Of a stretch of DNA of 41,373 nucleotides, positions 1-41,373 are shown piece after piece (the stretch's first letter is position 1; each line of letters opens with the position of its first letter). Under the pieces are notes generated by a model. That model was given only the letters and a program-made list of their open reading frames with translations, was not told the DNA's origin and did no database searches. This DNA is from a virus. Position numbers and translations under genes: made by a program. The stretch covers positions 1 to 41,373 of the IMG/VR virus record IMGVR_UViG_3300046736_000076; one strand, given 5' to 3'.

Positions 1-127
1 TCTGGTCGGACGACCCACGCCTGCACAGCGTGCAGGGTGAGATCGAGCCGTTCATCTCACCGCGCGACGGCACCGTGATCCGCAGCCGCGCGCACATGCG
101 CGACTACATGGCGCAGCACAACCTGGT
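1..127. repeat. 127-bp terminal overlap, left copy
   Basis: Bases 1-127 are identical to 41247-41373. The repeat lies inside a coding sequence that is intact only when the ends are joined. The natural reading is a circular assembly graph with a k-mer-length overlap (127 is a common maximum assembler k), not a physical terminal repeat. The genome is therefore circularly permuted or circularised, 41,246 bp. Confidence 0.95.
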
Positions 128-287
128 TCACTTCGATCCCAGCAACAAGGCGGAGGGGGATCGTTACGCGGCGGCGCGTGACGATCAGCAACGCCGCGAG
201 TTGATCTGGGAGAACGTGGACCGACTGAAGCAAACCGGACGGGTGGAGTTCAAAGGCCCGCGCTACAGCGAAGATGATTCGCTCTAA
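1..287 (+). CDS. Conserved short phage protein of the portal-scaffold interval, 3' part
   Basis: This is the C-terminal part of a gene whose ATG lies at 41192 near the other end of the window. Joining position 41246 to position 1 keeps the frame open (codons begin at position 3) and gives a 113-residue protein. The sequence is hydrophilic, with IEPFISPRDGTVI and RSRAHMRDYMAQHN followed by charged helices. Short proteins with a similar 'IEPF.SP.DGT.I..R..LR' stretch sit beside portal genes in many podophages, but I know of no assigned biochemical role. It ends 11 bases before the scaffold gene, so it belongs to the head-assembly operon. Function unknown; a minor head or assembly role is inferred from position only. 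Confidence 0.85.
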   Translation, partial: WSDDPRLHSVQGEIEPFISPRDGTVIRSRAHMRDYMAQHNLVHFDPSNKAEGDRYAAARDDQQRRELIWENVDRLKQTGRVEFKGPRYSEDDSL

Positions 288-298
288 AGGCACCGCAC

Positions 299-1324
299 AT
301 GGCAACCGATGACCTGACCAACGACGAGGACGTTCTGCCCAAGGACGACCTTTCCAGTACACTTGAAGGCGCACTCGACGCCACGCAGACGCCCGACGCA
401 GCGCCGGACTCGGGCACACCCGCTCAGACACCGGCAGCAGATGGCGAGCGGCAACGCGACGCGTTCGGGCGCTTCAAGCCAGCAGGGGAAAGCGCCCCCG
501 CCGCAAGCCCGACACCGGCTACGACGACGGCGCCGGGCGTCCCGGCGGCGGGGGCCGCTGACCCCAACGCGCAGGCGCCCGCGTCATGGACCGAGGATGC
601 GCGCGCGGCGTGGGGCAAGGTGCCCGCCGAGTTGCGCGGGTACATGCACCAGCGTGACAACGAACTGCAAGCGGGCTTCCGGCAAGTCGCGGATCGCGCC
701 AACGCGGCGGCGGCGGTCATCAACGAGTTCATGCCGTACGCGGACATCCTGGAACAGGAACGCGCGTCGCCGGTGCAGGCCATCCGCACGCTGTTGCAGA
801 CCGCGCACGCGCTGCGTACCGGCGGCATGGAGTATCGGAAGGCGATCCTGTACGGCCTCGCGCAGCAGTACGGCGTCGACATGACGCAGGGCTTCAACCC
901 CGATCAGGCGGTGTCGGAAGCGCAGTTGCAGGCGCTGACCACCGAGAAGTTGCAGCAGTCGGTGCAGCAGAACCAGCGGGTGGAGTGGGAAGTGGGACAG
1001 GCGTATCACGCCTTCGCCAACGATCCGGCCAACGAGTTCTTCCCGTACGTCCGGCACATCATGGCGCACATCATCGGCAACGGCTTGGCGAACGACCTGG
1101 GCACCGCGTACAACATGGCGGTGGGCGTGGTGCCGGAAGTGCGCAACGAAATCTTCCGCCGTCACGCCGCTGCGCAGTTTGAGGAGCAGCAGAAGTCGGT
1201 GGCGGGCGCCAACCTGTCGGTGAGCGGCGCGCCTGGCGGCGGCGCTGCGTCGAAGGCCGGTGACAAGGTGAAGGATGCTGACTTGCGCGCGAGTCTTGAG
1301 GCGGGGTTGAACAGCATCATGTAG
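299..1324 (+). CDS. Scaffolding protein
   Basis: 341 residues. It probably acts as the internal scaffold on which the coat protein assembles and which leaves before or during packaging. The N-terminal third (about 1-95) is acidic and then Ala/Pro/Thr-rich and looks disordered. From about residue 96 (SWTEDARAAWGKVPAELRGY) it becomes helical and charged, with QRDNELQAGFR and KLQQSVQQNQRVEWEVGQAY typical of podophage scaffolds. The C-terminal tail is short and basic to mixed (KVKDADLRASLEAGL), as expected for a coat-binding segment. The position just upstream of the major capsid gene supports the call. The start is the ATG shortly after the preceding stop. No protease motif is visible, so a cleaved scaffold is not implied. 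Confidence 0.8.
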   Translation: MATDDLTNDEDVLPKDDLSSTLEGALDATQTPDAAPDSGTPAQTPAADGERQRDAFGRFKPAGESAPAASPTPATTTAPGVPAAGAADPNAQAPASWTEDARAAWGKVPAELRGYMHQRDNELQAGFRQVADRANAAAAVINEFMPYADILEQERASPVQAIRTLLQTAHALRTGGMEYRKAILYGLAQQYGVDMTQGFNPDQAVSEAQLQALTTEKLQQSVQQNQRVEWEVGQAYHAFANDPANEFFPYVRHIMAHIIGNGLANDLGTAYNMAVGVVPEVRNEIFRRHAAAQFEEQQKSVAGANLSVSGAPGGGAASKAGDKVKDADLRASLEAGLNSIM

Positions 1325-1336
1325 GGGGTTGACAGC

Positions 1337-1370
1337 ATGGGCTGTCGGTAGGAGTATGCCGACAGCCCAT
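1337..1370 (+). promoter_or_regulatory. Perfect stem-loop in the scaffold-capsid leader
   Basis: ATGGGCTGTCGG (1337-1348) pairs perfectly with CCGACAGCCCAT (1359-1370) around a 10-base loop. No T-tract follows, so this is not a standard terminator. It lies in a 151-base untranslated gap, unusually long for this operon, just before the major capsid gene. A role as a processing or mRNA-stability element that raises capsid expression is an inference. A TTGACA at 1329-1334 has no convincing -10 partner. Confidence 0.5.
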
Positions 1371-1475
1371 CGGACAGACACTCACGCAAGTGAGCCAGCC
1401 GCGTCCTAGCAGTCGGAATGACCCAGCGAACGGGCCGGGTGCAGTAGTCCATTCCAACAGTTAGGAGAGTCTGTC

Positions 1476-2447
1476 ATGTTTGCCAATAGCGCAATCTCGG
1501 ATGTCGTCGCCACGACCATCCAATCCCGTACCGGCGTCGTCGCGGACAACGTGACGAAGAACAACGCCATCCTCACCAAGCTGAACGGACGCGGCAACAA
1601 CAAGCCGTTCTCCGGCGGCAACGTCATCATGCAGGAACTGTCGTTCCAGGAGAACGGCAACGCCGGGTGGTACAGCGGCTATCAAGCCCTGCCCATCGGT
1701 GCGCAGGATGTCATCAGCGCCGCGCAGTTCGACATCAAGCAGGCCGCGTGCGGCATCACCATGTCCGGCTTGGAGATGCTGCAAAACGCCAGCAAGGAAC
1801 AAATCATTGACCTGATGGAAGCGCGCATCAAGGTCGGTGAAGCGACGATGGCGAACCTGATTTCGCAAGGGCTGTACAGCGACGGCACCGGCGCGGGCGG
1901 CAAGCAGATGGTTGGACTCGCCACCGCTGTCAGCAAGACCCCGGCCACCGGCATCTACGGCGGCATCGACCGTGGCACATGGACGTTCTGGCGCAACCAA
2001 GCCGCCATCGGCGTCGGCGGCGCGGCCACCGCAGCCAACATCCAGCAGAAGTTCAACGCCATGTATGCCGCCACGTCGCGCGGCGCGGATCACGTCGATC
2101 TCATCATGGTGGACAACGGCTATTGGGCGCTGTACATGGCGTCGCTGCAAACGCTGCAACGCTTCCAAGACTCGTCGATGGCGAAGCTGGGCTTCCCGTC
2201 GGTGCAATACATGCAGTCGGATGTGGTGCTGGACGGCGGCATCGGCGGCTACGCGCCGGTCAACGTCGCGTACTTCCTCAACACCAAGTACATCTTCCTG
2301 CGCCCGCACAAGCAGCGCAATTTCGTTCCGCTCGACCCGTCGAAGCGTTACAGCGTCAACCAAGACGCTGTGGTTCAGCTTCTGGCGTGGGCGGGCAATC
2401 TCACGTCGTCCGGCACGCAGTTCCAAGGCATCATCGCCGACGCGTAA
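1476..2447 (+). CDS. Major capsid protein
   Basis: 323 residues. The likely HK97-fold coat protein that forms the icosahedral head. Supporting features are its position directly after the scaffold, its length, and a sequence resembling podophage coat proteins: MFANSAISDVVATTIQSR at the N-terminus, a central ISGLEMLQNASKEQ-like helix (MSGLEMLQNASKEQIIDLMEA) and a C-terminal 'KYIFLRPHKQRNF-VPLDPSKRYSVNQDAVVQ' beta-rich part. It has a strong ribosome-binding site (TTAGGAGAG) ahead of the ATG and a long leader with a stem-loop, which fits high expression. Its codons are the most uniformly C/G-ended of the region. I infer the fold from family resemblance; no structure-level check was possible. Confidence 0.9.
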   Translation: MFANSAISDVVATTIQSRTGVVADNVTKNNAILTKLNGRGNNKPFSGGNVIMQELSFQENGNAGWYSGYQALPIGAQDVISAAQFDIKQAACGITMSGLEMLQNASKEQIIDLMEARIKVGEATMANLISQGLYSDGTGAGGKQMVGLATAVSKTPATGIYGGIDRGTWTFWRNQAAIGVGGAATAANIQQKFNAMYAATSRGADHVDLIMVDNGYWALYMASLQTLQRFQDSSMAKLGFPSVQYMQSDVVLDGGIGGYAPVNVAYFLNTKYIFLRPHKQRNFVPLDPSKRYSVNQDAVVQLLAWAGNLTSSGTQFQGIIADA

Positions 2448-2462
2448 CCCAAGGAGAACTTC

Positions 2463-2807
2463 ATGTCTGCTGTCACTCCCCTGATCGGCGCGTCCCTCAC
2501 GCAAGTGTGGAAGCCGCCGGTCGGCGTTACTCCCGGCGTCGCCGGTGATCCGTACGCGCCGTTCGCACTCGGCACCACCATCTGGACGGACGGCTGGCTC
2601 GGTTCGCCCGCTGTGGCGACGGGACGCACGGTGGCGATCTTCGCGCGCGTCGGTGCCACCGGCATCGCGGCGGCGGCTACGGCTGGCGTCACCAACGGTG
2701 TCACCGTCGCGGCAGCGGCGGGCAACACCTACACCAACAACACCGGACAAGCACTGGTGACGGGCGACTACGCCTTCCTCACTGCTGCCCCGGCGATCAC
2801 GCCGTAA
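2463..2807 (+). CDS. Small virion protein, probable head decoration protein
   Basis: 114 residues, rich in Ala, Gly, Thr and Val with few charges. The second half has short beta-prone stretches (VAIFARVGATGIAAAATAGVTNGVTVAAAAGNTYTN). It starts 15 bases after the capsid stop with an AAGGAGAA ribosome-binding site and is followed by an intrinsic terminator, so it is co-transcribed with the major capsid gene at presumably similar levels. Size, composition and position fit a capsid decoration or stabilising protein. No motif proves this, and it could be another minor head protein. Confidence 0.6.
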   Translation: MSAVTPLIGASLTQVWKPPVGVTPGVAGDPYAPFALGTTIWTDGWLGSPAVATGRTVAIFARVGATGIAAAATAGVTNGVTVAAAAGNTYTNNTGQALVTGDYAFLTAAPAITP

Positions 2808-2826
2808 TCAGCAACGTCGCACGAAG

Positions 2827-2859
2827 GGGCGCAGCGGTTACGCGCTGCGCCCTTTCTTC
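2827..2859 (+). terminator. Intrinsic terminator after the capsid genes
   Basis: GGGCGCAGCG (2827-2836) pairs perfectly with CGCTGCGCCC (2843-2852) around a 6-base loop, followed by TTTCTTC. It would end or attenuate transcripts from the scaffold-capsid-decoration block before the tail genes. Confidence 0.85.
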
Positions 2860-2871
2860 ATCGGAGGCAGG

Positions 2872-3198
2872 GTGATTAATTTTGCCGAAGTGACCGCAGC
2901 GGAGCGCATCTCGCGCACGCAGACATCCAGCGGCAACGACGCGTATCTCGGGGGCTTCCGTTACTCCCCGACGGGCGAGTTGGTGTGCGCCATCGCGGGT
3001 ACTCCGGTGACGTTCGTCAATGGTTTCGGCTTCACTGCCAACGGATTGCTGTGCATCGACACCGCAGGCAGCGTCGCGGTGTACCGCAACGGGCTTCCCT
3101 TTTCCGCCTCCGGGCAGTTGCTGGTGTCGGTGGGTGGACCCGCGAACTACGTCCACGGTTGGCCGATTGCGGCCAGCGGACGTGTCTGTATCAACTAA
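2872..3198 (+). CDS. Short repeat protein of the head-tail region
   Basis: 108 residues, GTG start preceded by GGAGG at good spacing. The protein is built of about four degenerate units of roughly 22-25 residues with the core '.G..(F/P)...G.L....G': GGFRYSPTGELVCAI, NGFGFTANGLLCIDT, NGLPFSASGQLLVSV and HGWPIAASGRVCIN. Such a beta-repeat pattern suggests a small beta-solenoid or hairpin stack, perhaps exposed on the virion. It lies just after the capsid terminator and ahead of a coiled-coil protein. I do not recognise a characterised family, so a structural role is inferred from context only. Confidence 0.7.
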   Translation: MINFAEVTAAERISRTQTSSGNDAYLGGFRYSPTGELVCAIAGTPVTFVNGFGFTANGLLCIDTAGSVAVYRNGLPFSASGQLLVSVGGPANYVHGWPIAASGRVCIN

Positions 3199-3215
3199 AA
3201 AAGGAAACCGCCGCC

Positions 3216-3785
3216 ATGCAACTGTCACCCCCGATGGATCAGCAGCAGGGCACCAACCCGGACGACGAGAAACTATACGTCCAGTTCTACATGGGCGCAG
3301 TGGAGAACGTCGAAAAGACGGCTGAAGAAGGCCATCCGGTGTACGACTCCATCCCGTTCGTCAAGATTCTGGTGCCGGGTGATCGCAACACGGTGATCGA
3401 CACCCGTGCCGGGCCGGAGCATCAGCGCCGCTTCCCGCGTCATTGGGCGGCGTTCAAGTTGAACGAGGATCAGGCGCTGTCGGGGTTCCCACTACGCGAA
3501 TGGCCGGGCGTGTCGCGCGCACAAGTCGAGGAGATGGCTCATCTCAACGTCTACACGGTGGAGCAACTGGCGACACTGCCCGATGTCTACGGCGCGAAGC
3601 TCATGGGCTTCCAGAATCTCAAGCGCAAGGCGGAGACATATCTGGCCGCTGCGAAGGACAACGCGTTCGTGGAGAAAGTCGCGGCGCAGAACGCGGACCT
3701 CAAGAACCAACTGGACGCCACGCAGCAGGAACTCGCGCGTCTGAGCGCCAAGTTCGACAAACTGCAAGCGAAAGCAGCGGGGTAA
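3216..3785 (+). CDS. Virion-associated protein with C-terminal coiled coil
   Basis: 189 residues. The ATG at 3216, after AAAGGAAA, is preferred; the frame is open further upstream but overlaps the previous gene. The first 100 residues have acidic and aromatic stretches (EKLYVQFYMGAVENVEKTAEEG, PFVKILVPGDRNTVIDTRAG). A middle helical part (AQVEEMAHLNVYTVEQLATLPDVYGAK) resembles a helix-hairpin-helix-like segment. The last 40 residues form a clear coiled coil (AQNADLKNQLDATQQELARL). Similar proteins occur between the coat and adaptor genes of other podophages without an assigned role. It probably takes part in head completion or is a minor virion protein. Confidence 0.7.
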   Translation: MQLSPPMDQQQGTNPDDEKLYVQFYMGAVENVEKTAEEGHPVYDSIPFVKILVPGDRNTVIDTRAGPEHQRRFPRHWAAFKLNEDQALSGFPLREWPGVSRAQVEEMAHLNVYTVEQLATLPDVYGAKLMGFQNLKRKAETYLAAAKDNAFVEKVAAQNADLKNQLDATQQELARLSAKFDKLQAKAAG

Positions 3786-3791
3786 CGGATC

Positions 3792-4526
3792 ATGTCCGTC
3801 AACGGAACCGTCCTGTCCGTTCTGCAAGCGGCTGCCGCCGAAATGGCGCTGCCGGAGTTCGGTTCCGCTGCGGGCAACATCCAGCAAATCCCGCAACAAC
3901 TGCTGGCGCTCTACAACCTGACCGGCAACATGCTGGTGAAGCGCCGCGTGTGGCGCTGCCTGCAACGCGAGCATTCGTTCGACGCGGTGCAGGACGTGGC
4001 AACGTACGACTTGCCGCCGGACTTCGCACGTCCAATATCGCAAACGGAATGGGATCGGACGAACCGCTGGCCGATGGTAGGTCCAGAAACGCCGCAGCAG
4101 TGGCAGTGGCTGAAGTCGGGGATTCTGTCCACCGGCCCGAGGGAGCGGTTCCGTCTGATCGGCAACACGATGGAAATCTGGCCGGTGCCGGGAACGGACA
4201 CCGTTCCGTTGCCCGTCAAGATTTCCTACTTCTACGTTTCACGCTGGTGGGTGGAGACTGCCGACGGACAGCCGAAGCAGAAGGCTGACCGCGACGACGA
4301 CACCTGCGTGTTCGGTGACACGCTGATGACCACCGGCGTGAAGCTGCGCTACTACCAAGCCAAGGGCTTCGACACCACCGCGTTCGCCGCTGACTTTCAG
4401 AGCAACCTGGATGACGCGCTGTCGCAGGACGGCGGTGCGCCGATTCTGTCGCTCGCGCGCTCGGTCCAGTATCCCCTCATTGGTGTGTGGAACTTGCAGG
4501 ACGGCAACTTCCCAGGTCCGTCATGA
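3792..4526 (+). CDS. Head-tail adaptor / tail tubular protein A-like
   Basis: 244 residues. It likely forms the ring that docks on the portal and carries the tail nozzle, as P22 gp4 and T7 gp11 do. The sequence matches the type: an N-terminal helical part, LVKRRVWRCLQREHSFDAVQDVATYDLPPDF, then 'RFRLIGNTMEIWPVP' and 'KISYFYVSRWWVETADGQPKQKADRDDDTCVFGDTLM', ending in helices. The 'YDLP.DF' and 'L..N.M.IWP.P' strings are common in this family. Its stop overlaps the start of the nozzle gene by ATGA, so the two are translationally coupled, as expected for partners made in equal amounts. Confidence 0.8.
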   Translation: MSVNGTVLSVLQAAAAEMALPEFGSAAGNIQQIPQQLLALYNLTGNMLVKRRVWRCLQREHSFDAVQDVATYDLPPDFARPISQTEWDRTNRWPMVGPETPQQWQWLKSGILSTGPRERFRLIGNTMEIWPVPGTDTVPLPVKISYFYVSRWWVETADGQPKQKADRDDDTCVFGDTLMTTGVKLRYYQAKGFDTTAFAADFQSNLDDALSQDGGAPILSLARSVQYPLIGVWNLQDGNFPGPS

Positions 4527-6094
4527 CCCGGCAAACTGGATTCGCCAAGCGGGTGCAGCGCGTCAGCGCGCAATCCACCACACCGTCGCCGGTTGGGGGT
4601 CTGAACGCGCGTGATTCGCTGGCGGAGATGCCGCCGACGCAGGCCATCGAAATGGTCAACCTGTTCCCGCAGCAGTACGGGGTGCGGGTGCGCAGGGGCT
4701 GGTACAAGCACGCCACCGGACTTCCGGCGCAGGTGGAGTCGCTGTTCACCTACGCGCCGGTCGCGGGCAACCAGAAGCTGTTCGCGGTGTCGCAAGCCAA
4801 GTTGTACGACGTGTCAGCGCAGGGCGCAGTGGGTGCGCCGCTGCTGACCGGGCTGCTCAACAACCGCTGGCAGCACCAGATGATGAACAACATCTTCGGC
4901 AGCTTCCTGTCGATGGTGAATGGCTTCGACTTGCCGCAGAAGTACAACGGCACGGTGTGGAGCAACCAGGTGATGACGCCGGAAGTTGGCGAAACGCTGA
5001 ACATCCGCGACCTCATCAGCGTCACGCTGTCGCATCGCCGTCTGTGGTACGTCCAGAAGAATAGCGGCAACGCGTGGTACTTGGACGTGGACGCTATCGA
5101 AGGCGTGCTGACGCGCTTCGGCGTCAGCGAAATCTTCAAGCAAGGCGGGAACCTGCGTGAAATCATCACATGGTCGATTGACTCTGGTACCGGGATGCGG
5201 GACCAGACTATCTTCATCTCGTCCCTTGGTGATGTGGTGGTTTACCAAGGCTACGATCCCGACGACCTTGCTAACTGGAATCTCGTTGGTGTCTATCGGT
5301 GTGGCGCACCTATCGGACAGCGGTGTGCCATCAAGTTCGGGTCAGACGTGCTTATCATCTGCGAGGATGGTGTTCTGCCTCTGACGGCGATCTTGGGTCA
5401 GTCGAAAGCGATCATCGGTGAGCCGCTATCTGACATCATTCAGCAACGACTCGGTGACGACACGTCCACGCTGAAGGAAATCTTCGGCTGGGAGATGCTG
5501 TTGCTCGACCGGCACGGCATGCTGATCGTCAACGTGCCCGCGCCTGCCGGGGCACGCCAGTACGTCATGAACACGGTGACGATGGCGTGGACGACGTTCC
5601 AAGGCTATCTCGGGCTGTGCTTGGAGAAGTTCAACGAGGAGTTCTACTACGGCGCGAACGGCTACGTCGGTGCAGGCTGGCGCAACGAAGTCGATGACAT
5701 GAAGGCCAACGGCAGCGGCCTCGCCATCAGCGCCAAGTGCCTGCAAGCGTATAGCCACTTCGGGTCGCCAGCGTTGCAGAAGCACTGGACGCTGTGCCGT
5801 CCGATCTTCAACGGCGTCAACCGTCCGTTGCTGTTCATCGGCATGAACACCGACTACGACATTGAGGACGGCACGCCGCCGCTGTCGGAGTTGGAAATCA
5901 TCGCGGACGTGGCGCTGTGGGACAGCGCAATTTGGGACGACGGACACTGGTCCTCCGCCCGCCAAATCTACAAGGATTGGTTCGGGCTGAACGATGTCGG
6001 CTTCGCGGGCGCGGTGTATCTAAAGTTGCAGACTGCTGCCGAGACATTCTGGGTCAGCACCGATTTCGTGTACGAGGCAGGGGGTGTGCTGTGA
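4523..6094 (+). CDS. Tail nozzle protein (P22 gp10 / tail tubular B-like)
   Basis: 523 residues from the ATG at 4523, which overlaps the adaptor stop (ATGA); an in-frame upstream extension would run into the adaptor gene and is not used. The N-terminus (SPVGGLNARDSLAEMPPTQA, then MVNLFPQQYGVRVRRGW) is the standard opening of podophage nozzle proteins. The rest is beta-rich with repeated blades, as expected for the beta-propeller tail tube extension. Residues of about 212-312 (5155-5460) use noticeably more T-ended codons than the flanks, suggesting a segment of different origin. It ends by GTGA overlap with the acetyltransferase gene. Confidence 0.85.
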   Translation: MTRQTGFAKRVQRVSAQSTTPSPVGGLNARDSLAEMPPTQAIEMVNLFPQQYGVRVRRGWYKHATGLPAQVESLFTYAPVAGNQKLFAVSQAKLYDVSAQGAVGAPLLTGLLNNRWQHQMMNNIFGSFLSMVNGFDLPQKYNGTVWSNQVMTPEVGETLNIRDLISVTLSHRRLWYVQKNSGNAWYLDVDAIEGVLTRFGVSEIFKQGGNLREIITWSIDSGTGMRDQTIFISSLGDVVVYQGYDPDDLANWNLVGVYRCGAPIGQRCAIKFGSDVLIICEDGVLPLTAILGQSKAIIGEPLSDIIQQRLGDDTSTLKEIFGWEMLLLDRHGMLIVNVPAPAGARQYVMNTVTMAWTTFQGYLGLCLEKFNEEFYYGANGYVGAGWRNEVDDMKANGSGLAISAKCLQAYSHFGSPALQKHWTLCRPIFNGVNRPLLFIGMNTDYDIEDGTPPLSELEIIADVALWDSAIWDDGHWSSARQIYKDWFGLNDVGFAGAVYLKLQTAAETFWVSTDFVYEAGGVL

Positions 6095-6558
6095 AGCACA
6101 TTGCCATCAACTGCGAAGATGTGGCGGCGCCGTTCATGGAATTGCACTGCCATTCGCACGGTGCGTTCACCGCTGGCCGCGCGATTGCGCTGCTCGACTT
6201 CGATGAGGAAGAACAGATCGCGCACATGGTCGCGGCGTGCTGGTACGAATCGTGGAACGGCGCCAACATCAACATGCACGTCGCGGCACTGCCAGGGCGG
6301 CGCTGGATGACGCGCGATTTCCTGTTCGCGGTGTTCGACTATCCGTTCCGCATCTGCGGCGTAAAGCGCATCACCGGCCTGGTGCCGTCGCATAACCATG
6401 ATGCGCGCCGGTTCGACGAACACATCGGGTTCAAGCTGGAAGCAACACTCAAGGACGCGGCGCCGGACGGCGACTTGCTGGTGTACGCGATGTTCAAGCA
6501 GGACTGCAAGTGGCTGAAGCTGCGCAGCGGCTTACCGCCGATCATAGGAGCGCACTGA
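6091..6558 (+). CDS. GNAT-family N-acetyltransferase
   Basis: 155 residues from a GTG that overlaps the nozzle stop (GTGA). The C-terminal half has the classic acetyl-CoA-binding GNAT layout: GVKRITGLVPSHNHDARRFDEHIGFKLEATLKDA, then 'DGDLLVYAMFKQDCKWLK'. The NHDARRFDEHIGF string corresponds to motif A/B 'N..a..f.ekLGF..eg' and the final strand is typical. Short GNAT genes are often found among tail genes in podophages; the substrate is unknown and could be a phage or host protein. Catalytic residues cannot be assigned with certainty from sequence alone. It is coupled to the structural operon, so it is expressed late. Confidence 0.8.
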   Translation: MKHIAINCEDVAAPFMELHCHSHGAFTAGRAIALLDFDEEEQIAHMVAACWYESWNGANINMHVAALPGRRWMTRDFLFAVFDYPFRICGVKRITGLVPSHNHDARRFDEHIGFKLEATLKDAAPDGDLLVYAMFKQDCKWLKLRSGLPPIIGAH

Positions 6559-6559
6559 C

Positions 6560-7267
6560 ATGGGTTCATCGAATGGTGGCGGTGGTGGTAAGGCGGGGCG
6601 TCCTCCGGGGATGCCGCCGGGAATGCCGATGTCGCCGGGGATGCAGCAATTGGGCAAGTTGCCGCAGCCGCCGATGTCGCCGGGGATGAACGCATTGCAG
6701 AAATTGCCGGGTGCGCCGCCGATGCCGGGGCAGGGGTTGGGCGGCATCGCCAGTTCGATCCAGCGGTTGCCCGGCTTCGGTGGCGGCACCGGCATCAGCA
6801 GCGGCCAGCAGGGCGACATGCCGTGGCAGTCCACCGGCAAGCCTGCGGATCAGGAGGCGGAGGCGCAGCGGTTGCTGGGGTACGGCCCCGGCAAGCCTTG
6901 GGAAGTGCCTGCACAGCAAGCGCAGGCCGCGCAGATGCCCGCATCGGCGCAGCAGGCCGCGATCAGTTCCCTGATGGGCGGCGGGAATCCCCAACTCAAC
7001 GCGCTGGCGCAGCAGATGCCAGCGGGCGCTGGTGGGGCACCTGCGTCGCTGGATTGGATGAACAAGGCGCAGCAGAGTGCGCCCAACCCGATGCTGAAGC
7101 CCGGCATGCAGAACCAGATGGCGCAGATGCTCGGTAGCGCGCCGCCGATGCCGATGCCAGCACCCGCTGCGGCGATGGGTGAACCCACGTCGTTCGCCAA
7201 GTCCGGCGGCGGCGGTGGCAAGGGTAAGGCGGCGGGCAAGGGCGGCGGCGGTCAGGGGCGGAGATAG
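6560..7267 (+). CDS. Low-complexity Gly/Pro/Met/Gln-rich virion-region protein
   Basis: 235 residues of strongly biased composition. Residues 1-60 repeat a 'MSPGM..L.KLP' unit (MPMSPGMQQLGKLPQPPMSPGMNALQKLP). The middle is Gln/Ala-rich (AEAQRLLGY, QQAQAAQMPASAQQAAISSLM). The end is a basic Gly/Lys run (SGGGGGKGKAAGKGGGGQGRR) that could contact DNA. It follows the acetyltransferase stop by one base and belongs to the late operon. Its place among other Ala/Gln-rich genes before the fibre suggests an ejection or internal virion protein, but no homology proves it. Confidence 0.65.
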   Translation: MGSSNGGGGGKAGRPPGMPPGMPMSPGMQQLGKLPQPPMSPGMNALQKLPGAPPMPGQGLGGIASSIQRLPGFGGGTGISSGQQGDMPWQSTGKPADQEAEAQRLLGYGPGKPWEVPAQQAQAAQMPASAQQAAISSLMGGGNPQLNALAQQMPAGAGGAPASLDWMNKAQQSAPNPMLKPGMQNQMAQMLGSAPPMPMPAPAAAMGEPTSFAKSGGGGGKGKAAGKGGGGQGRR

Positions 7268-7271
7268 CACC

Positions 7272-8132
7272 ATGAGCAGCAAGGGCGCAACACCACCCCC
7301 GGCTGGCAGCGCGGTCGGCGCGAGTTCGACGACGGCGGGCCTGCCCGCGCCGCCGTTGCAGCCGCCGACAGCGCAGTCGGCGTACACGCCGATGCCGAAG
7401 CCGGGCGCTGACTACGGGCAGACGCAATCCTACGAGCAGCAGCAACGGGACGCGTCCGTGCAGGCACCGCCCACGACGGCGGCGTCACCCACGCCCGAGG
7501 CACCGACCAATACCAACGCGCCTGCGCTGCCGGAGCAAGGTGCCAACGTCGCGGGCGACGTGTGGGCACCGGGCACCGGACCGTCCGGCGGTTACAACGG
7601 ATACGGCGGTGCCAACGGATACGGCTCACCGAAGAAGGGCGGCATGCCGCCCAGCGCGGGTGGACAAGGTGGACTGACGCCGGGCGCACCGGGCAGCATG
7701 GCTCCGCAGGGTGCCGGTGCGCCGCAGCAGCCGGGCGGCGCACCCGCGTTTCAGAACCAGTACGACGCGATCCAAGGCAAGTTCGGCAAGGACGCGGCGA
7801 TGTCCTATGCGGTCAAGAATTGGGACGCGGGCGGGCGCGACACTTTTGCCAAGATGTTCGGCGGGTCTGGGCCGAGCGGCTTTGAGGGGCTGGACACCAA
7901 CGCTTACAACGCTGCCATCAACGCGCACGGCGCGGGCGGCGACCAGCGCGGCATCGTTGGTGGACGGACGGTCAAGGGGCCGGACGGACAGACGTACTAC
8001 GTCGCCAGCAACGCGCAGAACATGGTTCACGGCGGTGTGAAGAAGGGCGTGAACAAAGACGCGAAGCGGGCGCAGAACGCTGCGAACATGCAAGACCTTG
8101 GTTGGTTGCAGCAGAACGCGGTCAAGTTTTAG
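7272..8132 (+). CDS. Pro/Gly-rich protein with a folded C-terminal part, probable internal virion protein
   Basis: 286 residues from the ATG at 7272, just after the previous stop. Residues 1-180 are Pro/Ala/Gly-rich and probably disordered, including GYNGYGGANGYGSPKKGG. Residues about 188-286 look folded: FQNQYDAIQGKFGKDAAMSY, AVKNWDAGGRDTFAKMFGG, and a basic tail GVKKGVNKDAKRAQNAANMQDLGWLQQ. No catalytic motif is evident. Context (after the nozzle, before the fibre) and composition fit the group of proteins ejected with the DNA in podophages; this is inference. Confidence 0.65.
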   Translation: MSSKGATPPPAGSAVGASSTTAGLPAPPLQPPTAQSAYTPMPKPGADYGQTQSYEQQQRDASVQAPPTTAASPTPEAPTNTNAPALPEQGANVAGDVWAPGTGPSGGYNGYGGANGYGSPKKGGMPPSAGGQGGLTPGAPGSMAPQGAGAPQQPGGAPAFQNQYDAIQGKFGKDAAMSYAVKNWDAGGRDTFAKMFGGSGPSGFEGLDTNAYNAAINAHGAGGDQRGIVGGRTVKGPDGQTYYVASNAQNMVHGGVKKGVNKDAKRAQNAANMQDLGWLQQNAVKF

Positions 8133-8141
8133 GAGACAGGC

Positions 8142-9284
8142 ATGAGTGGTGGAAAAGGGGCACCGCCGCCGGTTGACTACGCGGCTGCGGCCAAGCAACA
8201 AGGCGCGGCGAACAAAGAGACTGCCATCACCGAATGGCTGCTCAACAACGTCAACCAGAAAACGCCGTACGGCAGCAAGACCATCACCAAGACCGGGCCG
8301 GGAGACACCGACTACGAGTTGACGACGACGCTCGACCCTGCGAGTCAGAAGCGACTCGACACGCAGAACGAGTTGCAGCAGGGCTATCTCGGGATGGGGG
8401 GAGCATCCCTCGACCGGGTGCGCGAGGCGCTGGGCAAGGACTTCGACACGTCCGGCCTTCCGGCGTTGACCGGCGGTCCGGGCGCTGGCCCCGGCATGGC
8501 CCGCGCCAACATGGCGGGCATCCCTGGAGTGTCGCAGGGTGGGGCGGAGATGGGGCCGCTGACGCGATCTATCATCGGTGCCGACCCCAACACGCGCGGC
8601 AAGGTCGAGGAAGCGTTGTACGACCGTTTCTCATCGCGCTTTGAGCCTGCGGCGCGGGCGGCGCAGGAGGCGCAGGACGCCAAGATCGCCAACATGGGCG
8701 GCGTCACCACATCAGCCGGTGCCAAGGCGATGCAGAACCAGTTGCTGACCAGCCAAGGCGATCAGCGGCGGCAGGCGATCAGCGACGCCATCGAAAAGGG
8801 CGGCGCGGAAGAATCGCGCATGCAGCAGTTGGCGCAGAACGCCGGTCAGTTCATGAACACGGCGGAAGGCCAGCGCTTCCAAGAGCAGCTTGCGAATAAG
8901 GAACAGGCCAACGCCGCGCAGAACCAATCGTTGCAACAGATGCTGTCCGTGCTGGGCTTCAACAACCAAGGCGCGCAGCAGGAGCATGGCAACGCGGTGG
9001 CCGGTGCGCAGTTGCAGAACCAAGCGCGCGGCCAGGGCATGCAGGAGTTGGCGAACCTGCGCAGCATGCCGGTGAACGAATTGATGGCGATGATTTCCGG
9101 CACCCAAGTCAACAACCCGCAGTTCCAGAACGTGACCGGCACGCAGATTCAGACCACACCGTGGATGCAGGCGGCGCAGAACACCGGGGCGCAGAACAAG
9201 GACATCACAACGGCGAAGAACGCGGGCATGAACAGCATGATGAGCGGGGTCGGTGCGCTGGGCGGCGCAGCGATGATGGCGTGA
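8142..9284 (+). CDS. Probable DNA-ejection / internal virion protein
   Basis: 380 residues with a GGAGACAGG ribosome-binding site. The N-terminal 100 residues contain a beta-type segment typical of podophage ejection proteins (QKTPYGSKTITKTGPGDTDY, ELTTTLDPASQKRLDTQNEL). The centre and C-terminal half are Gln/Ala-rich helices (RFSSRFEPAARAAQEAQDAK, NQLLTSQGDQRRQAISDAI) followed by 'ELMAMISGTQVNNPQF'. The 'NPYGS.TW...GPG...Y..T..L.P..Q..' pattern recurs in virion proteins encoded between tail tube and fibre. It presumably travels inside the head and exits with the DNA. It overlaps the next gene by TGATG. Confidence 0.7.
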   Translation: MSGGKGAPPPVDYAAAAKQQGAANKETAITEWLLNNVNQKTPYGSKTITKTGPGDTDYELTTTLDPASQKRLDTQNELQQGYLGMGGASLDRVREALGKDFDTSGLPALTGGPGAGPGMARANMAGIPGVSQGGAEMGPLTRSIIGADPNTRGKVEEALYDRFSSRFEPAARAAQEAQDAKIANMGGVTTSAGAKAMQNQLLTSQGDQRRQAISDAIEKGGAEESRMQQLAQNAGQFMNTAEGQRFQEQLANKEQANAAQNQSLQQMLSVLGFNNQGAQQEHGNAVAGAQLQNQARGQGMQELANLRSMPVNELMAMISGTQVNNPQFQNVTGTQIQTTPWMQAAQNTGAQNKDITTAKNAGMNSMMSGVGALGGAAMMA

Positions 9285-10009
9285 TGTTCAGCCTCGACGA
9301 CAAAGTGGTGATGCAGTTCTCGGGCGGCAGGGATGCGCTCGCCTGCCTGTACCTGCTGCGCGAGCATTGGGACCGCATGGTGGTGATGTGGTGCGACACC
9401 GGCGACGCGCTGCCGGAAACGCATGAACAGATGGCACAGGTGGCGGCGATGGTCAGCACCTTCATGACCGTGAAAGGCAATCAGCCTGCGCAAATTGAAC
9501 GCTGGGGGTTGCCCGCCGATGTGGTCAGCGTGTGGGGCACGCCGCTCGGGAAGATCATGCGTGTCAACAGCGTGATGTCGGCGGTGCAGACACCGTTTGC
9601 CTGCTGCGAGGAGAACATCTGGCGTCCGTTGGACCGTGCTTGCAAGTCGCTCGGTGCAACGGTCATCGTCCGTGGACAGCGCAACGACGAGGGCACCAAA
9701 GGTCCGATCCGCAGCGGCCACATCCAGAACGGCGTGAAGTATGTGTTCCCGTTGGAGGAGTGGACCGAGGGACAGGTGAACGCCTACTTGCAGTCGATGG
9801 GCGTGCCGCTGCCGAAGCACTACGGCTACTTCAATTCATCGTTGGATTGCGGACACTGCACGGCGTTCCTGTCCGAGAACGCGGGCAAGATGCGTTACCT
9901 GCGCGAACACCATCCTGACGTGCATGCCGATGTCGAGCAGCGTCTGGGCAAGATCATGCTCGGCGCGGCCACCGAGTTGCAGCATGTCGTACAAGCGATG
10001 AAGGAATAG
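9284..10009 (+). CDS. PAPS-reductase-like PP-loop protein
   Basis: 241 residues. It belongs to the adenine nucleotide alpha-hydrolase-like family of PAPS reductases, DndC and related enzymes: strand QFSGGRDALACLYLL carries the PP-loop (S13-G-G-R-D17), with Ala replacing the usual Ser after Asp. MVVMWCDTGDALPETHEQM is the family's second strand and helix. CC at 107-108, 'VIVRGQRNDE' at 128-136 and CGHC at 189-192 complete the core. The ECGLH-type catalytic motif of assimilatory reductases is absent, so sulfate reduction is unlikely; paired cysteines could bind a metal or Fe-S cluster, or take part in nucleic acid thiolation. It sits inside the virion gene block, coupled by TGATG to the gene before and two bases from the next. 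Confidence 0.85.
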   Translation: MFSLDDKVVMQFSGGRDALACLYLLREHWDRMVVMWCDTGDALPETHEQMAQVAAMVSTFMTVKGNQPAQIERWGLPADVVSVWGTPLGKIMRVNSVMSAVQTPFACCEENIWRPLDRACKSLGATVIVRGQRNDEGTKGPIRSGHIQNGVKYVFPLEEWTEGQVNAYLQSMGVPLPKHYGYFNSSLDCGHCTAFLSENAGKMRYLREHHPDVHADVEQRLGKIMLGAATELQHVVQAMKE

Positions 10010-10011
10010 CG

Positions 10012-10317
10012 ATGGCTGATGAAATGGTGGGCGCGGCTGAAACGATGGATGAGATGCGTCGTCGCAGGATGATGCAGAAGATGCTGGAGTCGCAGGCTGC
10101 TGCGCCGCTGCAATCATCTGACGCTGCGCCGATGTCGCCGCTGCAACCGCTGGGGCAGATTGCCAACGCCGCCGCCGCGCAGTACGGCGCGAACAAGGCC
10201 GCACCCGCGCTGGCTCCGGTGCCGGGTGACGGCGTGGGTCCACCTGCGCTGGCTGCGGGTGCGGGTGGTGGCATCTCGGACATCCTCAAGAAATTGATGT
10301 CCGGCATGGGGGGCTGA
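10012..10317 (+). CDS. Small virion-region protein related to the N-terminus of its neighbour
   Basis: 101 residues: acidic start (MADEMVGAAETMDEM), basic Met-rich helix (RRRRMMQKMLESQ), then PLQPLGQIANAAAAQYGANKA and a Gly/Ala/Pro tail ending in ISDILKKLMSGMGG. The order 'RRR-M..-L...-PLGQIA-A' is repeated in the first 60 residues of the next gene, which suggests duplication of a short targeting or assembly segment. It is two bases after the PP-loop gene. The function is unknown; a minor internal virion protein is plausible. Confidence 0.6.
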   Translation: MADEMVGAAETMDEMRRRRMMQKMLESQAAAPLQSSDAAPMSPLQPLGQIANAAAAQYGANKAAPALAPVPGDGVGPPALAAGAGGGISDILKKLMSGMGG

Positions 10318-10318
10318 C

Positions 10319-11809
10319 ATGGCGACTGTGGACACCGACTTCGACACCAAAGCTGCTGCGCTCGTCCGTCGTCGCAAGATGGCGGAGTTGCTGCAAGCGG
10401 AGTCGCTGAAGCCGTTCGCGGGTGCAGGCAACGTCGGGCGTACGTCGTTCCTTGAACCGCTCGGTCAGATTGCCAAGGCGTTCGCTGGCGCGCACATGGG
10501 CAAGGGCATCGACACCGAGGAAGCGGCCAACGAGGCGGCGCGCGAAACGGCGTTCCAGGATGTGATGAAGCGGCGTCCGATGGGTACGCCGGAAATTCCG
10601 GCGGTCCCGGCGACGCCGGATCGCCCCGGTGCGCCCGCTATTCCGGGTGAGACTCGTCCACCCAGCCCGATGCTCGGTGAGCAGCAAACGCTGGACGCCA
10701 TGTTCAACCAAGCGGCACCCACGCCGTCGTTGAGCGAACTCGGGCCGCAGCCGATGCCGAAACTGGCGCCTGCACAGCCCGCCGGGCCGATGATCCCTGG
10801 CACGCCGGAGATTGCTGCGGTGCCCGCGAAGCGCGCGACGACGGCAGAGATGATTCCGTGGGCGGCGGACCTTGCGCGCACCACCGCGACCGGCAAAGAC
10901 CTCGCCAAGCAGGTGTACGCCAACCTCATCCCGAAGGAACTGACGCCGGAACAGATCGAAGATATGAAGCTGCGGCGCGAGTTGCAGGCGGCGACCTTGG
11001 AGAACACACGCGTCAACCAGATGGCGGAGAACGAACGCAAGATGCAGGCGGCGCGCGATATTCTCGCGGACAAGAAGTCGTCGCGCGAGGATAAGGAGCG
11101 GGCGGACAAAGCACTCATTGATGGGCGCATCGAAGTTGCGCGCATCATGGCGGGCGCCGTGCGCGACCGTGGCAGCAAGGGCGACGACTTCAAGATCACC
11201 ACCAGCATCGACAACAACGGGCGCGCGCTGCGCGAGAAGAACGGCGTCCACTACCAAGTGCGGTCCGACGGCACCATCAGCGACAAGCCGTACGCGGGTG
11301 CGGTCACGCCGCAGTCGGTGCATGAAAAGAGTGTCGAGGCGATTCGCAAGGGCGACGAGGCAATCCGCGACATGGAGAGCATCTCCAAAGCGGTGACCGC
11401 CGACCCCGCGATCTACGGTACGCGCGCGCAATGGGCGTCGCACGCACCCACGGCATTCGGCATGCAGAAAACTGCGAGTGGGTTGGACGTGAATCAGTCC
11501 GCCATCCGTTCACAGGCGGCGGCGATGACGGCGGTGTACACGCATTCGTTGTACGGCGCATCGTTCAGCGGAACAGAGCAAGCCAAGGCCAAGGGCTTCG
11601 TCATCAACGACAACGACCCGCCGGAGGAAGTGCAGCGCAAGCTGAAGGGCCGCATGGACCTGGAGAAAGAACACATGCTCGGACGGCCCGCAGCGGCGCA
11701 GTCTGCGTACGCGCAGCGTGCGCCGGGTGCAGCACCGGCAGCGGGCGATGGTAGCGGACCGTCAGCGGGATGGGGGAAGGCGACGCCGGTTGGCCCAGCG
11801 AGTCCATGA
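10319..11809 (+). CDS. Probable internal virion / DNA-ejection protein
   Basis: 496 residues. Residues 1-70 carry the 'VRRRKMAELLQ..-EPLGQIAKAFAGAHMGKGI' segment shared with the preceding 101-residue protein. A Pro-rich linker follows (about 95-180), with repeats of 'GTPEIPAVPATP' and 'GTPEIAAVPAKR'. A long charged helical stretch (about 200-290, RRELQAATLENTRVNQMAEN and KKSSREDKERADKALIDGR) is likely coiled coil. The remaining part is mixed and ends in a disordered Ala/Pro tail. Similar architecture is common in ejected core proteins. It overlaps the next start by ATGA, showing coupled synthesis. Confidence 0.65.
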   Translation: MATVDTDFDTKAAALVRRRKMAELLQAESLKPFAGAGNVGRTSFLEPLGQIAKAFAGAHMGKGIDTEEAANEAARETAFQDVMKRRPMGTPEIPAVPATPDRPGAPAIPGETRPPSPMLGEQQTLDAMFNQAAPTPSLSELGPQPMPKLAPAQPAGPMIPGTPEIAAVPAKRATTAEMIPWAADLARTTATGKDLAKQVYANLIPKELTPEQIEDMKLRRELQAATLENTRVNQMAENERKMQAARDILADKKSSREDKERADKALIDGRIEVARIMAGAVRDRGSKGDDFKITTSIDNNGRALREKNGVHYQVRSDGTISDKPYAGAVTPQSVHEKSVEAIRKGDEAIRDMESISKAVTADPAIYGTRAQWASHAPTAFGMQKTASGLDVNQSAIRSQAAAMTAVYTHSLYGASFSGTEQAKAKGFVINDNDPPEEVQRKLKGRMDLEKEHMLGRPAAAQSAYAQRAPGAAPAAGDGSGPSAGWGKATPVGPASP

Positions 11810-13755
11810 TGGCAATGATTAACTACAGGATCAAGGCGCCGGACGGCAAGGAACTCATCATTCCGGGACCGGAGGGGGCAACGCAGGCGGAGATTCAAGC
11901 CGAGGCGTCGCGTCAGTACACGCCTGACCCGAAGGTCATGGCGTCGCTCGCCACGTCGAAGGCTGCATCCGAAAAGCTGGACAAGCAGATTGCGTCCGGC
12001 GCCGACAACCCGAACAGCCCGGTCGCGGAGATGGGCGGCGGCGAGCGCTTCATCGGCGGCATGGGCGCGGGCGTACGCGGCAAGTGGCTCGGCGCCAAGC
12101 AACTCGCCAACTCGGTGTCCGGTGGCCTCATCGGAGATGAGGCAGCGCTGAAAGCGGAAGCCGCCGAGAAGGAGCGTCTGGACAAGAAGCTGACGGACAC
12201 CGGCATGGGCAGCTTCGGTGAGTCCGTTGGCAAGCTGCTGCCGGACTTGCTGCTCGGTGGTGGCGTCGGCGGCGGCGCGCGTCGCCTGGCGTCGGAAGCG
12301 GTGGTTCGTGCGCCGATGATCCCGAAGATGCTTGCGTCCGTGCTGCCGAAGGTCACGTCCACCCAGGTCAAGCGCGCGATCCCGGCCATCGCGGCGTCGT
12401 CCGGCATGGGCGCGGAGAGCGCGGTGACGGAGCCGGGCAAGGATTACGACGCATCCGACCAAGGCACGATGGGCGCGATCATCGGGCCGGTGGCCGATGT
12501 CGTCGCGCGCGGCGCGGGCCGCGTCATCAGCCCGCGCTGGAACGCGGGCAAGGCGGCGGTCAAGGAACATCTTGAGCAACTCACCGACTTGCCGATGCTC
12601 ACGCACGCGGTAACGGACAGCAAGGTGCTGAAGGCGATGACCAACGCGCTGGAAGGCATCCCGGTGTTCGGACAGGGCGTCAAGAGCGCGCGCGAAAAGA
12701 GCTACGGACAGATCACCAAGGAAATCACCGGCGAGGCAGGCGCTCCGTCGAAGTCGCTTACGCAGTCGGAAGCGCTGGCGATGAAGGAACGGCTGGGACG
12801 GACAGCCGACGCGTTTGAGGCTGGACCCGACGTGCCGCTGACCGAGATGTCGTCGAACCTGGCGAAAACCGTGGACAAGTACGCGCCGCCGGTGTCCGGT
12901 CGCGCGTCGTCGCCCGCTATCGCACGGACGGAGCGCGCCATCGAAGCGTCGTCCGCGCAGCCGTCACCGACGCCGACCGTTCCCGGCATCTTCAACACCA
13001 TCAACAAGAACGCCGCCGCGCAGCCCGGCGCGAAAATCTTCAACACCATCGAACAGGCGGGCGCCGACCTTTCGCCTGGACGCGGCGTGGTGGCGCCGTC
13101 GGTGGCACCGGGATCGCCGCCGAACGTGCCGACGCTGACCGCGAAGCAGGTGATGCACGAACGCAGCTTGGCGTCCGAGATTGCCGGTGATCCGGCGACC
13201 AAGGCCGAGGAGCGCGAGGCGGCGCGCAACATCCGCGACCAACTCGACAAGGCGCTGGAAAACACGCTGCCGGACGAAGGCAAGGAAGCGTATCGGCTGT
13301 GGAAGAAGCAGTACGGCGCGTCGCAGAAAGTGGTGGGCGCGGGGCTGACCAAGGAAGGTTTCGTCCCTGCCGAGAAGTACGTCCAGCAGTTGAAGCCCAG
13401 CCAGCAGATCGCGCCGGAAACGACGTTGCAGAAGCGTGCGGTGGCGATGGCGAACCTGCTGCCCAGCCCGTCGCTGGCCGAGAACCGCTCGCTGATGGTG
13501 AAGTTCCTGATGGGCGCGTCGATCCCCGGCGCGGGCGCGGCGGTGGGCGGGTTGACCGGCGATCCCGGCAACTCGGCAACGGGTGCGCTGGGTGCGATGA
13601 CGCTGGCGTCGATGCTGCTGGGTAAGGGCGGCGCCAAGTACATGACCGGCAAGCACGACAGCAAGGTCGGCAAGGCTATTCAATCGGAAGGCGTGCGTGA
13701 GAGCCTGCGTCGCCTGGCTCGCACGTTGGGTGGCGAAGCAGTCGCAGGACCGTAA
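11806..13755 (+). CDS. Large internal virion protein
   Basis: 649 residues from the ATG at 11806 (ATGA overlap with the previous stop). The opening MINYRIKAPDGKELIIPGPE, followed by GATQAEIQAEASRQY, is a short beta-helix module seen at the N-terminus of many phage virion and ejection proteins. After it come glycine-rich hydrophobic stretches that could insert in membrane (LLPDLLLGGGVGGGARRL near 160; ASIPGAGAAVGGLTGDPGNS near 580) and long Ala/Lys/Glu helices. The size and alternating amphipathic/hydrophobic composition fit a protein that helps DNA cross the cell envelope. No lysozyme or transglycosylase motif could be identified. Confidence 0.7.
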   Translation: MMAMINYRIKAPDGKELIIPGPEGATQAEIQAEASRQYTPDPKVMASLATSKAASEKLDKQIASGADNPNSPVAEMGGGERFIGGMGAGVRGKWLGAKQLANSVSGGLIGDEAALKAEAAEKERLDKKLTDTGMGSFGESVGKLLPDLLLGGGVGGGARRLASEAVVRAPMIPKMLASVLPKVTSTQVKRAIPAIAASSGMGAESAVTEPGKDYDASDQGTMGAIIGPVADVVARGAGRVISPRWNAGKAAVKEHLEQLTDLPMLTHAVTDSKVLKAMTNALEGIPVFGQGVKSAREKSYGQITKEITGEAGAPSKSLTQSEALAMKERLGRTADAFEAGPDVPLTEMSSNLAKTVDKYAPPVSGRASSPAIARTERAIEASSAQPSPTPTVPGIFNTINKNAAAQPGAKIFNTIEQAGADLSPGRGVVAPSVAPGSPPNVPTLTAKQVMHERSLASEIAGDPATKAEEREAARNIRDQLDKALENTLPDEGKEAYRLWKKQYGASQKVVGAGLTKEGFVPAEKYVQQLKPSQQIAPETTLQKRAVAMANLLPSPSLAENRSLMVKFLMGASIPGAGAAVGGLTGDPGNSATGALGAMTLASMLLGKGGAKYMTGKHDSKVGKAIQSEGVRESLRRLARTLGGEAVAGP

Positions 13756-13774
13756 CGGACAAAGGACAACGGAC

Positions 13775-14971
13775 ATGCCACGCAACGGAAGCGGTACCTA
13801 CATCCTGCCCGCCGGTAACCCGGTGGTGCCGGGCACCGTTATTCAAACGGCGTGGGCCAACTCGACCATGAGCGACATCGCGGCAGCGCTCACCGCGTCG
13901 CTGACGGCGGACGGACAAACGTCGCCGGTCGCCAACCTGCCGATGGGTGGCTTCAAGTTCACTGGCGTCGCACCGGCCACTAGCAACGACGAGTTCGCCA
14001 CCGCCGGACAGGTGCAGCACCAATCGTTCAACGTCATCACCGGCGCGGCGATGGCGGTGGTGAATGCGTATACCGGCGGCTTGCCGCTCGGCATCACCAC
14101 CTTCACCAACGGCATGTTCGTCATCTTGGTGGTGCCGACGCCGGGCAGCAACACCGGCCCGGCGACGTTGGCGATCAACGGCGGCGCGGCCAACAACATC
14201 GTCGATGGCATCGGTGGTCCGTTGAGCGCAGGCGCGCTCGGCCCCGGCGGCATCGCGCTGCTCGGCTGGGACGGCACCAACTGGCGCAGCGTGCTGGGCG
14301 GCGCGGGCAGCGCGCTCGGCTACGTCCCGGTGAACAAGGCCGGTGACACCATGACCGGCGCGCTCACGGTGCCGACGCCGCTGACCATCACGGCACCCAC
14401 GGCACCCGGTGGCGCGTATGTCTGGCCGAAAGCACTGTGGGTTCCCAACACCGGACAGTCCTTCGGTGGCTTCCAGTTCAAGGCCAACGACGGCACCAAC
14501 CCTGACATCTTCGGTTCCTACGTTACGACGCGCGCGGAGGCGCCGTGGGTGGCGGGCAACACCTCGGCCAACATTCAGTTTCACGTCACCCCGGTCGGCT
14601 TCACCGGCCCGGTGTTCGCCGGGATCATCAACGGCAACCAGACTTTCCGTTCGCAGAAGGGTTTCTATACCACCGCCGTGGTTCTGACCCCAGCGGCGGG
14701 GGCGACCATCACACTCGACTTCACCGTGGACGGACAGTCGGTCATCATCACCCTCGCCGGGAACCTGACCATCGCCAACTGGATCATCCCGGCCGGGGCG
14801 ATGGGGCGCATCCAGTTCACCAACACCAATCTCGGCACGGTGACCTTCCCCGGCTACGTCCGCTGGCCGCTCGGTGTGGTGCCCAACCTCGCCGCCGGGA
14901 CGCTGAAGCAGGCGCTGGTGTCCGGCACCAACAACAACATCAACGTGCTGGCGAACGCGAGCGCGTACTGA
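13775..14971 (+). CDS. Tail fibre / receptor-binding protein
   Basis: 398 residues. The N-terminus is the typical podophage fibre anchor: MPRNGSGTYILPAGNPVVPG, then TWANSTMSDIAAALTASL-type and 'DGQTSPVANLPMGGFKFTGV'. 'GYVPVNKAGDTMTGALTV' (about 183-200) is the phage tail-collar-type repeat also seen in fibres. The C-terminal half is beta-rich (ITLDFTVDGQSVIITLAGNL) and presumably forms the distal trimeric tip. The start is the ATG at 13775. It would bind the host surface receptor. No chaperone domain or diversity-generating template repeat was seen. Confidence 0.85.
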   Translation: MPRNGSGTYILPAGNPVVPGTVIQTAWANSTMSDIAAALTASLTADGQTSPVANLPMGGFKFTGVAPATSNDEFATAGQVQHQSFNVITGAAMAVVNAYTGGLPLGITTFTNGMFVILVVPTPGSNTGPATLAINGGAANNIVDGIGGPLSAGALGPGGIALLGWDGTNWRSVLGGAGSALGYVPVNKAGDTMTGALTVPTPLTITAPTAPGGAYVWPKALWVPNTGQSFGGFQFKANDGTNPDIFGSYVTTRAEAPWVAGNTSANIQFHVTPVGFTGPVFAGIINGNQTFRSQKGFYTTAVVLTPAAGATITLDFTVDGQSVIITLAGNLTIANWIIPAGAMGRIQFTNTNLGTVTFPGYVRWPLGVVPNLAAGTLKQALVSGTNNNINVLANASAY

Positions 14972-14972
14972 C

Positions 14973-16232
14973 ATGGCGATCAGCATCACCAAGATCAGTG
15001 GCAACGGTCAGTCCGCCAAGCTGAATGCGCTGTACAACAACAACCTGCAAGTGCAGGTGTCGGACAACGCCACCATCCCGCCGACGCTCATCACGTCAGG
15101 CACGGTGTCGTTCCAGAACATCAACAATCTGGTGACGCAACCCGCAGCACCGTTCAACGGTGCCGGGTCGCAGACCGGAGAACTCGGCCCCGGCGGTTAC
15201 GCCAGCACCAGCATCAAGCCGCGCGCCAACGGCGTCGCGGGCAAGGTGACCATCCGCTGCTGGGGCTTCGGTGCGGAAACCAACTTCACGCTGACCAACA
15301 AGGCACCGTCAGGCACGGCGGCGGCGTCGGAGATTGCCCTCACCGCAGGCGACAACCAAGTCGTCCTGCAAGGCGGTGGTGCGCCCATCGCGCCCATCGT
15401 CAAGGTCACCGACCAGTACGACGCGGCGTTCCCCGGCGCGTCGGTGACGTGGGTGCTGCCAAGCAGCGGCGCGTCCGGCACGTTCACGGTGGGCGGCGGC
15501 ACCAGTACAACGTCTACGACCGACGCGAGCGGCTTCGCCACTTGCCCGGCGTTCACAGCCAACTCACAGTTGGGGCCGTGGGCGATGGAGGCGCGCGTCA
15601 CCAGCGACACGTCGCTCAGTGTCGATGTCCACTTCAACACCAACCCGTCCTCGGGCACTGAAGTCTGCGTCAACCTGATCGTGCCGACGACGAGCGTGTC
15701 GGCGGTCAACCCCGGCTCGCAGTTCGCATGGATCAACCCCGCCAATTGGCCGACGGCAGGCGTCGCGCAGGTGACCATCAACAACTCGTTCGCAACGGCG
15801 CTGTCGGACTTGCTCGCTGCGTCCGGCTTCGGCGCGACGATTGCCGCGATCCCCAACGGCGCGGAAATCACCCGGCTGACGTATCAGCAGGACACGCAAC
15901 GCACGGGCGACATTAGTACACAGTTGAAGATTGCGTTTGAGAACACGTCGTTCGCTTCGCCGCGCGTGACGACGAACAACGTAGTCACCCCACCCGGCGC
16001 GTTCGCTAATAACACCTTCACATGGACGACCTTCAGCACGCCCAACCCCGGTAGCAAGCTGCTCGGCAGTGATGTGAAGTCGGCCAACTTCCGCATCGTG
16101 CAGTATGTGGATACATCCGTAGTGTCAGGCACCAGCGCGTTTATCCAAGTAAAGAATCTCAAGGTGTCCATCTGCTACATCGAACCGGCAGCGGGCGGCG
16201 GTGCTGGCGCGGCGCAATTCTGTGAAGTCTAG
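14973..16232 (+). CDS. Ig-like (Big_1-type) virion protein, probable fibre partner
   Basis: 419 residues, one base after the fibre gene. The N-terminal 105 residues are beta-rich with GELGPGGYASTSIKPRANGVAG. Residues about 108-215 match a bacterial Ig-like group 1 domain: ASEIALTAGDNQVVLQGGG, VKVTDQYDAAFPGASVTWVL, then 'G..G..T..T.A.GFAT.P..TAN...G.W.M.A'. Such domains decorate phage heads and tails and help binding to carbohydrate surfaces. The C-terminal part (about 225-419) is another beta-sandwich-like domain with few charges. Likely located at the fibre or head surface; the exact site is not determinable. Confidence 0.7.
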   Translation: MAISITKISGNGQSAKLNALYNNNLQVQVSDNATIPPTLITSGTVSFQNINNLVTQPAAPFNGAGSQTGELGPGGYASTSIKPRANGVAGKVTIRCWGFGAETNFTLTNKAPSGTAAASEIALTAGDNQVVLQGGGAPIAPIVKVTDQYDAAFPGASVTWVLPSSGASGTFTVGGGTSTTSTTDASGFATCPAFTANSQLGPWAMEARVTSDTSLSVDVHFNTNPSSGTEVCVNLIVPTTSVSAVNPGSQFAWINPANWPTAGVAQVTINNSFATALSDLLAASGFGATIAAIPNGAEITRLTYQQDTQRTGDISTQLKIAFENTSFASPRVTTNNVVTPPGAFANNTFTWTTFSTPNPGSKLLGSDVKSANFRIVQYVDTSVVSGTSAFIQVKNLKVSICYIEPAAGGGAGAAQFCEV

Positions 16233-16392
16233 CCTTCTCGTATGGACGGTGTGCGCGCTCATCGTGGCGGCGTGTATCGTGCTGGTGCTGTACGGGTGTC
16301 AGACCGTCACCGTGCAGATCGGTGACACGCCGTCCGCCGACCGTGCGGTGGGGCAACGGACGGATGTCAACAAGAAGGAGAAGTCACCATGA
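16222..16392 (+). CDS. Small membrane-anchored protein
   Basis: 56 residues if started at the GTG at 16222 (11-base overlap with the previous gene); a GTG at 16201 would add seven residues including two Arg. One long hydrophobic segment (LLVWTVCALIVAACIVLVLY) is followed by GCQTVTVQ and a charged soluble tail ending NKKEKSP. VAAC and LYGC both partly resemble lipoboxes, so it is either a single-pass anchor or a lipoprotein. It overlaps the next lipoprotein gene by ATGA. The pair could be spanin-like, linking inner and outer membranes at lysis, but the sequences do not prove it. Confidence 0.6.
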   Translation: MKSSLLVWTVCALIVAACIVLVLYGCQTVTVQIGDTPSADRAVGQRTDVNKKEKSP

Positions 16393-17156
16393 GGCGCATC
16401 GTCGTCGCCGCATCGTTGCTGCTGGTCGGTTGTCAAACAACGCTCGACCCGAACTACGCGTTGCAGTTGGAATCGTACCGGCTCACCATCACCAGCCAGC
16501 AGAACGTCGAAGTCGCCAAGGCGCACGCGGAAGCCGCGCGCTACAACGCGATGGCTGCCATCGCGGAACGCGGCAACGAGCAGAGCAGGCAGATGGCGAT
16601 CCTCGCGCTGGCGCTGGCGCGCAGCGGTGGCGGCGACGTGAAGATGATCCCGGCGGCGCTGCCCAACCCGCCGGAGAACCAAGAGGACCGTGCGCTGAAG
16701 TGGGCGGCAATCTTCGCCGGTCCGGTTATGTCCGTCGCGCAGGGCTACTTCGGGTATCGGCTTGGCGTCACGCAGAGCAACAACACCGCCAACTCCACCA
16801 TCGCCAGCTATAACGCGCTGTCCGCTACGTCCGTCGCGGGCTTCAACGCCAACCGTGACATCGCCAACAGCGGCTTCAACTCTAACAGCAGCATCGCGGG
16901 CAACGGGTTCTACACGGCGGCGACCATCGCCAACGGCGGCTTCGCCACCATCGGTGACATCGTGCAGTCGGTGTCGCGGCCCAACATCACAGTGACGAAC
17001 GGTGTGATCGGTCGCGGCAGCTACACCGGCCCCAACTCCGGGGCCAATTCCGGCAACTCGGGGCGCATCAATTCGGACGATAATACGACGACTCGCAATT
17101 GCTCGGGACCGACGACGGACAACAACACGGACAGCGGCAACCCGCGCAACTGCTAG
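16389..17156 (+). CDS. Phage lipoprotein with coiled coil and 11-residue repeats
   Basis: 255 residues. The N-terminus MRRIVVAASLLLVGCQTT is a clean type II signal peptide (lipobox LVGC, lipidated Cys15). Residues 30-75 form a charged Ala-rich coiled coil (NVEVAKAHAEAARYNAMAAI). Around 105-130 is a hydrophobic stretch. Residues about 150-185 repeat an 11-residue unit: IANSGFNSNSS, IAGNGFYTAAT, IANGGFATIGD. The tail is Asn/Gly/Ser/Thr-rich and probably disordered. The AAGGAG ribosome-binding site lies inside the preceding gene. Its place just before the holin-like gene suggests a role in lysis (outer spanin) or envelope modification; both are inferences. Confidence 0.7.
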   Translation: MRRIVVAASLLLVGCQTTLDPNYALQLESYRLTITSQQNVEVAKAHAEAARYNAMAAIAERGNEQSRQMAILALALARSGGGDVKMIPAALPNPPENQEDRALKWAAIFAGPVMSVAQGYFGYRLGVTQSNNTANSTIASYNALSATSVAGFNANRDIANSGFNSNSSIAGNGFYTAATIANGGFATIGDIVQSVSRPNITVTNGVIGRGSYTGPNSGANSGNSGRINSDDNTTTRNCSGPTTDNNTDSGNPRNC

Positions 17157-17193
17157 GGAAGTACCCGCGTTTCTAACCAACAAGGAGCAGCAC

Positions 17194-17802
17194 ATGGAAA
17201 AGTTCCTCGCATGGATCACACCCGTCGATCCCAGCACCCGGCCCGATCAAGGTCTGCCTGGTGGCCCGGTGTACCCGGATCACGGACTGCCGCAGCCGCC
17301 GACCGGCGAGTACCCGGATCAGGGGTTGCCGGAGAACCCGCATCCGTCGCACCCCATCGTGCTGCCGCCCGGCAGCATCGCCCCCGGCTATCCGTCGCAT
17401 CCGATCTTCCTGCCCGGCTACCCGGACAACACGCTGCCGAAGCCGCCGCACAAGCCGAAGCCGCCGAAGCCGGACCAAGGTCTGCCGGGTGAGCAGCCGG
17501 AGATCGACAACACGTTGCCGGGCGAACAGCCGCATCCGTCGCACCCCATCGTCGTCTACCCGCCGGGTCTGCCGGACAACGGACTGCCCGCTACGCCGGG
17601 GCTGCCGCCGCTGGTGCCGTCCAACCCCATCGTGCTGCCGCCCGGCCTGCCGCCGGACAGCACACTGGTGATCCCGCTGTATGGCGCGTCGCTGCCGACG
17701 CCGCCCGATGCGCCGCCGGGCACGATCCCGGTGCTGGTGGTGCAGAAGGGCAAGCTGCCCGCCGTGATGTACATGCCGCCGTTGGCATCGCCTAAGAAGT
17801 AG
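17194..17802 (+). CDS. Proline-rich repeat protein
   Basis: 202 residues with an AAGGAG site before ATG. After a short N-terminus (MEKFLAWITPVDPSTR) it is almost wholly composed of two alternating short units: 'PDQGLP' / 'PDNTLP' / 'PDNGLP' and 'HPSHPIVLPPG' / 'SHPIFLPGY' / 'SNPIVLPPG'. The last 50 residues (STLVIPLYGASLPTPPDAPP, then IPVLVVQKGKLPAVMY) may be a small folded end. The periodic Pro spacing suggests an extended polyproline-type rod spanning periplasm or virion surface. No enzyme domain is present. A terminator follows immediately. Confidence 0.65.
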   Translation: MEKFLAWITPVDPSTRPDQGLPGGPVYPDHGLPQPPTGEYPDQGLPENPHPSHPIVLPPGSIAPGYPSHPIFLPGYPDNTLPKPPHKPKPPKPDQGLPGEQPEIDNTLPGEQPHPSHPIVVYPPGLPDNGLPATPGLPPLVPSNPIVLPPGLPPDSTLVIPLYGASLPTPPDAPPGTIPVLVVQKGKLPAVMYMPPLASPKK

Positions 17803-17812
17803 CGCGGCCTTA

Positions 17813-17844
17813 ACCCGGCGGACACACGTCCGTCGGGTCTTTTT
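17813..17844 (+). terminator. Intrinsic terminator after the proline-rich gene
   Basis: ACCCGGCGGAC (17813-17823) pairs with GTCCGTCGGGT (17828-17838), one G-T wobble, loop ACAC, followed by CTTTTT. The ribosome-binding site of the next gene (AAGGAGG) begins two bases after the T-tract, so read-through is needed for that gene unless it has its own promoter. Confidence 0.9.
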
Positions 17845-17856
17845 CAAGGAGGCAGC

Positions 17857-18054
17857 ATGGACCTGATCGGCTTACTCGTCACCGTCATCATCTTGGGGTT
17901 GGTGTTCTACGTCATCTACTGGCTGCTCGGCAAGATTCCGCTGCCGGAGCCGTTCAGCGTGGTGGCGCAGGTGATCCTCGGGCTGATCGTCGTGTTGGTC
18001 CTGCTGGGCCTGCTGTTCGGCCACATCAGCATCCCGACGCTGCGAATACGCTGA
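17857..18054 (+). CDS. Small two-helix membrane protein, holin candidate
   Basis: 65 residues with an ideal AAGGAGG site. Two hydrophobic segments (LIGLLVTVIILGLVFYVIYW and VVAQVILGLIVVLVLLGLLF) are joined by the short loop LLGKIPLPEPFS. It resembles a family of short bacterial and phage membrane proteins of the 'LP(L/E)PF' type (annotated in bacteria as Thivi_2564-like). Size and topology fit a class II holin, and it is the only such protein near the end of the late region, flanked by terminators. No adjacent endolysin is visible, so the holin role is a hypothesis. Confidence 0.65.
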   Translation: MDLIGLLVTVIILGLVFYVIYWLLGKIPLPEPFSVVAQVILGLIVVLVLLGLLFGHISIPTLRIR

Positions 18055-18074
18055 CGGCCCGGTTTACACTTCTT

Positions 18075-18103
18075 CGGCCCGCGCAACGCGGGCCGTTTGT
18101 TTT
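18075..18103 (+). terminator. Intrinsic terminator ending the late operon
   Basis: CGGCCCGCG (18075-18083), loop CAA, CGCGGGCCG (18087-18095), then TTTGTTTT. Perfect 9-bp stem. It isolates the following PEP-CTERM gene from late transcription, so that gene should have its own promoter; I could not identify one with confidence in 18104-18160. Confidence 0.9.
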
Positions 18104-18176
18104 CAGCGGCTTAAATCTAGGAACGGCGATTGCTTACCGTACGGGGCAACACCACAACCACCAAGGGAGATTCACC

Positions 18177-18896
18177 GTGATTAAGAAAGCATTCCTCCTC
18201 GCCTTCCTCTGGACCCTGACCGGCCCAGCAGCGGCGACGCTCCAACTGAGCGCCAACATCAACGGCGCGATTTTCAACTGTCAGGACCAACAAGCCTGCG
18301 ACACCAACATCGCCGTCAACCAACTGGCGATTGCGGATCAGGTCATCAACGGCGTGCGTATCGTGGGGTCGAGCCAGATCGCCTTCGCTGGCGGGCTGAA
18401 TTTCCTCAACACGTCGTCGTTCCAGATCATCAACGAAACCAACGCTGCGGCCACGATCATCCTCGCCATTTCCGGCGTGGACTTCTTCGGCCCCGCCAAC
18501 GGCTTTGACGCCAGCGGCAGCGGCACCTTCCAGAACGGGATCGGCAGCACCATCAACATCAGCTACTACGCCGACGCCGCGAATGCGCAAGGTGCGGACA
18601 ACCCGCTCGACCTGCCGGGCATCCAACTGGCGACGTTCTCGGATGTTGCGGGTACGCTGGCGGATGCGTTCGCGTTCAACCAGAGCGGCGCATTCGTGTC
18701 CGGTGGTCCGTTCAGCATGTCGCTCGGGACGAGCGGGACGCTGGCGGCGTGGAACGGGATCGTGGGCCAGAACCCGACGCTCGTCGGGCGCTCGCAGACG
18801 CTGCTGATCCCGCAGGCGATCCCGGAACCCGGCACGCTGTTCCTGCTCGGCGCCGGGCTGCTCGGGATCGGTGTGATGCGTCGTCGCAGCCGCTAG
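18177..18896 (+). CDS. Secreted protein with PEP-CTERM sorting signal
   Basis: 239 residues, GTG start after AAGGGAGA. Residues 1-20 are a Sec signal peptide (MIKKAFLLAFLWTLTGPAAA). The mature part is low in charge, Asn/Gly/Ala-rich and beta-prone (LQLSANINGAIFNCQDQQAC), with two early cysteines that could pair. The last 24 residues (216-239) form a complete PEP-CTERM tag: PEPGT, a hydrophobic helix rich in Leu and Gly, and the basic end MRRRSR. In bacteria such proteins are processed and sorted to the surface by exosortase and are tied to exopolysaccharide biogenesis. The phage has no exosortase, so it would use the host's. It is a monocistronic moron-like gene, converging with a leftward gene (4-bp overlap). 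Surface remodelling or superinfection exclusion is a guess. Confidence 0.85.
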   Translation: MIKKAFLLAFLWTLTGPAAATLQLSANINGAIFNCQDQQACDTNIAVNQLAIADQVINGVRIVGSSQIAFAGGLNFLNTSSFQIINETNAAATIILAISGVDFFGPANGFDASGSGTFQNGIGSTINISYYADAANAQGADNPLDLPGIQLATFSDVAGTLADAFAFNQSGAFVSGGPFSMSLGTSGTLAAWNGIVGQNPTLVGRSQTLLIPQAIPEPGTLFLLGAGLLGIGVMRRRSR

Positions 18897-19123
18897 GCTG
18901 CTTGCTGTTGCTCTCCGGTGATGACGCGCGTGGTGTAGAACCCGCGCGTCATCACTTTCCCACACGCCTCTATGGCGTTCTCCGCATTCCGCTTTGACGT
19001 GTAGCCGGTCGTCGGGCAGACCGCCATCAGGCGTCCGTTGCTGCCCGCCAGTTGCCAGTACCACACGTCGTTCACCTGCCAGATCGTGACCACGAACTTG
19101 CGTGGCCGAATGCCATTGGTCAT
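18893..19123 (-). CDS. YegP/DUF1508-like small protein
   Basis: 76 residues with a CAAGGAG site. The core 'VWYWQLAGSNGRLMAV....GYTSKRNAENAIEACGKVM' matches the YegP-type repeat (strand, strand, then helix with '.Y.sk..aenaI..v'). YegP domains are small alpha-beta units found in bacteria and phages with no settled function. It is the last gene of the leftward strand, transcribed separately by a candidate promoter at 19154 or by read-through from the replication operon, and converges on the PEP-CTERM gene. Confidence 0.75.
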   Translation of the reverse strand: MTNGIRPRKFVVTIWQVNDVWYWQLAGSNGRLMAVCPTTGYTSKRNAENAIEACGKVMTRGFYTTRVITGEQQQAA

Positions 19124-19153
19124 AGCGCGCTCCTTGTGCTGTAAAAGACCATC

Positions 19154-19159
19154 ATTATA
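19154..19159 (-). promoter_or_regulatory. Candidate -10 element of the YegP-like gene
   Basis: On the minus strand TATAAT occurs 30 bases upstream of the ATG, in the 39-base gap after the primase-helicase stop, next to the palindrome TAGCGCTA (19158-19165). No good -35 is visible 16-18 bases upstream, so the assignment is tentative. Confidence 0.35.
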
Positions 19160-19162
19160 GCG

Positions 19163-21289
19163 CTAAAACTTGCTCGGCTGGGGTAGCTGGGTGACGTTCC
19201 CGGCGCTGGGCGGCACGCTTCCGACGTGGATGTAGCCACGAATCGACATCGCGGTGCCGCCGGTCGCCAGCGTGATGCTCTGCGTCTTGCTGGCGTAGTG
19301 GTGTTCGCGCCATTCGATCATCTTGCGCATCGCCGCGCGCAGCCGTCGGCTGTACTTCGGCATGTCATTGGGGCCGACGTTCAGCGCGTGCAGCAACTCG
19401 ACGCCCGCCATGAAGTAGTGCTGGGCGCCGCAGTAGGTGACCTTGCGCATCGCGGTGCGGTTGGTGAGGATCGCCGCCAGCAAGTCCTGCCACGGATCGT
19501 CCGGCACCCGCGACTGCTGCATCTCGCGCGTGGCTTGCACGGTGGGCGCGTTGTAATCCTCCCACCACTGTTCGTTCGCCATGTAGCGGTGCAGCGCTTC
19601 GGCCCATAGCTGCGCCCGGTTCTCGGTCAGCCATGCGTAGTTGATTTCGCCGTTGCACTTCATCGGCCAGAAGCGGCGGTTGCCGGTGTCGTCGCGCAGG
19701 TAGTCGTCGCTGTTCGTTGTGCCGACCATGATGAAGCGGCGCGGGCGGTCAACGGACGCCCGTCCGTACGGCGCGCGGTAGCTGTCCGTGCGCGTCGTAA
19801 TCAAGCCTTTGATCTGCTCCATGTCGGCGTACTTCATCGCCCCCAACTCCACCATGTCCACGATCCAGGCGGTGTGCGCGGTGACCAGGAAGTCCTTGTT
19901 GTCCAGCTTCTGCTGCAAGGCGGCGTAGCCGACGCCGCCGAGAATTTCCAGTGCCTTCGACTTGCCGATGCCTTGGTCGCCTTCCAGCACCAGCATGGTG
20001 TCCACCTGACAGCCCGCGCGTATCAGCCGCGCGATGGCGCTGATCGTCCAGTACCTGCCGACCATCCGCGTATAGGTCGTGTCGTCGGCGCCGAACGCGG
20101 TGATGAACAACTCCTCGACGCGCGCGGTGCCGTCCCACTTGGTCGCACCGATCTCATCCAGTATCCGGTTGCGGGTGTGCTTAGGGCTGTCGGCGGTGGC
20201 ATAGAGTTCGGTGCCGACCAGACTGTGCGTGTAGTGGTGCAGCCCCAGCGTTTGCTGCATCCACTTGGTCAGGTCGGCGGGTGTGGAGTCGGTGACCAAC
20301 CGCGTCACCCCGCTGAAGGACTCGTACAGGCGGTTGCTTACGCAGTCGTACCACAGCCGGTCGCGCAGATCGGGGTGGCCGTCGAGGATGCGGCGGATGT
20401 TGGTCAGAGTGGCGAGCGGTACGTCCTTGGCCGACAGGTCCAAGTCCAGGCTGGCATGCACGGTTTGCTTGTGGGCCGCAAAGCCGTGTCCGTCGGTCCG
20501 TTCCAGCGCGTCGAACAGCGCGGGCACCAGAGCTTTGTCCTGGACCCCGGCGATCCAATCGTCCAGCCCCATCTTCGGCGCGCCGGGCACCACCGGCAGC
20601 AGCACGAAGGACACGCTGACCCCATGCTTTTCCAGCAGCCGCCGCAGCGTCCCGGCGGCTTGGTTCACGTCCGGGTTGGTCAGCACGTCGGCGTCGAACA
20701 CCACGTCGGCATGGTCGCCTGGGTTCAGCACGTCAGCGATGGCTGGGTTCAACTCAAACGGACGCTTTGAGCCACCTGCTGCGGCCTTGGCGACCTTGGT
20801 TGGGTCGTCCGGTGTCTGGGGTGCCGGAGGGCGCCAATACGCGGTCTGAGCGCCGGGAATGCCGATGGCCGGACGCCCGATGTACTTCATCGCGGACAGC
20901 GACTTCTTCTCGCCCTCGACCAGCAGCACCCGCTTGCCCTTGACCGTCGCCAGTGACGCCCACGACTGTCCGGCCAGCGCCAGCACCTTCGGGTTCATGT
21001 ACGGCAGCGTCGCTTCCCACGGCTGCCCGCCCGCCGCCACGATGTCGGCCTTGCTGGGCTGGGTGTACTTGCCCATTCCGGCGCCGGGGTTATGCAACCG
21101 CTTACGCCACATGCGCGGGTGGACGCTGCCGTCAGGCAGGTAGTACGGGATGTGGTAACTCGGTGACCCAGCCTCTAACGCGAACTCGTTGGGTGGATCA
21201 GCGACGGCATCCATGTCGGACGCGACGAGGCCGCTGCGGGCCAAGTCGGCATCCATCGCATCGTTGGATACGGCAGTCTGTGGTGTCAT
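19163..21289 (-). CDS. Primase-helicase: Toprim-like domain plus VapE-type ATPase
   Basis: 708 residues. The N-terminal part (about 40-265) looks like the DUF3854/Toprim-like domain of plasmid and phage primases: VLLVEGEKKSLSAMKYIG at 121-138, GIPGAQ, then VVFDAD at 196-201 and GLDDWIAG. The C-terminal part is a VapE/virulence-associated-E ATPase: LEGDQGIGKSKALEIL with Walker A at 435-443, WIVDMVELG (Walker B, 474-482) and VGTTNSDDYLRDDTGNRRFW with the sensor residues at 521-540. It should unwind DNA and possibly prime synthesis at the phage fork, together with the family A polymerase. No zinc-binding primase finger is seen. Its ribosome-binding site is weak; a 64-base gap separates it from the upstream helicase. 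Confidence 0.85.
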   Translation of the reverse strand: MTPQTAVSNDAMDADLARSGLVASDMDAVADPPNEFALEAGSPSYHIPYYLPDGSVHPRMWRKRLHNPGAGMGKYTQPSKADIVAAGGQPWEATLPYMNPKVLALAGQSWASLATVKGKRVLLVEGEKKSLSAMKYIGRPAIGIPGAQTAYWRPPAPQTPDDPTKVAKAAAGGSKRPFELNPAIADVLNPGDHADVVFDADVLTNPDVNQAAGTLRRLLEKHGVSVSFVLLPVVPGAPKMGLDDWIAGVQDKALVPALFDALERTDGHGFAAHKQTVHASLDLDLSAKDVPLATLTNIRRILDGHPDLRDRLWYDCVSNRLYESFSGVTRLVTDSTPADLTKWMQQTLGLHHYTHSLVGTELYATADSPKHTRNRILDEIGATKWDGTARVEELFITAFGADDTTYTRMVGRYWTISAIARLIRAGCQVDTMLVLEGDQGIGKSKALEILGGVGYAALQQKLDNKDFLVTAHTAWIVDMVELGAMKYADMEQIKGLITTRTDSYRAPYGRASVDRPRRFIMVGTTNSDDYLRDDTGNRRFWPMKCNGEINYAWLTENRAQLWAEALHRYMANEQWWEDYNAPTVQATREMQQSRVPDDPWQDLLAAILTNRTAMRKVTYCGAQHYFMAGVELLHALNVGPNDMPKYSRRLRAAMRKMIEWREHHYASKTQSITLATGGTAMSIRGYIHVGSVPPSAGNVTQLPQPSKF

Positions 21290-21316
21290 AGACCACTTTC
21301 ATGTTTTTTGTACGGG

Positions 21317-21339
21317 ACCGGACATTTCGCGCGTCCGGT
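21317..21339. other. Hairpin in the helicase-primase gap
   Basis: ACCGGAC (21317-21323) and GTCCGGT (21333-21339) form a 7-bp stem with a 9-base loop in the only sizeable gap in this part of the leftward operon. No T-tract follows on the minus strand. A TTGACA (minus strand, 21353-21348) precedes it, but the -10 is poor. It may be an mRNA processing site or the remnant of an internal promoter. Confidence 0.3.
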
Positions 21340-21353
21340 TGCTGCTTTGTCAA

Positions 21354-22763
21354 TCAGCTTGGGGTGGACACTTCTTCAACCACTACGGGTAGTGGTTGAC
21401 GTTTCAGCGCGGCGAGGAATGCCTTCTGCGAACGGTCGCGGCTCGCCAGCACCTGCGCCACTTTTTCTTCGATGCTGCCCGCGACGACGAACGTATGAAC
21501 GAACACCCGGTCGTGCGGATTGCCGTGCCGCCACACACGCGCGGTGGCTTGCTCGTCGAACTCAAGATTCCACGACGGCCCGTACCACACGATGTGCTGC
21601 GCTTCGCCTTGCAGGTTGAGTCCGTGCCCCGCGCTCGCCGGATGCGCGAGCAGGATCGGCAGCGTGCCCGCGTTGAACGCGTCGCAGATGCGGTCGGCTT
21701 CCTTGTCGGTGCAGCCCTCGCCCAAATCCTCGGCATTCGGGAACGTCGCACGCAGCCGGTTCCGGTCGGCCACGAACTCGTACAGGATCAGCACCGGGGC
21801 GCCCTGCAAGTCGTCCACGAAGTCCTTGATGGCGTCGATCTTCTCGTCGTGGATGATGTCGTAGTCGTGCTGTTCGTTGAGATACAGGAATCCGTTCGCC
21901 GCCTGGCGCAGCTTGCCCGCCAGCACCGCAGCGGTGACGGCGGAGACTTCGTTGCCGTTGATGGCGACGGTGAAGTTCTTCTCCAACTCGTCGTAGATGG
22001 CGGCAGCGGACGGCGGCAGTTGCACCGGGATCACGTTGCGGATCAACTGCGGCATGTCCATGTGATCCACCGCATCCTCGCGCAGCATCAGCGGCTTCAG
22101 CTTGTCCCTGATTTCGTTTTCGGCGCCGGGGATCAGTTCCCACTCCGCGTACACGGTGCCCAGCGCGACGTTGCGGAAATACTTCATCCGGTAGTGCGTG
22201 ATGTACGGACCCAGCGCGCCGCCCCGGTCGAGGATGTAGGTCTGTGACCACAGGTTCTCGTACGACTTCGGCTTCGGCGTCGCGGTGAGGATGATGCGAC
22301 GGCGGAACGTGTGCAGGATCGGCTTGATGTTGCGGAAGCGCTTGCTGTTCGGCGTGCGGAAGTACGACGACTCGTCCACGATCAGCACGTCGGCGCCCAG
22401 CCGTTGCAGACGGTTGTGCGCCGGGTCCACCAGCCAATCCAACCCCTCCGGCGTGATGACGCAGATGTCGGCGGTGGTGTTCTCCAACACGTCGTCCTTC
22501 TTCGGTCCGTGCAGCACGTCGATGCTCAACCCGTGGAAGTCCGTCCACTTCATCCGTTCCTTCGGCCACACCAGCTTGGCCGGACGGCGCGGGGCGATCA
22601 CCAGGGCGCGCTTCAGCATGCCCTTCAGCTTGAGCGCGGCCAGCGTCGCCAGCACCACGGATGTCTTGCCGCAGCCCGGTGACCACAGCAGCCCGGCGTG
22701 CGAGTTCTGCAACAGGAACTTCACGCCTTCGATGTGGTACGGCTTCGGGGTCCAGCGTTGCAT
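21354..22763 (-). CDS. SNF2-like superfamily 2 helicase
   Basis: 469 residues from the ATG at 22763, which overlaps the VRR-NUC stop (TAATG) and follows GAGGAGAA; an upstream in-frame ATG is inside the nuclease gene. The motifs are clear: Walker A LLWSPGCGKTSVVLATLAAL (28-34), DEAD-type box VLIVDESSYFR (130-132), LTATP (159-163), and the C-terminal 'SAGHGLNLQGEAQHIVWYG' and 'FDEQATARVWRHGNPHDRVFV' (motifs V and VI). This compact SNF2 type is common in phage replication blocks. The adjacent VRR-NUC nuclease is its usual partner; the two may resolve branched DNA or remodel the fork. Confidence 0.9.
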   Translation of the reverse strand: MQRWTPKPYHIEGVKFLLQNSHAGLLWSPGCGKTSVVLATLAALKLKGMLKRALVIAPRRPAKLVWPKERMKWTDFHGLSIDVLHGPKKDDVLENTTADICVITPEGLDWLVDPAHNRLQRLGADVLIVDESSYFRTPNSKRFRNIKPILHTFRRRIILTATPKPKSYENLWSQTYILDRGGALGPYITHYRMKYFRNVALGTVYAEWELIPGAENEIRDKLKPLMLREDAVDHMDMPQLIRNVIPVQLPPSAAAIYDELEKNFTVAINGNEVSAVTAAVLAGKLRQAANGFLYLNEQHDYDIIHDEKIDAIKDFVDDLQGAPVLILYEFVADRNRLRATFPNAEDLGEGCTDKEADRICDAFNAGTLPILLAHPASAGHGLNLQGEAQHIVWYGPSWNLEFDEQATARVWRHGNPHDRVFVHTFVVAGSIEEKVAQVLASRDRSQKAFLAALKRQPLPVVVEEVSTPS

Positions 22764-23086
22764 TACTTGTTCTCCTCGTAGATGGCGTCGATCAGCTTCA
22801 CGCATTCACGATAGCCATACGCGACCAGCACCGTGATGTACGGCGACAGGTCGCGGTGGTAGTTGCGTTGCGGCGCCGACACCCGGCCACCGCAGGTTTT
22901 CACTTCGATCAGGAAACCCTTGGTGCCGACGCGCGTACGCATGAACCCCAGCAAGTCGGGGAAGCCCTTACGCCCACGGTCGGCAACCGGGATCAGGCGG
23001 ATGCCCAGCAGCTTCGCGTACTCAATGACTTTGCGTTGAATCTTGCTTTCGATCCACGCCCGATTCGGGTCGTCAGCCGAAGGCAC
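22763..23086 (-). CDS. VRR-NUC domain nuclease
   Basis: 107 residues from a GTG at 23086 preceded by GGGGG; this start overlaps the upstream nuclease gene by 14 bases. A longer frame exists but would overlap by far more. The stand-alone VRR-NUC signature is complete: E13 in the first helix, GRKGFPDLLGFM (38-49, catalytic Asp44), FLIEVKTCGGRVSAPQRNYH (59-78, Glu61 and Lys63). These are Mg-dependent PD-(D/E)XK nucleases that act on branched DNA. Encoded between a Cas4-like nuclease and an SNF2 helicase, coupled to both. Confidence 0.9.
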   Translation of the reverse strand: MPSADDPNRAWIESKIQRKVIEYAKLLGIRLIPVADRGRKGFPDLLGFMRTRVGTKGFLIEVKTCGGRVSAPQRNYHRDLSPYITVLVAYGYRECVKLIDAIYEENK

Positions 23087-23828
23087 ACAGACCCCCAGCA
23101 CTTTTACGCTGGTAACACCAACGGCAATGAGGGCCGGGCCGCGCAGGGTAGATGGTGTCGTTGAGGAATTCATTGTTGAACAGGTCCGCGTATTTTTCCA
23201 GTTCCTTCTCGGCGCTGCGCTCGCACATATAGAGCAGACTCTTGGCACTCGGCACTTCATCGACGTACCGGAAGTTGACGTTGACCGTGCGCGCCTTGGG
23301 GAACATCTTCATCGCCGCCAGCGCGTACAGACGCGCGTCCATTGCATGTGATTCATAGCGGCGTCCGGTTTTCCAATCAATCACCGCGACGATCCAATCG
23401 TTGTCGTGCGTCGGCTCCAACACCACGTCGAACACGAAGCGCGCCCGCACGTCCGGTGCATACCACTCGCATTGCTTCCAATCCTTGGTGAACGCAATCT
23501 GCTCCTCGGCCCGCGCGCCGCACGCGTGCAGCGGGTCCAAGCGCTCCGCCCACTTCTCCAACACCGGCGTCACCACAGCCTCCTCCGGCCACCGTCCGTG
23601 CATGATGTAGTGGGCGAACCACGCATGCACCTGCTTGCCTCGGTCCAGCGGCCCGCCGGGTTGCTCCGGCTCCGGCAGCCGGTCGATGCGGATGAACTTG
23701 AACTTCTGCGGGCAGGTGGCGTGCGAGCGCACCGCGCTGATGCTCCACGCCTTCTGCTTCGGGTACTCGGTCGGTTCGATGCGCGGGGGCGCAGCGACGG
23801 ACAACGGATCGGCTCCAAACGGGTTCAT
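23073..23828 (-). CDS. Cas4/RecB-like PD-(D/E)XK nuclease with Fe-S cysteines
   Basis: 251 residues from the ATG at 23828 (ATGA overlap with the micropeptide gene upstream). Nuclease core: RFVFDVVLEPTHDNDWIVAV and IDWKTGRRYES, giving the D134...D151-W-K153 signature of the RecB/Cas4 group, followed by a helix 'AMDARLYALAAM' containing the motif-III-like region. Cys39 (SHATCPQKFK) together with Cys235, Cys238 and Cys248 (HCRWCYQ and LCAFG) follows the one-plus-three layout of Fe-S cluster nucleases such as Cas4 and AddB. Likely a DNA exonuclease for recombination or host DNA turnover. No CRISPR genes are nearby. Confidence 0.85.
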   Translation of the reverse strand: MNPFGADPLSVAAPPRIEPTEYPKQKAWSISAVRSHATCPQKFKFIRIDRLPEPEQPGGPLDRGKQVHAWFAHYIMHGRWPEEAVVTPVLEKWAERLDPLHACGARAEEQIAFTKDWKQCEWYAPDVRARFVFDVVLEPTHDNDWIVAVIDWKTGRRYESHAMDARLYALAAMKMFPKARTVNVNFRYVDEVPSAKSLLYMCERSAEKELEKYADLFNNEFLNDTIYPARPGPHCRWCYQRKSAGGLCAFG

Positions 23829-23935
23829 CGTGACAGCATCCAAAATGTGAAGCACGCAAACAGGAATCCTACGGCGACGCTGCCCGCGATCCACCAGCCC
23901 AGCACCCAATCCTGATGTGTTTTTTTAGCACTCAT
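23825..23935 (-). CDS. 36-residue single-helix membrane peptide
   Basis: Translates to MSAKKTHQDWVLGWWIAG, then SVAVGFLFACFTFWMLSR. A polar, basic N-terminus is followed by one hydrophobic helix (about 11-33). The start overlaps the polymerase stop and the stop overlaps the Cas4-like start (ATGA on both sides), which strongly supports translation despite the small size. Function unknown; candidate membrane effector or anchor. Confidence 0.75.
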   Translation of the reverse strand: MSAKKTHQDWVLGWWIAGSVAVGFLFACFTFWMLSR

Positions 23936-25851
23936 TGCGCGTCCACCTTTTCCAGAATGTGCTTCACCGTGGAGCCGGGTGGAACATCCACCAGCGATCC
24001 CCATGACTTCCCGACTTCAACGTCCACCAGATGCGGCACGTCGCACGGCAGCGCGCCGATCATGGAGTCCGACAGCGCGTTGGTCACCGGGCCAAGGTCG
24101 TCGCGCGGCACGGACAAGTTGATTTCGTCGTACACCGTCGTCGTCAGCAACCCGGACGTGGACTTCAAGCTGAAGTCGATGATCGCCTCCTTGGTCTGGT
24201 CGGCGCTGGTGCCCTGGATCAGATGGTTGAGCAGCTTGTAGTCGAACGAACGCATCCGCCCCTTCACCAGCTTCGGCGGTTCCACCTTGATGACGCGCCC
24301 GCCGCCGGAACGGACGAAGCCGTACGTCCGCGCCTTCTCCTTCACCCGGTTCGCCAGCGCCAGCAGCCCCGGCACCACGCTGAAGTACGCCTCGCGTACG
24401 CCGTACGCTTCCTCCTCGGAGCAGCCCAACTGCCGCGCCAGTTCCGGCACGCCCGCACCGTAGATGGTGGCGAACGCGACGGTCTTGGTCGCCTTGCGCG
24501 GAATGCTCATGCCCAACTGCTGCTTGATAAGGTCGGACGCGTACTGGTGAAGGTCCAGCTTCGGGTTGTCTTGGTACGCGCGCAGCATGGCGCGATCTTC
24601 AAAGTGCGCGGCCCACCGCAACTCCTGCTGCGAGTAGTCGAGCGATACCCAGACGTGGCCCTCCTCCGGCAGCAGCGCGCCGCGCAACGACGGCAGGAAC
24701 GGACAGCCCAGCGGCGGCTTCGCCTCGTTCGGGTTGATGACGTTGGCTAGGTTGGGGTCGCTGCTGGCGATCCTGCCGGTGCGGGTGCCGTTCACTTCCT
24801 GCCCGCGTACCTGATGCCATTTAGTGTGGAGTCTGCCGTCCAGCGACGACAACTCCAACCACGGATCGACGAAGGTGCGCAGCATGGTGGCGGCGACGTT
24901 GCGGTACAGCAGCGTATCCACCAACTCGGTGTCCTTGCACCACCGCCGCAGCGCTTGCTTGCTGACGCTGCGCTTGCGCGAGTCGGCAATCGGGATCGGC
25001 CAATCGTTCGGTTCGGACGTGAACGGGTTGCTGGCTTTCTGTCCGTCGTCCGTCAACAGGTCCACCTGTCCGTTGGTGTACTCCCACGCCGTCATCACAC
25101 CGGCCCCGTCCAGGGCTTCGATGAGTTCTTCGTTGCTGTCCACGTTGAAGGTGTACCCAAGCCGCGCCGCGATCAGCGCATCGCAGCGTTCGATGGTCGG
25201 CGCCAACTGCTCATGCCACGCCGTCAGCAGCGGACGGTCCACCAGCACCCCGCGCCGCTCGGCCAGCAGCAGGTGCGGGCACAGCCTGATCTCGCGCCAG
25301 TAGGCGTCCGGCTGTGTCTCCATCACCTGCGGGTACAAGCGCTCGTACAGCGCGAACGTGCGGTCCACGTCACCGATGGCGTACGGCCCCACCAGCGTCA
25401 CCGGGGCTTTCGATATGAAAGCCCCGAAGTTTTTCTTGGTGGCGCCCTTCACGTTCGCCACGATCCAATCGCGCACCGCGTCCTGCTCGTCCGGCTTCCA
25501 GCCAAGGATGCGCTCGGCGCTGGGCTTCAAGCTGAACGACGGCGCGTGCGGGTCGGTGAGGAACAGCAGGAACAGCGTGTCATGCCAGTTGCGCGGCCAC
25601 GGCACGCCCCACGCCTTCATGGCGACTTCGATGTCGAAGGCGCCGTTCTGGAACAGCACCGGACCTTGGCACGCCTTCAGCCACGCCCGCATGCCTTCCT
25701 CGGACGTAGCGTTGTTGCCGTCGGGGTGACCCCATGACAGATACTCACGGACGCCGCCCGGCCAACGGATAGCCAGCCCCACCGGCTTCGGTGGGTACTG
25801 ACCAGGGCGCGGGCCGATGGCGTTGGTTTCAAAGTCCAGCGTCGTAATCAT
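23932..25851 (-). CDS. DNA polymerase I-type (family A) with 3'-5' exonuclease
   Basis: 639 residues from the ATG at 25851, which overlaps the upstream stop (ATGA); an open extension upstream lies over a coiled-coil gene in another frame. Exonuclease motifs: LDFETN (D6, E8), FQNGAFDIEV (N69, D73), YAIGD (157-161). Polymerase motifs: A, VSLDYSQQELRWAAH (D405); B, RKATKTVAFATIYGAG (R452, K456, F460, Y464); C, TTVYDEINLS (D575, E576), where Tyr574 replaces the His usual in VHDE. All catalytic acids are present, so it should be an active, proofreading replicase. It lacks a 5'-3' exonuclease domain, as in T7. Confidence 0.95.
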   Translation of the reverse strand: MITTLDFETNAIGPRPGQYPPKPVGLAIRWPGGVREYLSWGHPDGNNATSEEGMRAWLKACQGPVLFQNGAFDIEVAMKAWGVPWPRNWHDTLFLLFLTDPHAPSFSLKPSAERILGWKPDEQDAVRDWIVANVKGATKKNFGAFISKAPVTLVGPYAIGDVDRTFALYERLYPQVMETQPDAYWREIRLCPHLLLAERRGVLVDRPLLTAWHEQLAPTIERCDALIAARLGYTFNVDSNEELIEALDGAGVMTAWEYTNGQVDLLTDDGQKASNPFTSEPNDWPIPIADSRKRSVSKQALRRWCKDTELVDTLLYRNVAATMLRTFVDPWLELSSLDGRLHTKWHQVRGQEVNGTRTGRIASSDPNLANVINPNEAKPPLGCPFLPSLRGALLPEEGHVWVSLDYSQQELRWAAHFEDRAMLRAYQDNPKLDLHQYASDLIKQQLGMSIPRKATKTVAFATIYGAGVPELARQLGCSEEEAYGVREAYFSVVPGLLALANRVKEKARTYGFVRSGGGRVIKVEPPKLVKGRMRSFDYKLLNHLIQGTSADQTKEAIIDFSLKSTSGLLTTTVYDEINLSVPRDDLGPVTNALSDSMIGALPCDVPHLVDVEVGKSWGSLVDVPPGSTVKHILEKVDAQ

Positions 25852-26024
25852 TTCCACGTCAGCGGCCCCAGCTTGAACCCGTAGTGCCGCAGCTTCAGCC
25901 GCAGTTGCGCGTTCTCGCCGCGCAGCTTGGCGTTCTCGGCCTTGGCTGCGTCGCGCTCGGCTTGCAACTGCTTGATGATGCCGTCGCACCAGCGCGAGCC
26001 GATGCGTTCCAGTAGCTGCTTCAT
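25848..26024 (-). CDS. 58-residue coiled-coil protein
   Basis: Starts MKQLLERIGSRWCDGIIKQL and continues with the heptad-like QAERDAAKAENAKLRGENAQ and LRLKLRHYGFKLGPLTWK. ATG overlaps the upstream stop and TGA overlaps the polymerase start (ATGA at both ends). The charged Ala/Glu/Lys/Leu run predicts a parallel coiled coil. Its tight coupling to the polymerase makes it a candidate replication accessory factor, but that is only inferred from position. Confidence 0.75.
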   Translation of the reverse strand: MKQLLERIGSRWCDGIIKQLQAERDAAKAENAKLRGENAQLRLKLRHYGFKLGPLTWK

Positions 26025-26296
26025 GCCTGTGACCGTCGCATGTGCGCCTCAAACTCCACGGCGTCCTCAATGACCGGACCCCGCGTGAACGGTTCGCGCG
26101 GCGGATAGATGTTCGGTGCCAACGCCATCAGCGCCACGTCGGCGTTGCATTGCTCGGCGAAGCGTTCCGCATGCTCCTTGCGCTTGAACTTGCCCACCAT
26201 CGACGGGTGCGACTCGTACGGACGGCGCGGGGCGCGCACGCCCCACTTCCACGACTTGTCATTGATGATAGGAGCTACGACGAATACCCTTTCCAT
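26021..26296 (-). CDS. Small conserved-looking phage protein, unknown function
   Basis: 91 residues from ATG 26296 (a GTG three bases upstream is an alternative; both overlap the previous stop). Sequence: MERVFVVAPIINDKSWKWGV, basic middle RAPRRPYESHPSMVGKFKRK, then EHAERFAEQCNADVALMALA and a Pro-rich end. The 'GKFKRKEHAERFAEQCNAD' segment is a helix of the type that follows a short beta hairpin in YegP-like or host-nuclease-inhibitor-like proteins, but I do not recognise a family. Coupled on both sides (ATGA and TGATG). Confidence 0.75.
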   Translation of the reverse strand: MERVFVVAPIINDKSWKWGVRAPRRPYESHPSMVGKFKRKEHAERFAEQCNADVALMALAPNIYPPREPFTRGPVIEDAVEFEAHMRRSQA

Positions 26297-26400
26297 CACT
26301 TTCCCTTTCTCATTTCTTGGATGTAGAGAAGCACGCCCACGCCGATCCCGGCGACGATGACGATGCCAGAGATGATGCCGATCAGCGTGAGCGAGTCCAT
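26296..26400 (-). CDS. 34-residue single-helix membrane peptide
   Basis: Reads MDSLTLIGIISGIVIVAG, then IGVGVLLYIQEMRKGK: one hydrophobic helix (about 4-27) and a basic cytoplasmic-type tail. The start overlaps the preceding stop (TAATG) and its own stop overlaps the next start (TGATG). Functions for such peptides are unknown; it forms a pair with the adjacent 38-residue membrane peptide. Confidence 0.7.
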   Translation of the reverse strand: MDSLTLIGIISGIVIVAGIGVGVLLYIQEMRKGK

Positions 26401-26516
26401 TATGAAATTGCCTTCATCACGACGTAAGTAAGCGACGCGCCGAGTGCCACGCCGAATAGGAAGCATGCCAACCCGACGAGCGTGCCAAACACTTCCAAGT
26501 CCCGCGCTGTAATCAC
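26400..26516 (-). CDS. 38-residue single-helix membrane peptide
   Basis: GTG start overlapping the upstream stop (GTGA). Reads MITARDLEVFGTLVGLACF, then LFGVALGASLTYVVMKAIS: a short polar N-terminus and a Gly/Ala/Leu-rich helix of about 25 residues. It ends with TAATG overlap into the 34-residue peptide. Two neighbouring membrane peptides of similar size may act together, for example in membrane disruption or exclusion; this is inference. Confidence 0.7.
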   Translation of the reverse strand: MITARDLEVFGTLVGLACFLFGVALGASLTYVVMKAIS

Positions 26517-26701
26517 GGGTCAAGCGTGTTGAGCATCGCTTCACGCGCCAGCATCGTGAAGTTGATAAGGTCGGGCACCGTGTCGGCGGGCTTGCGCGTC
26601 ATCACATAGGCGACGAGCAATTCCAGAAACACGGTTTCCCCGACCGTCATGGTTGACGCCAGTTGCCCGGCGCGAATACCGGCCTTGCGAGTGAGCGCCA
26701 T
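26513..26701 (-). CDS. Small helical protein, unknown function
   Basis: 62 residues: MALTRKAGIRAGQLASTMTV, then GETVFLELLVAYVMTRKPAD and a last helix PDLINFTMLAREAMLNTLDP. Mixed amphipathic helices, no motif recognised. Two bases after the upstream stop; GTGA overlap with the downstream membrane peptide. Confidence 0.65.
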   Translation of the reverse strand: MALTRKAGIRAGQLASTMTVGETVFLELLVAYVMTRKPADTVPDLINFTMLAREAMLNTLDP

Positions 26702-26703
26702 GA

Positions 26704-27045
26704 CTACCCCGCGAACGGCTGCGCGGCGGCGGGCGGTCCCTTGAACGGCGCGGGCTGCGTCGTATCCGGCGCCTTCGGCGCGGGCGGGATTTCCGGCAAC
26801 GTCTGCTGTCCGTTGGGCGCCAGCCCGGCGGGCTTCGCCTTCGGCTTGCGCGGCGCACGGACGCGCGGTGCGGCTGCCTCGGCACCTTCCTTCTGGACGT
26901 ACGGCGTCACCGCGTCGATCAGCGTTTCGCTGATGGCGACGATGAACTTGGCGCGCTGCAACGGCGTCAAGCCCAGCCCGGCGGCGCTGTCCATCACCGC
27001 ATCGACCATTGCATCCTCGACTGCCTGGATCACTTTCGCTTTCAA
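26704..27045 (-). CDS. Small protein with basic Pro/Ala-rich tail
   Basis: 113 residues with a TTG start that overlaps the upstream stop (TTGA) and has a strong AAAGGAGC site. Residues 1-55 form two helices (MKAKVIQAVEDAMVDAVMDS, LTPLQRAKFIVAISETLIDA). Residues 56-113 are Pro/Ala-rich and basic (RVRAPRKPKAKPAG), probably disordered. No family recognised. The basic tail could bind nucleic acid. Confidence 0.65.
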   Translation of the reverse strand: MKAKVIQAVEDAMVDAVMDSAAGLGLTPLQRAKFIVAISETLIDAVTPYVQKEGAEAAAPRVRAPRKPKAKPAGLAPNGQQTLPEIPPAPKAPDTTQPAPFKGPPAAAQPFAG

Positions 27046-27359
27046 TTTACCGCTCCTTTGTGGTTAGGTGGTTCGTCGGTCAGCAGCCAACGCACGCGGG
27101 TCTGCGTGAGCGTCGCCATGTGCTTTGCGAACGAGGATACGAACAGCAGCCGCGCCGATTCGGTCGGCGCCGCGTCGCTGACCGATTGCAGCAGCAGCGC
27201 AATGATGAACGCCACGTCGTCGATGCACAGACGCATCGACGCCTTCTCCAACACCGCCGCCATTTCGTTGAAAATTTCCGTCGTCATCATGCACGCCGGA
27301 CAGGTGTCAACGTCTGCGTTTTCGTGCGTGTTGTGTTCCAACGGTTCCAGTTGGCCCAT
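27042..27359 (-). CDS. Small CxxC-containing protein, unknown function
   Basis: 105 residues, ATG overlapping the upstream stop (TGATG). An acidic N-terminus with CPAC (about 19-22) is followed by helical stretches (TTEIFNEMAAVLEKASMRLC, AFIIALLLQSVSDAAPTESA) and TQTRVRWLLTDEPP. One CxxC alone does not define a zinc finger. No family recognised. Confidence 0.65.
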   Translation of the reverse strand: MGQLEPLEHNTHENADVDTCPACMMTTEIFNEMAAVLEKASMRLCIDDVAFIIALLLQSVSDAAPTESARLLFVSSFAKHMATLTQTRVRWLLTDEPPNHKGAVN

Positions 27360-28153
27360 CAGAACTTCCCCGGCGCGGGCGGGATCGCTGCGCTGCCATT
27401 GGTCGGGATCGGCGTCGGGTCGGCGCGCTTGTCGTACGGAAACGCCATCGCATCCTTCTCCGCCTCATGCCGGTTGAACAACGCCGCCAGCACGTCGGGA
27501 TCAGTGATCGTGCGCAAGCATTCAAACTCAAAGCGCACCTGCGTCTGCGCGTCCGGCTTCAGCGTCACCCGCGTCACCGCAGCGAACGGAGGAATGCCAC
27601 CCGCCGCCAGCTTCTGCGCGTACGCCGCCCAGAACTTCACCGATGTCACCGGCACCCGCAGGTAGCCCACGGTTGCGTCCTTCACCTTGCTCGCGTCGTC
27701 GGTCGCGCTGACCGGCATGCAGGACAGCCGACGCGTTTCCTTGCACGGCTTGCGCCGCTTGTTGTCCTTCGGGTCCAGCGTCCACTTGCTGTGCGCGCAG
27801 TTGTCGCAGGTGTCCGCTTGTTGCTGCGTCGCGTTGTCGTGCGGGACCATGCCCTGCCCGCTCTGTGAAAACGCGAAGCACAACGGCGACTCCATCTTGT
27901 CGGGGTTGAACGCCTCGGGGTAGTACACGTTCTCAAACATGGACGCGAGAATGATTACGTCCATGCTGTTGTTGGGCAGCGGTTGCTTGTTGAAAGACAG
28001 CAGCCCCGCGCGCGTACCGAAAAACTGCCCTTTGACGGTTTCCGTCTGTTGCGTCTGACGTGCGTACTCGGCCAGCTTGGTCACCATGTCGTCGGGCAGC
28101 GCGAGCGCGGTGCCGTTCGCCGGGATGACGGCGACTTCCTGTTTCTTCACCAT
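27359..28153 (-). CDS. Conserved phage replication-region protein with Cys cluster (possible ssDNA-binding protein)
   Basis: 264 residues from ATG 28153 with AAGGGAG at good spacing. Residues about 110-145 hold four cysteines in a metal-site-like arrangement (TCDNCAHSKW, KPCKETRRLSC). Around them are beta-rich stretches (PNNSMDVIILASMFENVYYP; VGYLRVPVTSVKFWAAYAQK; VRFEFECLRTITDPDVLAAL) and a Pro-rich C-terminal tail (PTPIPTNGSAAIPPAPGKF). Proteins of this layout occur beside polymerase genes in many podophages and are often treated as ssDNA-binding or recombination accessory proteins. The role is not provable from sequence. The 64-base untranslated leader upstream shows no clear promoter. Confidence 0.7.
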   Translation of the reverse strand: MVKKQEVAVIPANGTALALPDDMVTKLAEYARQTQQTETVKGQFFGTRAGLLSFNKQPLPNNSMDVIILASMFENVYYPEAFNPDKMESPLCFAFSQSGQGMVPHDNATQQQADTCDNCAHSKWTLDPKDNKRRKPCKETRRLSCMPVSATDDASKVKDATVGYLRVPVTSVKFWAAYAQKLAAGGIPPFAAVTRVTLKPDAQTQVRFEFECLRTITDPDVLAALFNRHEAEKDAMAFPYDKRADPTPIPTNGSAAIPPAPGKF

Positions 28154-28217
28154 GTGCAAAACTCCCTTGTTGAACTTCGTTAGGTCGGCCCGGTTTGTTG
28201 CGTAGGGCTTGCGTACA

Positions 28218-28589
28218 TTACGTCTGTTTGAGGTCAGCGTCCAGCGATTTTTCGATCACCCTTGCAAGTTGTTGTGCGGCCCACGCCACCCTGCGCACGG
28301 CGACGAGCCGATGCAGCTTGGTCAGCGTCCATTCCGCGCTCAACCTGTCGATGGCGACGGACAGCATCCGTTCCCCGGTGTCCGTTGGCAACGGACCGTG
28401 CCACGTTTCGTCGGGAACGTCGCTGATCGCCAGGAGCGACTCGGCTACCTTCCGTGACGAATCGGTGGGACTGCGTTGCAGTTGCTCGGCCATCGCCAGC
28501 AAGGTGTGCGCTTGGTCGGGCCGGTGGACGGCGTACTCGCGCAGCGCGGCGCGCAGATGTGACGGTTTGGTTCTCAAAGCACTCCCCAT
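28218..28589 (-). CDS. Helical protein, unknown function
   Basis: 123 residues from ATG 28589, which overlaps the methyltransferase gene by 16 bases and has no good ribosome-binding site. A TTG at 28577, overlapping the upstream stop as TTGA and preceded by GGGGAG, is an alternative that gives 119 residues. All-helical composition (HLRAALREYAVHRPDQAHTL, AIDRLSAEWTLTKLHRLVAV). No motif recognised. Confidence 0.65.
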   Translation of the reverse strand: MGSALRTKPSHLRAALREYAVHRPDQAHTLLAMAEQLQRSPTDSSRKVAESLLAISDVPDETWHGPLPTDTGERMLSVAIDRLSAEWTLTKLHRLVAVRRVAWAAQQLARVIEKSLDADLKQT

Positions 28590-29161
28590 TGTTCGGCCAT
28601 TGCAGCCGCGAAACCCGGATACGTCGTTGACCGCTTCTTCCAGCGGTCCGGCGACGGCCCCAGCTTGTTCTGTCCGCTCGGCGTCTGGTTCGCCCGCCGC
28701 GTCCGTGCATCACCCGGCAACGGGTTGCGCCGTTGCAACGACGGCAGGTTCTTCAGCCACAGGCACGTCGCCTTGCTGGCATCATCACCGAAGTACCACG
28801 GCTGCACGATCTGGTCCGGCTTGCGTATCAACGTGCTGATGCAGCCGATGGGATTCTCCAATGCGATCTTGGGGATCGGCGCCCGCAGCAGCTTCTCCAC
28901 GAACAGCAGCGCGTTCTCGGTCAGCGCGGCGCGCCCCGGCTTGCGCCGGTTCCAGTGCAGCCCGCTGGCGGCAAGGTAGGTGCAGGGCGGATGGGCGATC
29001 ATCATGTCCCACCCGGCGGTCAGGATGCCCAGCACGTCCGCTTGGTAGTGCGGCCCCGGCACGTCGGTCGGCAGCAAGTCGCAGGACCACGCGTCGTGGC
29101 CCGCGCGCCGGAACGCCTCGCGCACCGTGCCGGAGAATTCGCACGCCACCAGCACCCTCAT
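28574..29161 (-). CDS. C5 cytosine DNA methyltransferase-like protein
   Basis: 195 residues from ATG 29161 (ATGA overlap with the HicA-like gene). Motifs in order: I, MRVLVACEFSGTVREAFRRAG; SCDLLPTD with the adenosine-binding acidic residue; IV, AHPPCTYLA with the catalytic Cys60; VI, IALENPIGCIS (ENP at 102-104). This compact phage type is shorter than restriction-linked C5 enzymes and has little space for a target recognition domain. It likely modifies phage DNA or acts on nucleotides in DNA to evade host restriction. The C-terminal half has 'RNPLPGDARTRRANQTPSGQNKLGPSPDRWKKRS', a known tail of this family. Confidence 0.85.
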   Translation of the reverse strand: MRVLVACEFSGTVREAFRRAGHDAWSCDLLPTDVPGPHYQADVLGILTAGWDMMIAHPPCTYLAASGLHWNRRKPGRAALTENALLFVEKLLRAPIPKIALENPIGCISTLIRKPDQIVQPWYFGDDASKATCLWLKNLPSLQRRNPLPGDARTRRANQTPSGQNKLGPSPDRWKKRSTTYPGFAAAMAEQWGVL

Positions 29162-29400
29162 TGCAGGATGCCCTCCTCGCGCAAGATGCGCCTTAACTCG
29201 GTCAGCTTGTTCAGCCCGGCCCGCCAATCCGACGGCGAGCCTGGGAAGGTCAGGATGCGACCGGACGGGAAGCGCAGGATGTAATGCGGTCCGTTGCGCC
29301 CTCTCCACGTCGCGCCGTTGGCTACCGCCTGATCGACCAGCGCCCGAAGGCGCGGGTCGTGGCGTTTGTACAACTGCCTCGGTAGTGCGATCCCGCTCAT
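29158..29400 (-). CDS. HicA-like small protein
   Basis: 80 residues with an excellent AAGGAGG site. Core 'ANGATWRGRNGPHYILRFPSGRILTFPGSPSD' plus 'LNKLTELRRIL' resembles the dsRBD-like HicA fold (strand with conserved His39, two more strands, then helix). HicA toxins are mRNA interferases paired with HicB; no HicB is encoded next to it. Stand-alone HicA-like genes are frequent in phages and could act on host RNA. Coupled by ATGA on both sides. Confidence 0.65.
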   Translation of the reverse strand: MSGIALPRQLYKRHDPRLRALVDQAVANGATWRGRNGPHYILRFPSGRILTFPGSPSDWRAGLNKLTELRRILREEGILQ

Positions 29401-29516
29401 TCTTCCTCCTTGTCGTCAGACCAGAACCAGCGCCACAGGTCGCGCCCGATCAGCGTGCCGACGACAGCGGCCCAGACGCAGGTTGCGATCACCAGCACGT
29501 TCCACGCGGCGGTCAT
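29397..29516 (-). CDS. 39-residue single-helix membrane peptide
   Basis: Reads MTAAWNVLVIATCVWAAVVG, then TLIGRDLWRWFWSDDKEEE: one hydrophobic helix (about 4-24), an aromatic juxtamembrane stretch and an acidic tail. ATGA overlaps at both ends, and its last codons supply the ribosome-binding site for the HicA-like gene. Function unknown. Confidence 0.75.
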   Translation of the reverse strand: MTAAWNVLVIATCVWAAVVGTLIGRDLWRWFWSDDKEEE

Positions 29517-29704
29517 ATTTTCCCCGCCTTCGTTAGCACTTCCTCGCGGAATGCTTCACACAATGCGTTGAGCGTTTCAACAGACAATTCCGACAGCGGC
29601 ACTTTTGGCGCTTCCGTGAAACCTTCCTGACGCGGCCTCACAGGTTGCTTGACGATTACGAAATTGGGCGTGCGGAACGGCTCCAGTTCAAATGCGTGTT
29701 TCAT
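29513..29704 (-). CDS. Small protein, unknown function
   Basis: 63 residues from ATG 29704 (ATGA overlap). N-terminal Pro-containing extended part (FELEPFRTPNFVIVKQPVRP) and a C-terminal amphipathic helix (ELSVETLNALCEAFREEVLT). No family recognised. Coupled at both ends in the early operon. Confidence 0.7.
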   Translation of the reverse strand: MKHAFELEPFRTPNFVIVKQPVRPRQEGFTEAPKVPLSELSVETLNALCEAFREEVLTKAGKI

Positions 29705-30000
29705 ATCGGCTCCTGCTGCACGATCTTCATTCCGCGCAGGGTCTTGACCTCGTTGGAACGGACGTAGGCTTTCAGCCGCTTCACGGTTGCTTCGCTCGCG
29801 CGCAGCCGCTTGCGCAACTCCTCGTTGCTGGCCTTGATGTGTTCCCGATCTGCGATCACCCGCAGGATGTACTCGGCGTCCAGCCGCTTCAAGTCCGACG
29901 CCACCCGGTACAGGTCGGCGTCGGAGTACAGGTAGTAGCGGCGGCTGTTCAGCACGCTCTGCATGGCCCGCCAAGGCAGCTTGGTGTGCAGGGTTGCCAT
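29701..30000 (-). CDS. Coiled-coil protein, unknown function
   Basis: 99 residues from ATG 30000 (TGATG overlap with the ParB-like stop). N-terminus LHTKLPWRAMQSVLNSRRYYLYSD may be a small folded part; the remainder is a long charged helix (LDAEYILRVIADREHIKASN, EELRKRLRASEATVKRLKAY). Likely dimeric. Coupled to the ParB-like gene, so a partner role is possible. Confidence 0.7.
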   Translation of the reverse strand: MATLHTKLPWRAMQSVLNSRRYYLYSDADLYRVASDLKRLDAEYILRVIADREHIKASNEELRKRLRASEATVKRLKAYVRSNEVKTLRGMKIVQQEPI

Positions 30001-30821
30001 CACGCCGCCTTGCGCTGCTTCTTGTCCGTCGGTAACGGATAGCACTCGGCGCCCACCGCCTTGATGACCTTCAGCGACTTGCGGCGCATGAAGTAACGGA
30101 TGGCATTCTGCACCTTGCAGAACGCGTCGTACCACACGTCGCGGTTGCCGAAGCCGTACTTCTCGGCGTGCTGTTGCAGGTAGTTGCGGATGGCGATGGC
30201 CGCGCTGTCGCCCTCGTCTGCCATGAAGCCCTTGTTCAGCACTTCACCAAACATGGCAAGGCGCGCCTTGTCGCTCTCGTAGAACCACGCCCGGCCCAGC
30301 GCCCCGGTCACCACGCTGTGGCTGAACGCGCGGCCCCTCGGCCCGTTGGCGATGGCCCAGCGCGCCGGTTCGTCGTACTGCTCGACGTAGGCCAGCTTGT
30401 CGGCGTTGCTGATGGCGGTGCCGGTGCTGCCCCGGCTGCCGGTCGCTATCGCACGCGCGACGGCGATCAGGCGGTTGCTCAGGTCCACGTTGCTGCCGCT
30501 GATGCGTGCGTTGTCCACCAGATTGCGGGGCACGCCCACGTCGATGTTCAGCCCCGCCTCGCGGCTCAACCCGCGCACCACGATGAACTCCACCGTGACC
30601 CCGCTCACCGACACCGCCCACAGCCGGTGCTGGCCGTCGGCCACGTCACCATCCTCGTAGAATGCGATGGGGTCCGTGCAGTCCGTCCACGATCCTGATT
30701 TCATGTCGGCGGCGTACTTCTCCACCACTCCGGCGCGCAGGTGGCGATTGTCATGGTTCTTGTTCAGCATCTTCTCCGCTTTCGCGGGCGTGATCTTCTC
30801 GACGGTAACGATCTTGGTCAT
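30000..30821 (-). CDS. ParB/Srx-fold protein
   Basis: 273 residues from ATG 30821, with GAGGAGA at optimal spacing (a GTG six bases upstream is possible). The N-terminal 100 residues have the ParB N-terminal layout: ITPAKAEKMLNKNHDNRHLR, VVEKYAADMKSGSWTDCTDP and the signature DGQHRLWAV. The rest is helical (LSNRLIAVARAIATGSRGST; HAEKYGFGNRDVWYDAFCKV) without a clear HTH. Phage proteins of this type may be CTPases, nucleases or DNA-binding regulators. No ParA partner is encoded, so partitioning is unlikely. Second gene of the leftward operon, so expressed early. Confidence 0.75.
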   Translation of the reverse strand: MTKIVTVEKITPAKAEKMLNKNHDNRHLRAGVVEKYAADMKSGSWTDCTDPIAFYEDGDVADGQHRLWAVSVSGVTVEFIVVRGLSREAGLNIDVGVPRNLVDNARISGSNVDLSNRLIAVARAIATGSRGSTGTAISNADKLAYVEQYDEPARWAIANGPRGRAFSHSVVTGALGRAWFYESDKARLAMFGEVLNKGFMADEGDSAAIAIRNYLQQHAEKYGFGNRDVWYDAFCKVQNAIRYFMRRKSLKVIKAVGAECYPLPTDKKQRKAA

Positions 30822-30823
30822 GC

Positions 30824-31231
30824 TCACTCTCCTCGTAGGTAGGTCGGGTCCAAGGTCAGGACCAGTGATGGAACGCTCACTTCCTCAACGCCGTCGATGC
30901 GATCATCGTTCTTGAATCGTTCACGCACGGCGGTACTGCTCAGACGCTTGTGCAGCAAGTCGAACTCCTGCGTGCGCAGGATGCGGTCGTAGATGCGTTG
31001 CCAGCCGTCGCCGGTGGCAGCATGGTAGTGAATGCTGTCCTTGCGCTTGCCCACCACACCGGCATGCGACAGTGCATCCAGCCCCATGTCCTTCATCAAC
31101 ACCAGCGCTGCCAGTTCAAGTTGCCGCATGTCGGTTTTCAGCTTGCCCAGCCGCGCGCTGACGCGCTTTTCTTCTTCCTGCATGGCGTGGCCTTGGATCA
31201 GCAACGCCTGTAGTTGTTCTAGGTCGGTCAT
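30824..31231 (-). CDS. First gene of the leftward early operon: coiled-coil protein
   Basis: 135 residues with AAGGAG upstream. N-terminal half is a coiled coil (MTDLEQLQALLIQGHAMQEE; SARLGKLKTDMRQLELAALV), followed by a helical part (DGWQRIYDRILRTQEFDLLH) and a beta-type tail ending LTLDPTYLRGE. No motif recognised. Lying directly after the strong candidate promoter, it is probably among the first proteins made. Its stop overlaps the ParB-like region by GTGA. Confidence 0.75.
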   Translation of the reverse strand: MTDLEQLQALLIQGHAMQEEEKRVSARLGKLKTDMRQLELAALVLMKDMGLDALSHAGVVGKRKDSIHYHAATGDGWQRIYDRILRTQEFDLLHKRLSSTAVRERFKNDDRIDGVEEVSVPSLVLTLDPTYLRGE

Positions 31232-31274
31232 CGTTACGGCACTCCTTCGTATGGGTTCGTCAGATTACAGGACA

Positions 31275-31302
31275 ATTATACAACAAGTCAAAATTTTGGA
31301 AA
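31275..31302 (-). promoter_or_regulatory. Promoter of the replication operon
   Basis: Minus strand: TTTCCA (31302-31297), 16 bases, then a perfect TATAAT (31280-31275), 44 bases before the first ATG. The 13 bases CTTGTTGTATAAT are repeated exactly ahead of the CobS/CobT operon. It fits host sigma-70 recognition, consistent with the lack of a phage RNA polymerase. Confidence 0.7.
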
Positions 31303-31576
31303 CCCCCGCTGGAAAAACCCGACGACCCCCGAACCAGGCGTTGCAGGAGGCCAGGGTAAATTTCGTGACACCGCAAATTTTCCAAGCTGTCCGTTGTCAA
31401 CGGACACCCCGAGGATTTGGCAGCGCTGTCCCAGGAGCCGTCTACGCGCCCTGGCGGGCGGGAACGGTTCCCCCGCGCGCGAGGAAATCGAAAAAAGCCC
31501 CTCCTGCGCGCGCGGAAAAATAAAAATCGCCTTTAGTAATGGATGCACTCGGAGCGCCGAAGGGCCGAAAATCAGG

Positions 31577-31657
31577 CGGTTAGTGAGCGCTCACTAACCG
31601 AACGAGCGTTCGCTAACGTGAGTGAGCGCTCACTTCGTCCGTTAGTGAGCGCTCACT
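31577..31657. repeat. Palindrome array, left control region
   Basis: The centre AGTGAGCGCTCACT occurs three times (31582-31595, 31621-31634, 31644-31657). The first copy is extended to a perfect 24-bp palindrome whose half is CGGTTAGTGAGC (31577-31588). Between copies is a second type, CGAACG-AG-CGTTCG (31599-31612). The regular dyads suggest binding sites for a dimeric regulator. The same two motifs recur at 36.5 kb. Confidence 0.85.
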
Positions 31658-31788
31658 TCAACAAAATGCCCTGGGCGCCTGGTCGCGCTCGCCTGGTCGC
31701 GCCTGGTTCACCTGGTGCGATTCACCTGGAGTGCGTGAAACCGGCGGCGCCGGATAACCGGACAACGGACGCGCAGCCGGTGCGCTAG

Positions 31789-31821
31789 GGCGGAGGAGAG
31801 GCGGAGGAGAGGCGGAGGAGA
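31789..31821. repeat. Three tandem 11-bp repeats
   Basis: GGCGGAGGAGA repeated three times without mismatch, followed by a partial fourth (GGCGGACGGCG). Purine-rich on the plus strand. Lies in non-coding DNA downstream of the CobS/CobT operon terminator; role unknown. Confidence 0.9.
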
Positions 31822-31965
31822 GGCGGACGGCGCCCAGCCGGAAACCGGCAGCCGCACCGGACGCCGGGAACGGACGCCGGACGGCTTAGAACGGCTTACA
31901 GCGCATCCGGCGCCGTGCCGGGATACTCCGGCATGCCGGACGGGCGCCCGTGGCTGCCACGGGCG

Positions 31966-31992
31966 AAAAAAAGCCCAGCCGGACGGCTGGGC
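31966..31992 (-). terminator. Terminator of the CobS/CobT operon
   Basis: Read on the minus strand: GCCCAGCCG and CGGCTGGGC (31992-31984 and 31981-31973) form a perfect stem, followed directly by seven T (31972-31966). A second perfect hairpin with halves CGCCCGTGG/CCACGGGCG follows at 31945-31965. Confidence 0.9.
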
Positions 31993-32012
31993 GGAAAGGG
32001 AACGCCGGACGC

Positions 32013-32072
32013 CTAGTCGCAGCCGCACGCGGCGATGAACCAGACCAGAGCAAGCACGATTAGCCAGCCCAT
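32013..32072 (-). CDS. 19-residue lipoprotein
   Basis: Complete sequence MGWLIVLALVWFIAACGCD. It is a signal peptide with a consensus lipobox (IAAC) and would leave only a four-residue lipidated peptide, Cys-Gly-Cys-Asp. The ATG is one base after the CobT-like stop, with GGGAG supplied by the end of that gene, and the terminator follows 21 bases after the stop. The layout supports a real gene despite its size. It recalls the small lysis lipoproteins of colicin plasmids, but homology cannot be claimed. Confidence 0.65.
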   Translation of the reverse strand: MGWLIVLALVWFIAACGCD

Positions 32073-32073
32073 G

Positions 32074-34131
32074 TCAGTCTCCCATGCCGACGGCGCGCGC
32101 TTCCGGCGCGTCTGCCAGCGCGCGCAGCACTTCGCGCATACTGGCACTGCCTAGGTCGCCCGCGTGCGCCACAGTGGCGCGGTACGGGTACGCGTCGCAC
32201 GCTGGTTCGTTGCCAATCCCGATAGCGACGATTGACACGCCTAGCGCGCGGTACTTGTTGACCGCTTGCGTCATGACGCTCGCCGCGTCGCCGCAGCCGT
32301 CGGTAACGAATACCACAAGGCGGCGCCCAGCGTCTTGTTGCAGCACGCGCTCGCATACGCTGGTCAGCGCTGCTAGGTCCGGCGTATTCCCGTTCGCGTA
32401 CACGTCCGCAACGCGCGCATAACCGGCGGCGATTGGTTCAGCGAAGCCCTTTACGGTCGCCAGCTTGCAGCGCTTGCCGCGCAACGCGTCGCGCGCGTTT
32501 ACGCTTGTGTCAGCGCTGGACGCGTCAATTTCCGCGCGCGCCTGTTTTTCGGATTCACTCTCCGGTATGTATCCATGCTGATAGCCCATGTCGGGACCGA
32601 TAACCGACGCGTCGCGGAATACGCTAACGTCCACCAGCGCACCGGCATCGTGGCAGATATCGGCCAGCACAAGGGCTGCCATGCTCGCCGCGTGAATGTC
32701 GCCCTGCATGCTGCTACTGCCATCAATGCAGATAGCAACGGCGGCGCGTATGCCGTCGCGCATCGTGCGGCGCCGGAATACGTTGTCGGCGCCGGTAGCA
32801 ACGCGCGCCAGCGCGCCGGGGTTTACGCGTCCGCTACGCTTGCCAGCTTCCAGCGAATCGTTCGCGCTGCATTCCAGCACGCGCCGCAACGCGCCGCGCG
32901 TTACCGGCACGTTGCCAAGCTTTTTAATCTCACTGCGCGCATATTCGGCGCGGCTGCGCATGCTGTCGGTAATCGTTTCCGTTTCCACTACCGGCGGCTG
33001 CACGCTTCCGGATAAATCGTCGCAATCGCCGCGCAGCTTTATATTGCTGTCGCGTCCAGCGCTGCGCGCGTTGCCGTGCGGCTGGTCGCGCGGTGCATCG
33101 TCGCCGCTGTCGCCGGATTCGCTGTCGCCGTCAGCGTCGCCGCTGTCGCTGTTACCGTTGCTGTCGCCGCTGTCGTCGTCGCTCGGCTGGTCGCCGCTGT
33201 CGCCGTCGTCGCTCGGCTGGTCGCCGTCGTCGCTCGGCTGCGGATTGACGTGAACCGGCGGTTGGTCCGGCTGCGCATCCAGAATCGGAACCAGCGCATC
33301 CAGCACGGCGACCGTAACAACGTGCGTAAGTTGCGTGCCATCTTGCGCCGGACAATCGCGCAGTGCATCCATGCTCGCCGCAGCCGCATCGTAAATGCAA
33401 CGCAACGCGCTGGGCATGTCGTCCAACAAATCCGACGCGCCAGCATGCTCGCGCATTGCGTACGCAAGCGCGAACGGAAAATCGGCAATGTCGCTCGCGT
33501 CAAAATCGCCGCGCGCTTCCGCAAGGATAGCGCCCAGCGTCGCGCGCAAGCATTGCGCCGCACCGCGTACCATGCCGGACGCAATCAGCGCGCGCTCGAT
33601 TCGTACGTCCTCCAGCGCGTTTAGCACGTTGCGCGCGTATTCCGGCGATATGCCGACATGCTCATTGCGGAACGTGCTGGACGCGTACACGCTGCACGCT
33701 GTCGCCCATGCATTGGGGTTAGTGTGCAGCCAGTGGCCGCAGACTTCATGCAGGATGTACCCAAGGTACTCGTTCGCTTGCGCGCGCGACATGGTGCCGG
33801 ACGCCGGGAGCGCTGGTAAGTTAACGGCGCCGGTAACGTGCAGCCGTCCCTTTGCATCGTGTTGCCATTCATGACGCGTAAACGCGGTGCGTCCGACGTA
33901 CTGGATCACAATGTCGGTCGCGCGCATCGGCGCAACGTGCGGCAACGTGTTCCACGTCCGCGCGATAACGTCCAGCACCGCAGCCTTCAAGGCTGCGGGC
34001 TGCACGCGCGGCGCGTCGAATAACGGCGCGTCGCCAAAAATTGCAGCGGCGCGCGTGTTGGCAATGATAGCGGCGGCGCGTTGCTTGTCAGTCAACGCGC
34101 GCTTACGCTTAGTCGGTACGATCATCGTCAT
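32074..34131 (-). CDS. CobT-like VWA-domain protein
   Basis: 685 residues, ribosome-binding site AAGGGAAT inside the CobS-like gene. Residues 65-180: metallopeptidase-like segment with ILHEVCGHWLHTNP (H128-E..-H133, one residue longer than HExxH) and NALEDVRIER (171-180). Residues about 300-350: Asp/Ser/Gly-rich acidic linker typical of CobT. Residues 460-660: VWA domain with MIDAS DGSSS (470-474), GNTPD (Thr583) and VTDGCGD (Asp611). It pairs with the AAA+ gene upstream. In CobST the pair serves metal insertion into a corrin ring, but no corrin gene is present and the large CobN subunit is absent; phage CobST-like pairs more likely remodel a protein. Codons are less C-ended than in virion genes. 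Confidence 0.85.
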   Translation of the reverse strand: MTMIVPTKRKRALTDKQRAAAIIANTRAAAIFGDAPLFDAPRVQPAALKAAVLDVIARTWNTLPHVAPMRATDIVIQYVGRTAFTRHEWQHDAKGRLHVTGAVNLPALPASGTMSRAQANEYLGYILHEVCGHWLHTNPNAWATACSVYASSTFRNEHVGISPEYARNVLNALEDVRIERALIASGMVRGAAQCLRATLGAILAEARGDFDASDIADFPFALAYAMREHAGASDLLDDMPSALRCIYDAAAASMDALRDCPAQDGTQLTHVVTVAVLDALVPILDAQPDQPPVHVNPQPSDDGDQPSDDGDSGDQPSDDDSGDSNGNSDSGDADGDSESGDSGDDAPRDQPHGNARSAGRDSNIKLRGDCDDLSGSVQPPVVETETITDSMRSRAEYARSEIKKLGNVPVTRGALRRVLECSANDSLEAGKRSGRVNPGALARVATGADNVFRRRTMRDGIRAAVAICIDGSSSMQGDIHAASMAALVLADICHDAGALVDVSVFRDASVIGPDMGYQHGYIPESESEKQARAEIDASSADTSVNARDALRGKRCKLATVKGFAEPIAAGYARVADVYANGNTPDLAALTSVCERVLQQDAGRRLVVFVTDGCGDAASVMTQAVNKYRALGVSIVAIGIGNEPACDAYPYRATVAHAGDLGSASMREVLRALADAPEARAVGMGD

Positions 34132-34133
34132 GA

Positions 34134-35570
34134 TTAATTCCCTTGAACGAAGTTAGCGGCTGCCGCAAGCTCTGCCGCGTTAGGCCAATGCGTAGCAAAA
34201 CAGCCGCGCAGCTTTTCCCATGATTCAGGCGGCGCGCCCAGCGTTACCGCGCACTCATACGCGCTTTCCGCTGTCTCGCCGCATACAATCAGAATGCCCA
34301 TTGCAACGCACGCACGCAACCCCGGCGCGCCGCGTAGCTCGCCGCTGTCTGCCTCTGTGCGCGCAACGCGCGAGACTTTAATGATTGCGTTGGCAATCGC
34401 CGCGCTTAACTTGCGTCCGGTATCGCGCTGCACGACAGCCCGCAGCAACTTCGCCTCTTGCGCTTCCGGCAAGTACTGCATGCGAACCTTGAACATGAAC
34501 CGCGACAGCGTATCAATGCCCATGCCGCTATTGCGTCCCAAGTACTCGCCGCCGATATCGCCGTGGCCTAGCGTGTTGTCGGCTGCAAAATTCGCAACGT
34601 GATCGGCAACGCTGAGTAGTTCACCGACGCGCGGCAGCCGCACCGGCGCGCCGTTGCGTTCCAGTACCGGATTGAGCGCTGCAAGATAGCCTTGCGCCGC
34701 GTACGTTATTTCATCGTGCAACACGATGGCACCGGCAACCTTGAAACCTTGCGCCGCTGGGCCGTATTGAAATGACGTGTTGCCAGCTTCCAAACCCATA
34801 TCGCCCAGCACGTCGGCTGGTTCCGTTGCGCGCGTGTAGTTCACGCGGAAAAACGCACGTCCCAAGCGCGCCGCAAGCTGGCGCACCAGTTCCGTTTTGC
34901 CAGTGCCAGCCGGACCAGCCAGCCAAACGGGTACAGGCTTGTCAAGCGACAGCGAATGCAGACAGATACGCAAAACCTTGGCGTCGAATTGATACAGCGA
35001 ATCAATGATCGGCGCGTCGGGGTGACCGTAATGCAACAAGCTGCAATCGTCCGGCAGCAACGCGGCAACGTCCGGTTGGTCCGCGAACACTTCGCGCGCG
35101 CTGACGCGGCGCGGTGCGCCGTCATGATGCGCAACGTGAATCAACGGCGACGGCTGCATTGCGTCCAGCATGTCATTGATTACAACGTCCGCTGCAACGT
35201 CGGCAACGTGCGTTGCGAACGGCTGCGGCGCAACGGGTACCGGCGCGGCTGCTACAGCGGCTGCCACGGCGCGCGGCGCGAATACGGGTACGGTAACGGC
35301 TGGCGCCGTTCCCGGCGCGGCTGGCAGTGGCATTGCTGGCGCCGCTGGCGCGACGCTGGGCGCCGGGGGAACCACGGCGCCGCTGAGAATGCCGGACGCG
35401 AGCGCGTCGACGTGCGCTTGCGTGTAGTTACCTTGCGCAATCCATGCAGCAATGAAGCGCTGCAAGTCTGCCATCGTGTAACGCTTGTGATCGAAGCCGA
35501 TACGTCCGTTTCCGAGTTGCTTTAAAAGCTCGCCGAGTTGGCGAAAGTTCAGTTGCATGTACATGGTCAT
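34134..35570 (-). CDS. CobS-like MoxR-family AAA+ ATPase
   Basis: 478 residues. An N-terminal helical part (about 1-65, LNFRQLGELLKQLGNGRIGF) is followed by an Ala/Pro-rich linker (66-120), then the AAA+ core: VWLAGPAGTGKTELVRQLAA (Walker A 219-226), AIVLHDEITYAAQGYLAALN (Walker B 281-287, His in place of the usual Leu/Asp neighbour), and 'GHGDIGGEYLGRNSGMGIDTLSRF', the CobS-type sensor/arginine-finger region. It should form a hexameric ring that works with the VWA protein. The start overlaps the upstream stop (ATGA); ATG 35564 has better ribosome-binding-site spacing. Confidence 0.88.
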   Translation of the reverse strand: MTMYMQLNFRQLGELLKQLGNGRIGFDHKRYTMADLQRFIAAWIAQGNYTQAHVDALASGILSGAVVPPAPSVAPAAPAMPLPAAPGTAPAVTVPVFAPRAVAAAVAAAPVPVAPQPFATHVADVAADVVINDMLDAMQPSPLIHVAHHDGAPRRVSAREVFADQPDVAALLPDDCSLLHYGHPDAPIIDSLYQFDAKVLRICLHSLSLDKPVPVWLAGPAGTGKTELVRQLAARLGRAFFRVNYTRATEPADVLGDMGLEAGNTSFQYGPAAQGFKVAGAIVLHDEITYAAQGYLAALNPVLERNGAPVRLPRVGELLSVADHVANFAADNTLGHGDIGGEYLGRNSGMGIDTLSRFMFKVRMQYLPEAQEAKLLRAVVQRDTGRKLSAAIANAIIKVSRVARTEADSGELRGAPGLRACVAMGILIVCGETAESAYECAVTLGAPPESWEKLRGCFATHWPNAAELAAAANFVQGN

Positions 35571-35752
35571 TTCCTTTTGGATTGTGATGCATTGAATTGC
35601 GCGAGCGCTTGCGACAGCGCGCGTGCTTGCGGCGATTGCCGCGCTTGCGTTTCCTTGTCAACGTAATGCAGGAAGGCAAGCAACGCAACGAACAACAACA
35701 TCAAGACGGCGAGCGCGGCGCCGGGATACAGCGCGATTAGGTACAGTGCCAT
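35567..35752 (-). CDS. 61-residue membrane protein of the CobS/CobT operon
   Basis: Starts MALYLIALYPGAALAVLMLL: one long hydrophobic segment (about 2-27) followed by a soluble charged helix (YVDKETQARQSPQARALSQA). ATG 35752 overlaps the upstream stop (TGATG) and the TGA overlaps the CobS-like start. It could anchor the ATPase pair at the membrane; inference. Confidence 0.75.
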   Translation of the reverse strand: MALYLIALYPGAALAVLMLLFVALLAFLHYVDKETQARQSPQARALSQALAQFNASQSKRK

Positions 35753-35952
35753 CACGCGCACCGTTGCGTGATGGCATGCCGCACGTTGCAGACTGCGCAA
35801 CGGTGCAACGCGCTTGCGTTGTACAGCATGGCAACGGCGGCGACGCTGGCGCGCGGCGCCGGTACTGCAAACGCAACGCGCGTCGTTTCCACGATGCGCG
35901 CGGTGCGGTGCGCGGCGAGCGCTTGGTGCGCGCGATACTCTGACTGTCTCAT
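35752..35952 (-). CDS. 66-residue Cys-containing protein, first gene of the CobS/CobT operon
   Basis: Starts MRQSEYRAHQALAAHRTARI; basic and Ala-rich, with HRCAVCNVRHAITQRC near the C-terminus, giving CxxC plus a third Cys and several His that might bind a metal. Ribosome-binding site AGGGAAG. It lies 49 bases from the candidate promoter. No family recognised. Confidence 0.65.
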   Translation of the reverse strand: MRQSEYRAHQALAAHRTARIVETTRVAFAVPAPRASVAAVAMLYNASALHRCAVCNVRHAITQRCA

Positions 35953-36001
35953 TCTGGGCTTCCCTAGTTAGCGCGCTGGCCTATCCAGACGCGTCCGCGT
36001 G

Positions 36002-36014
36002 ATTATACAACAAG
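36002..36014 (-). promoter_or_regulatory. Promoter element of the CobS/CobT operon
   Basis: The minus-strand CTTGTTGTATAAT contains a perfect -10 and is identical over 13 bases to the element before the replication operon (31287-31275). Distance to the ATG is also similar (49 against 43 bases). No clear -35 is seen, so the conserved CTTGTTG may itself be recognised. Confidence 0.65.
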
Positions 36015-36041
36015 CCTTTGCGGTTTAGGGAAGGGAAATTT

Positions 36042-36325
36042 AGGTTGCCAGACTCAGGTTGCCAGACTCGGCACCAGGGGCGCCCTATTGAGAGTAGGGT
36101 TATCGAACGATCGTTCGGTTTTTGGATGATGACCCTAGCCGCTGTCAGGTTATCAGATAGTTTCCAGACTAATGCAACAAAATAGCGACGCTTTATCGTT
36201 TGGATTCAATGGTTAACAGGTTGCCAGACTACTTTATATAAACGGAGTTGGGAAATATATAAAAATAGGGATATATGCCCATAAAATATTCCCACCAGAG
36301 TGTTGAGCAAGTAGTCTGGCAACCC
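36042..36325. repeat. 14-bp iterons around an AT-rich tract: candidate origin
   Basis: AGGTTGCCAGACTC occurs twice in perfect tandem (36042-36055, 36056-36069). AGGTTGCCAGACTA lies at 36218-36231 and an inverted copy (TAGTCTGGCAACCC) at 36312-36325. Weaker copies are at 36147-36160 and 36158-36171. Between the third and the inverted copy is a strongly AT-rich stretch (36231-36292) such as origins use for opening. Iterons plus AT-rich DNA in a non-coding region beside early genes are the classic layout of a theta-type origin. Confidence 0.6.
36104..36117. repeat. Perfect 14-bp palindrome
   Basis: CGAACGATCGTTCG, followed by GTTTTT. It shares the CGAACG/CGTTCG half-sites seen in both palindrome arrays, so it may be a further site for the same regulator; a weak rightward terminator is an alternative. 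Confidence 0.6.
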
Positions 36326-36441
36326 GGCAACCGTCCGCGCCACTGCGGAGCGCGTCCGGCGCGCGGCTTACGGCGCATGCAAACCTTGCGCTGTAAGGCT
36401 ATGCCCGTCGTCCGTTGTCCGGCGTCCGTTGTACGTTGTAT

Positions 36442-36502
36442 ATCAATGGTTTAGCAGCGTTCGTTGTAGTCCAGGTTAAACGATCAGCGCTAAGCCATTG
36501 AT
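36442..36502. repeat. 14-bp inverted repeat with 33-base spacer
   Basis: ATCAATGGTTTAGC (36442-36455) and GCTAAGCCATTGAT (36489-36502) are inverted copies with one mismatch. In the non-coding region just upstream of the right palindrome array. Possible regulator sites or RNA structure. Confidence 0.6.
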
Positions 36503-36512
36503 CCGTAAGGGG

Positions 36513-36588
36513 GTGAGCGCTTACTAACGTGAGCGAACGCTCGTTCGGTGAGCGAACGCTCGTTCGGCCCCCCAGTGAGCACTCACTG
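36513..36588. repeat. Palindrome array, right control region
   Basis: GTGAGCGCTTAC (36513-36524, one mismatch from palindrome), then GTGAGCGAACGCTCGTTCG twice in perfect tandem (36529-36547, 36548-36566), then AGTGAGCACTCACT (36574-36587, one base from the left array motif). The shared half-sites GTGAGC and CGAACG/CGTTCG tie this array to the one at 31.58-31.66 kb. Confidence 0.85.
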
Positions 36589-36710
36589 ACCTGGGAGTCT
36601 CGGCCGGAACCAGGCCGGGACGCACCCCCGTCCAGCGGCCTGCGCCCCTCCCCCACAACCCCTAGACCCACTCCCCCCTTCAAAGCACAACATCCGGTAC
36701 CATCCCGCGC

Positions 36711-36995
36711 ATGGAACCAGGTACCGAACTGACCCCAGCACCGCCCACGCCCGTTGTAGCAACGGACGACCCGGTGCTGGCCCCCGTCGTCGCCAACGTC
36801 ACCGAGATCATGGATCGGGCGTACTTGGAAGCGGTGAGTCGCACCCGGCCCGACATCTTCATGAAGTTCGCCGCCCAGGTGCTGGCGATGCGCTCGCCCC
36901 GCACCGGCGACCGGCAGCAGACCGTGGTCAACGTGGTGAACGCGATACCCCGCAGTCCGTTGGACGGACTGCCACCGGGGTTTACCTACAAGTGA
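36711..36995 (+). CDS. Probable small terminase subunit
   Basis: 94 residues directly upstream of the large terminase gene. Acidic Pro-rich N-terminus, then a helix (NVTEIMDRAYLEAVSRTRPD) and 'FMKFAAQVLAMRSP' with a tail PLDGLPPGFTYK. No clear HTH, and shorter than most small terminases; the assignment rests on position. No good ribosome-binding site precedes this ATG, so another start is possible. Confidence 0.6.
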   Translation: MEPGTELTPAPPTPVVATDDPVLAPVVANVTEIMDRAYLEAVSRTRPDIFMKFAAQVLAMRSPRTGDRQQTVVNVVNAIPRSPLDGLPPGFTYK

Positions 36996-36999
36996 CAAC

Positions 37000-38364
37000 G
37001 TGATCTACACGCCGCGTCTGGCGTTCGTTAATTTCCACCAGCGCCACCAGCGCTGGGGGTTGCTGGTGTGCCACCGCCGCGCCGGTAAGACCATCGCCGC
37101 CATCAACGACTTGGTGGGCCGGGCGCTGAACACCATGAAGGTGTATGCCAGCGCCCACCCGCCGCAGTACGCGTACATCGCGCCGTTCTATGCGATGGCG
37201 AAGCGGATCGCCTTCGACTACTTGGTGAGATACACCGACCAGCCGGGGATGCGCGTCAGCGTCAACATCGCGGAACTCACCGTGGTGTTGCATAACGGCG
37301 CCAAGATCATGCTGTTCGGGGCCGACAAGCCGGACGCGCTTCGTGGAATTTATCTCGACGGCGCGGTCATCGACGAACCGGCGATCATGAGGCCGCGCGT
37401 GTTCACCGAAGTCCTCCGTCCGCTGTTAGCGGACCGCATCGGCTGGTGCATCTTCATTGGCACCCCCAACGGCAAGAATGAGTTCTGGCGGCTGCGCGAG
37501 GAGGCGCGCATGAACCCCGACAAGTGGTTCCTGATGACGCTCCCGGCGTCCGCGTCCGGCCTCTTGCCGCAGGAAGAACTCGACGACGCCCGGCGCATCA
37601 TGAGCGACGACGAGTATGCCCAAGAATTTGAATGCAGCTTTGAGGCGGCGCTCAAAGGCTCGTTCTACGGCAAACTTCTCAACGAGATCGCGCACCGCAT
37701 CACCAACGTCGAATACGACGCCGCGCTGCCCGTGCATGTCAGCTTGGACCTTGGTTACACGGACAGCACCGCGCTGTGGTGGTGGCAGGCGCTCGGGGAT
37801 GAAGTGCGCTACATCCGCTGTGAAGAACACAGCGGGCTGGAACTCAGCGACTACGTTGGCATCATGCGCAGCTACGGCTACACCTACGGCGACGTGTGGT
37901 TACCACACGACGCGCGGGCCAAGAGCCTGCAAACCGGGCGCTCAACGATTGAAATTCTCAAATCGCTCGGCGTCAAGGGCAAGATCGTGCCCGAACTCAG
38001 CGTGCAGCAGGGCATCCAGGCCAGCCGCTTCGTGCTGTCCTCCGATGAAACCTTCCTCGACGCCGAAAACTGCGCCGATGGCATCGAAGCCCTGCGCCAA
38101 TACCAACGTGAATGGGACGACAAGAAGCAGGCGTTCAAGGAACAGCCGAAACACGACCACACCAGCCACTACGCCGATAGTTTTCGTTACAGCGCCCTCG
38201 TTGCGCACAAGGGCGCGCGCGAGTTCGTGAATCGGGTGGCGCCGCCCCGGCCCACGGGCCGCTTGGGGCAGCAGGGCTACGACCCGCGCCTGCCGTTCGG
38301 TGGTAACGTGCGCCTCAACGATATGTGGGACCAGACCACCGTCCGTCCCAACGCGCGCATTTAA
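37000..38364 (+). CDS. terL: Large terminase subunit
   Basis: 454 residues, GTG start four bases after the small subunit stop. ATPase: Walker A CHRRAGKT (24-31), Walker B LDGAVIDEPA (119-128), coupling motif FIGTPNGKNEF (152-162). Nuclease (RNase H-like): VSLDLGYTDSTALWWW (Asp250), a central acidic site in 'LPHDARAKSLQTG', and HYADSFRYSAL (Asp393). It cuts and pumps DNA into the prohead through the portal. All core residues are present, so it should be active. Confidence 0.95.
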   Translation: MIYTPRLAFVNFHQRHQRWGLLVCHRRAGKTIAAINDLVGRALNTMKVYASAHPPQYAYIAPFYAMAKRIAFDYLVRYTDQPGMRVSVNIAELTVVLHNGAKIMLFGADKPDALRGIYLDGAVIDEPAIMRPRVFTEVLRPLLADRIGWCIFIGTPNGKNEFWRLREEARMNPDKWFLMTLPASASGLLPQEELDDARRIMSDDEYAQEFECSFEAALKGSFYGKLLNEIAHRITNVEYDAALPVHVSLDLGYTDSTALWWWQALGDEVRYIRCEEHSGLELSDYVGIMRSYGYTYGDVWLPHDARAKSLQTGRSTIEILKSLGVKGKIVPELSVQQGIQASRFVLSSDETFLDAENCADGIEALRQYQREWDDKKQAFKEQPKHDHTSHYADSFRYSALVAHKGAREFVNRVAPPRPTGRLGQQGYDPRLPFGGNVRLNDMWDQTTVRPNARI

Positions 38365-38373
38365 GGAACCAGC

Positions 38374-40986
38374 ATGGCACCCACACCGGCGCTGACCGTG
38401 GTTGACTCCCCCAAGGACTTCGGCCCCGGCGCCGAGGGCAAGGTTTCGTTCCTGCTGGCTGAAGTCGAGGCGGCGGAGAAGGACAAGCGGGTCAAGAAGT
38501 GGCGCGAGCGCGGCAACAAGGTGGTGCTGCGCTACCGCGACGAGCGCGAGGACGGCGCCGAGGCTGGCGAGTCCAGCAAGCGCAAGTACAACATCCTGTG
38601 GAGCAACGTGCAGACGTTGATCCCGGCGTTGTTCGGACGCATGCCGCAGCCGGTGGTGGAGCGTCGCTACAGCGACCCCGATCCGGTGGCGCGCGTCGCC
38701 AGCATCATCCTGGAGCGGGTGTTGCAGTACCAGATGCAGACGCAGGGCACCTTCAAGGACACCATAAGGTACGCGTTGCAGGACCGCCTGCTGCCGGGCA
38801 TGGGCTGCGTGTGGGTCAGGTACCAACAAGACGGCGTGAACCCGGTGGGGGATGTGACCCAGAACGTGATGACCCCGCGCCCGGTGAAGTGCGAGGCGTT
38901 CAAGACCATCGTCGACTTCGTGTACTGGCGCGATCTGGGGTTCACGCCATCACGGACGTGGGAGGAAGTGCCCCGCGTGTGGCGCACCGTGTACATGACC
39001 CGCGATGCGCTCGTCGCGCGCTTCGGCGAGCGGGGCAAGGCGGTGCCGCTCAACTACATCCCCAGCCATCACAAGGACGGCGGCGGCAACAATCCGTGGA
39101 ACTCGGGCAACCCGACCGATGAGCCGAAGGCGGCGCTCATCAAGCAGGCGGTGGTCTACGAACTGTGGGAGAAAAATGAGAAAAAAGTATATTGGCTTAA
39201 CCCCGACACTACAAGCCCGTTGGATGTTCGCGCTGATCCCTACGGCTTTCCCGATTTCTTCCCGTGCCCCAAGCCGATGTTTGCAACCAATACCACCGGG
39301 AATCTGTGTCCGGTGCCTGATTACTGTGAGTATCAGGATCAGGCTCAAGAACTGGACGTTGTGGTACAGCGACTTGCCATGCTCACACAGGCTTGCAAGG
39401 TCATCGGCGTCTACGACAGCGAGCAACTGAGCCTGCAACGCATGCTCACCGAGGGCATCGAAAACCAGATGATCCCGGTGGACACATGGGCGGCGTTCGC
39501 GGAGAAGGGTGGCATCAAGGGCACCGTGGATTGGCTGCCGCTGGACAAGGTGATCGAAGTCATCACGCAGTTGACCGCGATCAAGGCGCAGATGATTCAG
39601 GACATCTACCAGATCACCGGCATATCCGACATCATCCGGGGCGCGTCGTCACCCAACGCGACGGCCACCGAACAGCGCATCAAGGCGCAGTACGCGAGCA
39701 TCCGCTTGGACGACATGAAGATGCACGTCGCCCAATTCATCACCGACACCCTGCGCCTGATGGGCCACCTTGCCATCAAGTTCTTCCCGCCCGAGATTCT
39801 GGTGGCGCAATCCACCATCATGCAGTCGCCGGACGGCGTGAAGATGCTGGAAGCGGCGCAGAAGGCGCAGCAGCCCGCGCCGCCGCCACAACCACCGATG
39901 CCGCCGCCCGCAGGTGCGCCGCCGGGACCGATGCCGCCCGGTGGGGCGCCACCGATGCTTGGCCCGCCTGCGGGCGGGATGCCGCCGATGCCGCCGCCCA
40001 ACGGACAAGCGGGGATGCCGCCGCCGGTGATGGGCGGACCGCCGCCCGCGCCGCCGATGCCGGGACCGCCGCCGGTGGCACCGCCGCCGGAGATGATCGT
40101 GATGCAGGCGATCCAACTCCTGAAGTCGGACGAGATCGGCTACCGCATCGATGTCGAGGCGTCGTCGCTGATCGAACCGGATGAGATCGACGAGCGCGAG
40201 GCGCGCGGCACCTTCATGACCGCCGTCACGCAGTTCCTGCAACAAGCGCTGCCCGGCGTGCAGGCGTCACCGGAGTCGGCGCCGATGTTCAAGGCGCTGC
40301 TGCTGTGGAGCGTGCGTGGCTTCCGCGTCGGACGCGACATCGAAGGCATGATCGAAGCCGGGCTGGACGCGATGGCGAACCCGGCGCCGAAGCCGCCGCC
40401 ACCGGACCCGGCACGCGACCTCATCATGGCGAAGCTGGAAGCCACCAAGCAGCAGATGCAGATCGACCAGCAGGCCGCTGCCGAGAAGCAGCAGCGCGAG
40501 ATGGGCGCGCACAGCGCCGAGATGAACGAGAAGCTTCGCCAGATGAACGAGAAGCACGCCGCCGAGTTGCAGGCGTTCAAGGACAAGACGCAGGCCGAGG
40601 TCGAGGCGATCCTGATGAAAGCCGGGGTGCAGTCGCAGGTTACCCAACAGGCAGCGGTGGACAAGGCCGAAGCCCAGGCAACGGACGCCGCCGTCAAGGT
40701 GATGACGGACGACCTGATGACGGACAAGGGCATGGCGCGCGACGACGCCAAGCACGAACAGCAACTGGTGCATGCCGACGAGAAGGCCGAACGCGCCGCC
40801 GCCGAGTCCGACGCCAAGGCGCTGCAAGGCATCGCGCAGAGCGACGCCCAAGCGCAGCAGGGGTTGGAGCAATCCGAGTTGGCGAACCTGCAAGGTCTGA
40901 TGCAGGGCGGCGAGCAGCATGAGCAGTCGCTGACGCAGGAGGAGGAAGCCGCGAAGGCGGCGTTGAAGAACCAACCGAAGGAGTAG
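38374..40986 (+). CDS. Portal protein with proline-rich insert and coiled-coil tail
   Basis: 870 residues. Residues 1-490 match podophage portal proteins: KRVKKWRERGNKVVLRYRDE, 'NILWSNVQTLIPALFGRMPQPVVERR', 'RYALQDRLLPGMGCVWVRYQ' and 'ITGISDIIRGASSPNATATEQRIKAQYASIR', the last being the conserved stem region. Residues about 495-573 are an insert of Pro, Met, Gly and Ala. Residues about 676-870 are a long Ala/Gln/Glu/Lys coiled coil that may form an extended barrel inside the head. Residues about 267-340 (39170-39390) use more A/T-ended codons than the rest. It forms the DNA gateway at one head vertex. Confidence 0.9.
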   Translation: MAPTPALTVVDSPKDFGPGAEGKVSFLLAEVEAAEKDKRVKKWRERGNKVVLRYRDEREDGAEAGESSKRKYNILWSNVQTLIPALFGRMPQPVVERRYSDPDPVARVASIILERVLQYQMQTQGTFKDTIRYALQDRLLPGMGCVWVRYQQDGVNPVGDVTQNVMTPRPVKCEAFKTIVDFVYWRDLGFTPSRTWEEVPRVWRTVYMTRDALVARFGERGKAVPLNYIPSHHKDGGGNNPWNSGNPTDEPKAALIKQAVVYELWEKNEKKVYWLNPDTTSPLDVRADPYGFPDFFPCPKPMFATNTTGNLCPVPDYCEYQDQAQELDVVVQRLAMLTQACKVIGVYDSEQLSLQRMLTEGIENQMIPVDTWAAFAEKGGIKGTVDWLPLDKVIEVITQLTAIKAQMIQDIYQITGISDIIRGASSPNATATEQRIKAQYASIRLDDMKMHVAQFITDTLRLMGHLAIKFFPPEILVAQSTIMQSPDGVKMLEAAQKAQQPAPPPQPPMPPPAGAPPGPMPPGGAPPMLGPPAGGMPPMPPPNGQAGMPPPVMGGPPPAPPMPGPPPVAPPPEMIVMQAIQLLKSDEIGYRIDVEASSLIEPDEIDEREARGTFMTAVTQFLQQALPGVQASPESAPMFKALLLWSVRGFRVGRDIEGMIEAGLDAMANPAPKPPPPDPARDLIMAKLEATKQQMQIDQQAAAEKQQREMGAHSAEMNEKLRQMNEKHAAELQAFKDKTQAEVEAILMKAGVQSQVTQQAAVDKAEAQATDAAVKVMTDDLMTDKGMARDDAKHEQQLVHADEKAERAAAESDAKALQGIAQSDAQAQQGLEQSELANLQGLMQGGEQHEQSLTQEEEAAKAALKNQPKE

Positions 40987-40988
40987 CG

Positions 40989-41195
40989 ATGCCCGATAAC
41001 GACAGCGAGTACAAGCAACGCGTGGTGGACGAGCGCATGGCGCTCAACGACAAGATCGACCGGCTGGCGGCGTTCGTCAAGACGCCGGTGTTCACCGACA
41101 TGGACGACGAGGATCGCAGCCTGCTGACGCAGCAACTGCGCACCATGCGCAACTATCTCGACGTTCTTGACGACCGGATCACGCGCTTCCAATGA
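40989..41195 (+). CDS. Small helical-hairpin phage protein
   Basis: 68 residues. 'SEYKQRVVDERMALNDKIDRLAAFV' and 'LLTQQLRTMRNYLDVLDDRI' form a two-helix hairpin. The pattern strongly resembles a widespread family of short phage proteins (crAss001_48-related), with no established function. Two bases after the portal stop, ATGA overlap with the next gene. Confidence 0.8.
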   Translation: MPDNDSEYKQRVVDERMALNDKIDRLAAFVKTPVFTDMDDEDRSLLTQQLRTMRNYLDVLDDRITRFQ

Positions 41196-41373
41196 GCAAG
41201 CGCACCTTCCGCTACGATCCGGTGTCCGGCCAGATGATCGAAGTCATCTGGTCGGACGACCCACGCCTGCACAGCGTGCAGGGTGAGATCGAGCCGTTCA
41301 TCTCACCGCGCGACGGCACCGTGATCCGCAGCCGCGCGCACATGCGCGACTACATGGCGCAGCACAACCTGGT
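41192..41373 (+). CDS. Conserved short phage protein, 5' part (continues at position 1)
   Basis: Starts MSKRTFRYDPVSGQMIEVIW and runs off the window; the part from 41247 duplicates the beginning of the window. ATG overlaps the previous stop (ATGA). The full 113-residue protein is described under 1-287. Confidence 0.85.
   Translation, partial: MSKRTFRYDPVSGQMIEVIWSDDPRLHSVQGEIEPFISPRDGTVIRSRAHMRDYMAQHNL
41247..41373. repeat. 127-bp terminal overlap, right copy
   Basis: Identical to 1-127; marks closure of a circular or terminally redundant genome of 41,246 bp. Confidence 0.95.

Follow-up and report, generated by a model that had tools for sequence, protein, structure and literature searches.

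Published studies have interpreted phage genes named cobS and cobT as auxiliary genes for cobalamin (vitamin B12). Viral cobST was proposed to raise cobalamin through the host CobN for phage replication, and the pair was counted in the cyanophage core genome (Liu et al. 2021, PMC8651126). A cobalamin-synthesis reading was also given for the Microcystis phage Mae-Yong1326-1 (PMC9503304), and in both papers the label 'peptidase' was held to be a mis-annotation. For group 2.2 jumbo phages, a pair of a MoxR AAA+ protein and a vWA-metallopeptidase was proposed to be a chaperone-peptidase in virion assembly (Iyer et al. 2021, PMC7824862), so that two published readings, CobN hijack and chaperone-peptidase, are in conflict. 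In NorQD, the ring pore takes up a finger of the VWA domain, and the linker that joins the VWA to the N-terminal domain is twisted as ATP is turned over (PMC13036017).

The phage locus analysed here carries the same AAA+ and VWA families in adjacent genes as the viral cobST cluster (PMC8651126, PMC9503304), and its gene order is the same as in Mae-Yong1326-1. The pair is also likened, by description, to that of the group 2.2 jumbo phages, with the same two proteins and an N-terminal metallopeptidase domain in the vWA protein (PMC7824862), but here it is found in a 41-kb phage, at an exchangeable locus and in a context suggestive of early genes more than of virion assembly, with HExxGH in place of HExxH. 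With a probability of about 0.55, the pair is predicted to be a machine that is expressed early and uses ATP to remodel, and probably also to cut, a host or phage protein, and not a cobalt chelatase.

The window, which is the whole stretch of 41,373 bases that was analysed, is a whole IMG/VR virus record (IMGVR_UViG_3300046736_000076) with a GC content of 63.8%. Its first 127 bases are repeated at the end of the record, and this direct end repeat indicates a circular, essentially complete phage genome of about 41.25 kb. The forward strand encodes terminase, portal, major capsid protein (MCP), amidase and other virion proteins, and the reverse strand encodes DNA polymerase, helicases, exonuclease and DNA methyltransferase. 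The AAA+/VWA cassette, on the minus strand, has the replication operon on one side and the terminase genes on the other. No tRNA was found in the 41-kb genome, and neither the phage DNA similarity search nor the Rfam search with the window gave a match. The features of the cassette, in the order of its transcription, and the related motif at the replication operon are as follows.

36002..36013 (-), promoter-like motif TTGTTGTATAAT of the extended -10 type, exact match, upstream of the cassette
35752..35952 (-), small ORF of 66 aa with three Cys near the C-terminus (CxxC), Shine-Dalgarno-like AGGGA upstream
35567..35752 (-), small ORF of 61 aa with its ATG at 35752 and a single hydrophobic segment, no family match
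34134..35570 (-), MoxR-class AAA+ ATPase of 478 aa (phage 'CobS'), with AAA_5, bpMoxR and PHROG_249 profile matches
32074..34131 (-), metallopeptidase-type/acidic linker/VWA-MIDAS protein of 685 aa (phage 'CobT')
33733..33750 (-), HEVCGH, residues 128-133, variant zincin motif in the family alignment, one residue longer than HExxH
33595..33621 (-), NALEDVRIE, residues 171-179, with E174 as candidate third metal ligand, from the alignment of 59 homologues
32971..33276 (-), acidic linker, disordered and rich in Asp/Ser, about residues 286-387, from the sequence and pLDDT <50 over most of it
32710..32724 (-), MIDAS DGSSS, residues 470-474, with D611 as the distal MIDAS Asp, from the alignment of 59 homologues
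32013..32072 (-), hydrophobic ORF of 19 aa, MGWLIVLALVWFIAACGCD, doubtful lipopeptide, ribosome-site-like GGGAG 7 nt upstream
31973..31992 (-), intrinsic-terminator-like GC-rich hairpin GCCCAGCCGTCCGGCTGGGC followed by T7, 3' of the cassette
31275..31286 (-), the other exact TTGTTGTATAAT, where the replication operon starts

The preliminary description of this DNA had proposed a MoxR-type AAA+/VWA operon with a CobT-like acidic linker and its own promoter and terminator, and these points were borne out: the AAA_5, CobT and VWA profiles all gave matches, the linker is present and disordered in the model, and promoter-like and terminator-like signals lie at the two ends, although the hairpin scan as a whole gave no more terminator-like sites than shuffled sequences. 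The 478-aa protein matched AAA_5 (E=2.7e-16), bpMoxR and PHROG_249 (8.6e-35), and its catalytic set is complete, with Walker A G219-K225, Walker B D286 and E287, N332, R357 and R404 invariant in an alignment of 60 homologues. In the AF2 model, pLDDT was mostly >90 across the AAA core, and the best Foldseek matches were CbbQ2 and NorQ (TMt about 0.84-0.87). Both fold and motifs thus place the protein in the MoxR superfamily (CbbQ/NorQ type). Among NorQ/NorD and CbbQ/CbbO, the motor proteins are the closest structural counterparts of the AAA+ core and NorD is that of the VWA domain, which also matched the MIDAS domain of MDN1 (Midasin). By analogy, the phage pair likely has the same motor-adaptor mechanics as these systems. 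The cellular systems differ in having dedicated cellular substrates, and PMC13036017 mentions no peptidase for NorQD.

The 685-aa protein scored barely above the Pfam cut-offs for both CobT (26.4 bits, cut-off 26.1) and VWA (26.7 bits, cut-off 23.8), and matched phrog_1576 at 4.5e-18. Pairwise BLAST and phmmer searches gave no phage match and no PDB match, so the homology of this protein rests on profiles, and the 59 homologues aligned are about 17-27% identical to it. An N-terminal metallopeptidase-type domain had been overlooked in the preliminary description. A zincin-type pattern, HExxH...NxxEDxxxE, is present in the N-terminal half of nearly every homologue, and the residues invariant in all 59 belong mostly to the metal site (H128, E129, H133, E174, D175, E179) and to a complete MIDAS (D470, S472, S474, D611), the remaining ones being M1, A83 and G434. 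Since the patterns of the VWA-profile scan overlap the motif and introduce a bias, the motif was recounted on loci fetched via the AAA gene alone, and HExxH...ED...E was kept in 66 of these 70 loci; two of the other four were truncated. The full pattern also occurs in two cyanophage CobS 'peptidase' partners and in one Klebsiella plasmid protein, and the partners in Gordonia phage Lidong and ICP2 have HExxH, with a second half that did not match the pattern used. In five loci (L088, L089, L104, L133, L210) the peptidase and VWA portions are encoded by two neighbouring ORFs, which shows that the protein is modular. A further HExxH-like string, HEWQH at residues 87-91, did not align with the family motif and was set aside. 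The N-terminal domain is probably a gluzincin-type metallopeptidase, and its metal binding and proteolytic activity are predicted from these conserved residues.

The cellular CobS/CobT pair (PDB 9uka, 9ujv; S. meliloti pSymB) has the same overall architecture, with acidic linker, MIDAS and AAA+ core, and the phage-family profile matches CobT from the ED motif on (9uka_G, 1.3e-70). S. meliloti CobT, the one cellular CobT compared in full, aligns over the metal-site region but has no HExxH and carries EQ where the family has ED. The window protein, with HExxGH and ED, is thus unlike a CobT-type VWA subunit without HExxH. Because the metal site is near-invariant in the phage family and missing in S. 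meliloti CobT, 'peptidase' appears to be a better founded label than 'CobT' for the phage VWA protein, and this motif comparison points in the direction opposite to the mis-annotation reading and agrees with the peptidase domain described in PMC7824862. For the same reason, 'CobS/CobT' and 'porphyrin biosynthesis' are misleading labels. A plasmid search with a CobT query gave matches in about 950 records, of which many are enterobacterial and about 110 kb long (phage-plasmid size). In hundreds of enterobacterial plasmid records the CobT-like gene is labelled porphyrin biosynthesis or hypothetical. In the one plasmid examined an AAA-family ATPase gene is adjacent to the CobT-like gene, and the single protein inspected for the motif, L238:4771-6783, keeps HEVAH.

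In the window, the VWA protein keeps all metal-site residues and HExxH is lengthened to HExxxH by a one-residue insertion (HEVCGH), which in the aligned family is common only to the window and L167 (HEVAGH). As the insertion occurs in two independent contigs, a sequencing slip is unlikely. In the AlphaFold model (pLDDT >90 here), HEVCGH is inside helix 116-136 and E174 inside helix 163-185, so that the two motif halves are predicted to lie in two long helices, which is the gluzincin layout. The inserted residue could have disabled the metal site, leaving a remodelling machine without protease activity in which the VWA protein is a pseudo-enzyme adaptor of the CobT or NorD type. The restriction of the insertion to two members of the aligned family fits this alternative, as does cellular CobT, a working chelatase subunit without the motif. 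Against it, all six metal-site residues are kept, the insertion recurs with these residues in a distant protein, and HExxxH is an active metal site in three other peptidases, namely DPP III, with an enlargement of one helical turn (PMC3268031), TldD (PMC5810440) and TMCP (PMC10499314). These three serve as a motif precedent and no homology is claimed; no M49 family was among the Pfam matches at E<=0.01, and the 50 top-ranked structural matches of the VWA protein did not include DPP III. A pseudo-enzyme is considered unlikely, but is the most probable of the alternatives.

To describe the distribution of the pair, IMG/VR was scanned with AAA+ and VWA profiles, and 152 loci with either gene were found. 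Both genes were present in 140 of these, co-oriented in every case and in either order, and lay within 500 bp of each other in 137. They are adjacent and co-oriented in the window as well, and the AAA and VWA trees, whose deep branch support was not relied on, give the window the same neighbours (L091-L097, L165 and L167). Relatives of the AAA+ protein occur in 533 annotated phage records, and a genome scan with an alignment smaller than the 59-protein one gave 20 bacterial loci; single-sequence IMG/VR scans with the AAA+ or the VWA protein found no close relative. In six loci, an unknown gene was placed by clustering directly before the AAA+ gene, for example L165:2741-3415 (phrog_6361) and L167:2724-3296. 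The window has no such gene at this place, and L165 and L167 belong to its nearest clade.

The cassette had been described as a self-contained set of five genes. The two short upstream genes are indeed linked to the AAA+ gene through overlapping stop and start codons (TGATG between the two small ORFs, ATGA at the AAA+ start), but the five-gene set was not found in the nearest clade, where the AAA+/VWA pair occurs without the small genes of the window. The preliminary description had named relatives with the two genes apart and without the small genes as evidence against such a unit; the small genes are missing as stated there, and the pair stays together. The 66-aa ORF had no family match and, like the 19-aa ORF, is not conserved in related loci. 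The latter had been called a tiny lipoprotein; an ORF with a good ribosome site is present, but its n-region is uncharged and, counted from the lipobox Cys, just four residues are left. The conserved unit is the AAA+ and VWA genes only.

To compare the locus in close relatives, 83 TerL-related loci were collected by a TerL scan. With the window as positive control, the AAA+/VWA pair was not detected by profile in any of them, and as many are fragments, this absence holds for the well-covered loci. A near relative, L008 (record G005), has an MCP 93% identical, a portal segment 87% identical and a TerL about 82-83% identical to those of the window, and between the same two flanking genes it carries only small ORFs without assigned function. 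In G003 (78% capsid identity), a p97/CDC48-type AAA+ protein of 550 aa is encoded at the matching place (L084:17356-19008, minus strand; PF00004 2.9e-26; best PDB matches p97). The N-terminal part of this protein has no Pfam match, and its AAA+ part matches PADLOC IetA models (3e-26). The codon usage of the cassette is distinct from both virion and replication genes, with an RSCU distance from the virion genes of 0.111, against 0.043 for the replication genes, and GC3 is 0.67-0.74 in the AAA+ and VWA genes and 0.78-0.87 in the virion genes. The earlier view of an acquired unit with deviant codons is thus upheld, and from the small ORFs in L008, the p97-type protein in G003 and the absence of the pair in TerL-related loci, the cassette is best read as lineage cargo in a slot that relatives fill differently.

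Palindrome-bearing control regions had been taken as borders of the cassette. This was rejected, since L008, without the cassette, has comparable palindromes and AT-rich repeats on both sides of the locus. In the window, AGTGAGCGCTCACT-like palindrome clusters lie on either side (31577-31659 and 36513-36586), with similar ones in L008, and they are possible operators of a phage regulator. An AT-rich island at 36040-36330, in which AGGTTGCCAGACT occurs three times and once more in inverted form (36313-36324), is a candidate replication origin or control region in the GC-rich genome, and the corresponding region of L008 (about 9160-9290) is likewise AT-rich and contains repeats.

With up to two mismatches, TTGTTGTATAAT was found in the genome at the cassette and the replication operon only (0.4 expected by chance), and it is also exact at the replication operon of L008. 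Genes around the pair in other phages encode DnaE (52 loci), sigma factor (37), primase (21) and ligase (14), many of these counts coming from one phage group (RHEph10-like) and hence not independent, and in cyanophages the neighbours are clamp and clamp loader. The replication and transcription neighbours, together with the promoter-like motif common to the replication operon, favour an early role over virion assembly. A literature search on the expression timing of cyanophage cobS found no paper.

Slightly less probable than a pseudo-enzyme is a chaperone-peptidase in virion assembly, with maturation or processing of a structural protein; such a role was put forward for group 2.2 jumbo phages, whose pair has this domain architecture. 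A MoxR-vWA pair acts likewise in virion assembly in Acidianus two-tailed virus, and the cassette adjoins the TerS/TerL/portal genes, on the opposite strand. However, L008 lacks the pair despite its closely similar capsid and portal proteins, and the promoter-like motif and recurrent neighbours described above also speak against assembly.

Cargo for superinfection exclusion or counter-defence in the variable locus is again slightly less probable. It would agree with the varying content of the locus and the deviant codon usage, but in the PADLOC library the VWA protein had no match and the AAA+ protein only weak ones over the P-loop, and a pair that has been assigned to the cyanophage core genome and often lies in replication modules would be unusual as exclusion cargo.

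That viral CobST, with host CobN, raises cobalamin for phage replication is very improbable in spite of the published proposal and the profile homology to CobT and CobS (6.6e-85), since the AAA+ protein reaches 37 bits against the CobS equivalog TIGR01650 (cut-off 558.55) and its profile matches Midasin, NorQ and CbbQ too, the metalloprotease-type site is missing in S. meliloti CobT, and CobN (PF02514), which the host may encode, was absent from the complete phage genome in a search that was positive in 5 of 14 control genomes, as the preliminary description had also stated in doubting cobalt chelation.

For the preferred remodelling machine, the following mechanism is proposed. The AAA+ protein would form a MoxR-type hexamer, and the VWA domain of its partner would dock on the ring and put a loop into the pore, in the manner of NorD with NorQ. 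ATP hydrolysis would then twist or stretch the partner's linker while the MIDAS and the N-terminal domain grip a substrate protein. The N-terminal gluzincin-type domain, in its HExxGH form in this phage, would probably cut the remodelled substrate, and as the far end of the linker carries the metal site, remodelling and cutting may be coupled, again by analogy with NorQD. The machine would be made with the early (replication) genes and act on a host or phage protein in take-over or replication; a role in host take-over or defence evasion, as suggested before, is possible.

The AAA+/VWA pair type is already in the literature; new here are the HExxGH form of the metal site, the AAA+ locus whose content is exchanged between relatives, and the test of metal-site conservation across the family. 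As the metal site is near-invariant and missing in the cellular CobT checked, the conflict between the two published readings is testable with one point mutant, and the HExxGH variant offers a natural test of whether the site is catalytic, and how. More tentatively, phage 'CobS/CobT' may be widespread ATP-driven metalloproteases in which a MoxR ring twists a zinc protease tethered through the VWA domain; produced along with the replication genes, they would take apart or mature some host or phage complex. In this lineage the active site would have moved independently to a DPP III-like HExxGH, in a slot refilled with different AAA+ machines.
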